The notes under the pieces are model-generated. The model worked only from the letters and a program-made list of their open reading frames with translations, was not told where the DNA came from and searched no databases. Shown one piece after another: positions 1-51,438 of a stretch of 51,438 nucleotides of DNA. The DNA is from Lachnospiraceae bacterium (GTDB lineage: Bacteria > Bacillota > Clostridia > Lachnospirales > Lachnospiraceae), in assembly GCA_023663945.1 (NCBI GenBank), contig JAMPGL010000029.1, forward strand, positions 1-51,438, given 5' to 3'. A program made the position numbers and the translations under genes. Each line of letters opens with the position of its first letter. Within the stretch, counting starts at the first letter, position 1.

Positions 1-224
1 ATGAGGAAGAAGCACAGCAAAAGCAGGATTATCAGGCGCTTTTTGATAAACTGATCAGTAATAAGGATAGTGCAGGAAGTATCTTTGATGAGATGAAGAA
101 TGTTTTGGTAAACTATGCTTCAGGCGGCAGTAATAACAGCGCTGTATTGGATCTGTTAAATAGCAGAAATGCCAATAGTTTCAGCAATATGTTTCATTAC
201 TGGACAAAATTGTTGTCAGAATAA
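1..224 (+). CDS. Hypothetical protein, C-terminal fragment (5' end outside window)
   Basis: An open frame enters from the left edge (first full codon at base 3) and stops with TAA at 222-224, giving 73 residues. The visible part is acidic and glutamine-rich at first (EEEAQQKQDY), then has a polar region rich in Ser, Asn and Leu, and ends in FSNMFHYWTKLLSE. No catalytic motif or membrane segment is visible. The next gene starts about 40 bases downstream on the same strand, so the two are probably co-transcribed. I do not recognise the family. Frame continuity and the spacing to the next gene support it being real. Confidence 0.55.
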   Translation, partial: EEEAQQKQDYQALFDKLISNKDSAGSIFDEMKNVLVNYASGGSNNSAVLDLLNSRNANSFSNMFHYWTKLLSE

Positions 225-264
225 CAAATGAAGTGAGGATTATTAGAGCGTTCATATTGGAGAA

Positions 265-792
265 ATGGATATCAACGGAATAGCGGCAAATTATTATCAA
301 ATGGTATATAGGAACAATCAAGCCGCAAAAGCAGAAACAGGAAATAGCTTTGCGGAGATTGCAAGCCGGAAAGTGGCGGAGACGGAAAAAGAAACCGTAC
401 AGGAGAACACCGCCGCCGCATTGGATGTGATCGGAGCAAATGCGCCTGATGCGGTGCGGCAGGCATGGATGGAAGCGGAAAAAGAAAGCGGAGCTGAAGG
501 GCATATTACAAAATGCGGTCTCTGGATATCCAATGACGGGAAACACGCGCATATAACGCAAGTGATGATTCAAACTGCTATCAGATGGGCAAAGGGTGAG
601 ATGGTTGATGGGCAGGTTGATTTATTGGGAAATTCTGTTCAAAGCGCGATCAATGCCGTAAATAAGTGGATCTATGACATAGACCACCCGCTTGCCGGAC
701 AGCCGGCAAAAAGTGCAGAAGATCAGAAATATGTTGCGATGGAGCGGGCATTTTATGTGGCGTTTCTTGAAAAGCTGAAGGGGATTTCGTAA
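265..792 (+). CDS. Hypothetical cytoplasmic protein, 175 aa, Lachnospiraceae-type
   Basis: The 175-residue protein starts MDINGIAANYYQ, at an ATG preceded closely by GGAGA. Residues 20-65 are a charged, probably helical stretch. The middle contains HITKCGLWISNDGKHAHITQ, and the C-terminal 80 residues look helical with several Trp and Tyr. There is no signal peptide or membrane segment. The short N-terminal pattern M-x-I-x-G-(I/L) recalls groups of unknown Lachnospiraceae proteins and also the start of the protein at 38701; this is a weak resemblance and an inference. A strong terminator follows at 802-848. No function can be assigned. Confidence 0.7.
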   Translation: MDINGIAANYYQMVYRNNQAAKAETGNSFAEIASRKVAETEKETVQENTAAALDVIGANAPDAVRQAWMEAEKESGAEGHITKCGLWISNDGKHAHITQVMIQTAIRWAKGEMVDGQVDLLGNSVQSAINAVNKWIYDIDHPLAGQPAKSAEDQKYVAMERAFYVAFLEKLKGIS

Positions 793-801
793 TAATGCCA
801 G

Positions 802-848
802 GGCGTACTGCATTTCGTTATAAATGGTGCGAATGCAGTACGCCTTTT
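802..848 (+). terminator. Rho-independent terminator
   Basis: A perfect 13-bp stem, GGCGTACTGCATT (802-814) with AATGCAGTACGCC (832-844), is followed by TTTT. It closes the unit formed by the two hypothetical genes upstream. Confidence 0.88.
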
Positions 849-945
849 GATTTGTGGAAATAAATAAGGGAAGAACTATATATTCCAAGACTAAATATAG
901 CGAGAATTATCGTATATGCAGGACATACACTGATATATTCTCTTA

Positions 946-977
946 GTAGCATCTGGCAGATCGCCAGATTCTGCTAC
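946..977 (+). promoter_or_regulatory. Stem-loop in leader of the 39-aa peptide gene
   Basis: GTAGCATCTGGC (946-957) pairs with GCCAGATTCTGCTAC (963-977) as a 12-bp stem with a 3-base bulge. There is no T-run behind it. It ends about 20 bases before the ribosome site of the small gene at 1006, so a role in translation or transcript stability is more likely than termination. Confidence 0.5.
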
Positions 978-1005
978 ATATACATTGGAAAACAGGGAGG
1001 GGTGC

Positions 1006-1125
1006 ATGGAAAAACTGAAATTATTTGAAATCGTGTTAAAGGCGGTTTCAGCGTTGGTTGCCGCGGCTATGTCTATCGTCAAGTTTATAGGACTCATTGA
1101 GAAGCTGAAAGCAGCAAAGGCATAG
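1006..1125 (+). CDS. 39-residue amphipathic hydrophobic peptide
   Basis: ATG at 1006 follows a strong ribosome site (GGGAGGGG, 996-1002). The stop is TAG at 1123-1125. The peptide has Lys at both ends (start MEKLKLFEIV, end IEKLKAAKA) around a hydrophobic core of about 22 residues (VLKAVSALVAAAMSIVKFIG) that could form one membrane helix. The shape is shared by type I toxin peptides, holin-like peptides and leaderless bacteriocins; which, if any, applies cannot be told from sequence. Stem-loops lie on both sides (946-977 and 1159-1179). It sits in a decayed integrative-element end. The ribosome site and a composition unlike random sequence make it a likely real gene. Confidence 0.6.
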   Translation: MEKLKLFEIVLKAVSALVAAAMSIVKFIGLIEKLKAAKA

Positions 1126-1158
1126 AATGCGGCATTTTACAAAGCGGGCATAGTACCG

Positions 1159-1186
1159 GGGTTCCCTGATCGGGAGCCCTGTTTCT
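1159..1186 (+). terminator. Probable terminator after small peptide gene
   Basis: GGGTTCCC (1159-1166) pairs with GGGAGCCC (1172-1179), an 8-bp stem with one G-U pair and a 5-base loop, followed by TGTTTCT. The tail is only moderately T-rich. Confidence 0.5.
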
Positions 1187-1221
1187 ATGTTCTCAGAGCA
1201 CAGTAGGAGGTGATCGGAGTT

Positions 1222-1959
1222 GTGCAGACAAAGCTGATGAAATTGGAGTATTTTGATGAAAAAGCGGAAACCCGTCTGGAAGTGTATGCGGATACGGTGG
1301 TACTTGAAAAAGAAGGGAATGTTTCGTATATTGCGGCAGTCCGGTTTGGCGGCTATCCTGAGAGCGTCAGGGGCATGAGCGATGCGGTCTATGGCGGCGG
1401 TTCCATAACAGCTGAGATCGACGGGAAGCCGCTTGTTTTATACAGCCGCATGAAGCAGTACCGCAGGGAGCTTTCCCACGATGGCATTTATGCGGAAGCA
1501 ACACTGATAATCCGCGATGAGGAAATCAGCACAGGAAGCGATGGGGAGGAAAACGCAGGTGCAGACCGGAGCGGCGGACCGCGCAAGTGTTATCTGTTTT
1601 GTGAAGCGGGAGACAGCGGCAGATTGTTTGAGGAACTGGATAAGAAAACAGGCGTGCCATTGATGCCGAGCGCTGTGAATAACGTGATCTACAATGTTGC
1701 CGATAAGTACAATAAGGAAGAAGTGGCAAAAGCGAAGAAGGAACACCGCAAAGCAGAACTCCTTCCAAGAATCTCCGCCCATAATCTGCGGCACACAGCC
1801 TGCACCAACATGGCGAAGCAGGGTATGAACGTCAAGGTACTGCAATATATCATGGGACACGCCCATAGTGACGTGACAATGGACGTATATAACCATATCG
1901 CAAATAAGCAGGATATCAGGGAAGAGGTAGAGAGCTATGCGAGGGTAGCGGGGATTTAG
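1222..1959 (+). pseudogene. Chimeric ORF: unrelated N-terminus fused to C-terminal tyrosine integrase fragment
   Basis: The first ~140 residues (MKLEYFDEKAETRLEV... to CYLFCEAGDSGRLFEELDKK) do not look like an integrase. They resemble, from memory, the start of a large helicase-like protein carried by Clostridia integrative conjugative elements. From about TGVPLMPSAVNNVIYN onward the sequence is the C-terminal part of a Tn916/phage-type tyrosine recombinase: HNLRHTACTN gives His and the second Arg, GHAHSDVTMDVYNH gives the last His and the Tyr nucleophile. The arm-binding and core-binding domains and the first catalytic Arg are absent, so it cannot recombine DNA. The fusion is in frame and keeps an AGGAGG site at 1205-1210. 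Start chosen at GTG 1222; GTG 1210 overlaps the ribosome site. It looks like a deletion scar in an old element. Confidence 0.7.
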
Positions 1960-2001
1960 TACACCAAAAAAATAAAAAAATGGTGTAGTAATGGTGTAGT
2001 A
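1960..2001 (+). repeat. Short repeats just past the integrase stop, possible element end
   Basis: TACACCA (1960-1966) is an inverted partner of TGGTGTA (1981-1987), and TGGTGTAGTA occurs twice in direct orientation (1981-1990 and 1992-2001). Clustered short repeats right behind an integrase gene are where attachment or arm-type sites usually lie. No second copy of a core site was found in this window, so the att assignment is only inferred. Confidence 0.4.
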
Positions 2002-2038
2002 GAGCATAAAACACATGTTATTTTAAAAATGTAGAGTC

Positions 2039-2067
2039 CGCAAACCTGCATAAACACTGGGTTTGCG
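2039..2067 (+). other. Stem-loop upstream of the clpB promoter
   Basis: CGCAAACC (2039-2046) pairs perfectly with GGTTTGCG (2060-2067). It lacks a T-run and lies between the integrase remnant and the CIRCE element. It may be a weak bidirectional terminator. Confidence 0.4.
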
Positions 2068-2084
2068 AAATAATTATAAAATAA

Positions 2085-2111
2085 TTAGCACTCACCCCTT
2101 GACAGTGCTAA
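2085..2111 (+). promoter_or_regulatory. CIRCE operator (HrcA binding site)
   Basis: TTAGCACTC (2085-2093), nine bases, then CAGTGCTAA (2103-2111). This matches the CIRCE consensus TTAGCACTC-N9-GAGTGCTAA at every position but one. The -35 box of the clpB promoter lies inside it, so HrcA binding would block RNA polymerase. It predicts heat-shock control of clpB. Confidence 0.95.
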
Positions 2112-2127
2112 CAATTAGTGTTATATT
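2099..2127 (+). promoter_or_regulatory. Sigma-A promoter of clpB
   Basis: TTGACA (2099-2104), a 17-base spacer, then TATATT (2122-2127). The -35 box overlaps the CIRCE element. Transcription should start near 2134, leaving a leader of about 145 bases. Confidence 0.9.
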
Positions 2128-2183
2128 CTCACTAGAACAAGAGGAGATACTGACAAGCAATTGATTAGCCGTATATTCTGTAG

Positions 2184-2256
2184 ACGAGAAACATTCAGAA
2201 GATTTTCAATCCTAGGATTGAAAATCCTGCTAGAATTTGAAAATCTTCAATCTCGT
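2184..2256 (+). promoter_or_regulatory. clpB leader with two mutually exclusive stems
   Basis: One arm can pair in two ways. GATTTTCAATC (2201-2211) forms an 11-bp hairpin with GATTGAAAATC (2216-2226), loop CTAG. The overlapping GAAGATTTTCAA (2198-2209) instead pairs with TTGAAAATCTTC (2237-2248), extended by ACGAGA (2184-2189) with TCTCGT (2251-2256). The two folds exclude each other. The ribosome site at 2268-2274 lies just outside both. Confidence 0.55.
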
Positions 2257-2279
2257 TTACCCGGCGGAGAGGAGTGCAT

Positions 2280-4865
2280 ATGAATATATCTAAGTTTACG
2301 CAAAAATCCATGCAGGCAGTGGAGGGCTGTGAGAAGCTTGCCTATGAATATGGAAATCAGGAGATTGAGCAGGAGCATCTGCTTTACAGTCTGCTGACCA
2401 TTGATGACAGCCTGATTTTAAAGCTGATTGAAAAGATGGAGATTAACACGCAGTACTTCTTAAATAAAGTGGAAGAGGCTTTAAATAAGAGGGTTAAGGT
2501 GCAGGGCGGTCAGGTTTATGTGGGACAGGACTTGAACAAGGTTTTGGTCTCGGCGGAAGAGGAAGCAAAAGCGCTGTCCGACGAATATGTTTCCGTGGAA
2601 CACTTATTTCTTTCCATGATTAAGTATCCCAATAAAGCGATAAAAGAAATTTTCCGCGAATTTGGAATTACCAGAGAGCGGTTTTTGCAGGTGCTTTCCA
2701 CGGTTAGAGGAAATCAGCGGGTAACTTCCGATAATCCGGAGGCCACTTATGACACGCTTGCCAAATACGGACAGGATTTGGTGGAGAGGGCGCGGGATCA
2801 GAAGCTTGACCCGGTAATCGGCAGAGACAGCGAGATTCGGAATGTGATTCGGATTTTATCCCGCAAAACCAAGAATAATCCGGTTTTGATTGGTGAGCCC
2901 GGCGTTGGAAAAACTGCGGTAGTGGAAGGTCTGGCGCAGAGAATTGTCCGGGGAGATGTGCCTCAGGGATTGAAGGACAAAAAGATTTTTGCGCTGGATA
3001 TGGGCGCGCTGGTGGCGGGCGCAAAGTACCGGGGTGAGTTTGAGGAGCGGTTGAAAGCTGTTCTGGACGATGTCAAAAACAGCGACGGCCAGATTATCCT
3101 TTTTATTGATGAGCTGCACACGATAGTGGGAGCCGGTAAGACGGATGGGGCGCTGGACGCCGGCAATATGTTAAAGCCCATGCTTGCGCGGGGAGAGCTT
3201 CACTGTATCGGCGCGACCACTTTGGACGAATATCGGCAGTACATTGAGAAGGATGCGGCGCTGGAGAGAAGGTTTCAGCCGGTAATGGTGGAGGAGCCTG
3301 CCGTGGAGGATACAATCTCTATTTTGAGAGGGTTAAAAGAGCGGTATGAGGTTTATCACGGCGTTAAAATTATGGACAATGCGCTTGTAAGCGCGGCGGT
3401 GCTTTCCAACCGTTATATTTCCGACCGGTTTCTTCCAGATAAGGCTATCGATTTGGTAGATGAGGCATGTGCCCTGATTAAGACGGAATTGGACTCCATG
3501 CCGACGGAGCTGGATGAGCTGCAGCGTAAGGTTATGCAGATGGAAATTGAGGAGACTGCATTGAAAAAGGAAGATGACCGGCTGAGCGGGGAGCGTCTTT
3601 CGGATCTTCAAAAGGAGCTGGCTGAGTTAAAAGAAGAGCTGAACAATCGAAAAGCACAGTGGGAAAATGAAAAGTCGTCGGTTGAAAGGCTCTCCAAGCT
3701 TCGGGAGCAGATTGACGCGGTAGGCAGTCAGATTGAGATTGCGCAGAGAGAAGGAGACTATGAAAAGGCGGCGGAATTGAGCTACAGTAAACTTCCGGCG
3801 TTAAAAAAGCAGTTAGAAATCGAGGAAGAGCAGGTTAAAAGTAAGGAGCTTTCGCTGGTGCATGAGAGTGTTTCGGAGGAGGAAATCGCGCGGATTATTT
3901 CCAGATGGACCGGAATACCGGTGGCAAAGCTGACGGAGAGTGAGCGGAATAAGACTCTTCATTTGGATGAGGAGCTTCATAAGCGGGTTGTAGGGCAGGA
4001 TGAGGGCGTAACCAAGGTTACGGAAGCAATCATCCGGTCAAAGGCGGGGATCAAGGATCCGTCCAAACCCATTGGGTCATTTTTGTTCTTAGGACCCACC
4101 GGAGTAGGAAAAACAGAGCTTGCAAAGGCACTGGCGGCATCTTTGTTTGACGATGAAAACAATATGGTGCGCATTGACATGAGCGAATATATGGAAAAAT
4201 ATTCGGTATCCAGACTGATTGGAGCGCCTCCCGGATACGTGGGATACGAGGAGGGCGGACAACTGACCGAGGCAGTCAGGAGAAAGCCGTATTCCGTGGT
4301 TTTATTTGATGAGATTGAAAAGGCGCATCCGGATGTTTTCAATGTATTGTTACAGGTGCTGGATGACGGGCGCATTACGGATTCTCAGGGGCGCACGGTG
4401 GACTTTAAAAACACCATACTGATTATGACATCCAACATTGGCGCATCCTATTTGCTGGAAGGCATTGATCAGGAGGGTCAAATCAGCGGAGAGGCGGAAG
4501 CGATGGTAATGAATGACCTGCGCGCTCATTTCCGTCCGGAATTTTTAAACCGGCTTGATGAGACAATTTTATTTAAGCCATTGTCGAAAGAGAATATCGG
4601 CGGTATTATAAAACTGATTATAGCGGACTTGAACCGGAGGCTTTCGGACAGGGAGCTGACAATAGAGCTGGAGCCGGAGGCGGAGAAATATATTATTGAG
4701 CAGGCTTATGACCCCGTTTACGGCGCAAGGCCTTTGAAACGCTATATTCAAAAGTACGTGGAAACCCTGTCGGCAAAATTAATCTTGCAGGATCGGGTAA
4801 GACAGGGAGATACGATCAGCATTGACGTAAATAATGACGGACTGACGGCTGCCGTAAAAGGCTGA
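2280..4865 (+). CDS. clpB: ATP-dependent chaperone ClpB (Hsp100 disaggregase)
   Basis: ClpB pulls polypeptides out of aggregates together with DnaK. The 861 residues have full family length. They comprise a Clp-N repeat domain (1-145), a first AAA+ module with Walker A GEPGVGKT (205-212) and Walker B ILFIDELH, the long middle coiled coil (about 400-525, E/K/L-rich, the ClpB-specific part that contacts DnaK), and a second AAA+ module with GPTGVGKT near 605 and [11 protein letters not shown]. The M-domain and the lack of an IGF/IGL ClpP-docking loop separate it from ClpC and ClpA. ATG 2280 is preferred over GTG 2274 because AGAGGAG (2268-2274) is five bases upstream and overlaps the GTG. It is controlled by the CIRCE promoter. 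A DUF4250 gene follows 20 bases downstream. Confidence 0.97.
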
Positions 4866-4885
4866 GTCAGAGAAAGAGAGGGAAT

Positions 4886-5062
4886 ATGCAGTTACCCAAT
4901 GACGCCAACATGCTTCTTAGTTATGTAAACCTTAAGCTCCGTGATTTTTACTCCGACCTGGATGCCCTGTGCGAGGATTTGGATGAGGATCGGAGCCGGA
5001 TTGAGGAGAAGCTGAATGGAATCGGCTATGCATACGACAGGAAACGGAATCAATTCTTGTAA
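4886..5062 (+). CDS. DUF4250 family small protein
   Basis: The product has 58 residues: MQLPNDANMLLSYVNLKLRD at the start, a highly acidic middle and a basic tail ending KRNQFL. This is the compact DUF4250 pattern common in Clostridia and Bacteroidetes, and its function is unknown. GAGAGGG (4876-4882) serves as ribosome site. The gene lies 20 bases after the clpB stop with no terminator between, so it should share the heat-shock transcript. No membrane segment or catalytic motif is visible. Confidence 0.85.
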   Translation: MQLPNDANMLLSYVNLKLRDFYSDLDALCEDLDEDRSRIEEKLNGIGYAYDRKRNQFL

Positions 5063-5289
5063 GCAGCTGTCCGGACGGAAGTGAATGATTCCCGCGAGCA
5101 ACGAGTCAAGTGCCATGCTTAAAACCAGCTAAGGCTGGTTTAGACATTTGACGACTGCCGCGAGGGTCAACCCTGCATTGGAGATGTGCTATGCTTTGCG
5201 ACGGGGCTGCTGATTGGTCAATATGCATAAAAAACTAATAATTATGCAATAAATTGGCAACAATGTGACAAAAATTATTATTTCTTATA
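5063..5289. other. Intergenic region with a possible repeated non-coding element
   Basis: No gene was found here. The segment from about 5085 to 5235 has two GC-rich parts, each with a CCGCGAG core (around 5092 and 5158) and ending near ATGC. Between them is a small hairpin, AACCAGC (5123-5129) with GCTGGTT (5134-5140). The text resembles intergenic sequence I recall from other Lachnospiraceae, which would make it a dispersed element or small RNA. The hairpin may act as a weak terminator for clpB. Confidence 0.35.
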
Positions 5290-5318
5290 TTGACTTTTAT
5301 TGTGCAGATTGCTATAAT
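5290..5318 (+). promoter_or_regulatory. Sigma-A promoter of the antiterminator/nag operon
   Basis: TTGACT (5290-5295), 17 bases, TATAAT (5313-5318), with a TG one base before the -10 (extended -10). The transcript would begin near 5325 and run straight into the RAT/terminator switch. Confidence 0.9.
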
Positions 5319-5351
5319 CAAATTAATTAATGAACTGATTGATTAATTTTT

Positions 5352-5385
5352 GGGTTGTTACTGCACAGAAGCGGGCAAAACCAAA
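5352..5385 (+). promoter_or_regulatory. Ribonucleic antiterminator (RAT) of LicT/SacT type
   Basis: GGGTTGTTACTGC (5352-5364), a short loop, then GCGGGCAAAACC (5371-5382). This closely follows the known LicT/SacT RAT pattern (GGATTGTTACTGC...GCAGGCAAAACC). Its 3' part is the 5' arm of the terminator that follows, so an antiterminator bound here prevents termination. The protein at 5538 is the obvious ligand, which implies autoregulation. Confidence 0.92.
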
Positions 5386-5430
5386 TTTTATGAATTGACC
5401 TTATGGCTGGTTCGTAAAGTTTGGTTTTTT
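5377..5430 (+). terminator. Conditional terminator overlapping the RAT
   Basis: AAAACCAAA (5377-5385) pairs with TTTGGTTTT (5420-5428). Pairing continues inward through TTTTATGAA and TTCGTAAAG with two G-U pairs, giving a stem of about 18 bp followed by a T-run. It overlaps the RAT by nine bases, the standard geometry of a BglG-family switch. Confidence 0.92.
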
Positions 5431-5537
5431 ATTTTGCAAGGAAGCTTGTAAAGAGCGTTACAAGAGAGGTTGGCATAGAGAGTTTATGCGGCCGCGGATA
5501 AGCCGGCAGGGCGTGCGGTAATGATGAGGAAATAAAA

Positions 5538-6377
5538 GTGCGTATCGAGAAGGTAATCAATAACAACATCATCACCGCAAAGGACAGTAATGACGTAGAG
5601 CTGGTGGCTATGGGAAGAGGGATTGGCTTCGGGAAAAGAACCGGCGACGAAATTGCAGATGAGACGGTGGAGAAGATTTTTCGGCTGGAGAATATGGACA
5701 ACACGGAACATTTTAAAGAGCTGTTAGCTTCTCTTCCGCTGGAGCACATCCGGCTGTCCAATGACATTATTACATATGCAAAGGAGAGCCTGGGGCTTCT
5801 GCTGGGACAGAATGTATATCTGACGCTCACCGACCACATCAGTTTTGCACTGGGCAGGCACAGGGAAGGAGTGGATTCCAACAACGCTTTGTATGACGAG
5901 GTGAAGCTCTTTTATCCTCTGGAATATTCGGTGGGAAGGTATGCGCTGGAACTGATCGAGGAGAGAACTGGATGCCGTCTTGGAGAGGATGAGGCGGCGG
6001 CGATCGCGCTTCATCTGGTCAACGGAGAACTAAACGCCGGTATGGGAACCACGTTTATCCTGATTAAGATGATGCGTGAGATGATGGAGCTTATTGAGCG
6101 GAGCATTCCGGTGCCGGAGGGCAGAACCTATCCGAAAGACCGGCTGATTTCTGATTTGAAGCAGTTAGCTAACCGCCTTGTCTCAGAGGAACCGCTCAGC
6201 GGGCGCGTGGATGACCTTTTATACCGCTTCGTGAAAGAGAACTACCGGGAGGAATATCAGATTATAAGCGGCGTCAGTGAATACATTGAGAGAGAATATC
6301 ATCGCCGGATGACAGAAGAGGAGGAGATTTATCTCACATTGAATATCAAGCGGATGAAGGATTTGTATACCTGCTGA
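5538..6377 (+). CDS. BglG/LicT-GlcT family transcription antiterminator
   Basis: The protein binds the RAT hairpin and lets transcription enter the PTS operon. Residues 1-55 are the CAT RNA-binding domain (MRIEKVINNNIITAKDSNDV). Residues 65-170 are PRD1, with His100 (LTDHISFAL) and His159 (ALHLVNGEL) exactly where LicT has its PRD1 histidines. Residues 171-279 are PRD2, where the two usual phosphorylated histidines are replaced: Asp206 (ISDLKQL) and Asn269 (LTLNIKRM). Loss of both sites suggests it no longer needs HPr-dependent activation and answers only to the PTS permease through PRD1. The start is GTG 5538 with GAGGAAA eight bases upstream. It is the first gene of a licT-nagE-nagB-nagA order. 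Confidence 0.93.
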   Translation: MRIEKVINNNIITAKDSNDVELVAMGRGIGFGKRTGDEIADETVEKIFRLENMDNTEHFKELLASLPLEHIRLSNDIITYAKESLGLLLGQNVYLTLTDHISFALGRHREGVDSNNALYDEVKLFYPLEYSVGRYALELIEERTGCRLGEDEAAAIALHLVNGELNAGMGTTFILIKMMREMMELIERSIPVPEGRTYPKDRLISDLKQLANRLVSEEPLSGRVDDLLYRFVKENYREEYQIISGVSEYIEREYHRRMTEEEEIYLTLNIKRMKDLYTC

Positions 6378-6499
6378 TCATAGAGCAGATTAAGAATTTA
6401 TATATCCGTTGAACATTACGGAACTGTGGGTATGAGGAATCTGCATACCTGCTGAACATGAAACAGATAAAGAATCTGCACACCTGCGGAACAGAAAGG
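6360..6499 (+). repeat. Degenerate tandem repeat copying the 3' end of the antiterminator gene
   Basis: Four units begin GAATTT/GAATCTGC-TA(T/C)ACCTGC(T/G)GAAC: 6360-6393, 6394-6436, 6437-6471 and 6472-6499. The first contains the last codons and stop of the antiterminator gene. Units 1, 3 and 4 are the most alike; unit 2 is longer and more diverged. The region to 6619 holds no other gene. Confidence 0.65.
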
Positions 6500-6619
6500 A
6501 GGAAACGCCGCAGGACGACAGAAAAATTGATATTCGCGGGAGGAGTCCCATAGAATAGAAAGAAAGGTATTTGTTCTGTTGCTAGGGCAGAATAAAAATA
6601 TAAAAGGGGGTTAATTTAT

Positions 6620-8089
6620 ATGATGAAATATTTACAAAAGCTGGGTAAATCATTGATGCTTCCGGTAGCTTGTTTACCTATCTGCGGTATCCTGATGGGA
6701 ATCGGATACGCACTGTGTCCGGCAACCATGCAGGGCGGAGAAATCACCGGTTTTTTGAATCTGTTAGGATTCTTTCTGGTTAAGGCAGGCGGCGCGCTGA
6801 TCGACAATATGGCGCTCTTGTTTGTCATCGGCGTAGGCATAGGCATGTCGGACGACAATGACGGTACGGCAGGGCTTGCGGCATTTGCTTCCTGGCTGAT
6901 GATCACCAACCTGCTTTCCGTAGGCACGGTTTCCACATTGATGCCTTCCATAGCAGACAATGCAAATAAGACGCTTGCTTTCAGCAAGATTGCCAACCCG
7001 TTTATCGGCATCATTGCCGGCATCATTGGCGCAACCTGCTACAATAAATTTAAGTCAACGAAACTGCCGGATTGGCTGTCATTCTTCGGCGGCAAGCGCT
7101 GCGTGGCAATCATTGCCGGCGTTGTGTCCATCGTAGTGTCAGCGGTTCTGCTGTTCGTATGGCCCATTGTATTTGGTGCTCTTATTGCAATTGGTGAAGG
7201 AGTTGTCGGACTTGGCGCAGTAGGCGCAGGTATTTATGCGTTCTTGAACAGACTGCTGATCCCTACAGGACTGCATCACGCATTGAACAATGTGTTCTGG
7301 TTTGACACCATTGGTCTTGGAGACCTGTCGCATTTCTGGGCAGGAGATACCAGTGCAGATGTTTCTTGGAGCCTTGGCATGTATATGTCCGGTTTCTTCC
7401 CTTGTATGATGTTCGGTATTCCCGGAGCGGCTCTGGCTATGATTCAGACAGCCAAAGAGGGTAAGAAGAAGGTTGCTATCGGTCTTGTGGCTTCTGCGGC
7501 AGTTTGTGCATTTGTCTGTGGTGTAACAGAACCTTTTGAATTTGGTTTTATGTTCCTTGCACCTCTTCTTTATCTGATTTATGCACTGTTATATGGTATC
7601 TTTACGGTTATTACAACATTGGTTGGCTTCAGAGCCGGATTCAGTTTCTCAGCAGGCGCAACAGACCTTGTATTCTCGGCATCACTGCCTGCGGCGGAGA
7701 AGACTTGGATGATCATTCCGCTTGGCATTGCGGCATTTGTAGTATTCTATCTGGTGTTCCGCTTCGCGATTGTGAAGTTTGACCTTAAGACGCCCGGCAG
7801 AGAAGACGACGATGTGGAAGAGGAGAAGAAGGCAGTCCTTTCCAACAGCAATTATGCACAGGTAGCTTCCACGATTCTGGAAGGTCTTGGAGGAAAAGGC
7901 AACATTACTTCTCTTGACAATTGTATTACGAGGCTTCGTCTGGAGATTAAGGATTACACCTTAGTTGACGAGAAGAAGATCAAGTCGGCAGGCGTTGCGG
8001 GCGTTATGAGGCCCAGCAAGACGGCTGTACAGGTTATCATAGGCACGAAGGTACAGTTTGTAGCCGACGAGATGAAGAAATTAATATAG
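6620..8089 (+). CDS. nagE: PTS transporter EIICB, glucose/N-acetylglucosamine family
   Basis: The protein imports and phosphorylates a sugar; with nagB and nagA next to it, N-acetylglucosamine is the likely substrate. Residues 1-390 are the EIIC membrane domain of the Glc family (MMKYLQKLGKSLMLPVACLP start, about ten hydrophobic segments, conserved GLHHALNN and GVTEPFEF motifs). An acidic linker (EDDDVEEEKK) leads to the EIIB domain with the phospho-cysteine motif LDNCITRLR, Cys435. No EIIA (Crr-like) domain is attached, so EIIA must come from elsewhere. The ribosome site is AAAGGGGG. There is no RAT in the 242 bases upstream, so control comes from the switch ahead of the antiterminator gene. 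The symbol is by context; ptsG-like glucose use cannot be excluded. Confidence 0.85.
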   Translation: MMKYLQKLGKSLMLPVACLPICGILMGIGYALCPATMQGGEITGFLNLLGFFLVKAGGALIDNMALLFVIGVGIGMSDDNDGTAGLAAFASWLMITNLLSVGTVSTLMPSIADNANKTLAFSKIANPFIGIIAGIIGATCYNKFKSTKLPDWLSFFGGKRCVAIIAGVVSIVVSAVLLFVWPIVFGALIAIGEGVVGLGAVGAGIYAFLNRLLIPTGLHHALNNVFWFDTIGLGDLSHFWAGDTSADVSWSLGMYMSGFFPCMMFGIPGAALAMIQTAKEGKKKVAIGLVASAAVCAFVCGVTEPFEFGFMFLAPLLYLIYALLYGIFTVITTLVGFRAGFSFSAGATDLVFSASLPAAEKTWMIIPLGIAAFVVFYLVFRFAIVKFDLKTPGREDDDVEEEKKAVLSNSNYAQVASTILEGLGGKGNITSLDNCITRLRLEIKDYTLVDEKKIKSAGVAGVMRPSKTAVQVIIGTKVQFVADEMKKLI

Positions 8090-8126
8090 GTATTATAAAC
8101 GAACAATAATACCGAAACCCCTAGCA

Positions 8127-8156
8127 GAGCGGAGGCCTTCGGGTCTCTGCTCTTTT
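8127..8156 (+). terminator. Terminator between nagE and nagB
   Basis: GAGCGGAGGCC (8127-8137) pairs with GGTCTCTGCTC (8142-8152) over 11 bp (two G-U pairs), tetraloop TTCG, then TTTT. It would lower nagBA expression from the PTS promoter or separate the two units. Confidence 0.85.
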
Positions 8157-8219
8157 CGTGTAAAAGCAGGAGAAACGGCTGGTTTTTGACGCTGCTGTGT
8201 TTTGATAGGAGGAGAGAAG

Positions 8220-8948
8220 ATGAAGATAATCAAGGCAAAAGATTATAATGATATGAGCAGGAAGGCTGCCAATATTATATCAGCACAGGTAATTATGAAG
8301 CCGAACTGTGTGCTGGGACTTGCTACCGGTTCTACGCCTATTGGAACTTATGCTCAATTGGTGGACTGGTATCGGAAGGGCGATTTGGACTTTTCGGAGG
8401 TGACTACGGTTAATCTGGATGAGTACAAAGGATTGACCAGAGAAAATGATCAGAGCTACTATTATTTTATGAATGAAAATCTTTTCAGCAAGGTAAATAT
8501 TAAGCTGGAACGCACGTTCCTGCCGGATGGAACGGAGCCAGACAGCGATAAGGCATGCAGGGATTATAACAAAGTGATTGCGGATGTGGGCGGCGTTGAT
8601 TTACAGCTTTTAGGGCTGGGACATAACGGGCACATTGGATTTAATGAACCGGGAATGGCGTTTGAGGCGGAGACCCACTGCGTAAGCCTGACTGAATCCA
8701 CCATGAAGGCAAACCAGAGATTTTTTGCATCTATGGATGATGTTCCGCGTCAGGCGTACACCATGGGAATTAAAACAATCATGCAGGCAAAAAAGATTCT
8801 AATTGTTGTCAGCGGTGCCGACAAGGCGGCGATTGTCAAAGAGGCGTTTTTTGGACCAATTACGCCGAAGGTGCAGGCATCGGTGTTACAGCTCCACAAT
8901 GATGTGACCTTGGTAGCTGATGAGGCGGCTTTATCTGAAATTTCTTAA
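8220..8948 (+). CDS. nagB: Glucosamine-6-phosphate deaminase
   Basis: The enzyme converts glucosamine-6-phosphate to fructose-6-phosphate and ammonia, feeding amino sugar into glycolysis. Family motifs are LGLATGSTPIGTY (phosphate loop), TVNLDEYKGL (catalytic Asp region) and LLGLGHNGHIGFNEPG (active-site Asp/His/Glu region). The 242 residues are typical. ATG 8220 is chosen because TAGGAGG (8206-8212) lies seven bases before it; an in-frame TTG at 8202 precedes the ribosome site. nagA follows 41 bases downstream. Confidence 0.96.
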   Translation: MKIIKAKDYNDMSRKAANIISAQVIMKPNCVLGLATGSTPIGTYAQLVDWYRKGDLDFSEVTTVNLDEYKGLTRENDQSYYYFMNENLFSKVNIKLERTFLPDGTEPDSDKACRDYNKVIADVGGVDLQLLGLGHNGHIGFNEPGMAFEAETHCVSLTESTMKANQRFFASMDDVPRQAYTMGIKTIMQAKKILIVVSGADKAAIVKEAFFGPITPKVQASVLQLHNDVTLVADEAALSEIS

Positions 8949-8964
8949 TTTCTTAATTTCTTAA
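8941..8964 (+). repeat. Three perfect 8-bp tandem repeats spanning the nagB stop
   Basis: TTTCTTAA occurs three times head to tail. The first copy contains the nagB stop codon. Because the unit carries TAA, copy-number change would not alter the protein end. It lies just upstream of the nagA ribosome site. Confidence 0.8.
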
Positions 8965-8989
8965 TGGCGGTTGAAAGGAGACGGTGTCC

Positions 8990-10126
8990 ATGATTATTAA
9001 AAATGCCTTTGTATACACGGAGGACGGAATATTTCTGAACAAGGATATTTATATAAAGGATGGGGTGTTTACCGGCAGCAGGGAAGAGGCGGACGACGGG
9101 GAAGTGATTGACGCTTCCGGCTGTCTGGCAATTCCCGGGCTTACGGATATTCATTTTCACGGCTGTATGAGTTATGATTTCTGCGACGGGACAAGAGAGG
9201 CAGTCGATGCTATGGCGGAATACGAGGCTTCCGTGGGGGTGACCAATATTGTGCCTGCCACCATGACGCTTTCCGAGGAGATGCTGCTTACCATCTGTGA
9301 GACGGCAAAAGCCTATGCGGAGGAGGGGCTTCAGGATAAGAGAGCTCACTTTTGGGGCATCAACATGGAGGGACCTTTTGTGTCACCGGCAAAAAAGGGA
9401 GCGCAGAATGGAGAATATATCTGCAGACCCGATGTGGAGATGTTTGACCGTTTAAACAAAGCTTCCGGAAATCTGGTGAAGCTTCTTGCCATAGCGCCGG
9501 AGCAGGAAGGGGCTATGGAGCTTATTGAAAAAAGACATGGAGAGGTGGTAATCTCATTGGCACATACCTGTGCGGATTATGATACCTCTATTACGGCGTT
9601 TGAAAAAGGCGCAAACCATGTGACGCACCTGTATAATGCGATGAATCCTTATACGCATCGGGCTCCCGGGCTGATTGGCGCGGCGGCAGATAAAAGGGGC
9701 GTGGAAGTAGAGTTAATCTGCGACGGCGTGCATATTCATCCGGCATCGGTCCGGACGACCTTCAAAATGTTTGGGGACGACAGGATTATTTTAATCAGCG
9801 ACAGCATGAGAGCGACAGGCTTAGAGGACGGAGATTACACGCTGGGCGGTCAGGACGTAAAGGTGACGGGAAATTTGGCGGCGTTAAAAGACGGAACGAT
9901 TGCAGGATCGGTAACCAATCTTTTGGATTGTATGCGGACAGCAGTGCTTAAAATGGGGATTCCCTTGGAGTCCGCAATAAAATGTGCGGCAGTAAATCCG
10001 GCAAAGAGTGTCGGGATTTATGACCGATGCGGAAGCATTACGGCTGGAAAGACCGCAGATGTGGTTCTTCTGGAAAAGGAAGGGCTTGCCCCAAGACAGG
10101 TGATTTTGAGAGGACGGGCGTTATAA
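8990..10126 (+). CDS. nagA: N-acetylglucosamine-6-phosphate deacetylase
   Basis: The enzyme removes acetate from GlcNAc-6-P, giving the NagB substrate. It is an amidohydrolase of 378 residues with the metal motif GLTDIHFHG (HxH), GINMEGPF (metal Glu), SLAHTCADY and THLYNAMNP (metal His), and the catalytic Asp in LISDSMRATG. AAAGGAG (8974-8980) sits nine bases before ATG 8990, which is preferred over the in-frame GTG at 8984 (too close). A hairpin follows at 10130. It completes the catabolic operon. Confidence 0.96.
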   Translation: MIIKNAFVYTEDGIFLNKDIYIKDGVFTGSREEADDGEVIDASGCLAIPGLTDIHFHGCMSYDFCDGTREAVDAMAEYEASVGVTNIVPATMTLSEEMLLTICETAKAYAEEGLQDKRAHFWGINMEGPFVSPAKKGAQNGEYICRPDVEMFDRLNKASGNLVKLLAIAPEQEGAMELIEKRHGEVVISLAHTCADYDTSITAFEKGANHVTHLYNAMNPYTHRAPGLIGAAADKRGVEVELICDGVHIHPASVRTTFKMFGDDRIILISDSMRATGLEDGDYTLGGQDVKVTGNLAALKDGTIAGSVTNLLDCMRTAVLKMGIPLESAIKCAAVNPAKSVGIYDRCGSITAGKTADVVLLEKEGLAPRQVILRGRAL

Positions 10127-10129
10127 AAG

Positions 10130-10160
10130 GAGGCTGTCGCATTAGGACTGCGGCAGCCTC
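10130..10160 (+). terminator. Hairpin after nagA; member of a repeated intergenic hairpin family
   Basis: GAGGCTGTCGCA (10130-10141) pairs with TGCGGCAGCCTC (10149-10160) over 12 bp with one G-U pair. No T-run follows, so termination may be inefficient. A closely related sequence occurs at 29007 and a looser one at 21571. Confidence 0.65.
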
Positions 10161-10328
10161 AATGAATGTAAATGCATAAAACGCCTCATGAAAGGACAAA
10201 CTGAACTTAATAATAAAACTTTAGGATAACTTTATGGATAAAATATTTGCAGACACAGCAGGCAGGGAGTATGATAGTACCTATATGGAAACATTCAAAG
10301 TAAAATTGAAATTAAAGGAGCATGGTAA

Positions 10329-11570
10329 GTGGATTGGCAGGACAATAAGGAAACGGAAGCGCGGACGCGGCGTATGCAGAGGATAAAGCAAATGCAGGAA
10401 GAGAAGCAGAGACAGCTTTTGCTGCGCAGGAAAATCATTCAGGGAGCTCCTTATGCGGCCGCCTTTGCACTGCTTATTCTTGTTATCTGGCTGGGGGTCA
10501 GCCTGTTCGGGAATAAGGCGGACAAAGCGGGTGATAATGAAGTAAAAGCGGACATTCTTGTACGGGAAAATGCGTCATCGGCTGAGGACAGTGTTGCAGT
10601 GAATGACAGCAATGTCATAAATCCGGTAAAGAATGTCTTAAATGATTTGGCACAGCAGGGAATGTCGGAGGCGGAAGCCCCCTTTACGGCGGAGCAGGAA
10701 CCCAAGCACTATGAGGCAGAGGCAACCGGGAAAACGATCGGTCTTGGGGATGAGATTATAAGTAAATATGCAGTTTTGATTGACTTGGACCATGGCGATA
10801 TTCTTGCGAGAAAGGGATCAAAGGAAATCATAAGCCCGGCATCCATGACCAAGATTTTGACGGTACTGGTAGCGGCGGAATCATTGGGGGATGCGAAGAA
10901 GCTGGATGACGAATTTACTATGACATTGGAGGTTACGGATTATGGCTATGTCCGCCATTGCAGCAGTGCGGGTTTTGAGGCGGGCGAAACCGTGACAGTC
11001 CGTGATTTGTTTTATGGAACGATTCTTCCATCCGGAGCGGATGCGGCGGTGGGGCTTGCCGTTTATACGGCGGGCAGTCAGGAGGCTTTTGTGGAGCTGA
11101 TGAATAAAAAGCTGGAACAGATGGGACTTTCGAAAACGGCACATATGACCAACTGCGTAGGAGTTTATGATGCGGAGCACTACTGCACCATTTATGATAT
11201 TGCAATGATTTTGGAAGCCGCCATCGATAACCAGTTGTGCAGGGAAATCTTGGCGGCTCATACTTATCAGACATCAGAGACAGCACAGCATCCGGACGGT
11301 CTTTTATTGTCCAACTGGTTCTTGCGCCGGATTGAGGATCATGATACCGGAGGAGAGGTAATCTGCGGTAAAACCGGGTATGTGGAACAATCGGGAAGCT
11401 GTGCGGCAAGTTATGGGCTTGACCATGACGGTAATCGATTCATCTGCGTGACGGCAGATGCAACCAGCCAGTGGAAATGTATTGAAGATCATGTGACGCT
11501 CTACAAGCAGTTTGCCAGTGAGGAAAGCCTTGCCAAGAATGAAATGGAGGCGGAGGAAGCGGTGGGATAA
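10329..11570 (+). CDS. Membrane-anchored D-alanyl-D-alanine carboxypeptidase (S11 family)
   Basis: The protein trims the terminal D-Ala from peptidoglycan stem peptides outside the cell. A basic cytoplasmic stretch (1-37) precedes one membrane segment (about 40-60), a low-complexity linker, then the penicillin-binding domain from about 140. The active-site motifs are SxxK Ser172-Met-Thr-Lys175, Ser235-Gly-Ala237 in place of the usual SxN, and Lys348-Thr-Gly. There is no C-terminal PBP5_C domain, so anchoring is N-terminal. The start is GTG 10329, eight bases after AAAGGAG (10314-10320); the ATG at 10322 is out of frame. The Ala in the second motif is unusual against the textbook family, but the rest of the site is intact. 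Confidence 0.9.
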   Translation: MDWQDNKETEARTRRMQRIKQMQEEKQRQLLLRRKIIQGAPYAAAFALLILVIWLGVSLFGNKADKAGDNEVKADILVRENASSAEDSVAVNDSNVINPVKNVLNDLAQQGMSEAEAPFTAEQEPKHYEAEATGKTIGLGDEIISKYAVLIDLDHGDILARKGSKEIISPASMTKILTVLVAAESLGDAKKLDDEFTMTLEVTDYGYVRHCSSAGFEAGETVTVRDLFYGTILPSGADAAVGLAVYTAGSQEAFVELMNKKLEQMGLSKTAHMTNCVGVYDAEHYCTIYDIAMILEAAIDNQLCREILAAHTYQTSETAQHPDGLLLSNWFLRRIEDHDTGGEVICGKTGYVEQSGSCAASYGLDHDGNRFICVTADATSQWKCIEDHVTLYKQFASEESLAKNEMEAEEAVG

Positions 11571-11656
11571 AGGAGCGTCATAAATTTTAATATGCTTGCA
11601 AAGTATACCTAAAAAAGTGCGAATTGTACCATAATAGATATTTTTTCACTGAAATT

Positions 11657-11665
11657 TGTTATAAT
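11657..11665 (+). promoter_or_regulatory. Extended -10 promoter of the chemoreceptor operon
   Basis: TG, one base, then TATAAT (11660-11665). The -35 position (about 11637-11642) is poor, as is common with extended -10 promoters. It lies just upstream of the tandem repeat, which therefore falls in the transcribed leader. Confidence 0.6.
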
Positions 11666-11697
11666 AAGCAAGCTACGAAAATGGCAGGGAAGCGGAA

Positions 11698-11792
11698 GCA
11701 GATAACGAAAGCAGATGCAGATAGCGAAAGCGGAAGCAGATAATGAAAGCAGAAGCAGATAACGAAAGCAGAAGCAAATAACGAAAGCAGAA
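11698..11792 (+). repeat. Five 19-bp tandem repeats in the chemoreceptor leader
   Basis: Five contiguous units of GCAGATAACGAAAGCAGAA (11698-11716, -11735, -11754, -11773, -11792), each with 0-3 changes. Purine-rich related sequence continues to about 11830. There are no spacers, so it is not a CRISPR. The unit length is not a multiple of three and the strand has no long frame, so it is untranslated leader sequence. Confidence 0.88.
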
Positions 11793-11845
11793 CAACAAAG
11801 AGGACAGCAAAAGCAAAACAACAGAGGAAGAAATGAGGTGTAATT

Positions 11846-13846
11846 GTGCTAAAGACAATTAAGGGGAAACTCACGGTAAGCGTAATTGGGATTGTGGTTG
11901 GAAGCATCCTTTTGGCTACGGCAGGAATTATTGTGGTGGCAGGAAAACGGATGATAGAGGATCAGACACAGGCGTTGCAGCTCAATGCAGACAAATACGC
12001 TGAGGAGATCAACACATGGATTGAAAATGAAAAGATGCTTGCAGACGGCGCGGCGGACAGCATTGGAGCGGGCAAAAGCACGGAGACAGAATTTATTCAG
12101 GCTGTCGTGGATACTCATGCGGCAGGCAGAGCGGAACTGCTGAATCTGTATTGCGGAACCGGGGACGGAAGGTTTATCCAATCTAACCGGGAGGCGGAGA
12201 TACCGGAGGGTTATAATCCGGTGGAGCGCGGCTGGTATCAGCAGGCGGCAAAAGAAGGAACCGTTATTGTCACGGATCCTTATTGGGATGTGCTGACCAA
12301 TCAGATGTGCACCACAATAGCGGCACCGGTTTACATAAATAATGAACTTGCAGGAGTAATCGGTCTGGATGTGACGCTGGGGACGGTGACGGATCTGACC
12401 AGAAGCATCAATTATGCGGAGGGCGCATATGGGTTTCTGGCGGACAGCAGCGGTCATTATGTGGCACACGAAAATAAAGCATATGAACCTACGGAAGATA
12501 CAGCGGTTGCAGTGACGGACGTGATTCCGGGGCTTTCCGGAATGCTCCAAGGAACCGAGCGCGGAGTGAAAAAGCTCACGGATTACGACAATAGCACCTG
12601 TTATTTTGCAATGGCAGGGATTGAGGGAAGCGATTGGAGGCTGGGAGTTGTGGTGCCTTCTTCCAATGTGACAGACTCTCTTATGGCAATGATTATGCTG
12701 GTCATGCTGGTTGCACTTGTGATTATAGCGCTTGTGGCGGTGTTTATGACAGGGCTGATTGGAAGAATGCTGGCGCCGGTACAGATGTTAAAGCAGTTTG
12801 CCTCCGGAGATTTTTCGGAGAATGCAGTGATTGAAAAGGAAATTCCCAAGGAGTATAAAAGTGAGACGGAGCAGATTAAGACGGCTACGGCGGAGGTAAA
12901 GCAGCAGATCCGGGGAATTATTTTAAATACCAAGCAGGATGCGGAAAGCATTAATACGATTGCAGAGGGAACTTCAACCCAGATGGCGGTTTTGCACGAG
13001 AATATATCCGGAATTTCCAAGCTGGTGGGGGAGGTCATGGATCAGACCGTGCAGGCAAAGGAGCTCACCGAAAGCATTAAGGGCAATGGGCAGGAATTGG
13101 GAAGCGCTATCGAAAATGTGGCAAAGAAAGCGGAAGAGGCGGCTGAGCAGTCCGGCATTATTATGGAAAGGGCGGGTGCACAGCATGAAAATTCAAAGCA
13201 GTCCGCTGCGGAATCCATGGCGCTTTATCAGGAGACCCGGGGCGATTTGGAAAGGGCGATTACGGAAAGTCAGCAGGTGCATGAGATTGACAGCCTGACG
13301 GAGGAGATTCTTTCCATCAGTTCCCAGACCAATCTGTTAGCACTGAACGCTTCCATAGAAGCCGCAAGGGCGGGCGAAGCCGGAAAGGGCTTTGCAGTTG
13401 TGGCGGAGGAAATCAGGCAGTTAGCGGACAATTCGAGGCAGGCGGTGGATAAAATACGTAAGGTGACGGAGAGCGTGATAGAAAATGTTGCCTTTTTGTC
13501 GGAGAGCTCCAAAAAGCTGTTGGAATTTATGAACGGGAAGGTTATGAAGGACTATCAGGGTATGACGGAGCTTGCGCAGATGTATCAAAAGGATGCCGCA
13601 TTTTACAATGACATTTCCAGTGAGTTAGGAGCTTCCTCTCAGGAGATGAGCGCAAGTATGGCGGAAATTAACGAGTCTATTGCATCCATCACGGAACTTG
13701 TGGGGGAGATTGCCGGTTCCATGCAGAGCATGGAAGGAGGAGCGGGCGCTTCCAACGAAAATTCCGAAGCGGTTATGAAGCAAATGGAAGAATTATTCCG
13801 GTTGAGCGAACTTTTGAACCGGACAGTGGCATCCTTTAAGGTATAA
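11846..13846 (+). CDS. Methyl-accepting chemotaxis protein with extracellular dCache-like sensor
   Basis: A 666-residue transmembrane receptor. TM1 is at about 9-31, a large extracellular region (33-275) has dCache features ([26 protein letters not shown]), and TM2 is at about 280-305. A HAMP-like segment follows ([18 protein letters not shown]), then a long methyl-accepting coiled coil. The signalling tip is intact: [20 protein letters not shown] followed by [20 protein letters not shown]. The start is GTG 11846 with GAGGTG five bases upstream; no other start fits. No cheA, cheW or cheY lies nearby. A GHKL kinase gene begins 41 bases after the stop, so the receptor is co-transcribed with a two-component system and a diguanylate cyclase. 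Confidence 0.93.
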
Positions 13847-13854
13847 GGATGTGC

Positions 13855-13869
13855 GGGGCGTTATGCCCC
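13855..13869 (+). other. Small hairpin between chemoreceptor and kinase genes
   Basis: GGGGC (13855-13859) and GCCCC (13865-13869) with a five-base loop. It lies directly before the ribosome site of the kinase gene. It may tune translation or stability; it has no T-run. Confidence 0.4.
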
Positions 13870-13887
13870 TTAGGAAGGCAGGCAGGT

Positions 13888-15207
13888 ATGTTAGGTGGTT
13901 CGGCGGCGATAGCGGTGCTGCGTTATGTGATTAGTCTTGCAGGGGTGACGCTTCTGTTTTACCTGATGAGCGAACCGAAGTATAGTTTCAAAAAGACGGC
14001 AGTCTGTTATGGGATTTTTTATGTGGCTGTAATCACGCTGGTGAGCATATGGTATGCGGCAGATTGGGAAAACTGTGTCAAAATGTCAGCTTTTATCATG
14101 TACATTGGTTTTGCGGTCTTTTCCGTTTTTATCAGTGCGGATCCTATCTTTTTGTGCATATATAAGCTGGCGCTGACTTTTTATCTGCTGGCGGTATTTC
14201 TGGTGGGAGGAATTGAAGTCGCGGTTATCTTTTTCCAGAGAAATGTATGGGCGGACATTATCACGCGGATTCTGCTGATTGGGGCGATGGCTTTGTTTAT
14301 TGACAAAAAGGTAAAAACGCCCATACGGGAATTTGGCTATTATGTGGAGAATGAGCTGGACAGGTTCAGCGCGGCGGTCATGATCATCAGTATTTTGTTC
14401 GGCATCGGCTTTATCCTGAATCCCAACATTAAGGATATGACGCCGTACCGCCTTTTTCAGGTTGTCATAAACTTTTTCCTGACGGGCGCGCTTCAATTGC
14501 TGGTGTTCCGCCTTTACATGCACATCGGCAAGGAAAAGGAATATCAGAAGGAAAATCAGCTTATGAAGCTGAATCACCGGCTTTTGGAGAGAAACATGGA
14601 GCTTATGGAGGAGTCGGTGAATGAGAGCAGGCGGATCAGGCATGATGCAAGGCATCATAACGCGGTGATGGCGGAATACGCCCGACGGGGACAGAATGAG
14701 GAGCTGCTGCAATATTTAAAAGAATATGAACGGGAAATGGATGGAGATACGCAGGAGGCAATCTGCGCCAATATTGCAGTCAACAATATTTTGGCGGCTT
14801 ACACCAGAAAGGCAAGGAGCGAGCAGATTAAGGTCACCTTGGACGTGGAGCTTGGCAGAAATCTCACCATCCCCAACATTGATTTGGTTACGATTTTGGC
14901 AAACGCCTATGAAAATGCCATTTACGGCTGTATTGAGGTAAAGAAGCAGTCCAAGGAGCGGGAGTGCTTCATTCATCTGATGCTCAAAAGAAAGAAGAAC
15001 AAGCTGGTTATTCTATGCAGTAATACATGCAGAATAGAAACTGAGCTTCAAAACGGACAGCCGAAGCCGGAATTTACCGGCGGTATCGGCGTGCTGAGCA
15101 TCATCAAAACAGCGGAGAACTTTGGCGGGGAATACGACTTTAAAAATGATAACGGGGTGTTTGTATTCCGGCTGATTATGAATATTCCAGCCGAAGGGAC
15201 TGCCTAG
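13888..15207 (+). CDS. GHKL-domain sensor histidine kinase (AgrC/LytS-like)
   Basis: A 439-residue kinase with about six membrane segments in residues 1-215, a dimerisation helix with the phosphoacceptor region IRHDARHHNAVM, and a HATPase_c_5-type ATP-binding domain (N-box LANAYENAIYGC, G-box GGIGVLSIIKTAENFGG). This architecture belongs to kinases that pair with LytTR regulators, and such a gene follows 79 bases downstream. ATG 13888 is chosen because AGGAAGG lies about nine bases upstream and the product then begins with a membrane helix. An in-frame ATG at 13849 would add a Cys-rich stretch coded across the 13855-13869 hairpin. The spacer behind the gene is A/G-rich with repeated AACAGAATA. 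Confidence 0.88.
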   Translation: MLGGSAAIAVLRYVISLAGVTLLFYLMSEPKYSFKKTAVCYGIFYVAVITLVSIWYAADWENCVKMSAFIMYIGFAVFSVFISADPIFLCIYKLALTFYLLAVFLVGGIEVAVIFFQRNVWADIITRILLIGAMALFIDKKVKTPIREFGYYVENELDRFSAAVMIISILFGIGFILNPNIKDMTPYRLFQVVINFFLTGALQLLVFRLYMHIGKEKEYQKENQLMKLNHRLLERNMELMEESVNESRRIRHDARHHNAVMAEYARRGQNEELLQYLKEYEREMDGDTQEAICANIAVNNILAAYTRKARSEQIKVTLDVELGRNLTIPNIDLVTILANAYENAIYGCIEVKKQSKERECFIHLMLKRKKNKLVILCSNTCRIETELQNGQPKPEFTGGIGVLSIIKTAENFGGEYDFKNDNGVFVFRLIMNIPAEGTA

Positions 15208-15286
15208 GTGAGGTTTCAGAATAGAAAATAAACAGAATAGATAGAATGAAGAGAGTAAACAGAATAAAGAGAAAGAGGTGCCGCGT

Positions 15287-16015
15287 ATGTATTTGATAGC
15301 GCTTTGCGACGATGAGACATCAGAGCTTGCCAAAACAGAACAAATGCTCAGCAGCTATGAAAAAAAGCATCCCGGAACTGATTTTTTGATAGAACAGTTT
15401 GAGAATGCCGGCGAACTGCTTTATAAGGTTCAGCATCAAAATTATGTGCCGGATTTTATCTTTATGGACATTTATATGCCGGGCAAAATAGGAACGGAAG
15501 TGGTGAGGGAACTGCGGAACATGGGAAATAAGAGCAATGTTATCTTTCTCACCACCTCTAAGGAACACGCCCTCGAGGCGTATAGCGTGGACGCGGTGCA
15601 ATATCTGGTAAAGCCGATATCAGAGGAGACGATGTTTCCGATATTGGACAGATTTTTGACAGGGATGGAAGAAAGGCATCCCCAGTATCTTCTTTTTAAA
15701 ATGGAGGGAAGGATTCAGCGCGTGGCGGCGAATGATATCATCTACTGCGAGGCGCAGGGCAAGATTCAAAAACTGCACCTTACAGACCATACGCAGAGAG
15801 TACTGCGCATGACTATGGCGGAGATTTATGAGATGGTTTCCCGGTATCAGGAGTTTGCAAGGGTCGGCATTGGTTATATTGTGAATTTGGAGCACATTGA
15901 CAGCCTGAATGCCCAGGAATTGCAGATGGATGACGGAAAGAAAATTTACCTGCCGCGGGGTTCCTACCAGCCCCTGCGCGACAGATATTTTGCCTACTAT
16001 TGTGGCGAGAAATGA
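15287..16015 (+). CDS. LytTR-family response regulator
   Basis: The 242-residue protein has a receiver domain (LIALCDDE acidic pocket, phospho-Asp61 in FIFMDIYMPG, Thr near IFLTTSKEH, Lys in YLVKPI) and a C-terminal LytTR DNA-binding domain (from about 145: RIQRVAANDIIYCEAQGK ... YEMVSRYQEFARVGIGYIVN). Such regulators bind direct repeats upstream of target promoters. ATG 15287 follows GAAAGAGG by eight bases; GTG 15278 lies in the ribosome site. It is the likely partner of the kinase just upstream. Confidence 0.93.
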   Translation: MYLIALCDDETSELAKTEQMLSSYEKKHPGTDFLIEQFENAGELLYKVQHQNYVPDFIFMDIYMPGKIGTEVVRELRNMGNKSNVIFLTTSKEHALEAYSVDAVQYLVKPISEETMFPILDRFLTGMEERHPQYLLFKMEGRIQRVAANDIIYCEAQGKIQKLHLTDHTQRVLRMTMAEIYEMVSRYQEFARVGIGYIVNLEHIDSLNAQELQMDDGKKIYLPRGSYQPLRDRYFAYYCGEK

Positions 16016-16059
16016 CAATGATTATTTACTAAAATGAATTGACAGGAGAGGAATCAGTG

Positions 16060-17394
16060 ATGTCAGGCATCAAAACATGGGATTTTTATGAGGAGTTAAA
16101 TGAATTTGTATATGTGGTGGATATGGACACTCACGAGCTGGTCTTTATGAACCGGAAAGCGCGTGAGATGCGCGGTATCCAGTCATTAGATGAGATAAAG
16201 GGGAAAAAGTGCTACGAAATACTTTCTAACAGCCGTAAGCCTTGTATTCTCTGCAACAATAACCGGTTAAAGCCCGGATATTTTTTGGAGGAGGTGCAGT
16301 ACCATCCGGCGCTTAAGAGGAAGCTTGCGCTGAAACAGACCATGGTGGAGGAGGACGGCTGCAGGTACCGTTTTGAGCTTGCGATTGATTTGAGCGCATG
16401 GGATAATAAGGATAAAGAGTACGAGAATAATGCGGTGATGGTCAACGAAGGACTGAGGATTTCCATGCTGGCGCGGACGCCCGAAGAGTCCGTTGCCGTC
16501 CTGCTTGACTATCTGGGGCAGGCGTTAAAAAGTGAACGGGTTTACATCTTTGAGGAGACCGACAGGGGAACCTTTAATAATACCTACGAGTGGTGTGCGG
16601 AGGGCGTGACCCCGCAAAAGGAAAATCTGCAGGATGTGCCCTTTGAGGTGGTGAGCCTGTGGTATCAGCATTTTCAAAATGGTGAAAATGTGATCATAGA
16701 CGATGTGGAGGACATTCAAGATTCAGCCCCGGCGGTGTATGAATATTTAAAGCCGCAGAATATCCGGTCATTGGTGGTAAGCCCCCTTGTGTGTGAAGAG
16801 CGTATCATTGGCTTTTATGGAGTTGACAATCCGCCGAAACAGTTTCTGATGCATATTACGGCGTTTTTTCAAATTCTGGGACAATTTATGGTATCTCTCT
16901 TTCACCGCAGGGATCATGTCCGCAAGCTGGAGGAGCTCTGCTTTCAGGATCAGTTGACGGGAATCGGGAACAGACACGCCATGAATGAATACATTACAGT
17001 CATGCGTCCGGAACAGAGCGTGGGAGTTCTTTTTGGCGACGTTATGGGATTAAAAAGGGCAAACGACACCAGAGGGCATTTGGAGGGCGACAATCTGCTG
17101 ATGCGTGCCAGTGAGTGCCTGAAAAGCGAATTTAGCGATTACGCTATGTTCCGGGTAGGAGGAGACGAGTTTCTGGCAATCTGCGAAGGGATTACGGAAC
17201 AGGAATTTTTGGAGCGTGCGGAGCGTCTGAGCAAGGAGACCCGGAAGAGAAATGCAAATATGGCATTCGGTTTTGTGTGGCGTCCGGACGGCAGTGAGAA
17301 CATTGACAAGCTTATCACCATAGCGGATGATTTGATGTATGAGGATAAGCGTGCGCAGTATGAACGGATGGAGGGCAAAAAGGAGCTGGTTTAG
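16060..17394 (+). CDS. PAS-GAF-GGDEF diguanylate cyclase
   Basis: The protein makes cyclic di-GMP. Residues 1-120 are a PAS-like domain (FVYVVDMDTHELVFMNRKA) with a Cys pair, CILCNN. Residues about 130-285 are a GAF domain (TPEESVAVLLDYL ... SLVVSPLVCEERIIGFYGVD). Residues 290-444 are the cyclase domain with LTGIGNRHAM, the metal region FGDVMGLKRAND, and an intact active-site signature RVGGDEF. No RxxD inhibitory site is seen five residues before the signature, so product inhibition may be absent. There is no membrane segment. ATG 16060 is chosen from AGGAGAGG (16044-16051). The gene lies 44 bases after the LytTR gene. Confidence 0.92.
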   Translation: MSGIKTWDFYEELNEFVYVVDMDTHELVFMNRKAREMRGIQSLDEIKGKKCYEILSNSRKPCILCNNNRLKPGYFLEEVQYHPALKRKLALKQTMVEEDGCRYRFELAIDLSAWDNKDKEYENNAVMVNEGLRISMLARTPEESVAVLLDYLGQALKSERVYIFEETDRGTFNNTYEWCAEGVTPQKENLQDVPFEVVSLWYQHFQNGENVIIDDVEDIQDSAPAVYEYLKPQNIRSLVVSPLVCEERIIGFYGVDNPPKQFLMHITAFFQILGQFMVSLFHRRDHVRKLEELCFQDQLTGIGNRHAMNEYITVMRPEQSVGVLFGDVMGLKRANDTRGHLEGDNLLMRASECLKSEFSDYAMFRVGGDEFLAICEGITEQEFLERAERLSKETRKRNANMAFGFVWRPDGSENIDKLITIADDLMYEDKRAQYERMEGKKELV

Positions 17395-17452
17395 GACTAT
17401 GTGATGCTTCCAATGCATATATTGGTAAAAACAGAAGAGATGACATGGTCAA

Positions 17453-18133
17453 ATGAGTCTGAAAAGAAGAATTTTATCCTGTTTGATTCTGCTGGCAGGT
17501 CTTGGAGCGGTCTGCCTGATTGGATATTATAATCAAAAAAAGCTGGAAACCATGGGAAGCAGCATTAAAAGCGGAGATAGCAAAAAGATTGCGCTGACCT
17601 TTGACGACGGTCCTCATCCCTATTATACCAGACAGCTTTTAAAGGGATTGAAGGAGCGGGAGGTTAAGGCCACCTTTTTTATCACTGGGAAAAATGTGGA
17701 GACTTATCCCGACATTGTGAAGGAAATTCATGAGGAAGGCCACCTGATCGGCAATCATACCTATAACCATACACAGTTGACAAGCCAAAACGAAGAAAAG
17801 TTCAAAGAGGAGATCATAAAGACAAATGAAGTGATCAAAGAGGTAACGGGGGAGGATACGATTTATATTCGTCCCCCTTATGGCAGTTGGAATAAAGAAT
17901 TTGAAAAGGAGCTGAACATGTTCCCGGTTCTCTGGAATATTGATCCTTTGGACTGGTGCAGCAGCAATGTTTCCTGTATTGTGAAGAATGTCTGTTCCAA
18001 GGTGGACGAAAATGATATAATATTGATGCACGACCAGTACAAAACGACAGTCACGGCGGCGCTGGAAATTGTTGACCGACTGACGGAAGAGGGGTACGAG
18101 TTCGTTACGGTAGACGAGCTTATGTTTGATTAA
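17453..18133 (+). CDS. NodB-type polysaccharide (peptidoglycan) deacetylase
   Basis: A membrane-anchored extracellular enzyme of 226 residues, probably removing acetyl groups from peptidoglycan or another surface glycan. An N-terminal membrane helix (about 7-26) is followed by the NodB domain. It has the catalytic pair TFDDGP (Asp51, Asp52), metal histidines His102 and His106 in GNHTYNH, IRPPYG (Arg140), DPLDW and a late metal/base motif, ILMHD. All canonical residues are present. No strong ribosome site precedes ATG 17453, and the gene lies 58 bases after the cyclase gene. Its stop overlaps the next start (TAATG). It is plausibly the wall-modifying output of the upstream signalling genes. 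Confidence 0.92.
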   Translation: MSLKRRILSCLILLAGLGAVCLIGYYNQKKLETMGSSIKSGDSKKIALTFDDGPHPYYTRQLLKGLKEREVKATFFITGKNVETYPDIVKEIHEEGHLIGNHTYNHTQLTSQNEEKFKEEIIKTNEVIKEVTGEDTIYIRPPYGSWNKEFEKELNMFPVLWNIDPLDWCSSNVSCIVKNVCSKVDENDIILMHDQYKTTVTAALEIVDRLTEEGYEFVTVDELMFD

Positions 18134-18882
18134 TGAAAAATCATGGGAACACAGAGGAGGATAAACTTTATAGTAAAAAGGCAGGGGTTAAAGCGGTCTT
18201 GGGGATTATCTGCGGTGTGGCTGGTTTCGCCTTTTTATTTGCAGGGGCAGTGATGCAGGAGAAAGGCATCTCGGATGCAGTTGCCGTGCCGGTTGCCCTT
18301 GGCGGTTTTCTGGGAGGCGACATCATAGGGCTTGTGCTTCTTTTGAAAGCGGCTCCGGAGCTTATGGCATCGGACATAATGAAAAATCTTGCGGTTCGGT
18401 ACAAGGTTTATGAAGAGAGCCTTTTGACGGAATTAACCCAAATGGGAAGAATGTATGTAAAGCAGAGACTGCTTCAAAATAAATTCCGCAGTATGCAGGA
18501 AGGCTATGACGTTAAAAGGAAATTTTCTTTCTCTAAAGACTGGATTTACTATTATGTCCGTACAGTGGATGACATAGGAATTGAAAATGCAGTCAATAGA
18601 GAGTCTGCACGTTTCAATCAAATAAAGAAAAAGGGCAATGCGTTCTGCCTGATTCTTATAGTCCGGCTGGAAAAAGTAGATGAGCAGGAGAAGAAAGAGC
18701 TGAAAGATGTGTGCAAAAAATATCTCCTTTCCGATTATGTTTTTGGACCCGGTGCGGGAATCATCATAATTGCAGTGGACGGTGTCACCGATACTGGATA
18801 CTATCTGGAAGCACCAAAAAGAACAGTGCCTTATTTATACCGCCGGGGCTATAAAGAAATTGGGAGGATTTTTAAAAAATAG
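18133..18882 (+). CDS. Hypothetical membrane protein, 249 aa
   Basis: ATG overlaps the deacetylase stop, indicating translational coupling. Two membrane segments (about 18-38 and 45-70: VLGIICGVAGFAFLFAGAVM and VAVPVALGGFLGGDIIGLVL) are followed by a soluble part of about 180 residues with alternating charged helices and hydrophobic strands (CLILIVRLEKVDEQEKKE, GAGIIIIAVDG). I do not recognise the family. Coupling suggests it acts with the deacetylase or senses its state. Confidence 0.75.
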   Translation: MKNHGNTEEDKLYSKKAGVKAVLGIICGVAGFAFLFAGAVMQEKGISDAVAVPVALGGFLGGDIIGLVLLLKAAPELMASDIMKNLAVRYKVYEESLLTELTQMGRMYVKQRLLQNKFRSMQEGYDVKRKFSFSKDWIYYYVRTVDDIGIENAVNRESARFNQIKKKGNAFCLILIVRLEKVDEQEKKELKDVCKKYLLSDYVFGPGAGIIIIAVDGVTDTGYYLEAPKRTVPYLYRRGYKEIGRIFKK

Positions 18883-18901
18883 TAAACCTTTGCAGGCGGA
18901 A

Positions 18902-19777
18902 CTAATTTTTGACGCAAAAGGCAAAATAGCCGGTTCCAGTGTTAAAAAGCATACTATACCGCGGATAGGCAACGGAAAATTCCTTGTTTAACTGTTCCTC
19001 GGTTAAAAGGTTGCTTTTGTCAAATTTATAATTGCCGATGGACTGATAGTACATGGCAACCCGTTTCATGAACTGCTGGGCAACCTGCCCCATGGCGTCA
19101 GTCACAACGCTGTCAACCTTAGCAAGCTGTACGCCGATTAACTGTTTCACTATGTAAATGATTAGTTTTTCTTCCATGATAAAAAAGACCTGGAAGGGTT
19201 TGGAATCACCGGAACGATAGGTTAGGCGGTGGCAGATTTTTTTGCCGAAGTCTTCGCCGGCATAATGCTCGCTGACAATCTGCAGTTCCAAGCGGAAAAG
19301 GTCGTTCATAGCATGGATGACTGTCTCTTTCAAAGCAGAAGCGTCCTCTGTCCATTCGTGAATCCATTTTTGGTTGACCTTGCCGGTGATGGCGCAGTCT
19401 TCAAGCATGATATGGCTGGTCAGCCAGCCGATGCAGATTCCTAAGAAATGCTGAACCGATTCCACGGAATAGTTTGAGTCCGCAAGATCCGCTTCCAGTG
19501 CCGGAATGGTATTGTTTTTCATGTTGTCATGAATGCGTTTATGGGTAGCATAACCGCTATAGCCGATAGACAGCATGTAAGCCTCCTCATCGGCAAAGTG
19601 TCTGACTGCATAGCTTTTAAAATATTTGATGCCTTCCTCACCGATGAGCTGGCGGTTCTTCTCGTAATGATTTAGATTGATGATTTTTTGCACAATAGAA
19701 AACAGCTTTTGGTGTTCTTTGTCGATGGATTCCACTCCGATACAAAATCGATTGTTCCATGTGATTGTGTTTGTCAT
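18902..19777 (-). CDS. Bacteriohemerythrin fused to a CheX-like domain
   Basis: Residues 1-140 form a hemerythrin four-helix bundle with a complete di-iron site: His22 (DKEHQKLF), His60-x3-Glu64, His79-x3-His83 and His122-x4-Asp127. It should bind O2 reversibly or sense redox. Residues about 150-291 resemble the CheC/CheX/FliY phosphatase fold: a helix with DAMGQVAQQFMKRVA where CheX has the ExxN catalytic pair. Here the two positions are Gln231 and Gln234, so phosphatase activity is unlikely. GGAG seven bases before ATG 19777 is the ribosome site. It is transcribed toward, and convergent with, the chemoreceptor/cyclase cluster. The CheX assignment is by pattern only. Confidence 0.85.
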   Translation of the reverse strand: MTNTITWNNRFCIGVESIDKEHQKLFSIVQKIINLNHYEKNRQLIGEEGIKYFKSYAVRHFADEEAYMLSIGYSGYATHKRIHDNMKNNTIPALEADLADSNYSVESVQHFLGICIGWLTSHIMLEDCAITGKVNQKWIHEWTEDASALKETVIHAMNDLFRLELQIVSEHYAGEDFGKKICHRLTYRSGDSKPFQVFFIMEEKLIIYIVKQLIGVQLAKVDSVVTDAMGQVAQQFMKRVAMYYQSIGNYKFDKSNLLTEEQLNKEFSVAYPRYSMLFNTGTGYFAFCVKN

Positions 19778-19854
19778 AGGCGTTCTCCGATTTTTTGAAT
19801 TTCTTCCTCAAATTCTTCATCTGTCATATCCAAGCAGGGGATTTCCAGTGCCAT
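19774..19854 (-). CDS. Possible 26-aa upstream peptide overlapping the hemerythrin start
   Basis: On the minus strand an ATG at 19854-19852 opens a frame (MALEIPCLDMTDEEFEEEIQ...) that ends in the ATGA overlapping the hemerythrin start. It is acidic. There is no convincing ribosome site, and the promoter leaves a leader of only about 13 bases, so it may be untranslated. The exact ATGA overlap is the main argument for it. Confidence 0.3.
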   Translation of the reverse strand: MALEIPCLDMTDEEFEEEIQKIGERL

Positions 19855-19874
19855 TATATTTTATCTGCACATTT

Positions 19875-19903
19875 ATTATACACAATTTTGAAACGAAATA
19901 CAA
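19875..19903 (-). promoter_or_regulatory. Promoter of the hemerythrin gene
   Basis: Read on the minus strand: TTGTAT (19903-19898), 17 bases, TATAAT (19880-19875). The -10 is perfect and the -35 weak. Confidence 0.65.
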
Positions 19904-20001
19904 TAAATCCCGCCAGCCATTTTTAATGAACAAACAATTTGGAACCCTGCACAGGAAAGAAAAAAGTAGACAATCCCGCACAATTATAAGAAAATAGAAT
20001 T

Positions 20002-21528
20002 ATGAAAAAATTTATTAAAAGTATACTTTACATCTTAGGAATCTTGTTTGTGCTTTTTGGCGCGCTGGTGATTGTCTGTGCGTTTCGTCCGGATGTCACG
20101 GAGCGGATAGCGGATTTTCTTTATCCGGAAAGAAATAGGATAGAAGCGGAGAATGCCAAGGAGCCGGGCGGTGATAATTTTCCGGAAGCGGTTCAGGCTG
20201 CGGATACGGTGGAAGGGGCTAAGGAGGAAGACGCAGAGACCCCGCCTTTGGGAGCTTGGGAGGAGGCTGAGGATTCCGCGCTGGAAAAAGAGGGAATCGA
20301 TCCGGGAATTATATCGGAATATACTCCGCCGGAGGAGACAGACATTATTGTGCCGGAAAACGTGGCGGGAAAGACCGGATACCAGCAGATTCAGGAGGAT
20401 AACCGGCAGGTTGAAGAGGAGGAAGCCCGGCAGATTCAAGATCAGCTTGGAATTGGTAATGCAGGGGATGGGCTGATTTTTGACAGTCGGTTTTATCCTT
20501 ATTATGCTATGCTTGATGAAAAGGGGCGTCATCTGTATCGCCAGATTTACGCCAATGCGGAGCAGCTTTATCCGGTATTTGCACCCGTGGAGCCAGTGGC
20601 GGCAGGACAATTGAAAAATGTGTTTGCGGCAGTTTACAATGACCATCCGGAGCTGTTCTGGATGGAAACCGCATACGCCTGTAAATGCAGAAGCAACGGA
20701 CAATGCGTGGAGATTGACCTTCGGTTTAACCGAACTGCGCAGGATTTGGATAATGCAAAAGCACTTTTTGCCGATAATGGAAATCAGATTTTGGCTTTGG
20801 CGCAGGGAGCGGTAAGCGGCTATGAGAAGGAAAAGCTGGTTCATGATGCACTGCTGGACAGGGTAAGCTACAATTTGAGGGCAGAGATGAACCAGAGCGC
20901 ATACAGCGCATTGGTAAACGGGCAGACTGTGTGTGCCGGGTATGCCAGGGCGTTTCAGTATTTATTACAGCAGCTGGGGATTCCCTGTTACTATTGCACC
21001 GGATATGCGGGAGAAAATCATGCATGGAACATTGTGGAGCTTTCTGACGGATATTACAATGTGGACGCCACTTGGGATGACACGGGCGAAGGCAGTTATG
21101 ATTATTTCAATAAAACGGATGCGGATTATGCGGATACTCATGTGAGAAAGGAACTTGCGGTATATTTACCTCCCTGCAATGGACAGAGCTTCCGAAATCT
21201 GGAACCGGATGAGGAGAAAGGCAAAAGGAGCCTTGAGGAGGCTGGATTTTCGGAGGAGCAGGTTCTTTACAACCTGCCGGATTATCATGAGGATTGCTAT
21301 AATCAGGTGGTTTCTAAAGGGCTTGGAAGCTATGCGTTTTACAGTGTCATTGAGGGAGAGGAGCTTTTGGAAGCGTGGTATGAGGACTACCGCTTGGAGA
21401 ATTACAGGAAGGAATATATGGAGGAGGCGATGACGCAGATAGGAGCCTCGTCCTGTGAAATAAGACTATCCGTGGAGGAGCTTAAGGGCGGACGGTACCT
21501 AATAACTCATGAGGCTGTGCTGCGGTGA
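20002..21528 (+). CDS. Membrane-anchored transglutaminase-like protein
   Basis: The 508-residue protein has an N-terminal membrane segment (about 7-28), then a long acidic, low-complexity stalk (45-150). The C-terminal half has a transglutaminase/protease core: Cys311 (GQTVCAGYARAFQYLL), His340 (GENHAWNIVEL) and Asp355 (YYNVDATWDD), the full Cys-His-Asp triad. It should act outside the cell on wall or surface proteins, as a protease or cross-linker; the substrate cannot be told. ATG 20002 lacks a clear ribosome site. A hairpin follows the stop at 21571. Confidence 0.87.
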   Translation: MKKFIKSILYILGILFVLFGALVIVCAFRPDVTERIADFLYPERNRIEAENAKEPGGDNFPEAVQAADTVEGAKEEDAETPPLGAWEEAEDSALEKEGIDPGIISEYTPPEETDIIVPENVAGKTGYQQIQEDNRQVEEEEARQIQDQLGIGNAGDGLIFDSRFYPYYAMLDEKGRHLYRQIYANAEQLYPVFAPVEPVAAGQLKNVFAAVYNDHPELFWMETAYACKCRSNGQCVEIDLRFNRTAQDLDNAKALFADNGNQILALAQGAVSGYEKEKLVHDALLDRVSYNLRAEMNQSAYSALVNGQTVCAGYARAFQYLLQQLGIPCYYCTGYAGENHAWNIVELSDGYYNVDATWDDTGEGSYDYFNKTDADYADTHVRKELAVYLPPCNGQSFRNLEPDEEKGKRSLEEAGFSEEQVLYNLPDYHEDCYNQVVSKGLGSYAFYSVIEGEELLEAWYEDYRLENYRKEYMEEAMTQIGASSCEIRLSVEELKGGRYLITHEAVLR

Positions 21529-21570
21529 AAGAAACTGGAAAATAGAAAGTGAAAATGATGAGATTACAAA

Positions 21571-21601
21571 AGGAGCCGCCGCATATTTGCGACAGCTCCT
21601 T
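21571..21601. terminator. Hairpin between convergent genes
   Basis: AGGAGCCGCCGCA (21571-21583) faces TGCGACAGCTCCT (21588-21600) with two mismatches, followed by T/C-rich sequence. It lies between convergent genes and can serve both strands. Its right arm resembles the 10130 and 29007 hairpins. Confidence 0.6.
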
Positions 21602-21632
21602 CTTCGATGCTTCCGTCAATGAAACGGGGATT

Positions 21633-22760
21633 TTACATCTTAATCAACTCATACTCTCTGTTTCCAATTCCAATCTTCGAGGCGTGTTCTAAGCAGCTTT
21701 TCCATTCCGATTCCGGCGTGGAGTTGGTAAAGTGGTCGTGATGATCCACAAAATCAGCCGCCGACATATTATCCGAAAGCTGGCTGTCCGGCAGGGGCGC
21801 AGACTTGATGCAGGCATCCACACACGCCTGATCCAGGGCAAGAGGGTCGAAGGATGCAAACATTCCAATATTGGGCAGAATGGGCGCATCATTTTCGCTG
21901 TGGCAGTCACAGTTAGGGGAAACATCCACCACCAGAGAAATATGGAAGGAGGGCCGTCCGTCAATCACTGCCTTGGCATATTCCGCCATACGGCAGTTTA
22001 AATCCTTGGTAGCCGCCCAATTGGCAAATTCAATGGCGTCGAAGTTGCAGGCGCCGATGCAGCGTCCGCATCCAACGCAGTTATCCGTATTGATGGACAT
22101 TTTATGGGTTTCTTCATTATATACAAGACCGCCGTTGGCGCATTCCCGAAGACACGCTTTACATCCTTTGCAGATATCGGGGTCAATCTGAGGCGTGCCG
22201 TTGTGGTGCTGGTCTTTTTTGCCGGCACGGGAACCGCATCCCATCCCGATGTTTTTGATAGTGCCGCCGAAGCCGGTCATCTCATGTCCCTTAAAGTGTG
22301 TCAGGCTGATAAAAATATCTGCATCCATAATGGCTCTGCCGATCTTGGCTTCCTTTATGTATTCACCGCCGTTCACGGGAACAGCAATGTCGTCTGTGCC
22401 CTTAAGACCATCGGCAATCAGGACGGGACAGCCTACCGTAAGCGGAGTAAAGCCGTTTTCCCAGGCACATTCCAGATGTTCCAGCGCATTTTTGCGGCTT
22501 CCAATATAAAGGGTATTGCAGTCGGTGAGAAAGGGATGACCGCCTAATTCCTTCACCACATCGGCAACTGCCTTTGCATAATTGGGACGAAGATAGCTGA
22601 TGTTTCCCAATTCTCCAAAATGCATTTTGATAGCGACAAACTTTCCGTCCATATCAATCTGATCGATTCCGGCTTTGCGAATCAGCTTTTTGAGCTTGGT
22701 GGGAAGCCCTTCTCCCAGTTTGGCACGAAAATCCGTAAAGTATACTTTTGACTTTTCCAT
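21633..22760 (-). CDS. DUF362 domain protein with two 4Fe-4S clusters
   Basis: The 375-residue protein has a DUF362 domain (KVYFTDFRAKLGEGLPTKLK, VAIKMHFGELGNISYLRPNY) interrupted by a bacterial ferredoxin domain with CKGCKACLREC and CVGCGRCIGAC, typical of two 4Fe-4S clusters. It is probably an electron carrier or a metal-centre assembly protein; the precise reaction is unknown. There is no signal peptide, so it is cytoplasmic. Its promoter reads TTGCAT-N17-TAGAAT on the minus strand, divergent from rarA. AAGGAAGG precedes the ATG. Confidence 0.93.
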   Translation of the reverse strand: MEKSKVYFTDFRAKLGEGLPTKLKKLIRKAGIDQIDMDGKFVAIKMHFGELGNISYLRPNYAKAVADVVKELGGHPFLTDCNTLYIGSRKNALEHLECAWENGFTPLTVGCPVLIADGLKGTDDIAVPVNGGEYIKEAKIGRAIMDADIFISLTHFKGHEMTGFGGTIKNIGMGCGSRAGKKDQHHNGTPQIDPDICKGCKACLRECANGGLVYNEETHKMSINTDNCVGCGRCIGACNFDAIEFANWAATKDLNCRMAEYAKAVIDGRPSFHISLVVDVSPNCDCHSENDAPILPNIGMFASFDPLALDQACVDACIKSAPLPDSQLSDNMSAADFVDHHDHFTNSTPESEWKSCLEHASKIGIGNREYELIKM

Positions 22761-22803
22761 GTGAGCACCTTCCTTATCAGAACGAATTTTGGTTTACTTT
22801 TTT

Positions 22804-22832
22804 ATTCTAACGGATAAAAGCATTTTATGCAA
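22804..22832 (-). promoter_or_regulatory. Promoter of the DUF362 gene
   Basis: Minus strand TTGCAT (22832-22827), 17 bases, TAGAAT (22809-22804). Confidence 0.7.
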
Positions 22833-22846
22833 TGTAAAAATCGCTG

Positions 22847-22875
22847 TTGGCTTAAAGCAATCTTTCATGTATAAT
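22847..22875 (+). promoter_or_regulatory. Promoter of rarA
   Basis: TTGGCT (22847-22852), 17 bases, TATAAT (22870-22875), followed by a leader of about 27 bases to the rarA ATG. Confidence 0.8.
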
Positions 22876-22908
22876 CAAACGTGAAGGTCAAAATACAGGG
22901 GACAAGTT

Positions 22909-24258
22909 ATGGATTTATTTGAATATATGCGGACTGCCAACATGGAAAAGGAGTCGCCGCTTGCCGCAAGGATGCGTCCGGTGACGTTAGACGAGGTGGT
23001 GGGTCAGAGGCATATCATAGGAAAAGACAAATTATTATACCGCGCTATCCTGGCGGACAAATTGAGCTCCATCATCTTTTACGGACCGCCGGGAACCGGA
23101 AAGACCACCTTAGCCAAGGTGATTGCCAATACCACCAAAGGGGAATTTACCCAGATTAACGCCACGGTGGCGGGCAAAAAGGACATGGAAGAGGTTGTCA
23201 AGTCAGCCAAGGATATTCAGGGAATGTATGGAAAGAAGACCATCCTTTTTATAGACGAGATTCATCGGTTTAATAAGGGACAGCAGGATTATCTGCTTCC
23301 TTTTGTGGAGGACGGCACGATTATCCTCATCGGCGCGACCACGGAAAATCCTTATTTTGAAGTGAACGGCGCACTGCTGTCCCGGTCTATCATCTTTGAA
23401 CTGAAACCGCTGGAAAAGGAGGATATTAAACAGCTTCTTAAGCGGGCGGTGTATGATACCGAAAAGGGCATGGGTTCTTACGATGCAGTCCTTCATGAGG
23501 ACGCAATGGAGTTTCTGGCGGACATTTCCGGAGGAGATGCAAGGCATGCGCTTAACGCTGTGGAGCTGGGGATTATGACTACCGGACGGGGAGAGGACGG
23601 AAAGATTCACATTACCTTGGAAGTGGCGCAGGAGTGCATTCAAAAGCGGGTGGTGCGCTATGATAAATCCGGAGATAATCATTATGATACGATTTCCGCC
23701 TTTATCAAGAGTATGCGCGGGTCAGACCCGGATGCGGCGGTGTATTATCTGGCAAGAATGCTGTATGCAGGTGAAAGCGTTACTTTTATTGCCCGCAGAA
23801 TCATGATCTGCGCGGCAGAGGATGTGGGAATTGCGGATCCGCAGGCTTTGCAGGTGGCGGTTAACGCGTCGCTGGCGGTGGAGCGTGTGGGAATGCCGGA
23901 GGCGCAGATTATTTTGTCGGAGGCGGCTGTGTATGTGGCGTGCGCTCCCAAAAGCAACGCCTGTGTGGAAGCGATCGGTGAGGCGATGGCAGTGGTGGAG
24001 CAGACCGGAAATCTCCCAATTCCTGCGCATTTGCAGGATGCCCATTACAAGGGGGCGGCTAAGCTGGGACACGGGACAGGCTATTTATATGCCCACAATT
24101 ACCGCAACAATTATGTGAGACAGCAGTATCTCCCTTACGAATTAGACGGCAGGGAGTTTTATAAGCCCTCGGGAAACGGATATGAGGTCAAGGTAAAAGA
24201 GCATATGAGGCGGATCAAAAAAGAGGCGCTGGAATACGAGCCGGAAGCAGACTCGTGA
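22909..24258 (+). CDS. rarA: Replication-associated recombination protein A (RarA/MgsA) AAA+ ATPase
   Basis: A clamp-loader-like ATPase that acts at stalled replication forks. The 449 residues cover the whole family: N-terminal region with SPLAARMRPVTLDEVVGQRH, Walker A GPPGTGKTT, Walker B ILFIDEIHRF, sensor 1 IGATTENPYF, the SGGDAR sensor 2 region and the C-terminal tetramerisation domain (SAFIKSMRGSDPDAAVYYLA, GTGYLYAHNY). ATG 22909 lies 27 bases downstream of a clear promoter. The next gene starts 29 bases after its stop and is probably co-transcribed. Confidence 0.96.
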   Translation: MDLFEYMRTANMEKESPLAARMRPVTLDEVVGQRHIIGKDKLLYRAILADKLSSIIFYGPPGTGKTTLAKVIANTTKGEFTQINATVAGKKDMEEVVKSAKDIQGMYGKKTILFIDEIHRFNKGQQDYLLPFVEDGTIILIGATTENPYFEVNGALLSRSIIFELKPLEKEDIKQLLKRAVYDTEKGMGSYDAVLHEDAMEFLADISGGDARHALNAVELGIMTTGRGEDGKIHITLEVAQECIQKRVVRYDKSGDNHYDTISAFIKSMRGSDPDAAVYYLARMLYAGESVTFIARRIMICAAEDVGIADPQALQVAVNASLAVERVGMPEAQIILSEAAVYVACAPKSNACVEAIGEAMAVVEQTGNLPIPAHLQDAHYKGAAKLGHGTGYLYAHNYRNNYVRQQYLPYELDGREFYKPSGNGYEVKVKEHMRRIKKEALEYEPEADS

Positions 24259-24287
24259 GAGAAAGAAATCGAAAAGGAAAGAAGAAT

Positions 24288-26177
24288 ATGAATTTGGAAA
24301 CCGGCAAGAGGAGAAAACCGGCAAGAAGAAAAAGAGCAAGAAAACCAATCAGAAAATCGGCAGGATTAAAGGCGAGAAGAAAAAACAGAACGCTGGGCAG
24401 GGTAATTGCCGTGCTGGTTCTCATATTAACCTTAGGAACGGCGGGAGCGGGGATTTACCTTCTGCTTAAGAGTGAGCCCGAACCGGTCAGCCCGGAGGTG
24501 GATCTGGCGGAAATCTTAGAAGAGGTGGAGCCGGAAGAGGAACAGGACGATACGGATATTGGAAAGGGCATTTTGGAACATATTTTCACGGCGGGAGACG
24601 CGGTGAGGGATTCTTATGAGAAAAGACCCAAAAGCTATGAGGTATCAGAAATCAATGCTTCCGGGCTTGCAAATGTCAGCGAATGCGTCATCAATTCGGA
24701 CACGGGAAGGGTCTCTGTCAAAGTGACAGGGGAGGGAATCCCCAAAAGCGATGATAAATATTATTACTTGTTTGCGCTAAATACCTATGATAATGGAATC
24801 ACGGCTGGGATGGAATATCTTGACCGGGAGTATAAGGACAGCGAAACCCTCCTCTCAGCGGGGCTGGGATATAACTCCGCGGGAAGCCGCCTTTACAAAA
24901 AATTTGTGGCGGCGGTGAAGGTGGACGGAGAGTTTGTGCAGGTGGGCACGCCCAGATACATCACCAATCCGGAGGCAGTTGCCAAGTACAGCTCGGTATT
25001 TCAGCAGCCGGCATCCATAAAGGGAATTTTGGTAGATCCCAATAAGCTCCGGGGAAATGAGCTGGACGATTTGGGAGTCAAACAGGCGGCTTATAACATT
25101 CCGGTTGCCAGACTGCTTGGACCTACCAGCAGTGCGGCTTATCCTACGATTTATTACACCTATAACGGCAAAACATACACATTGAACGGGCAGGTGGTCG
25201 CGGAATATGATCTGGTGTTCAGCACCCTGACTGCAAAGGGGATTACCACCACGGCAATCCTGCTGAACAATCGTTCCTCCGCGTATCCGCAGCTGATCCA
25301 CCCGCAGGCGCGCAGCGGCGGTTCGGCGCCGTACTATATGTTTAACGGCGCGGAGGAGTCCGGCGTGGAATATATGGCGGCGATTGGGTCTTTTCTGGCG
25401 GAGCGCTATTCCGGCAGCAGCCACGGAAGAATATCCAACTGGGTCATTGCCAATGAGATTAACGCCCGCAAAGAATGGAATTATATGGCACATACTGATA
25501 TCGAATCCTATGTGGAAGAGTATGTTAAGGCGTTCCGGGTATTTTATACAGCAATTAAAAGCGTGAGCGGCAGTGCAAGGGTTTATATTTCCTTAGACCA
25601 GCAGTGGGACCGCAACATTAAAAATAATACGAATTATGATGCAAGAGATGTGCTGGATGCGTTTAACAATAATATTTCAGCCAAAGGAAATATTGACTGG
25701 GGCGTTGCACAGCATCCTTACAATGTGCCCCTCACGGAAGCGCGGACGTGGAAGTCCTCCAAGTATGTAAAGCACGATGCAGGAACCTCCATGCTCACCA
25801 TGGCAAATATTGAGGTGCTGATCAATTATATGAGACAGGAGCATTTCCGAAACGACGACGGGGAGGTCAGAAGTATTTTGATTAGCGAATTGGGATATAC
25901 CTCCAAGGCGGGAGAGGCAAATCAGGCGGCAGCCTTTGCCTATGCTTATTATAAGATGGAAGCTTACGAGGAGATTGACGGATTTTTGCTGAACCGGGAG
26001 ACCGACGCGGCGGAAGAGGTGGCGCAGGGATTGTCCTTCGGACTTTCCGGCGCAGGCGGAAACCATAAGCAGATTTACAATGTATTTAAATACATTGATA
26101 CCCCTCAGCATGCGGAATATACCAATTTTGCCAAGGACATCATAGGAATTTCCAATTGGAGCGAAATCATCCGATGA
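24288..26177 (+). CDS. DUF5722 family membrane-anchored TIM-barrel, glycosidase-like
   Basis: The 629-residue protein has a very basic N-terminus, one membrane segment (about 37-61), an acidic linker, and then a large extracellular part of DUF5722 type. The barrel carries NWVIANEINA with Asn389-Glu390 and ILISELGYTS with Glu534, the positions expected for the acid/base and nucleophile glutamates of clan GH-A hydrolases. It is therefore probably a surface glycosidase; the substrate is unknown. ATG 24288 follows AAGGAAAG; an in-frame GTG at 24255 lies inside the rarA stop region without a ribosome site. The coding start is unusually Lys/Arg-rich (KRRKPARRKRARKPIRK). Confidence 0.85.
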   Translation: MNLETGKRRKPARRKRARKPIRKSAGLKARRKNRTLGRVIAVLVLILTLGTAGAGIYLLLKSEPEPVSPEVDLAEILEEVEPEEEQDDTDIGKGILEHIFTAGDAVRDSYEKRPKSYEVSEINASGLANVSECVINSDTGRVSVKVTGEGIPKSDDKYYYLFALNTYDNGITAGMEYLDREYKDSETLLSAGLGYNSAGSRLYKKFVAAVKVDGEFVQVGTPRYITNPEAVAKYSSVFQQPASIKGILVDPNKLRGNELDDLGVKQAAYNIPVARLLGPTSSAAYPTIYYTYNGKTYTLNGQVVAEYDLVFSTLTAKGITTTAILLNNRSSAYPQLIHPQARSGGSAPYYMFNGAEESGVEYMAAIGSFLAERYSGSSHGRISNWVIANEINARKEWNYMAHTDIESYVEEYVKAFRVFYTAIKSVSGSARVYISLDQQWDRNIKNNTNYDARDVLDAFNNNISAKGNIDWGVAQHPYNVPLTEARTWKSSKYVKHDAGTSMLTMANIEVLINYMRQEHFRNDDGEVRSILISELGYTSKAGEANQAAAFAYAYYKMEAYEEIDGFLLNRETDAAEEVAQGLSFGLSGAGGNHKQIYNVFKYIDTPQHAEYTNFAKDIIGISNWSEIIR

Positions 26178-26200
26178 ACCCGCCGGAGCCTTTGACAGGT

Positions 26201-26716
26201 TCAGGAAAAGAGCTGGCGGATCAGATATTGATAAATGTCCTGATTTTTGGACTGCCAGTTATCGCAGATGGAGATTGCAGTCTCTTCGGAGGGAACAGAC
26301 AGAGTTATGTCAACCAAATCGAACCCATGGTCTTTGGCAGTCAGATGGGCGCTGTATTCCCCGGAAGTGTTTTTGTAGTAATCGGCTAAAACAGATACGT
26401 CATTGCGGAGGGAAAATTCATTTTCGCGAAAGAAAGCGTCAATGTCATCCCGGATGCCCTCGTGAATGTTGCCGCGGAAATAGTTTAAGGTTTCCATGCC
26501 CTCCGGGGTAATGGAAAGGTGGGTGCGGTTGCGGATAGACTGAGAGGTAATAAATCCTGCCTCAGTCAGTTCGCCGATTGCCTGTTGAAGGGACAAAAAG
26601 GTGGTGTATTCCTTTCCCAGCAGAAAATCCCTGATTTGAGTGGTGGTCAGAGGAAAATCCACTTTGGAAAGCATATAAAGAACAATCAATTTATAAAGGG
26701 TCAGCGGGTCGCGCAT
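26201..26716 (-). CDS. DUF4364 family winged-helix-like protein
   Basis: The 171 residues begin MRDPLTLYKLIVLYMLSKVD, then a winged-helix-like part (LTTTQIRDFLLGKEYTTFLSLQQ, AIGELTEAGFI, THLSITPEGMETL) and a C-terminal mixed alpha/beta part ending in ICDNWQSKNQDIYQYLIRQL. This is the DUF4364 layout common in Clostridia. It may bind DNA, but its targets are unknown. It lies downstream of the radical SAM gene with a 9-base gap and is convergent with the DUF5722 gene. Confidence 0.88.
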   Translation of the reverse strand: MRDPLTLYKLIVLYMLSKVDFPLTTTQIRDFLLGKEYTTFLSLQQAIGELTEAGFITSQSIRNRTHLSITPEGMETLNYFRGNIHEGIRDDIDAFFRENEFSLRNDVSVLADYYKNTSGEYSAHLTAKDHGFDLVDITLSVPSEETAISICDNWQSKNQDIYQYLIRQLFS

Positions 26717-26725
26717 AAAAACCTC

Positions 26726-27766
26726 CTAAGTTGTTTGAAAGAGCCTGCCCTGCCAGACATCCTCATCGCGCATCTTCCGGTGCAGGGCATTTAACAGGTA
26801 ACGTTTATTGCCGCTGAAGGAAGGCGCAAGCAGAAGGGAACGTCTGGCATCGCCGGTAACGCGGTGCACCACAAAGTCAGGACGAAGGTGCATCAGGCAG
26901 GTTATCAATAAATCCAAATAAGAATCCGGGCTGTTAATCGTGCAATAACGGTCCGGGTCTTTTACATATAAAGCTCCAAGATCCGTACCTTTTAAGATAT
27001 GGAGAAGCTGGAGCTTGATGCCGGAAATTGGCATTCGGTTCAGGTAAGAGATGGTTTCCAGAATATCCATTTCGGTCTCTCCCGGCAGTCCCAATATAAT
27101 ATGGGTGATAACCGGAAAATCCGCCTCGTGAAGCCGCCGCACGCTGTCCTCAAAGCAGGAAAGAGGGTAATAACGCCGGATAAAATCAGCGGTGCGCTCG
27201 TGAATCGTCTGTAATCCCAGCTCAATCCAGATAAACTTGGGAGCAAATTCCTCCCGCAGCCGGCACAGCAGTTCCGGCACCTCGCGGGGAAGGGCATCCG
27301 GACGTGTTGCAATGGAAATTCCGGCTGTTGACGGTTCCATAAGGGCAAGACGGTAGATGCGCTCCAAATAAGACAGAGGACCGTAGGTGTTGGTAAACGC
27401 CTGAAAATAGGCAATATAGCGCCTGCCGGTGGATTTGGCGGAAAGAGTGCGGAGGCTTTCCTCATAGGCATGATGAAAAGAAGCCTCCGAATCCATGCCG
27501 GGCGAAAGGCGGGCGGCAAAATCACCACTCCCTTCCGGACTGCAAAAGATACAGCCTCTTGTGTCTAAAGTGCCATCCCGATTGGGACAGGTAAGCCCCG
27601 CATTCAGCGAAACCTTGTACAGTTTTTCGCCGAAAGTGTTTTTACAGTAGGCATCCAGCGAATAATAACGCTTTCCATGCCATATATTTTCGAAAAATTC
27701 TGCCGAAGGTCTCGAGCCGGCAGGTATCAAATCTGCATTCACGGATAAACTCTTATTTAGTTTCAT
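26726..27766 (-). CDS. TIGR01212-type radical SAM protein (YhcC-like)
   Basis: The 346-residue protein has a radical SAM cluster motif in LTCPNRDGTLDTRGCIFCSP (three Cys spaced C-x12-C-x2-C), preceded by the family hallmark YKVSLNAGLT. Other family motifs are IAYFQAFTNTYGP, IATRPDAL, WIELGLQTIHERT and HIILGLPGETE. Its exact reaction is unknown. The start codon lies inside the end of the malic enzyme gene (14-base overlap) with no separate ribosome site, so translation is probably coupled. Confidence 0.93.
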   Translation of the reverse strand: MKLNKSLSVNADLIPAGSRPSAEFFENIWHGKRYYSLDAYCKNTFGEKLYKVSLNAGLTCPNRDGTLDTRGCIFCSPEGSGDFAARLSPGMDSEASFHHAYEESLRTLSAKSTGRRYIAYFQAFTNTYGPLSYLERIYRLALMEPSTAGISIATRPDALPREVPELLCRLREEFAPKFIWIELGLQTIHERTADFIRRYYPLSCFEDSVRRLHEADFPVITHIILGLPGETEMDILETISYLNRMPISGIKLQLLHILKGTDLGALYVKDPDRYCTINSPDSYLDLLITCLMHLRPDFVVHRVTGDARRSLLLAPSFSGNKRYLLNALHRKMRDEDVWQGRLFQTT

Positions 27767-28922
27767 CGTTATTTTTAATATGTGATTTTACAGCCTGGGA
27801 AACCACCTCAGCCACCTTGGGGTCAAAGGCTTCCGGCATAATGTTATCTTCATTTAACTGCTCGTCAGGCACAAGTGAGGCAATTGCTTTGGCGGCGGCA
27901 AGCTTCATCTCCTCCGTGATTTGGGAAGCCCTGCCCTCCAGCGCACCCTTAAAAATGCCGGGGAAAGCTACCACGTTGTTAACCTGATTGGGAAAATCAC
28001 TGCGTCCCGTTCCAACCACCCTTGCGCCTGCCGCTTTGGCTTGGTCTGGCATAATCTCGGGAACCGGATTTGCCATAGCAAACAGGATGGCATCCGGATT
28101 CATGGAGGATACCATTTCCGGAGTGACAATGCCGGGAGCGGATACGCCCACAAAAATGTCGGCGCCCTTGAGGGCATCGGCAAGCGAACCAGTTTCGCCC
28201 TTTAAGTTGGTGATTTCCGCCATTTTTTGCTGCATCCAGTTAAGCCCTTCTGTTTTGGCGGATACAATCCCTACCTTATCACACATAATAATGTCAGGGA
28301 AGCCGTAAGTGAGCAGAAGCTTTGTGATGGCGACACCGGCGCTTCCGGCGCCGTTCACTACCACACGGCAGTCTTCTTTTTGTTTACCCACAACCTTTAG
28401 GGCGTTGATAATGCCCGCCAGAACTACGATTGCCGTGCCGTGCTGGTCATCGTGAAAAACGGGAATGTCCAGAATCTCCTTCAGACGTTCCTCGATTTCA
28501 AAGCATCTGGGGGCGCTGATGTCCTCCAGGTTAATCCCGCCAAAACCGGGAGCTAAATAAGTGACTGCCTTGATAATTTCTTCCGTATCCTGCGTATCTA
28601 AGCAGATGGGAACCGCGTTGACGCCGCCGAACTCTTTAAATAACACGGCTTTGCCTTCCATAACCGGCATGGCGGCGTAGGGACCGATGTTGCCAAGCCC
28701 TAGGACAGCGCTTCCGTCAGAAACTACGGCTACCGTATTTGCTTTCATAGTGTATTTGTACGCCGCCTCCGGGTCTTTGGCAATGACCTTACAGGGCTCC
28801 GCCACGCCGGGAGTGTACGCAAGCGATAAGTCCTCCCGCGACTTTACGGGAGTCTTGGATATGGTTTCAAGCTTTCCGTTCCACTGCTCGTGGAGCATTA
28901 ATGCTTTTTCATTTGTGGTCAT
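27753..28922 (-). CDS. NAD-dependent malic enzyme
   Basis: The enzyme decarboxylates malate to pyruvate with NAD(P). The 389 residues match the short bacterial form: SLAYTPGVAEPCK, VSDGSAVLGLGNIGPYAAMP, GKAVLFKEFGGVNAVPICL, the metal/substrate region VFHDDQHGTAIV, Rossmann motif VVNGAGSAGVAI and ANPVPEI. There is no C-terminal phosphotransacetylase domain. It is the first gene of a malic enzyme, radical SAM, DUF4364 unit. The start follows GCGAGG about 11 bases upstream. Confidence 0.95.
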   Translation of the reverse strand: MTTNEKALMLHEQWNGKLETISKTPVKSREDLSLAYTPGVAEPCKVIAKDPEAAYKYTMKANTVAVVSDGSAVLGLGNIGPYAAMPVMEGKAVLFKEFGGVNAVPICLDTQDTEEIIKAVTYLAPGFGGINLEDISAPRCFEIEERLKEILDIPVFHDDQHGTAIVVLAGIINALKVVGKQKEDCRVVVNGAGSAGVAITKLLLTYGFPDIIMCDKVGIVSAKTEGLNWMQQKMAEITNLKGETGSLADALKGADIFVGVSAPGIVTPEMVSSMNPDAILFAMANPVPEIMPDQAKAAGARVVGTGRSDFPNQVNNVVAFPGIFKGALEGRASQITEEMKLAAAKAIASLVPDEQLNEDNIMPEAFDPKVAEVVSQAVKSHIKNNDETK

Positions 28923-29006
28923 GATAAATTACCTCGCTTTGCTGTTTAAATTATATCGACTGTTCTATTTTATAATATTTTTTGGCAGGGCGCAATGCCG
29001 AAGTAC

Positions 29007-29060
29007 GAGGCTGTCGTATTAAGACCGAGCTGCGCAATATATAGTTGACTGCGACAGCCC
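29007..29060. repeat. Intergenic hairpin related to that after nagA
   Basis: GAGGCTGTCG (29007-29016) pairs with CGACAGCCCC near 29052-29061 around a long loop. The first 19 bases match the 10130 hairpin with two changes. It lies between a minus-strand and a plus-strand gene, where no terminator is needed, so it looks like a dispersed element. The 296 bases between the malic enzyme start and the degV remnant hold nothing else clear. Confidence 0.55.
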
Positions 29061-29218
29061 CAAGTTTTCCGAAAAGTAAAACTTTACATAGGAGGAAAGA
29101 TATGCTATCATAAGCGGTAATCAAAACTACGTATCATGATTGAAAGAATTACAAAATACAGTTTTGGATATTTGCATTATAAAGTGTTTTGAACGAAGAA
29201 TAGAAATGGAGAAGTGAT

Positions 29219-29523
29219 GTGAGTTATAAAATTGTGGCGGACAGCTGTTGTGAATTTCCAAAGGAATACAAAGCCGATTCCAGATTTCAAATCGTTCCCT
29301 TAGAGCTGATGGTGGAAGATGAGGTAATCATTGATGACGAGACCTTTAATCAGGAATCCTTCTTAAGATGCTTATGATCACTCACTGCAACTGCAAAGAA
29401 CGCGCAGAGAGTGTGAAGAAGATGATACTGGAGAAAATCAGAGTAAAAGGGGTTTTACTGATGGACACCAGAGGGGTCAGCAGTATGTATGCCAATGATG
29501 GAGGCGTGATTGTTACCCTGTAA
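29219..29523 (+). pseudogene. degV-family gene remnant with its middle deleted
   Basis: GTG 29219 opens with SYKIVADSCCEFPKEYKADS and IVPLELMVEDEVIIDDETF, the normal start of a DegV fatty-acid-binding protein, and stops at 29375-29377. In another frame, 29368-29523 encodes ITHCNCKERAESVKKMILEK followed by a DTRGVSSMYANDGGVIVTL end, the normal DegV C-terminus. About 170 central residues are missing and the ends are joined out of frame. A good terminator remains behind it. It is non-functional. Confidence 0.85.
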
Positions 29524-29531
29524 AAGAAAAG

Positions 29532-29575
29532 ATGTCAAAAGATGCCGAAGTGAAGGAGTCTTTTGACATTTTTTT
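29532..29575 (+). terminator. Rho-independent terminator after the degV remnant
   Basis: ATGTCAAAAGA (29532-29542) pairs perfectly with TCTTTTGACAT (29559-29569), followed by seven T. Confidence 0.92.
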
Positions 29576-29580
29576 AGGGC

Positions 29581-29639
29581 TTGACAGCACTCTTTTTTTA
29601 TATTACAATTTAAAACAGATGTTACAAAACGAATGTTTT
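29581..29639 (+). promoter_or_regulatory. Promoter and probable operator of the TetR/ABC operon
   Basis: TTGACA (29581-29586), 17 bases, TACAAT (29604-29609). Just downstream, AAAACA (29612-29617) and TGTTTT (29634-29639) form an inverted repeat, with smaller palindromic pieces AACAGATGTT and AACGAATGTT. Placed over the transcription start, this is a likely binding site for the TetR protein encoded next. Confidence 0.75.
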
Positions 29640-29656
29640 AAGTAAAGGAGCAATAT

Positions 29657-30244
29657 ATGCCACCAAAAGCTAAGTTCACAAAAAGCGAGATTATTGAAAT
29701 AGCACTAAAAATTGTCAAGGAAAGAGGAATTGATGCTCTCACAGCCCGCTCTCTTGGGGAGGAGCTTGGAAGCTCTGCAAGACCCATCTTTACCGTGTTT
29801 CAGGGAATGGATGAGGTGCAGGAGGAGGTAAGGAAAGCAGCCAGAAATCTGTATGACAGCTATGTGGCGAAAGCCCTGTCAGAGGATCGTCCGTATGAGC
29901 AGGCGTTTAAGAGCGTTGGAACGCAGTATATTCTTTTTGCGTGTACCGAGCCGAAGCTGTTTCAGCTTTTGTTTATGGAGGAGAAGGATAATCCGCCGGA
30001 TTTTGACGGCGTGCTGCCGATGATTGACGGAAACTATGAATTGATATTGGAGTCCGTCCGTGACAGTTACAAATTGGATGATGAGACGGCGTTAAAGCTG
30101 TACAAACATTTGTGGGTATATACGCATGGGATTGCTTCCCTGTGCGCTGCCGGAATGTGCAGGTTTACCGGAGAGGAAATCAGCGAGATGGTGACGGATG
30201 TGTTTACCGCGCTGCTGGCAAAATATCAGGCGGAAAAGAAGTAA
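29657..30244 (+). CDS. TetR-family transcriptional regulator
   Basis: The 195-residue protein has an N-terminal helix-turn-helix (FTKSEIIEIALKIVKERG, LTARSLGEELGSSARPIFTVF) and a helical ligand domain with a WHG-like segment (HLWVYTHGIASLCAAGM). AAAGGAG precedes the ATG. It is the first gene before an ABC ATPase and permease, and an inverted repeat covers its own promoter. Autorepression relieved by a ligand, possibly the exported compound, is inferred. Confidence 0.92.
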   Translation: MPPKAKFTKSEIIEIALKIVKERGIDALTARSLGEELGSSARPIFTVFQGMDEVQEEVRKAARNLYDSYVAKALSEDRPYEQAFKSVGTQYILFACTEPKLFQLLFMEEKDNPPDFDGVLPMIDGNYELILESVRDSYKLDDETALKLYKHLWVYTHGIASLCAAGMCRFTGEEISEMVTDVFTALLAKYQAEKK

Positions 30245-30338
30245 AGCGGGAGAAGCAGGGAGAAAGAAGCTGAAACATAAAAAGAAGCAGAAACAGAAAG
30301 AAAATAAAGAGAAACAGAGGGATGGCAGGAAGACAGAT

Positions 30339-31031
30339 ATGATTGAGGTAAAAAATATTCAAAAGGCATATGGAAGCGGTGAAAGCCGTTTTCAAGTATT
30401 AAAGGGAATCAGTTTAAAGGTAGATGACGGAGATTTTGCGGTTATTTTGGGGGCTTCCGGTTCCGGAAAGTCCACTCTGCTGAATGTAATGTCGGGGCTG
30501 GAAAACCCGGACAGGGGAGAGGTTCTTTATCAGAAAAAGGATATAACAAAACTGTCAGATTCGGACAGGACAAAATTTCGGAAGGACAACATCGGCTTTA
30601 TTTTTCAACAGTATTACCTGCTTCCCAATATGAATGTAGAAAAAAATGTAAAAATGGGCGCAGACTTGGCAGGAAATTCAGACTACAAAGCCGTGATTGA
30701 GGCAGTAGGGCTGGGCGGAAAAATGAAGAAATATCCCAGCGAGCTTTCCGGGGGAGAACAGCAGAGGGCTTCCGTGGCAAGGGCACTGGCAAAAAGGCCT
30801 AAGGTACTCTTTTTGGATGAGCCGACGGGAGCTTTAGATGAGCAGACAGGACGGCAGGTGCTGGACTATATCTGTAAACTGCAAAACGAATACGGGTTCA
30901 CTATCGTGATGGTAACGCACAATCAGAATATTGCGGAAATGGCGGGCACGGTGATCCGGATGAACAGCGGAAAGATAGCTGAGGCCTACACAAATTCCGT
31001 GACGAAGAATGCTTATGAGATAGGATGGTAA
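30339..31031 (+). CDS. ABC transporter ATP-binding protein (MacB/LolD type)
   Basis: The 230-residue ATPase has Walker A GASGSGKST, Q-loop IFQQYYLLPNMNV, signature LSGGEQQRASVARAL, Walker B VLFLDEPTGALD and switch His in MVTHNQN, the pattern of ATPases that pair with FtsX-type permeases. ATG 30339 is chosen because AGGAAG precedes it and MIEVKNIQKAYGSG is the usual start; upstream in-frame codons run through a purine-rich spacer (30245-30335). Its stop overlaps the permease start. Confidence 0.93.
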   Translation: MIEVKNIQKAYGSGESRFQVLKGISLKVDDGDFAVILGASGSGKSTLLNVMSGLENPDRGEVLYQKKDITKLSDSDRTKFRKDNIGFIFQQYYLLPNMNVEKNVKMGADLAGNSDYKAVIEAVGLGGKMKKYPSELSGGEQQRASVARALAKRPKVLFLDEPTGALDEQTGRQVLDYICKLQNEYGFTIVMVTHNQNIAEMAGTVIRMNSGKIAEAYTNSVTKNAYEIGW

Positions 31032-32230
31032 TGATCATGGTTGTGGGAATTAAGGATGCGGCAAAGCTTGCCGGAATTTTTATTATTGTCTGCTGTGCCG
31101 TGCTTGTGTGCACGTTATTTTTGAACTTTCATATTGACATTGCAGGAATCCGGGATGAGATCGCCTCCCAGCGGGTAATGCTTTTTTATGAGGCGCAGGT
31201 ATCTACGGCAAAGGTAGTATGTTCTCTCTGCGGAGGGTGCCTTTTAATTACCTCAGTGGTCATGCTTGTTTTTTATATTAAGCATTATGTGGATACCCAT
31301 AAAAGAGAGCTTGGGATTTTAAAGGCGATGGGATATTCTAATGGTAAGATTGCGGTGCATTTCTGGGTGTTTGGGAGCAGTGTCCTTGCCGGAGCGGCCA
31401 CAGGGTTTGCAGGAGCATGGATTATGATGCCGGCATTTTACGAAGTGCAGAATGAAGACCATATTCTGCCCGAAATCCTTCCTCATTTTCATTTTGCTCT
31501 TTTTGCCGCGCTGGTGATACTGCCTGCAATCCTGTTTGGAATTATTTCAATTTTATATGCAAATTTAAAATTAAATGCGCCAGTACTTGGATTATTGAAA
31601 GAAAGCTGGCAGATTCCGGCAGGAAAACGAAAGCAAAAGGGCGTAAGGAGAGCAAATGCAGGAAATAGTGAAAGTACAGAAAAAGCTGTGAAAAGCGCAG
31701 AACGTCCGTTCTTGGATGAATTGAAAAGAAGTACCCTTCGGGATAAAAAGACGCTGGTGTTTTTTATTGTGTTTGCTTCTTTTTGCTTTTCAGCAATGAC
31801 ACAGATGTCTTTTAGCATGAATGAGCTGGCAAGCCCTATGATGGCGGTGATGATTATGCTGATTGGAATTGTGCTGGCATGTACCACGCTCTTTTTGGCA
31901 ATCACAACGGTAATAAACGGCAATAAGAAAACGATTGCTATGATGCGTGTATTTGGGTATTCTCAAAAAGAATGCTGTCAATCCCTGCTGGGAGGATACC
32001 GCCCTATGGGGTACATAGGTTTTGTGCTTGGAACCGTTTATCAGTATTTGATATTGAAAGTGGCGGTGTATGTGATTTTTAAGGACATTGAAGGCATGCC
32101 GGAATATGGGTTTGATTTTGGGGCAATGCTTGCCACGCTTGCGGCGTTTTTGGCGATTTATGAGACGGTGATGTATTGCTATTCGGAGAAATTAAAGAAG
32201 ATTTCGATTAAGGAGGTCATGCTGGAGTGA
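31031..32230 (+). CDS. FtsX-like ABC transporter permease
   Basis: About 399 residues with an N-terminal membrane anchor, a short extracellular piece, and two FtsX-type membrane units (KHYVDTHKRELGILKAMGYS and GNKKTIAMMRVFGYSQKECC are the hallmark cytoplasmic loops). There are about eight membrane helices and a basic loop near 210-235. The start is taken as the ATG overlapping the ATPase stop (TAATG); an in-frame ATG lies six bases upstream. With the ATPase it should export or extract a lipid, peptide or antibiotic. No kinase partner of BceS type is present. Confidence 0.88.
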   Translation: MIMVVGIKDAAKLAGIFIIVCCAVLVCTLFLNFHIDIAGIRDEIASQRVMLFYEAQVSTAKVVCSLCGGCLLITSVVMLVFYIKHYVDTHKRELGILKAMGYSNGKIAVHFWVFGSSVLAGAATGFAGAWIMMPAFYEVQNEDHILPEILPHFHFALFAALVILPAILFGIISILYANLKLNAPVLGLLKESWQIPAGKRKQKGVRRANAGNSESTEKAVKSAERPFLDELKRSTLRDKKTLVFFIVFASFCFSAMTQMSFSMNELASPMMAVMIMLIGIVLACTTLFLAITTVINGNKKTIAMMRVFGYSQKECCQSLLGGYRPMGYIGFVLGTVYQYLILKVAVYVIFKDIEGMPEYGFDFGAMLATLAAFLAIYETVMYCYSEKLKKISIKEVMLE

Positions 32231-32242
32231 GGGGGCTTTCTT

Positions 32243-32485
32243 TTATGATACCAGCTTTCCCAAATCATACAACTCATCCGGACATATATCCTGCCCATCA
32301 GGCCATACAACTGTATAACCATCCGTAGTAACACATTTAAAATATTCAAAAGACCTCAGTTTGCTATACCATTCGCCTTTTATATATGGTTCCACATCAA
32401 AGCATTTTTTTTCGCCGTTATCAAATGTTACCATTATCAGATATTCGCAAATTGCTTCTACTTGAATCGCAGTAGGTCTTAACAT
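32243..32485 (-). CDS. DUF2442 domain protein
   Basis: The 80 residues (MLRPTAIQVEAICEYLIMVT, FDNGEKKCFDVEPYIKG, VVWPDGQDICPDELYD) match DUF2442, a small family usually found beside DUF4160 proteins and suspected to form toxin-antitoxin-like pairs. The start at 32485 is set by GGAGG eight bases upstream; the in-frame TTG at 32500 is part of that site. It follows the DUF4160 gene by about 20 bases on the same strand. Confidence 0.88.
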   Translation of the reverse strand: MLRPTAIQVEAICEYLIMVTFDNGEKKCFDVEPYIKGEWYSKLRSFEYFKCVTTDGYTVVWPDGQDICPDELYDLGKLVS

Positions 32486-32505
32486 AATAACCGCCTCCAA
32501 ATTAT

Positions 32506-32772
32506 TTAACGTAATGGGTCTATCTTAAAATAACCGTCCCCATTGCTTAACAGTCTCCAGTTTGCCTGCAGTTCCTCTTCATGAATTGCCATCCACGCTA
32601 ACAATAGTTTCATTTGTTTATTTGGGAAATTTCCTTCTAAAATCTCACCATCTATTCCAACCACAATTTCACTATCTCCATACAGGGCATGGATATGTGG
32701 TTTATTGTGCTTTGCGCCCTTTTCGCTTTGCATTCGGACAATAATTCCAAAAAACATGGACAATGCGGGCAT
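32506..32772 (-). CDS. DUF4160 domain protein
   Basis: The 88 residues with MPALSMFFGIIVRM, KPHIHALYGDSEIVVGIDGE, LAWMAIHEEELQANW and YFKIDPLR are the DUF4160 pattern. GGAGG is seven bases before the start at 32772; ATG 32787 overlaps that site. It is paired with DUF2442 downstream. A two-gene toxin-antitoxin or addiction role is suggested for such pairs, but which partner is toxic is not established from sequence. Confidence 0.88.
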   Translation of the reverse strand: MPALSMFFGIIVRMQSEKGAKHNKPHIHALYGDSEIVVGIDGEILEGNFPNKQMKLLLAWMAIHEEELQANWRLLSNGDGYFKIDPLR

Positions 32773-33143
32773 TTCAAACACCTCCATCGTAAATAATATT
32801 TATTCCTTATGCAATACAGAATATCATAAAATCTTTAATAAATAAAGAAAATATATTTTTTTTTAAAATTATCCTAACATAATTAGAATCCATTTTAAAA
32901 TTAGGAATACAATGCGCAAGATTAAAACACAGGGGGTTCCGTCCGGCACATTGCTGGTGCAGTTTCGTTACCCTTTGCTGACCTTTATCCAATCAATGAG
33001 TTTTGTATTGCTTTTAAATGACTCTCAAAGTATAATATTCCATATAATAATCCACGAAAGGATAGACGAATTGAAAGAGTTAATCTTCTTATCGGTAGAA
33101 TCAATTATGTTTGAATCAATTAAAAAGCAAGGAGGATGATGCC

Positions 33144-33485
33144 ATGCCAATTAAAATTAATAATTTGTTAAATCAATATGTAAATAAGATAAAGGATATC
33201 TATGGACAGTATTTGAAAACTGTTATTCTATATGGTTCTTATGCAAGGGGTGATTACAGGGAAGATTCAGATATTGATATTATGATTCTACTCGATATAA
33301 CAGATTTGGAAATTGAGAATTACGGGCATCAGTTGTCAGATATGACCTATGACTTCAATATGGATTATGATGTGGATATTAAGCCGATTGCTAAATCTGA
33401 TAAACATTTTAGATATTGGTTAAAAGCATATCCATTTTATGCGAATGTGGAAAGAGAGGGGATAAAACTGTATGGAACAGCATGA
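33144..33485 (+). CDS. MNT-type nucleotidyltransferase (antitoxin-like)
   Basis: The 113 residues carry the polymerase-beta-like motif ILYGSYARGDYREDSDIDIM (GSxxRG with DxD), typical of minimal nucleotidyltransferases that pair with HEPN toxins and neutralise them by nucleotidylation. AAGGAGG lies eight bases before ATG 33144. The downstream HEPN partner, overlapping by 14 bases, is cut down to 45 residues, so the antitoxin is orphaned. Confidence 0.88.
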   Translation: MPIKINNLLNQYVNKIKDIYGQYLKTVILYGSYARGDYREDSDIDIMILLDITDLEIENYGHQLSDMTYDFNMDYDVDIKPIAKSDKHFRYWLKAYPFYANVEREGIKLYGTA

Positions 33486-33609
33486 AGAGGGAAATAAAAT
33501 TGATTTGATGAAATACAGGCTGGAAACGGCAGAAGAATTGATAGAACCAGTCGAAAACTTTTGTAAAAGCAGGATAGATAAAGTAGAACAACATTCCAAG
33601 CGTAGGTAA
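33472..33609 (+). pseudogene. HEPN-domain toxin remnant, centre deleted
   Basis: The 45-residue frame starts MEQHEEGNKIDLMKYRLETA, which is the usual N-terminus of HEPN proteins paired with MNT genes, then passes at once into EELIEPVENFCKSRI, which looks like the C-terminal helix. The central helices with the RNase motif (RxxxxH) are missing. The join is in frame. It cannot be an active toxin. Confidence 0.7.
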
Positions 33610-33627
33610 AATGCCCTAATGGACACC

Positions 33628-33667
33628 GCCTAGCCTGTTTGCCGACAGGTTAGGCATTTTCATTTTC
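33628..33667 (+). terminator. Terminator after the MNT/HEPN remnant
   Basis: GCCTAGCCTGT (33628-33638) pairs with ACAGGTTAGGC (33645-33655) with one G-U pair, then ATTTTCATTTT. Confidence 0.85.
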
Positions 33668-33720
33668 GCTTGTTTTTCTATAGTAAACCTATGGCTGGTG
33701 GGGCGCAGGAAAGTAAAAGC

Positions 33721-33856
33721 TTAGGCTTTTTTAGCAACTCGCTCACTATAACGCTCCTTCCGCTTTCTTTTTCTCCAATTCAATCCTTATCGCTTCATTT
33801 ACACGTTTAACAACCAGTTCATCGGAAATGTAATCTTCTCGCTTCATGCTTTTCAT
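33721..33856 (-). pseudogene. Truncated small antitoxin-like gene
   Basis: On the minus strand ATG 33856, with AAGGAAGG just upstream, encodes MKSMKREDYISDELVVKRVN followed by EAIRIELEKKKAEGAL, and stops at 33746. Beyond a one-frame shift the next codons read RYSERVAKKA and stop at 33721. Clostridial proteins of about 70 residues that I recall have the same beginning and an RYSER-type ending separated by about 25 residues, so the middle is probably deleted here. No partner gene was found. Confidence 0.5.
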
Positions 33857-33954
33857 TACCTTCCTTCTTAATTCAGAATAAGTACGAAATAGCCCATTTA
33901 TATTATATACTATACATCACATGATGCCTTTTGAAAACTGAATTTTCCGCCAAC

Positions 33955-33983
33955 TTGACAATAAAAACACAATTGACTATAAT
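33955..33983 (+). promoter_or_regulatory. Sigma-A promoter of the GntR/ABC operon
   Basis: TTGACA (33955-33960), 17 bases, TATAAT (33978-33983): consensus at all twelve positions. Such strength implies tight repression. Confidence 0.93.
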
Positions 33984-34003
33984 GTACTTGTTCAATAAGT
34001 ACA
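33983..34003 (+). promoter_or_regulatory. Palindromic operator for the YtrA-type regulator
   Basis: TGTACTT (33983-33989) and AAGTACA (33997-34003) form a perfect inverted repeat over the transcription start. The GntR/YtrA protein encoded next is the likely ligand. Confidence 0.85.
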
Positions 34004-34025
34004 ATTGAAGGAGAAAGTATTATAC

Positions 34026-34403
34026 GTGGAAATCATCATCAGCAATAATGCCAATAAGCCGATTTACGAACAGATTACTTCTCAGATTAAGGCGATGATC
34101 ATGAGCGGGGAATTGAAAGCCGGAGAGGGAATCCCCTCCATGCGCGCACTGGCTAAATCCATTCATGTAAGCGTCATCACTGTTCAAAAGGCGTACGAGG
34201 ATCTGCAAAGAGACGGCTTTATTGAAACTACAGTTGGACGCGGAAGCTTTGTTTCGGCACAGAATAAGGAATTTTATCAGGAAGAGCAACAGCGGATTGC
34301 GGAGGAACATTTGCAGGCGGCAGCCGAAATCGGGCGGGTAAACAATATTTCTCTTGAAAAGTTGACGGAGTTGTTGAGCATATTCTATCAGGAGGATGAA
34401 TAG
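34026..34403 (+). CDS. GntR-family regulator, YtrA subfamily
   Basis: The 125-residue protein has a winged helix at 10-75 (PIYEQITSQIKAMIMSGELK, GIPSMRALAKSIHVSVITVQ) and only a short helical tail for dimerisation, the YtrA hallmark. GTG 34026 is chosen; AAGGAG (34008-34013) lies 12 bases upstream, and the in-frame TTG at 34005 precedes it. It controls the two ABC genes downstream through the palindrome over its promoter. YtrA relatives often respond to envelope stress or wall-active antibiotics. Confidence 0.92.
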   Translation: MEIIISNNANKPIYEQITSQIKAMIMSGELKAGEGIPSMRALAKSIHVSVITVQKAYEDLQRDGFIETTVGRGSFVSAQNKEFYQEEQQRIAEEHLQAAAEIGRVNNISLEKLTELLSIFYQEDE

Positions 34404-34404
34404 C

Positions 34405-35271
34405 ATGGAGAATATTTTAGAGCTAAAGCAGGTTTCCAAGACGTTTTCAAAGTCCGGATTTACGCTGGATCAGGTGTCTTTTGAACTGCCTTATGGGGCA
34501 GTCATGGGATTTGTCGGGGAAAACGGCGCGGGTAAGACCACTACGCTTGGCTGTATTTTAAATACAATCAGGAAGGACAGCGGAACGGTAAAGCTGTTTG
34601 GCAGGGAAATGTCGGATGCAGATACGGATATGAGAGAGGAGATTGGCGTTGTCTACGACGGCGGCAACTTTCCGCCTTATTGGAACGCAAAGCAGTTATC
34701 ACATGTCATGGAAGGCTTTTACGCTAAATGGGATCAAGCTTTATTCCAAAAATATCTGGAAGAGTTCCAGCTGCCGGCTAAACAAAAGATAAAATATTAT
34801 TCCCGGGGAATGACCATGAAGTTAGCTATTGCGGCGGCACTGGCGCATCGCCCGAAGCTTTTGATCATGGATGAGGCAACCAGCGGGCTTGACCCTGTTA
34901 TGCGCGACGAGATGCTGGATGTGTTCCTTGAATTTGTTCAGGAGGAGGATCACTCCATTTTGTTGTCGTCGCATATAACAAGTGATTTGGAAAGAATTGC
35001 GGATTATATCGGATTTATCCATAATGGAAAACTGATTATGAATGTGTCAAAAAACGACTTGGCGTACCGTTATGCGGTTATCCGTTGTAAAGAGAGTCAG
35101 TTCCGGACGTTAGACCCCGGTGATATTATTGCGTACCGAAAGCGTGACTATCAAATTGATGTATTAGTCCCGGAGGGAAAGGAAGCGGAGAGAAAGTATC
35201 CGGATGTGGTGGTTGATCATGTGTCGATTGATGAGATTATGCTGTTGTTGGTAAAGGGGGAAAGAACATGA
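34405..35271 (+). CDS. ABC transporter ATP-binding protein (YtrB-like)
   Basis: The 288-residue ATPase has Walker A GENGAGKTT, signature YSRGMTMKLAIAAALA, Walker B LLIMDEATSGLD and switch His LSSHITSD, and a C-terminal extension typical of YtrB/BcrA-type ATPases. AGGAGG (34390-34395) is nine bases before ATG 34405; the in-frame ATG 34396 overlaps the GntR stop but lies in the ribosome site. The permease start overlaps its stop by four bases. Confidence 0.94.
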   Translation: MENILELKQVSKTFSKSGFTLDQVSFELPYGAVMGFVGENGAGKTTTLGCILNTIRKDSGTVKLFGREMSDADTDMREEIGVVYDGGNFPPYWNAKQLSHVMEGFYAKWDQALFQKYLEEFQLPAKQKIKYYSRGMTMKLAIAAALAHRPKLLIMDEATSGLDPVMRDEMLDVFLEFVQEEDHSILLSSHITSDLERIADYIGFIHNGKLIMNVSKNDLAYRYAVIRCKESQFRTLDPGDIIAYRKRDYQIDVLVPEGKEAERKYPDVVVDHVSIDEIMLLLVKGERT

Positions 35272-35912
35272 AAGGACTGTTGAAAAACAATCTTTTGGCG
35301 GTGTATACAAATGCAAAAGTATTTTTTGTATTTATGTTATTGTTAGGAGCCTTTGCGGTTGCGGTTATCAGCCAATCCCTGTTAATCGGTTATGTGATGA
35401 TTGGAATGCTGGGATTTTCTTATAATGCGGCTGCTGTCGTCAAAAACGAGTTTGCCACAAAATGGGGGAAATACAAGCTGACGCTTCCGGTAAAGCGGGC
35501 GGATATTGTGAAAAGTTTATTCTTGAATCACATTGTCTGGATATTGGCAGGAACATTTTTTTCGATAATAGTGGTTGGGCTTTCGCTGGCTGTGCATGGA
35601 AGCTCTTTTGATCAGCCGATCGATATTCTCAGTTTATTTGCGCTGGGAATGAGCATGAGCCTTTTTATGGGAGCTGTATTTTTTCCATTGTTTTATTTGG
35701 GAGGGGAAGAGAGAAGCGAAGTGTTTCAGATTATTTCCATACTTGTCGCATTCTGTCTGGATTTTGCCATTATTAGTGCGGTAAACAATCTGCTTGCACC
35801 GGGAATTACAGCTATTGTGCTGGGAGCAGTCATTTTGCTTGCCTCCTCCGGACTGGCGTTCGGGCTTTCTTATTTGCTCACAGCGCAGATTTTCAGGCAG
35901 AAGGAGTATTAA
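35268..35912 (+). CDS. ABC-2 type transporter permease
   Basis: The 214-residue protein has about six membrane segments and the ABC-2 permease loop WGKYKLTLPVKRADIVKSLF found in small permeases paired with YtrB-like ATPases. It is translationally coupled to the ATPase by an ATGA overlap. Its last 39 bases lie inside the 368-bp direct repeat and appear again, orphaned, at 39961. Confidence 0.9.
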   Translation: MKGLLKNNLLAVYTNAKVFFVFMLLLGAFAVAVISQSLLIGYVMIGMLGFSYNAAAVVKNEFATKWGKYKLTLPVKRADIVKSLFLNHIVWILAGTFFSIIVVGLSLAVHGSSFDQPIDILSLFALGMSMSLFMGAVFFPLFYLGGEERSEVFQIISILVAFCLDFAIISAVNNLLAPGITAIVLGAVILLASSGLAFGLSYLLTAQIFRQKEY

Positions 35913-36241
35913 AGCCTGACAGGATTAAATGATGGATATTTCAAGGGGTGCGTTGAGAAGCGCAATGATAAGCGCAATTTGCACAATCAAAATAAAAGGC
36001 ATACCGTACACAAAGGCGCGGTGCCTGGTTTTATGGCGGAAAACATACATTCCGATAATGGAACCGATGCTTCCGCCGATAGCCGCAACAATAAAAAGGG
36101 TTGCTTCCGGAATCCGGAAGGCCCTTTTTTTTGCTTTGTATTTATCGATGCCCATAAGGGCAAATCCCATTAGATTAACGGCCGCAAAGTAGGAAAGCAG
36201 CATGGTGATTACGTCCATAAGTGTATCCCGTCTTTTGAAAT
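35874..36241. repeat. 368-bp direct repeat, left copy
   Basis: The block runs from TTGCTCACAG to TCTTTTGAAAT and recurs at 39961-40328 with the same length and only four substitutions. It contains the end of the ABC permease gene and the whole DUF1294 gene. The two copies are 4,087 bp apart start to start and bracket an AT-rich cassette. Confidence 0.97.
35925..36218 (-). CDS. DUF1294 membrane protein, copy 1
   Basis: The 97-residue protein has four likely membrane stretches and the DUF1294 core MGIDKYKAKKRAFRIPEATL followed by FIVAAIGGSIGSIIGMYVFRHKTRH. Function is unknown. The deduced protein is identical to that at 40012-40305. It is convergent with the ABC permease, ending 13 bases from that stop. 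Confidence 0.92.
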   Translation of the reverse strand: MDVITMLLSYFAAVNLMGFALMGIDKYKAKKRAFRIPEATLFIVAAIGGSIGSIIGMYVFRHKTRHRAFVYGMPFILIVQIALIIALLNAPLEISII

Positions 36242-36249
36242 ATTATTTT

Positions 36250-36278
36250 TTGACAAATGGTATCAGGTTTGATACTCT
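36250..36278 (+). promoter_or_regulatory. Promoter with internal operator-like repeat, cassette two-component system
   Basis: TTGACA (36250-36255), 17 bases, TACTCT with a TG one base before it (extended -10). The spacer holds GTATCA (36260-36265) and TGATAC (36270-36275), a perfect inverted repeat that could bind a repressor or activator. Confidence 0.55.
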
Positions 36279-36369
36279 ATTATCACTAATCATAGAAAGT
36301 ATATAAATTAGAATATGTATTTAATTATGAAAAGCAGGATTATTATATGGTAAAGAGGTAAGAAGCTTC

Positions 36370-37095
36370 ATGCTAAAGATAGCAGTATGTGATGATGAAA
36401 AATATTGTGGGGAAAAAATAGTCAGTATGCTGGAAGAAGCATTAGACAAGTATGGGATAAGTGTTTATAAAATAGACACCTATTTATCGGGCAAAGAGTT
36501 TGTTGAAAAGAATAATAAGTTATATGAGTATGATATTATTTTTTTAGATATTAATATGCCTGATGTTAATGGACTGGAAGTGGCAAAAAAAATAAGGGAA
36601 GTCTGCCCTGATATTCTATTAGTCTTCATTACAGCATTTGTTGATTTTGCATTAGAAGGGTATAAAATGGAGGCAGTGCGCTATTTGTTAAAGGATATGC
36701 TGGATGAAATGTTTCCAGAGTGTATGGAGATACTGATCAGAAAATTATCACTACAGGCGAAGAAAATAAGGTACCATTTTATCGAAGGGGAAGTAGAACT
36801 GGCAGTTGACAGAATACGTTTTGTCGAAAGTAATATGCATAAATTGACATTCAATGTCCTTGGAAAAAAACAAATGCAATATCGATTGTATGGTAAATTG
36901 GATGACATTGAAGCAGAATTGCTGCAGTATGATTTTTTAAGGGTTCATAAAAGTTTTTTGGTAAATTCAAAGTATATTCAAGAAATGGTAAATTATAAAG
37001 TGTATTTAAATGATGGTGTTACATTGCCGATTCCGCGCGAACGGTATCAGAAGGTAAAAGAGAGATATTATGAAATAAAAGGTGATATGGTATGA
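36370..37095 (+). CDS. LytTR-family response regulator (AgrA-like)
   Basis: The 241 residues start with a receiver domain (KIAVCDDEKYCGEKI; phospho-Asp60 in IIFLDINMPD; Lys in RYLLKDMLDE) and end with a LytTR DNA-binding domain (from about 140: VDRIRFVESNMHKLTFNVLG; FLRVHKSFLVNSKYIQEM; LPIPRERYQKVK). Base composition is clearly more AT-rich than the arginine genes next door. It overlaps the kinase gene by four bases (ATGA). No agrB or agrD-like gene is present in the cassette. Confidence 0.93.
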   Translation: MLKIAVCDDEKYCGEKIVSMLEEALDKYGISVYKIDTYLSGKEFVEKNNKLYEYDIIFLDINMPDVNGLEVAKKIREVCPDILLVFITAFVDFALEGYKMEAVRYLLKDMLDEMFPECMEILIRKLSLQAKKIRYHFIEGEVELAVDRIRFVESNMHKLTFNVLGKKQMQYRLYGKLDDIEAELLQYDFLRVHKSFLVNSKYIQEMVNYKVYLNDGVTLPIPRERYQKVKERYYEIKGDMV

Positions 37096-38384
37096 CATAT
37101 TATATTCGAGCATTTCTATTGACCCTTATTGAAGCACTGTGCTGTAGAAATTTTTTTGAAATCTTTTTGGAAAAGGATTGTAAAAAGATAAGATGGATAA
37201 ATAAATTTCTATTTGTAGCTCTATTTTTAGGATTTGCAGGAATTTCCCTAGTTTTTACAAGAGATTACATATGGAAGGCAATTTTCTCCATTATATTAAT
37301 AAGTAGTATTATGATGGTTCAACATCATGCAAATTTTATGTATACACTTTTTCTTTCCATTACATATTATGGAATGCTGATTTGTATAGATAAAATCATG
37401 CTGGTAGGCGTGGAAGCTTTGCTGGGTTCAAGAACTGAGGCAATACTGGATGATTCGATAAATATTACGATTATTGCGTTGATATGTAAGACAGTGCTTT
37501 TTCTTTTTATTGTTTTGTTAAACAAAGTATTTCATTCAAATAATAGTTTTAACTTAATCACTGACAAGGAATGGATACGCTTTTTGTTTTTCCCATTTAT
37601 GACCATTGTATGCATGTCGGCACTGGCAGTTGAGGAGAAGAATGGAGAGAGATCAGCCCTGATTGTGAGCTTTGCATTAGTCTTCTTTAATTTTCTTGTT
37701 TTTTATATTATTCGAGATGTGGTGTCTAAGGAAAAAGAAATACGCGAAACATGTTTGTCGCAGGAAAGAATAAAAAACCAGATGGCAATGTATCAGTATA
37801 TGGAAGGAGTTTATAGCGAGCAGCGTAAACGGACGCATGAATTTAAAAATCACCTAATATGCCTTAGCGGTTTAATCAAATCAGGCGAGTATTCAGGAGC
37901 AAAAAGTTATTTAGATAAGATAAACAACAGCTGGTTGGAAGAGATGGACTTTATTAATACGAATAATATGATTGTAAACAGTGTAATCAATCAAAAGTTT
38001 AAGGTCGCTAAAAAGAAAGGGATTCCGCTTCTGCTTTCTATAAATGATTTGAGTAATTTATTGATAGAAGAGGAAGATATAGTAACGCTGCTTGCCAATC
38101 TTTTGGATAATGCGATTGAGGCATGTGAAAAAATAACACAAGGAACTAAAGTAATAAAATTACGATTTTTGGATGAGGGAGGGAAAATAATTATTTCAGT
38201 AAGAAATCCGGTTGCAGGGCAGGTGTATTTTGGAGAAAAAGGCTTGTTCACGACAAAAAAGGATAAAAATGAACATGGAATTGGAATGCTGAATATAGAA
38301 AATGTTGTGAGAAAATATAATGGAGAAAGCATATGCAGCTGTAATGATGGCTATTTTACGCATAGTGTTATAATCAAGTTTTAA
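37092..38384 (+). CDS. GHKL-domain sensor kinase (AgrC-like)
   Basis: The 430-residue kinase has six to seven membrane segments in the first 210 residues. Phosphoacceptor His249 lies in RTHEFKNHLICLSGLIKSG, the N-box is LLANLLDNAIEAC, and the G-box HGIGMLNIENVVRKYNG. This is the AgrC class that detects peptides or small molecules from outside. It is coupled to the regulator gene before it and closed by a strong terminator. Confidence 0.93.
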   Translation: MTYYIRAFLLTLIEALCCRNFFEIFLEKDCKKIRWINKFLFVALFLGFAGISLVFTRDYIWKAIFSIILISSIMMVQHHANFMYTLFLSITYYGMLICIDKIMLVGVEALLGSRTEAILDDSINITIIALICKTVLFLFIVLLNKVFHSNNSFNLITDKEWIRFLFFPFMTIVCMSALAVEEKNGERSALIVSFALVFFNFLVFYIIRDVVSKEKEIRETCLSQERIKNQMAMYQYMEGVYSEQRKRTHEFKNHLICLSGLIKSGEYSGAKSYLDKINNSWLEEMDFINTNNMIVNSVINQKFKVAKKKGIPLLLSINDLSNLLIEEEDIVTLLANLLDNAIEACEKITQGTKVIKLRFLDEGGKIIISVRNPVAGQVYFGEKGLFTTKKDKNEHGIGMLNIENVVRKYNGESICSCNDGYFTHSVIIKF

Positions 38385-38410
38385 GAAAAGATATAGAACT
38401 GAGAAAGCAG

Positions 38411-38438
38411 AAACGATGGTGAGAGACCGTCGTTTTTT
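38411..38438 (+). terminator. Terminator after the cassette kinase
   Basis: AAACGATGGT (38411-38420) pairs with ACCGTCGTTT (38426-38435) with one G-U pair, followed by T. Wider pairing AAAGCAG with TTGCTTT extends the stem. Confidence 0.88.
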
Positions 38439-38516
38439 GCTTTTAACCGCCGATTCCTGCTAGAAATATTTATTTTATAATTTTTTATGATATATTGAAA
38501 AAAATAAGTGACTCCG

Positions 38517-38545
38517 TTGTCAACACAATTTTTATAAAATATATA
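38517..38545 (+). promoter_or_regulatory. Possible promoter of the 413-aa gene
   Basis: TTGTCA (38517-38522), 17 bases, TATATA (38540-38545). The area is AT-rich, so chance matches are easy. Confidence 0.45.
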
Positions 38546-38572
38546 GATATGTTCAGAAAATAAAATGAAAGA

Positions 38573-38626
38573 ATATACAGGGGAACATGCGGAGATTATT
38601 ATCCATAAATGTTCCCCCCTGTATAT
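38573..38626 (+). promoter_or_regulatory. Strong stem-loop ahead of the 413-aa gene
   Basis: ATATACAGGGGAACAT (38573-38588) pairs with ATGTTCCCCCCTGTATAT (38609-38626), 16 bp with a two-base bulge. There is no T-run. It lies in the transcribed leader, about 75 bases before the start codon. Confidence 0.6.
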
Positions 38627-38700
38627 TATCCTTTAACGCATGGATTTTTTTAGGAGTGCTTGCAGTTCAAAATAACAGAGGGGCTATTGAAAGGAGTAAT

Positions 38701-39942
38701 ATGTCAATTGAAGGATTATTAACAAACCAAAGAGATAATACACGCTATAATGTGCATCCCAGTTCTTCTTTGAAAAGTAAAAAGCAGGAATTATCATGGG
38801 AAATAGATATTGCACAAAAGCTTTCTGAGAACAACAAAGAAGAGAAAGACATTAACAAGAATATTCCAATGCAGTTGAATAATATTGTATTAAATTCCTG
38901 TTATATGCCGCCAATTATTAAGACAGAGGAATCGGCTGCTGATTGCTCCCAAAATGGAAAAACAATTCATTCATATCAGGAACAGCCCAAAATGCTGTCT
39001 GTTTCGGAAGAACAGATTAATATTTTGTTTAAAGATCAAGATACCAAATCTGAAAATAGACGAAATTATACTAAAGGTATATATACCAGTAATACGCCAA
39101 AAGAATTGGACACAGTCTTTTACACCTATTATTCGCCGGAAGGTATCAGATGCATCAGGGAGGGAGAAAGAGATCCTGAAAATCCCAATGAAAAGATAGG
39201 AAAAGACACACTTCAGTGGGAGATAAAGCTGGATAGCAGGGATCAGTATGACAAAATTATGAAGTTTCTTTCACGCTTTCCGCAAGAGGATAACTTTCGT
39301 TTTGCTACAAGGCAGCTCTTTTGGAATGATTTTTTAGAAGAGAAAATTGATATGGATAGTTTTTTTGATTTTTATGCTTGGACAAATGATGGTTGTCCTG
39401 ATATGGGAAAGGGTGAAAACGGTGAGCAGATAGGAATAAATAAAGAGCGCATAAACGATTCAAATGCTGAGTATTTCAATGATTGGACTTGGATCAAGAA
39501 TGTGTGGACACAGGAAGAGATGTGGGCAGAATGGTATGCAAAAATAGATGCTGCCAGTGCCGAACAGAAGACCACGGATATTAGTCAGGCAGTATTAAAA
39601 TATTCTAAGGAAACCACATATATAAACGGGTATTTTCAATTGGCAGATGAAACGGGTATTATAAATTATAGAGGAACTATATTTACTTGCGATTATAAGT
39701 CAAATGCTTTGAAATTAGGGGATTGCAGCAATCTCAAAAATTGTATTCAAATTGCATTAGCTGGTGGGGAAATCCTTGTCGTAAATAAAGATAATATTGA
39801 CGAATTAATTAATGCTATTCCCATGTTTTCACCAGTGGATGTCGCAAGCATTTTGCAGGCAATTCAAAAGGAAAGAATGATGCAAAATGCACTTAATGAA
39901 GCAGAAGAAAAAATAGATTCCGAATTATTCGGAAGATCTTAG
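38701..39942 (+). CDS. Unrecognised 413-aa protein in the repeat-flanked cassette
   Basis: AAAGGAG (38690-38696) sets the start at ATG 38701 (MSIEGLLTNQRDNTRYNV). The first ~160 residues are polar and low-complexity (many Lys, Glu, Asn, Ser). From about 165 a folded domain begins (FYTYYSPEGIRCIREGERDP, LQWEIKLDSRDQYDKIMKFL, WNDFLEEKIDMDSFFDFYAW, then a Trp-rich stretch NDWTWIKNVWTQEEMWAEWY), and the C-terminal third has short strands and helices. No signal peptide or membrane helix starts at this Met. An upstream in-frame ATG at 38587 would add a hydrophobic segment but has a misplaced ribosome site. I do not recognise the family. It sits alone behind the AgrC/AgrA-like pair and may be its target. 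Confidence 0.75.
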   Translation: MSIEGLLTNQRDNTRYNVHPSSSLKSKKQELSWEIDIAQKLSENNKEEKDINKNIPMQLNNIVLNSCYMPPIIKTEESAADCSQNGKTIHSYQEQPKMLSVSEEQINILFKDQDTKSENRRNYTKGIYTSNTPKELDTVFYTYYSPEGIRCIREGERDPENPNEKIGKDTLQWEIKLDSRDQYDKIMKFLSRFPQEDNFRFATRQLFWNDFLEEKIDMDSFFDFYAWTNDGCPDMGKGENGEQIGINKERINDSNAEYFNDWTWIKNVWTQEEMWAEWYAKIDAASAEQKTTDISQAVLKYSKETTYINGYFQLADETGIINYRGTIFTCDYKSNALKLGDCSNLKNCIQIALAGGEILVVNKDNIDELINAIPMFSPVDVASILQAIQKERMMQNALNEAEEKIDSELFGRS

Positions 39943-39960
39943 AGTTTATAGGGCGCAAAA

Positions 39961-40328
39961 TTGCTCACAGCGCAGATTTTCAGGCAGAAGGAGTATTAAT
40001 GCCTGACAGGATTAAATGATGGATATTTCAAGGGGAGCGTTGAGAAGCGCAATGATGAGCGCAATTTGCACAATCAAAATAAAAGGCATACCGTACACAA
40101 AGGCGCGGTGCCTGGTTTTATGGCGGAAAACATACATTCCGATAATGGAACCGATGCTTCCGCCGATAGCCGCAACAATAAAAAGGGTTGCTTCCGGAAT
40201 CCGGAAGGCCCTTTTTTTTGCTTTGTATTTATCGATGCCCATAAGGGCAAATCCCATTAGATTAACGGCCGCAAAGTAGGAAAGCAGCATGGTGATTACG
40301 TCCATAAGTGTATCCTGTCTTTTGAAAT
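39961..40328. repeat. 368-bp direct repeat, right copy
   Basis: Second copy of 35874-36241. Its first 39 bases are the orphaned last codons and stop of the ABC permease gene, which shows that the block was copied from the left context. The four differences are near 39999, 40036, 40047 and 40316. Confidence 0.97.
40012..40305 (-). CDS. DUF1294 membrane protein, copy 2
   Basis: Encodes the same 97 residues as copy 1 at 35925-36218; the nucleotide changes inside the gene are silent. It lies upstream of nothing on its own strand and downstream of argG's stop at 40377. Function is unknown. Both copies keep intact frames, so both may be expressed. Confidence 0.92.
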   Translation of the reverse strand: MDVITMLLSYFAAVNLMGFALMGIDKYKAKKRAFRIPEATLFIVAAIGGSIGSIIGMYVFRHKTRHRAFVYGMPFILIVQIALIIALLNAPLEISII

Positions 40329-40376
40329 TTATCTTGTTTTTTGAAATTAAATACGTATTTTACAGCATTGCATCGG

Positions 40377-41597
40377 TTACTGTAACTCTCCGCGCTCCTG
40401 CATTTTCATTGCACGCACCTTGGTGGAAAGACCGAACAGATTGATAAAGCCTTCCGCGTCATGATGGTCGTACAGATCGCCGGTAGTGAAGGAAGCGATG
40501 CTTTCATTATATAAGGAGTAAGGTGAAGTAGTGCCTGCTTTCATGATGTTGCCCTTGTAAAGCTTAAATTTCACTTCGCCTGTCACATATTTCTGAGTAG
40601 ATTCAATAAATGCCTGAACTGCTTCGCGGAGAGGAGAGAACCATTTTCCCTCGTAAACAATCTGTGCCATTTTGTTTCCCATATCTTTCTTGAGGGCGTA
40701 GGTGTCGCGGTCGAGAATCAGTTCTTCAAGCTGTTGATGAGCTTCGTAAAGAATGGTTCCGCCGGGAGTTTCATAAACGCCTCTGGACTTCATGCCGACT
40801 ACGCGGTTTTCTACAATGTCAACGATGCCGATGCCGTGCTTTCCGCCAAGGGCGTTCAGTTCGCGGATAATATCGGAAACCTTCATCTCTTTGCCGTTTA
40901 CGGAAACCGGGATGCCCTTTTCAAAGGCAAGGGTCACATACTCGCCCTCGTCGGGAGCCTTTTCCGGAGTGACGCCCAAAACAAGGAGATGCTCAAAGTT
41001 CGGCTCGTTTGCAGGATTTTCAAGCTCCAGCCCTTCGTGGCTGATATGCCATAAGTTACGGTCGCGGCTGTAGCTGGAATCTGCGGAAAACGGCAGGTCA
41101 ATGCCGTGTGCCTTACAGTAAGCGATTTCGGATTCCCGGGAATCCAGTGTCCACTTGTCGTTCCGCCAAGCGGCAATGATCTTTAAATCAGGAGCAAGAG
41201 CCTTGATGCCAAGCTCAAAACGAATCTGGTCATTTCCTTTGCCGGTAGCGCCGTGACAGATTGCGGCGGCGCCTTCTTTTCTTGCAATTTCAACCAGCTT
41301 TTTAGCGATAAGGGGCCTTGCCATGGAAGTCCCTAAGAGATATTTATTTTCGTAGACTGCATGCGCCTGTACGCAGGGAACAATATACTCATCGCAGAAC
41401 TCGTCCGTAACATCCAGTATGTATAATTTTTCGGCGCCGCAGAATTTGGCGCGTTCTTCCAGACCGTCCAGCTCTTCCCCCTGCCCGCAGTCGATGCAGA
41501 CGCAGATTACTTCATAATCAAAATTTTCTTTCAGCCAGGGAATGATTGCTGTGGTATCCAGCCCGCCTGAATATGCTAAAACAACTTTTTCTTTCAT
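40377..41597 (-). CDS. argG: Argininosuccinate synthase
   Basis: The enzyme joins citrulline and aspartate using ATP, the penultimate step of arginine synthesis. The 406 residues have the PP-loop [32 protein letters not shown], the substrate region [20 protein letters not shown] and a family-typical C-terminus ([20 protein letters not shown]). GGAGG precedes the start. It is transcribed divergently from argC, and both promoters sit in one 366-bp region with ArgR-like sites. argF and argH are not in the window. Confidence 0.97.
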
Positions 41598-41693
41598 AAT
41601 AAAGTGCCTCCAAAATGATTATTTTCTTTACCATTGCTAAGCGTGGCGCCGGAAACTGCATGAACCAATCCGCTTACTGCAATGTCTTCTGAC

Positions 41694-41722
41694 AATATAC
41701 AACAACTTCAGCGGAAATGCAA
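41694..41722 (-). promoter_or_regulatory. argG promoter
   Basis: Minus strand TTGCAT (41722-41717), 17 bases, TATATT (41699-41694). The -35 box is one half of an inverted repeat with TTGCAT at 41732-41737, consistent with ArgR binding. Confidence 0.82.
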
Positions 41723-41800
41723 GAGTTAGTTTTGCATATTTAAAAATTATTTTTTAATTTTTATGCATAAAATCAAAAACATATTGAATATTATGCAAAA
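41717..41800. promoter_or_regulatory. Candidate ARG boxes between argG and argC
   Basis: Three candidates: ATGCAA (41717-41722) with TTGCAT (41732-41737); the perfect palindrome TTATGCATAA (41761-41770); and TGAATATTATGCA (41785-41797), close to the ARG-box pattern TGAATNNNNATTCA/ATGCA. They overlap the -35 regions of both divergent promoters, as expected for arginine repression by ArgR/AhrC. The arg genes on each side make this reading likely. Confidence 0.65.
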
Positions 41801-41812
41801 GAGTTGTATACT
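41784..41812 (+). promoter_or_regulatory. argC operon promoter
   Basis: TTGAAT (41784-41789), 17 bases, TATACT (41807-41812), with an ARG-box-like site across the -35 and spacer. The leader contains a hairpin, GTATGATTT (41868-41876) with AAATCATAC (41885-41893). No T-box or riboswitch was recognised. Confidence 0.82.
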
Positions 41813-41963
41813 TATACGATGTGAAAAGCTTTTTGAACTTTATGGTTGAGATTTTACTGTTTAGAGAGTATGATTTATGAGGGCAAATCATACAGGAAAC
41901 GGCGTAATAAATTGTGAGAATGTGATGAGGACACGATAAGAAAATATCAGGAAAGGGCTGCGA

Positions 41964-42923
41964 TTGTCTATGAAAAAAGCAAAAATTTTCATTGATGGAA
42001 GTGAAGGAACTACCGGACTGCGCATTCACGAGCGCTTTGCGGGGAGAGATGACATAGAACTGCTCACCATTTCGGGGGAGCTCCGGAAGGATAAAGAGGA
42101 GAGGGCGCGTCTGATTAACCAGTCGGATGTGACGTTTCTCTGTCTCCCGGATGCGGCGGCGAGGGAATCGGCGGGGCTGGCAGATAACGACCGGGTGCGG
42201 ATTATTGATACCTCCACGGCGCACAGAACAGAGGCGGGCTGGGCGTACGGGTTCCCAGAGTTGTCCAAAGCTCACAGGGCGCAGATTCGGGAAGGAAAAC
42301 GTGTAGCGGTGCCGGGGTGTCACGCCACGGGATTTATCTCGCTTGTGTATCCGCTGGTATCCTCCGGGATACTGCCGCCGGATTATCCGGTGTCTGCCTT
42401 TTCGCTGACAGGCTATTCAGGGGGCGGAAAGAAAATGATTGCTCAGTATGAGGGAGAAGGGCGTCCCGAAGAGCTTGACTCTCCCCGGGAGTATGCACTT
42501 TCCCAGCAGCATAAGCATTTAAAGGAAATGAAAGCGGTTACGGGACTTTCAAGGGAACCGCTGTTTTCGCCTATTGTCGCGGATTATTACAGCGGTATGG
42601 TGGTAACGCTTCCTATTTATATGGAATATATATCAAAGATGTCCTCTCCGGAAAAGCTTCGGGATTTCTTTGCGGAGTTTTACGCCGGGGAAGCTTTTGT
42701 GAAGGTGATGCCGTTTGGGGCGGAGGCTGAACTGGCAGGAGGCATGATAGCCGGAAACAGCTGTGCGGGCTGGGACGGGCTGAGAATTTTTATCAGCGGA
42801 AATGAGGACAGAGTGGTGTTAAATGCGCAGTTTGATAATCTGGGCAAAGGAGCGTCGGGTGCGGCAATCCAGTGTCTCAACATTATGCTGGGATGCGAAG
42901 AGGATAGAGGGCTGAATCTATGA
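41964..42923 (+). CDS. argC: N-acetyl-gamma-glutamyl-phosphate reductase, short (type 2) form
   Basis: Third step of arginine synthesis: NADPH-dependent reduction of N-acetylglutamyl phosphate. The short form starts KIFIDGSEGTTGLRIHERF and has the catalytic Cys in VPGCHATGFISLVYPL, and SLTGYSGGGKKMI. At about 318 residues it is typical of type 2. TTG 41964 is seven bases behind AGGAAAGG; ATG 41970 is equally possible and gives two residues fewer. It overlaps the next gene by four bases (ATGA). Confidence 0.95.
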   Translation: MSMKKAKIFIDGSEGTTGLRIHERFAGRDDIELLTISGELRKDKEERARLINQSDVTFLCLPDAAARESAGLADNDRVRIIDTSTAHRTEAGWAYGFPELSKAHRAQIREGKRVAVPGCHATGFISLVYPLVSSGILPPDYPVSAFSLTGYSGGGKKMIAQYEGEGRPEELDSPREYALSQQHKHLKEMKAVTGLSREPLFSPIVADYYSGMVVTLPIYMEYISKMSSPEKLRDFFAEFYAGEAFVKVMPFGAEAELAGGMIAGNSCAGWDGLRIFISGNEDRVVLNAQFDNLGKGASGAAIQCLNIMLGCEEDRGLNL

Positions 42924-43480
42924 ATGAGCGTATCCATGATACTACTTTATATCAAGATATTCCGGACGGAACCGGACGGCTTCCAAGAGAGATGGCGGTA
43001 TATAAACTGCTTTTAAAGCTTCAGATTCCCTTTTGGCGGATGGATCATGAGGCAATGGCGACCATTGAAGCGTGCCGGGGCGTGGACGAAATTCTGGGGA
43101 TTCATATGTGCAAGAACCTGTTTTTGTGCAATACACAAAAGACGGCGTTTTATCTGCTGATGATGCCCGGCGAAAAGAAGTTTAAGACGAAGGAGCTGTC
43201 AGCGCAGCTTGGATGCGCCAGACTTTCTTTTGCACCGGAGGAATATATGGAGGAGTACCTTCATATCGCACCGGGAGCAGTGAGCGTTATGGGGCTGATG
43301 AATGACCGGCAGAGGCGTGTCAGGCTTTTGATGGATGCGGATGTGTTAAAAGAGGAATATTTGGGATGCCACCCCTGTGTCAACACGGCAAGCCTGCGTC
43401 TTCGGACGGAGGATGTGACAGGAAAATTTCTTCCTTATGTGGAGCATGACTATACCGTGGTGCATCTGAAAGGGGAATGA
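42920..43480 (+). CDS. ProX/YbaK-type aminoacyl-tRNA deacylase domain protein
   Basis: The 186-residue protein is of the prolyl-tRNA-synthetase-associated editing family, which hydrolyses mischarged Ala-tRNAPro or related species. Visible features are FWRMDHEAMATIEACRGVDE, the conserved Lys in HMCKNLFLCNTQKTAFYLLM, APGAVSVMGLMND, and GCHPCVNTASLRL. It starts inside the argC stop (ATGA) and its own stop overlaps the next start, so it is translationally coupled within the arg operon although it has no known arginine role. Confidence 0.9.
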   Translation: MNERIHDTTLYQDIPDGTGRLPREMAVYKLLLKLQIPFWRMDHEAMATIEACRGVDEILGIHMCKNLFLCNTQKTAFYLLMMPGEKKFKTKELSAQLGCARLSFAPEEYMEEYLHIAPGAVSVMGLMNDRQRRVRLLMDADVLKEEYLGCHPCVNTASLRLRTEDVTGKFLPYVEHDYTVVHLKGE

Positions 43481-43965
43481 ACTTAGGGAGAAGAAGGAAC
43501 GTGAAGACAGCGGAAGAGTTAGTGATAAGGGATATGACAATTGAAGATTACGAGGGCGTTTACGAGCTTTGGATGAGCATCAAGGGCTTTGCAATCCGCA
43601 GTATCGATGATTCCAAGGAGGGAGTGGAGCGCTTTCTTTTGCGGAATCCGGGAAGCAGCGTGGTGGCGGTGAAGGACGGAAAGATCGTGGGAAGCATTTT
43701 GTGCGGGCACGACGGACGAAGAGGATGCCTGTATCATGTGTGCGTGCACGAAGATTACCGGAGGCAGGGGGTAGGAAAGAGCATGGTAGTACACTGCATG
43801 AATGCTTTGGAAAAGGAGCATATCAGCAAGGTCTCCCTGATTGCGTTTACCCGGAATGATATAGGAAATGCTTTTTGGAAAGAAATAGGCTGGACGAAGA
43901 GAGAAGACTTGAATTATTATGATTTTGTGCTGAACAGAGAGAATATTGTAAATTACAATCAGTGA
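43477..43965 (+). CDS. GNAT-family N-acetyltransferase
   Basis: The 162-residue protein has an acetyl-CoA binding motif, VHEDYRRQGVGKSMV, and typical GNAT strands (VIRDMTIEDYEGVYELWMSI, VVAVKDGKIVGSILCGHDGR, NAFWKEIGWTKREDLNYYDF). ATG 43477 overlaps the previous stop; GTG 43501 is an alternative. Placement before argJ invites the idea of an N-acetylglutamate synthase, but argJ already supplies acetylglutamate and no argA-specific features are evident, so the substrate stays open. Confidence 0.9.
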   Translation: MNLGRRRNVKTAEELVIRDMTIEDYEGVYELWMSIKGFAIRSIDDSKEGVERFLLRNPGSSVVAVKDGKIVGSILCGHDGRRGCLYHVCVHEDYRRQGVGKSMVVHCMNALEKEHISKVSLIAFTRNDIGNAFWKEIGWTKREDLNYYDFVLNRENIVNYNQ

Positions 43966-43984
43966 CAGGAAAACGGTCAGCGGT

Positions 43985-44050
43985 AGGGATTACCGATAAT
44001 AAGGATTACGGACAGCAAGGGATTACCAATAATAAGGATTACAGACAGCA
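43985..44050 (+). repeat. 33-bp tandem duplication before argJ
   Basis: Two adjacent units beginning AGGGATTACC(G/A)ATAATAAGG (43985-44017 and 44018-44050) differ at two positions, and a third partial copy follows (AGGGATTATA). It lies in the untranslated gap between the GNAT gene and argJ. Confidence 0.88.
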
Positions 44051-44085
44051 ATAGGGATTATAAGTCAGGACAGGAAAAGAAAGGT

Positions 44086-45318
44086 ATGGAAGAGATGAAA
44101 GAGATAACAGGCGGAGTAACGGCGGCAAAGGGATTTGAAGCGGCGGGCACAGCGGCGGCAATCAAATATCAGGGCAGAAAAGATATGGCGGTGATTTACA
44201 GTCAAAAGCCCTGCGTGCTGGCAGGAACCTTTACCAGCAATGTGGTGAAGGCGGCTCCTGTTTTGTGGGATAAAAAGATTGTGGAGGAATCACCTTTTGG
44301 ACAGGCAGTGATTGTGAATGCGGGAATCGCCAACGCCTGTACCGGGCAGGAAGGTTTTGAATATTGCAGGCGGACGGCAAAGAAGGCGGCGCAGGAGCTT
44401 GGTGTTCTGGAAGATGCTGTGCTGGTGGCGTCCACGGGAGTAATCGGCATGCAGCTTCCCATAGACAGGATTGAGGCGGGGGTGGAAGCTCTTGCCGGAT
44501 TAAAAGCGGATACCGTGGAGGCGGGAACCCAGGCGGCGGAAGCAATCATGACCACGGACACCCGCTCCAAGCAGGCGGCGGCAGAGATTACGATTGGCGG
44601 CGTGAAGGTGCGGATTGGCGGTATGAGCAAGGGCTCCGGCATGATTCATCCCAATATGTGCACCATGCTTGCCTTTGTCACCACGGATGCGGTGATTTCC
44701 AAGGAACTGCTGACTAGGGCGGTAAAGGCGGATGTGCAGGATACGTTTAACATGATTTCCGTGGATGGGGATACTTCCACCAACGATACGCTTCTGGTGA
44801 TGGCAAACGGTATGGCGGAGAATCCGGAGATTCAGGACGGAACGCCGGAATACGAGGCTTTTTGCGGAGCGCTTCATTATGTCAATGAGACTCTTGCCAA
44901 AATGATGGCGGGGGACGGAGAGGGAGCAACGGCGCTTTTGGAGACAAAGGTAATCGGCGCGGCAAGCAGACAGGATGCAAAGACGCTTGCCAAAGCGGTA
45001 ATCTCTTCCAGTCTGGTGAAGGCGATGGTATACGGGCATGACGCCAACAGCGGAAGGATACTGTGCGCCCTGGGCTATTCGGGAGTTTCCTTTGACCCGG
45101 AAAAAATCAGGGTGTTCCTTACAGGAGATGAGAGAGAGGTTCCTATTTATCAGGATGGAAAGGTGATAACCGACAGCGAAGAGGCGGCTTCCGCGCTGAT
45201 GGCAAAACCGGAGGTTCACGTACTGGTAGATATGCGGATGGGAGAGGAGACCGCAACGGCGTGGGGCTGTGATTTGACTCATGAATATGTTAATATCAAT
45301 GCGGATTACAGAAGCTGA
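44086..45318 (+). CDS. argJ: Bifunctional ornithine acetyltransferase / N-acetylglutamate synthase
   Basis: ArgJ transfers the acetyl group from N-acetylornithine to glutamate, recycling it, and may also make acetylglutamate from acetyl-CoA. The 410 residues show TTDTRSK, the autocleavage/nucleophile motif SKGSGMIHPNMCTMLAFVTT with Thr193 (here Cys-Thr where many have Ala-Thr), SVDGDTSTND and the end DLTHEYVNINADYRS. The start is ATG 44086, with a possible second ATG at 44095. Its presence explains the lack of argA and argE. Confidence 0.96.
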   Translation: MEEMKEITGGVTAAKGFEAAGTAAAIKYQGRKDMAVIYSQKPCVLAGTFTSNVVKAAPVLWDKKIVEESPFGQAVIVNAGIANACTGQEGFEYCRRTAKKAAQELGVLEDAVLVASTGVIGMQLPIDRIEAGVEALAGLKADTVEAGTQAAEAIMTTDTRSKQAAAEITIGGVKVRIGGMSKGSGMIHPNMCTMLAFVTTDAVISKELLTRAVKADVQDTFNMISVDGDTSTNDTLLVMANGMAENPEIQDGTPEYEAFCGALHYVNETLAKMMAGDGEGATALLETKVIGAASRQDAKTLAKAVISSSLVKAMVYGHDANSGRILCALGYSGVSFDPEKIRVFLTGDEREVPIYQDGKVITDSEEAASALMAKPEVHVLVDMRMGEETATAWGCDLTHEYVNINADYRS

Positions 45319-45337
45319 GGAAAGGCTGGATTAAATC

Positions 45338-46234
45338 ATGGATAAGAATATGCAGGAAGTATTAAAGAAGGCGGAGGTGCTGATTGAGGCGCTTCCTTAC
45401 ATTCAAAAATTTAACCGGAAGATTATTGTGGTAAAGTACGGCGGCAGCGCTATGAGCAATGAAGAATTGAAGAGAAACGTAATCAAGGATGTTACGTTAT
45501 TAAAGCTGGTAGGATTTAAGCCCATTATCGTCCACGGCGGAGGGAAGGAGATCAGCCGGTGGGTAGGAAAAGTGGGAAAAGAAGCCCAGTTTGTAAACGG
45601 TCTTAGGGTGACGGATGCAGAGACCATGGAGATTGCGGAGATGGTGCTGTCCAAGGTCAACAAAAGCCTTGTGACCATGGTTCAGGAGCTGGGCGTGAAA
45701 GCGGTAGGAATCAGCGGGAAAGACGGCGGGCTGCTCACGGTGGATAAGAAATATGCAGATGGAAAGGACATTGGATTTGTAGGAGAGATTAAGCAGGTCA
45801 ATCCCAAGGTGCTGTATGATCTGCTGGAAAAGGATTTTCTGCCGATTGTTGCGCCGGTGGGGCTTGACGAGCAGTTTGCATCCTACAACATCAATGCAGA
45901 TGATGCGGCGTGCGCCATTGCACGGGCGGTAGGCGCTGACAAGCTGGTATTCCTTACGGATATTGAAGGATTGTACAAGAACATCAACGATAAAAGCTCT
46001 TTTCTGTCCAGAATTACGGCGTCGGAGGCGGAGGCGCTGATTGCGGAAGGCTTTATCGGCGGGGGAATGCTGCCGAAGCTCAACAATTGTACATCCGCCA
46101 TTGAAAACGGCGTAAACAGAGTCCATATTTTGGACGGACGGATTCCCCACTGCCTGCTTTTGGAAATCTTCACCAATTCCGGCGTGGGCACGGCAATTAT
46201 ACGGGATGAAGATAAGCAGGCTATGGAGCAATAG
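45338..46234 (+). CDS. argB: Acetylglutamate kinase
   Basis: Second step of arginine synthesis; often the arginine-inhibited enzyme. The 298 residues start with an N-terminal helix ([20 protein letters not shown]) typical of arginine-sensitive hexameric forms, then [41 protein letters not shown] and [11 protein letters not shown]. It lies 19 bases after argJ. Confidence 0.96.
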
Positions 46235-46256
46235 AAGAGAAAGGCTGGGAATTGCG

Positions 46257-47450
46257 ATGAGTAAGATGCAGGAATATATAGAAGAGGCGGAAGCAGTGCT
46301 TCTTCACACCTATAATCGTTATCAAATCGTTTTGGATAAGGGAGAAGGCGTGTACCTTTATGATATGGAAGGAAAAAGGTATCTGGACTTTTGTGCAGGA
46401 ATCGCGGTGTTTGCCCTGGGGTATCATAATCAGGCGTATAATGATGCGCTGAAAGCGCAGATTGATAAGCTGATTCACACCTCCAATTATTATTATAATG
46501 TACCGGCGATTGAAGCTGCAAAAAAACTGAAAAAGGTTTCCGGCATGGACCGGGTATTTTTTACCAACAGCGGAGCGGAGGCAGTGGAAGGAGCCATTAA
46601 AGCGGCAAGAAAATACGCCTATTTAAAAGATGGCAGAACAGACCATGAGATCATAGCTATGGAGCATTCTTTCCACGGGCGGACGATGGGAGCTTTGTCC
46701 GTGACGGGAAATCCTAAATACCGGGAAGCGTTTCAGCCTATGATTGGAAATATCTGCTTTGCGCAGATGAACAATTATGCCAGTGTACTGGAACAGGTGA
46801 ATGACAAAACCTGCGCAATCTTGTTTGAGACCGTGCAGGGTGAGGGCGGTATTTATCCTGCGGAACAGGAATTTTTACATCAGGTGAAGACCTTGTGCGA
46901 AGAAAGGGACATTCTTTTAATCTTGGATGAGATTCAGTGCGGCATGGGACGGACGGGGTCTATGTTTGCATGGCAGAATTACGGCGTCAAGCCGGATATT
47001 ATGACCACCGCCAAAGCGCTTGGCTGCGGCGTGCCCGTGGGTGCGTTTCTTATGACGGAAAAGGCGGGACAAAATTCGCTCACCAGCGGGGATCACGGAA
47101 CCACTTACGGGGGAAATCCCCTTGCGGCGGCGGCTGTAAATATAGTACTTGATTTATTTGAACAGAACCATATAATAGATAATGTAAAAGAGGTTGGAAG
47201 CTATCTGGAAGAGAAGCTTAACGAGCTTGTCAGTGAATTTGAATGTATTGAATGCAGGCGCGGCATGGGACTGATGCAGGGACTGGCGTTTAATAAGCCG
47301 GTGGGAGACATTATTTTAAAAGCCTTGTCCAAAGGATTAATTTTGATTAATGCGGGAACCAATGTGATCCGGTTTGTACCGCCTCTTGTGATAACGAAAG
47401 AAAACGTAGATGAGATGACAGAGATTTTAAAGAGCTGTCTGAAAGAATAG
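46257..47450 (+). CDS. argD: Acetylornithine aminotransferase
   Basis: A PLP enzyme making N-acetylornithine. The 397 residues have YLDFCAGIAVFALGYHN, FFTNSGAEAVEGAIKAARKY, HSFHGRTMGALSVTG, LLILDEIQCGMGRTG and the PLP Lys in TTAKALGCGVPVGAF. ATG 46257 is chosen for the usual MSKMQEYIEEAEAVLLHTYN start; an in-frame upstream ATG at 46206 lies inside argB. It is the last arg gene of the operon; a solute-binding protein gene starts 13 bases later. Confidence 0.96.
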   Translation: MSKMQEYIEEAEAVLLHTYNRYQIVLDKGEGVYLYDMEGKRYLDFCAGIAVFALGYHNQAYNDALKAQIDKLIHTSNYYYNVPAIEAAKKLKKVSGMDRVFFTNSGAEAVEGAIKAARKYAYLKDGRTDHEIIAMEHSFHGRTMGALSVTGNPKYREAFQPMIGNICFAQMNNYASVLEQVNDKTCAILFETVQGEGGIYPAEQEFLHQVKTLCEERDILLILDEIQCGMGRTGSMFAWQNYGVKPDIMTTAKALGCGVPVGAFLMTEKAGQNSLTSGDHGTTYGGNPLAAAAVNIVLDLFEQNHIIDNVKEVGSYLEEKLNELVSEFECIECRRGMGLMQGLAFNKPVGDIILKALSKGLILINAGTNVIRFVPPLVITKENVDEMTEILKSCLKE

Positions 47451-47463
47451 AAACGGAGTATTT

Positions 47464-49023
47464 ATGAATTTAAAAAAACGACTGACGGCGGTGGGAATTA
47501 TTGCTGTCGTCGCAGCGCTCACCTTCGGAATTGCCAAATCGGGACGGCAGATTACGGAGAAGCAGGAGAATACGATTTTTACCCCTGAGAAGGAAACGCT
47601 TTATCTGTGGTACACGGATGAGGCGCTTACTTCTTATTTAAGCGGAGCGGCAGTTGCTTATAATGAGAGCCATGACGTGCGGATTGTTCCGGTGCTGGAA
47701 TCGGGGCTGGAATATTTGGAGGGCATTAACCGCGCATCAATTGACAGCAGCGTGCCGGATTTGTATATTTTGGGTCATGACCTGCTGGAAAAGGCTTATC
47801 TTGCCGGGCTTGCCTGTGAGATAACGCCGGGCAGGGAGGCGGATGAGCTGTATATGGGAGCAGGCATTTCGGCAGCCACATATAAGGATAAGATGATTGG
47901 TTATCCTTTTTACTTTGAGACCAGTGCCCTTTTGTATAACAGAACCTATCTGGAACAGATGGCGGTAAGCCAGCTGGAAGCGGAGGAGGTTCAGGCGGCG
48001 GAAGAAGCCGGGGAACTCACCGAAGAGAGCATTCAGGCGGCGGAGGAGGCAAAAGCGCAGGCGGAGAACGCCGGAGAGCAGGGCGGGGAAGAAGCCCGGC
48101 AGACGGAAGATGCGCCGGAGGAGCAATTTGACCGGGAGCAGATTGACCAGAGAGTTTCGGAGCTGATTCCTGCCACGATTGAAGATATCCGTTCTTTTGC
48201 GGACAGCTACGATGCGCCGGAGCAGGTGGAAGGCGTGTTTAAGTGGGATGTGACGGATATTTTTTACAATTACTTCTTTGTGGGAAGCGTGATGGATTTA
48301 GGCGGTGAAGCAGGCTGGGATACCTCGCGGATTGATATTTATAATCAGGATGCCATTAAAAGCATGAGAGTGTATCAGGAACTGAATCAATTCTTTTCCA
48401 TAGATACCGGCGTAAGCAGCTATGAGCGAATCTTGGCTGAATTTATGGAGGGAAAGATGGTATTTACCATGGCAACCTCCGATGCAGTGGCAAAGTTAGA
48501 GCAGGCGAAACGGGAAGATGCATTCCCTTACGAATACGGGATTGCGCCTGCGCCGGATATCAATGATACCATGCGGAGCAGGTCTCTTTCCATGACGGGA
48601 TGCGTGGTGATAAACGGCTATTCGGAGCATAAACAGACGGCAAATGATTTTGCCCTTTATCTGACCACGCAGTATAACAATATTCTTTATGACCGGACTG
48701 GAAAGGTGTCGGCTGCGAAAAACGTGGATTATGAATACGAAGCGCTGAACGAATTTGCAGGAGCATACGAACGCTCCATCTCCATGCCTAAGATGTTGGA
48801 AACAAGCAATTTCTGGGTGAGGCTGGAATCTGCATTTTCGGAAATCTGGAACGGCGCGGATGTGAATGAAAAGCTGAAATCCCTTTCAGAGCAGATTATG
48901 CGTCAGGTGACCGGACAGGAGTATGAGGAAGCGTATATTGAGGAAGAGGTCGAAACCGAGGAGGAATTTCCGGACGACGAGTATATTGATGAGGAATCAG
49001 AAGGAGCAGACGGCGGGCAGTAA
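47464..49023 (+). CDS. Extracellular solute-binding protein-like, with acidic insertion
   Basis: The 519-residue protein has an N-terminal membrane helix (about 6-24) with no lipobox Cys, so it is probably membrane-anchored rather than a lipoprotein. The fold is that of family 1 sugar-binding proteins (LYLWYTDEALTSYLSGAAVA, VPDLYILGHDLLEKAYLAG, YPFYFETSALLYNRTYLEQM, EFMEGKMVFTMATSDAVAKL). Residues about 170-228 are an insertion very rich in Glu, Ala and Gln, predicted to be a coiled or extended helix. The last 35 residues are strongly acidic. No permease or ATPase gene is near. It follows argD by 13 bases and may share its transcript. Confidence 0.85.
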   Translation: MNLKKRLTAVGIIAVVAALTFGIAKSGRQITEKQENTIFTPEKETLYLWYTDEALTSYLSGAAVAYNESHDVRIVPVLESGLEYLEGINRASIDSSVPDLYILGHDLLEKAYLAGLACEITPGREADELYMGAGISAATYKDKMIGYPFYFETSALLYNRTYLEQMAVSQLEAEEVQAAEEAGELTEESIQAAEEAKAQAENAGEQGGEEARQTEDAPEEQFDREQIDQRVSELIPATIEDIRSFADSYDAPEQVEGVFKWDVTDIFYNYFFVGSVMDLGGEAGWDTSRIDIYNQDAIKSMRVYQELNQFFSIDTGVSSYERILAEFMEGKMVFTMATSDAVAKLEQAKREDAFPYEYGIAPAPDINDTMRSRSLSMTGCVVINGYSEHKQTANDFALYLTTQYNNILYDRTGKVSAAKNVDYEYEALNEFAGAYERSISMPKMLETSNFWVRLESAFSEIWNGADVNEKLKSLSEQIMRQVTGQEYEEAYIEEEVETEEEFPDDEYIDEESEGADGGQ

Positions 49024-49085
49024 TGAATAATTTTCCAATCATATGGGCAGGATGAATTAACGAAAGATGTTAAGGAGGCTTCCCT

Positions 49086-49517
49086 ATGATTGGATTTTTT
49101 ATTGCACTGATTTCCGGTGCGCTGATGAGCGTACAGGGGGTATTTAATACACAGGTGACCAAGTCTTCCACGATTTGGGTCGCCAATGCGTTTGTACAAT
49201 TTACGGCGCTTCTGGTATGTATAGGAGCCTGGCTCTGCACTGACCGCTCTTCCTTTGGCGCGGTGTTTAAGGTGGAGCCAAAATATATGCTCCTAGGCGG
49301 AGCAATCGGGGCGTTTATCACCTATACCGTAATAAGAAGCATGGAAATGTTAGGACCGGCAAGAGCCGTGATGCTGATTGTCGTTGCCCAGCTTCTGGTG
49401 GCATACATTATTGAACTGCTAGGCTGGTTCGGCGTTGAAAAACAGCCCCTTGAGTGGAAAAAAGTAATCGGAATGGGAATTGCGATTGTTGGAATCGTGA
49501 TATTCAAGTGGGAATAG
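49086..49517 (+). CDS. Small DMT-type transporter (DUF606/YdcZ-like)
   Basis: The 143-residue protein has four to five membrane segments and the DUF606 pattern (GALMSVQGVFNTQVTKSSTI, LLGGAIGAFITYTVIRSMEM, LGPARAVMLIVVAQLLVAYI, IGMGIAIVGIVIFKWE). AAGGAGG precedes the ATG. The substrate is unknown. Such half-size proteins work as dimers. Confidence 0.9.
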   Translation: MIGFFIALISGALMSVQGVFNTQVTKSSTIWVANAFVQFTALLVCIGAWLCTDRSSFGAVFKVEPKYMLLGGAIGAFITYTVIRSMEMLGPARAVMLIVVAQLLVAYIIELLGWFGVEKQPLEWKKVIGMGIAIVGIVIFKWE

Positions 49518-49540
49518 TACAAAAACTAATTTTATTTCAT

Positions 49541-49607
49541 TGACATAAATTTTTTATTTTGTTAGCATTTAATCAGAGCAGGCGCCTACTCAAAAAACAG
49601 TAGGAGG
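49541..49607 (+). promoter_or_regulatory. Promoter and ribosome-site hairpin of the C45-type gene
   Basis: TTGACA (49541-49546), 16 bases, TAGCAT (49563-49568). Downstream, CCTACT (49585-49590) can pair with AGTAGG (49599-49604), which contains the first bases of the AGGAGG ribosome site (49602-49607), so translation could be gated by this hairpin. Confidence 0.6.
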
Positions 49608-49616
49608 AACACTTAA

Positions 49617-50680
49617 ATGTACCATGACAGATTTAAGAAAAGCCATTATGAAGCGGGTTATAATTGGGGAAACCTGTTATATAAAAAGGGCATAAAAATA
49701 GGTAAAAACCTTACCTTTGGGCTGACAGAAGAACGCAGACTGTTTGCAGAAAAATGTCTGCCGGCCTATGGGAAATATTACCCCGAAATCTTAGATGAAA
49801 TCAGAGGCTTGGCAGACGGGCAAAAAGACAAATACGAAGATTTTTATACGTTTCTGTTAAGCATGTATTGCTTTGCGTATGATAATCACTGCACTTGTTT
49901 TGCATTCAAGGATAAGGATACTTCTTTTTTGGCAGGAACAGCGATTTTCTTGCTGCACTGGAAAAACTGTATGAGAATTGTCTGTATAAACTAAATGGAG
50001 TGTATGGATTTAACGGTAATACGACTGCTTTTATAGAAATGGAGGACGGGATAAATGAGCATGGTTTGGCTGTTGGCCTTACTTTCATATATCCCAAGAT
50101 GATAGGGGCAGGATTTAATTCTGGTATGCTGGTGCGTTATTTATTGGAAAAATGCAGAACTGTTGATGAGGTGATCAAAAGCTTGAATACACTCCCCATT
50201 GCTTCACAGCAAACACTGACTGTTTTGGACTGTTTTGGGGATTGTGCTGTCATAGAATGTAATTGTGCCCATGTTGAAGTGATAAAGCCAACGGAGAATG
50301 ACAGTTTTGTTGTAGCCGCGAACAGTTTTGTTTCCCCCAAAATGATAAAATACAATCACCATAACCCGGATAATTGGCATTCGGATGAAAGATATTCCGT
50401 TGCCTGTAATGCGTTGAAAGAAAATAAAAATCATTTTTCTTTTGAACTGGCTAAGGATATTTTATCGGGCAAATATGGTTTTATGTGTCAGTATGAAAGA
50501 AGCAAGGGAACAGACACGGTATGGTCAGTCATTTACGATACAAAGAATAAGAAGATTTTCAGGGCTGAGGGAAATCCATCACGAAAAAAGTATGTTGAAG
50601 ATACAAGAATGAAATTTTCAGCAACTATCAACGTATCACAGAAAGGAATTACAGCGGGAAAAACAGTGTGCAGACAATGA
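49617..50680 (+). pseudogene. C45 / acyltransferase-like Ntn-hydrolase, frameshifted
   Basis: The first frame (49617-49994) ends after losing register; the second continues to 50680. The reading GNSDFLAALEKLYENCLYKL, expected for this family, is restored if one A is added in GGAACAGCGAT near 49935-49941. Joined, the protein would have about 354 residues: EILDEIRGLADG, the nucleophile region NHCTCFAF, FNGNTTAFIEMEDGINEHGL, and SFVVAANSF. This is the C45 peptidase/acyl-CoA:6-APA acyltransferase-like group. Either the gene is recently dead or the base was lost in sequencing. Promoter and ribosome site are intact. Confidence 0.85.
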
Positions 50681-50833
50681 GAAAAAACAAAACGAGAAGA
50701 AACGCAAAATCGGGAATTGTTGCAAGTTTATTTTTTGCACAAAAAAGAAAAATTCATAAAAAATTTTGTTGCATTAGCCGAAATAAGAGAATAAAATGTA
50801 GGTAGGAAAGCGTGAATTTTTGAAGAAAAGCCA

Positions 50834-50861
50834 TGCTATAATCTGTAGGCAGATTATAGCA
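50834..50861 (+). promoter_or_regulatory. Palindromic promoter/operator of the toxin-antitoxin-like pair
   Basis: TGCTATAATCT (50834-50844) and AGATTATAGCA (50851-50861) form a perfect 11-bp inverted repeat. The left arm contains an extended -10 (TGC-TATAAT, 50834-50842), so a bound antitoxin would cover the promoter. The weak -35 supports an extended -10 type. Confidence 0.8.
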
Positions 50862-50886
50862 TTACTAACCAAAGGAGGTGTTTTTT

Positions 50887-51081
50887 ATGGCAACTTCAAG
50901 TATCACGAAAAATTTTGTCATTTCCGGCAAGGAGCAGGTGGAGATGTTTGTGGGTGCGATTGAAGAATCTGCCAAGAACCGTCCTGAGCGCACTCCCGTA
51001 GCAGCAAGGTTTGTCAGGGATGAAGCGGAATTGATAGAATTTTTAGAACAAAGGGAGAAAGTGAATGGGGGCAGAAGATAA
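50887..51081 (+). CDS. Putative antitoxin of a GNAT toxin-antitoxin pair
   Basis: The 64-residue protein (MATSSITKNFVISGKEQVEM ... DEAELIEFLEQREKVNG) has a strong AAAGGAGGTG site eight bases upstream of ATG 50887. Its start and size match small proteins that precede GNAT toxins in Clostridia, as I recall them. It overlaps the next gene by 17 bases. A palindrome over its promoter fits autorepression. No classic DNA-binding fold can be read with certainty. Confidence 0.75.
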   Translation: MATSSITKNFVISGKEQVEMFVGAIEESAKNRPERTPVAARFVRDEAELIEFLEQREKVNGGRR

Positions 51082-51438
51082 ATTTTTAGTTACCAACATT
51101 CGCCGTTATCTGGGCAGTGACAATCCAAAACTCGGAGAGAACAGGCTTATTCAAGAAATCTCCGAGTTTTCTTGTCCGATGAATCCGGATGTTGAACTTT
51201 TTTTAAAGAAAAATGCAATAGAATTTACAAAAAAGAATCAGTCAGTTACATACCTTGTATTTTCACTAAGCAGTATGAAATTAGTTGGTTACTTTACCAT
51301 TGCCTTAAAACCCCTGACCGTCAGGGGTGAAAAGGTAAGCAATACCACAAAAAGGAAGTTGCTGCGCGTCAGCGAACTGGATGAGAAATCGGATACATAT
51401 ACCATGTCAGCGTTTTTAATCGCACAGCTTGGGAAAAA
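51065..51438 (+). CDS. GNAT-like toxin, partial (3' end outside window)
   Basis: ATG 51065 lies inside the antitoxin gene. The 124 visible residues include ISEFSCPMNPDVELFLKKNA, IEFTKKNQSVTYLVFSLSSM, KLVGYFTIALKPLTVRGEKV and MSAFLIAQLGKN. This is the pattern of GNAT-domain proteins of the TacT-like toxin class, which acetylate aminoacyl-tRNA in characterised members. The acetyl-CoA loop should follow beyond the right edge. Overlap with the small upstream gene supports a toxin-antitoxin operon. Confidence 0.78.
   Translation, partial: MGAEDKFLVTNIRRYLGSDNPKLGENRLIQEISEFSCPMNPDVELFLKKNAIEFTKKNQSVTYLVFSLSSMKLVGYFTIALKPLTVRGEKVSNTTKRKLLRVSELDEKSDTYTMSAFLIAQLGK

Follow-up and report, generated by a model that had tools for sequence, protein, structure and literature searches.

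A receptor-only derivative of an agr-type module between duplicated chromosomal flanks in a Lachnospiraceae genome

A foreign insert between an ABC-2 permease gene and argG of a Lachnospiraceae bacterium is, by alignment to relatives, a piece of an agr-type quorum-sensing module that has kept its predicted receptor and regulator and lost its signal genes. A short chromosomal stretch was apparently doubled when this piece was inserted. We infer that this piece represents a receptor-only derivative of a module that resides among Tn916-type conjugative genes and that it entered by one duplicative, microhomology-guided event, a reading to which we assign a probability of roughly 60%. The analysis covers a contig of 51,438 bp (the window) from a draft genome, G000, which is 94% complete and consists of 107 contigs.

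A duplicated chromosomal block around a foreign insert

The insert is enclosed by two direct copies of a 368-bp block, which are identical at 364 positions and encode the same 97-residue DUF1294 protein (Table 1), as a sequence-only reading of this DNA had described. The copies are spaced 4,087 bp apart and constitute the sole direct repeat of at least 60 bp that a repeat finder detects in the whole window. Their four differences (left/right, in left-copy numbering) are 35913 A/T, 35949 T/A, 35970 A/G and 36229 C/T. The last 39 bp of the permease gene fall within the left copy, and the same 12 codons and stop recur out of context in the right copy.

One DUF1294 gene adjoins argG, in the place of the right copy, in all 25 relatives examined, so that the repeat pair is bordered by native sequence on its left and right outer sides. 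The block had been thought to be duplicated from the left site; the duplication and the permease tail in the right copy stand, whereas the conserved place turns out to be that of the right copy, and the left copy, which retains only 23 bp of upstream sequence, is the extra one. Relatives do not share the two-copy arrangement, an outcome that speaks for the earlier reading, which a shared arrangement would have refuted: each of 35 other genomes of the genus with a match has a single DUF1294 copy (G060, the 37th genome of the genus, lay outside that search). As relatives keep this single gene beside argG, and direct repeats of at least 60 bp are absent from five further stretches that hold the module or the gene for its 413-residue protein (L058, L060, L063, L064 and L065), the 368-bp repeat is no property of the cassette itself.

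Synonymous divergence is 0.03 between the two DUF1294 copies and about 0.35–0.40 to the nearest relatives, which may serve as a rough clock for the insertion, with the proviso that gene conversion between the copies would lower their apparent age. Compared with relatives, the right copy has private changes at 35949 and 35970, and the left copy probably has one at 36229, which is polarised by two relatives only and with which one more distant relative disagrees. RecA needs no more than a 368-bp repeat whose copies are 99% identical. Loop-out of a 4,087-bp circle is possible, and its RecA-dependent loss, proposed earlier, is a fair prediction.

The foreign, AT-rich character of the insert is borne out by a GC content of 33.1% against 46.3% for the remaining window. 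Its three genes encode a LytTR response regulator, a GHKL kinase and a 413-residue protein without a family, and profile searches detected no transposase or integrase domain among them, in agreement with the earlier account.

Table 1 Features of the insert and its flanks (window coordinates)
Feature	Position	Strand	Evidence
ABC-2 permease, 214 aa, native left neighbour	35268..35912	+	PF13346
Left 368-bp repeat copy	35874..36241	n/a	repeat comparison
DUF1294 gene, left (extra) copy	35925..36218	-	PF06961
9-bp microhomology CTTTTGAAA	36232..36240	n/a	in register in left copy, right copy and sequence upstream of G009 module
Foreign insert, 3,719 bp	36242..39960	n/a	repeat comparison, composition
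AgrA-like LytTR response regulator, 241 aa	36370..37095	+	PF00072, PF04397
AgrC-like GHKL sensor kinase, 430 aa	37092..38384	+	PF14501
Terminator-like hairpin with T run behind kinase gene	38403..38444	+	fold z-score -6.85
Promoter-like element TTTTTTGCTTTTAACCGCCGATTCCTG, presumed response-regulator site	38433..38459	+	pattern search behind kinase loci
Putative -10-like TATGAT	38486..38491	+	conserved in G009
Deletion scar (agrB, agrD and most of secreted-protein gene missing)	38507..38508	n/a	alignment to G009
Secreted-protein gene remnant, VTPLSTQFL + stop	38508..38537	+	alignment to G009
Stable hairpin in leader of 413-aa protein gene	38572..38627	+	fold z-score -4.34
413-aa protein without assigned family, two separately recurring parts	38701..39942	+	homologue comparisons, sub-threshold family matches
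Right 368-bp repeat copy	39961..40328	n/a	repeat comparison
Permease 3' end out of context	39961..39999	+	repeat comparison
DUF1294 gene, right copy, conserved place beside argG	40012..40305	-	25/25 relatives examined
argG, native right neighbour	40377..41597	-	conserved beside DUF1294 in relatives

The fuller agr module and its deletion in the window

The AgrA/AgrC-like pair recognised earlier is confirmed by family matches (Table 1; E = 1.1e-24 for PF14501 in the kinase), and the regulator scores 44 of 400 bits against the NCBIfam AgrA equivalog, below its cut-off. In two relatives, G009 and 1XD21-87, the pair belongs to a longer module with the order regulator, kinase, AgrB, AgrD, secreted protein and 413-residue protein, carried on a 15,239-bp segment that is 99.46% identical between the two. 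The G009 AgrB matches PF04647, and its AgrD matches TIGR04223 with 19.6 bits (cut-off 19). SpoVG, ArdC and NlpC/P60 genes adjoin the G009 module, and the same contig encodes a TraG-type ATPase, a coupling protein and two Tn916-type integrases.

Alignment to G009 shows that the insert is a deletion derivative of this fuller form, that is, a cut-down version of a predicted agr quorum-sensing module. A segment of 1,744 bp in G009 is missing at the scar, and of the 328-residue secreted protein only nine codons and the stop are left, corresponding to the VTPLTTRFL end of the G009 protein. The interval of the AgrD propeptide is missing from the locus by the same comparison. AgrB is gone from the window, and its matches in the whole genome reach only 29% and 24% identity. 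A search of this 94% complete assembly for a homologue of the secreted protein found none. Thus, what had been called a signalling cassette does contain an AgrC-type receptor kinase and an AgrA-type regulator but is not a complete system, as agrB, agrD and the secreted-protein gene have been deleted.

The regulator and kinase are 90% and 83% identical to their G009 counterparts, respectively. No donor of the insert was found, the module of G009 being only about 81–83% identical at the DNA level. Synonymous divergence between the two genomes is 0.71–1.08 for the module genes and 3.04, a saturated value, for argG, which indicates horizontal movement of the module. The dN/dS ratios of the module genes against G009 are 0.07–0.19; they span the whole branch and are no proof that the genes kept working after the deletion. 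A DNA-level search of the window genome with the 6.3 kb of conjugative sequence beside the G009 module, run with no positive control, gave no match.

The deletion places a promoter-like element (Table 1), which we presume to be the site of the response regulator, in front of the gene for the 413-residue protein. The pattern of this element is present behind 14 of 20 kinase loci and has no match behind the other six. The spacer is one base longer in the matching loci other than the window and G009. In the window the second half-site is weak, the element with its own spacing is unique in the genome, and the window has no second site of either spacing form. The stable hairpin in the leader downstream is also found in G009 (fold z-score -4.92); it was rejected as a repeat family, having one copy in the window, and an Rfam scan of positions 33500–42500 gave nothing at gathering score.

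In a third relative, G032, agrB, agrD and the secreted-protein gene were lost through a separate deletion, and the regulator and kinase genes are also gone. The starting points of the two deletions are no more than about ten bases apart, directly behind the promoter-like element, and both put the gene for the 413-residue protein next in line. This pair of deletions would suggest that the link between the promoter and this gene is what selection keeps.

Proposed entry by a single duplicative event and its alternatives

The left junction of the insert coincides with the 9-bp microhomology, which indicates illegitimate joining; matches in register of nine or more occur in 5 of 22,100 pairs, the real one at this junction included. 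No convincing microhomology is evident at the right junction as far as the relatives allow a comparison: past the gene for the 413-residue protein they do not match the window, and a possible 6-bp GCTCAC match to G009 was judged too weak. A single duplicative insertion could have taken one of two routes. In the first, a replication fork would leave the DUF1294 leader at CTTTTGAAA, copy the module and re-enter the permease end at a point 368 bp upstream. In the second, broken sister copies would be joined around the module. Both would yield the permease end and the DUF1294 gene twice without a transposase.

The sequence-only reading had instead proposed a circle that carried the cassette with one 368-bp block and integrated at the single chromosomal block by homologous recombination. 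Such an integration would yield exactly the observed arrangement with repeat copies 99% alike. However, (i) the cassette or the gene for the 413-residue protein lies beside DUF1294 at none of its six other homes, (ii) the same two foreign junctions would have had to form beforehand, with one extra step to follow, and (iii) the 9-bp microhomology already accounts for the left junction. A circle already carrying a repeat copy is therefore not supported, we regard this route as unlikely, and the single duplicative insertion is favoured over it.

Somewhat less likely still is an order of events in which the cassette was first joined beside a single DUF1294 block and the block was later copied across it by unequal exchange or slippage. 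Tandem duplication in bacteria of constructs with 9-bp microhomology borders is described in PMC11111574. The locus, moreover, has a history of rearrangement, as the same permease gene lies 12 bp from DUF1294 in the window and 2.7 kb from it in G032. It would nevertheless take two events with a pair of coincident end points, and native neighbours flank the repeat pair on either outer side.

An assembly artefact, in which a single-copy locus was wrongly joined to a separate cassette-bearing molecule, must be considered for a draft of 107 contigs, repeats being classic assembly traps. We consider it improbable since the private changes make the copies look like two loci, and a true insert is consistent with the permease tail of the right copy and with the native neighbours at either outer border.

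Most improbable is a site-specific integrative element with its attachment site in DUF1294, or a cassette flanked by insertion sequences, that has lost its recombinase: the G009 module stands amid integrase-bearing conjugative genes and integrative elements can duplicate gene ends, but the three genes of the insert include no integrase or transposase, the G009 module and DUF1294 are on different contigs, the five other homes tested lack direct repeats of at least 60 bp, and inverted repeats are absent from the insert ends. In a single imperfect 32-nt inverted pair (78%), one arm lies 67 bp within the left end, the other beyond the right repeat.

Possible function, related systems and the 413-residue protein

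In the proposed circuit, the kinase would sense a cyclic peptide that comes from other cells or is encoded at another locus, and would phosphorylate the regulator, which would act on the promoter-like element. Because this element now faces the gene for the 413-residue protein and not agrB–agrD, the self-amplifying loop would be cut. It is conceivable, if doubtful, that the module has thereby turned into a stand-alone listening circuit, by which a host without signal genes would respond to the peptide of gut neighbours that carry the fuller, conjugative form. More generally, the comparison illustrates how conjugative genes can carry a quorum-sensing system from one gut Lachnospiraceae host to another, and how it can afterwards break down into parts in different hosts, leaving a receptor and output without a signal in the window and the output gene alone elsewhere. 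The locus also serves as a natural example, with a rough clock, of the insertion of foreign DNA in which a long target stretch was duplicated and no recombinase is visible.

The module resembles agr of Staphylococcus aureus (agrBDCA) and agr2 of Clostridioides difficile in its GHKL kinase and LytTR regulator and, in the fuller form of the relatives, in encoding AgrB and AgrD alongside them. It differs in its order, regulator–kinase–agrB–agrD–cargo, and, in the window, in the absence of agrB and agrD and the presence of an unrelated gene after the promoter-like element. The agr3 locus of phage phiCDHM1 likewise puts agr genes on a clostridial mobile element, but, according to PMC3901668, comprises agrC, agrB and agrD with no response regulator, whereas the window keeps receptor and regulator, has lost the signal genes, and has relatives in which the carrier is conjugative. 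In C. difficile RgaS–RgaR, an AgrC-like kinase and its regulator also stand apart from the signal genes agrB1D1, which, according to PMC10602386, exist at another genomic location and are a target; the window genome, in contrast, yielded only the two distant AgrB homologues. Among the matches listed from a limited open-licence literature, represented by titles and the beginnings of abstracts, no such locus and no receptor-only agr cassette with duplicated flanks appears.

Rpn nucleases, for which PMC5350276 describes RecA-independent acquisition of DNA by template switching, offer a parallel in joining foreign DNA without a transposase. An Rpn-family gene (PF04754) stands at the DUF1294 locus in G032, and G031 has a gene 95% identical to it at that locus. 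The window genome gave 13 matches, but a search of the window for a relative of the G031/G032 gene found none. A G024 gene beside that for the 413-residue protein, and its 29–30% identical relatives beside DUF1294 in G009, G014 and G004, were rejected as Rpn nucleases, as Pfam gave no support.

The best Pfam match of the 413-residue protein is DUF5475, below the cut-off (E = 0.047; 0.0076 for the G009 copy), and at E 0.01 Pfam assigned no family to four of its scanned relatives. NCBIfam gave nothing to E 0.1, PADLOC gave nothing, the best PHROGs match had E = 0.088, and the best PDB match was a designed TIM barrel (E = 0.016). Matches at E 1e-10 or better, mostly to one part only, occur in 40 of 397 sampled Lachnospiraceae genomes, the window genome included. 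Carriage by plasmids or phages was rejected, there being no plasmid match and no confirmed viral contig. A lone unannotated faecal record filed as phage covers 27% of the protein with 36.5% identity (E = 1e-9).

Structure and surroundings of the repeat pair

Comparison of the two 368-bp blocks (Table) confirmed that they differ at four positions, that each encodes the same 97-aa DUF1294 protein, and that the right block starts with the last 12 codons and the stop of the ABC permease gene, in line with the sequence-only reading. The pair is the sole direct repeat of at least 60 bp returned by a repeat finder from the 51,438-bp window, which is contig 29 of a 107-contig draft genome (3.74 Mb, 94% complete). 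The AT-richness attributed to the insert also stood, its GC content being 33.1% compared to 46.3% in the remaining window.

When 60 genomes were searched at the DNA level with the block, 36 gave matches, every one from the window's genus, and the 24 from other families of the order gave none. The window genome contains two matches, and each of the other 35 matching genomes contains one. In all 25 of these single-match genomes whose surrounding DNA was examined, DUF1294 adjoins argG, which is the position of the right copy, and the neighbour on its other side differs among relatives. In the relative G032, the permease is found on that other side, 2.7 kb away, with an Rpn-family gene and a MerR gene in between; the contig of a further relative, G031, stops short of the permease. 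As argG adjoins DUF1294 in the relatives and the permease lies near it in G032, the repeat pair appears to have a native outer border on each side, and the arrangement is that of an insert whose 368-bp target was duplicated. The Rpn-family (PF04754) gene and a 440-aa MerR protein adjoin DUF1294 in both G032 and G031, and the same spot in three other genomes (G009, G014, G004) is occupied by another gene, 29–30% like the one adjoining the 413-aa gene in genome G024. This DUF1294-adjacent interval has the look of a hot spot for insertions.

The four differences were polarised against 12 relatives. The right copy's A at 35949 and G at 35970 occur in 0/12, which suggests that both changes arose in that copy. 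At 36229, the right copy's T is present in the nearest two relatives (G031, G032) and the left copy's C in genome G020, with nine giving no alignment there; this position likely changed in the left copy, albeit with less certainty than the other two. No polarity could be obtained from the 12 relatives for 35913. The copies appear to have evolved in parallel, a point against an assembly error. The two DUF1294 genes have a dS of 0.03 from each other, owing to two changes, versus 0.35–0.40 to G031 and G032.

Features of the window and of compared DNA stretches (L handles)
Feature	Location	Basis or detail
Left copy	35874-36241	DUF1294 gene
Right copy	39961-40328	DUF1294 gene
Insert	36242-39960	
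Microhomology CTTTTGAAA	36232-36240	in register in left copy, right copy and G009 sequence upstream of module
Secreted-protein gene remnant	38508-38537	nine codons and stop; alignment to G009
Hairpin in 413-aa gene leader	38572-38627; L058 (G009) 8541-8591	
Complete agr module, secreted PPC protein included	L058 7182-12539; L076 2927-8284	among Tn916-type conjugative genes
AgrB, G009		PF04647, E 4.7e-34
AgrD, G009		44 aa; TIGR04223, 19.6 bits (cut-off 19)
328-aa protein, G009		signal-like start and PPC domain
Rpn-family and MerR genes	L061 8938-11335; L062 268-2662	G032, G031
413-aa gene, promoter-like element and BlaI/BlaR1-type genes, G032	L060 5858-9551	

Origin of the insert and loss of signal genes

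G009 has a closely related regulator–kinase pair (protein identity 90% and 83%, respectively), and the gene order there is regulator, kinase, AgrB, AgrD, 328-aa protein and 413-aa protein. This module is adjoined by SpoVG, ArdC and NlpC/P60 genes, and its 70.8-kb contig also carries a TraG-type ATPase, a coupling protein and two Tn916-type integrases. A 15,239-bp piece including the whole module is 99.46% identical between G009 and Lachnospiraceae strain 1XD21-87, which are two species, given that each species has a single genome in the source collection. The dS that separates the window from G009 is 0.71–1.08 for the module genes and 3.04 (saturated) for argG; values so far below that of argG indicate that the module moved horizontally. 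The dN/dS of the module genes relative to G009 (0.07–0.19) points to mostly purifying selection, not necessarily after the deletion described below.

Relative to the G009 module, 1,744 bp are missing from the window: its sequence tracks G009 as far as the agrB leader and rejoins it at the final codons of the secreted-protein gene. The window genome contains only two AgrB matches, 29% and 24% identical, and no secreted-protein homologue was found in this 94% complete assembly. G032 has a different deletion, which begins within about 10 bases of the window's onset and ends just ahead of the 413-aa gene; the regulator and kinase are also absent, and BlaI/BlaR1-type genes are adjacent. The 413-aa gene there, with its promoter-like element, runs divergently from the BlaI/BlaR1-type genes, and a BlaR1-like protein combines M56 and transpeptidase domains. 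Genome G034 has fused remnants of the regulator and 413-aa gene, and G024 and genome G022 keep the 413-aa gene with the other module genes absent.

Segments corresponding to the middle and to the C-terminal part of the 413-aa protein turn up, in many cases one without the other, in Lachnospiraceae open frames ~170–810 aa long (stretches L094–L102, L027–L031); four such frames that were scanned contain no Pfam family.

Agr genes carried by a phage (PMC3901668) and AgrC-like receptors whose genes lie away from the signal genes (PMC10602386) are already known. The receptor-only module here, descended from an agr locus that sits among conjugative genes and now placed between duplicated flanks, is a further variation on such systems.

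Route of insertion

The in-register microhomology (Table) lies at the left junction. When the two stretches compared there were paired in 22,100 registers, runs of at least 9 began at 5 of them, including the real one. At the right junction, past the 413-aa gene, the relatives' DNA has no match to the window. The likelier origin is either a template switch that left the DUF1294 leader for the module and then returned to the permease end, or the joining of broken sister copies around the module; each would produce the duplication in a single step. PMC5350276 describes template switching and RecA-independent joining in bacteria, and constructs with 9-bp microhomology borders undergo tandem duplication according to PMC11111574. 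The Rpn-family gene at the DUF1294 locus of G032 and G031, belonging to the nuclease family of PMC5350276, is suggestive only, as genes of this kind are frequent, with 13 matches in the window genome.

The sequence-only reading had proposed that a circle carrying the cassette and one block integrated by homologous recombination at a single chromosomal block. We consider this unlikely: the circle needs the same two junctions and one integration more, and the module or 413-aa gene is found at six other homes without DUF1294 linkage. The single DUF1294 lies on a different contig from the module or 413-aa gene in G009, G032, G024, G022 and G034, and is absent from the 15.2-kb 1XD21-87 stretch. Five of the six other-home stretches were searched for direct repeats of at least 60 bp, and none was found.

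Promoter-like element and proposed circuit

A terminator-like hairpin 3′ of the window kinase gene is followed by the sequence TTTTTTGCTTTTAACCGCCGATTCCTG. The element pattern matches 14 of 20 kinase loci (12 of 18 when the window and G009 are left out), these loci being a small part of the kinase search's matches; two of the six without a match (L053, L056) have a similar stretch by eye. Those 12 loci have one more base in the spacer than the window and G009 do. Several of them display, by eye, a second half-site ~19 bp further on and then a TATAAT-like −10; the window's second half-site is weak. The element 3′ of the kinases has the appearance of a regulator site that is conserved across a widespread family. 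The core, at the window's spacing and with up to two mismatches, occurs at one site in the window and one in the whole genome, and the reversed pattern, used as a control for the genome-wide count, gave one match. The one-base-longer form, counted within the window only, finds the same site.

We read the element as the putative site of the regulator. In G009, where it lies ahead of agrB-agrD, it would create a positive loop; in the window, it faces the 413-aa gene instead.

In 12 of the 18 loci L040–L057, a T-rich terminator-like stretch precedes a similar element, often ahead of a lipoprotein-like gene. In both the window and G009, the leader of the 413-aa gene contains a stable hairpin, which is removed in G032.
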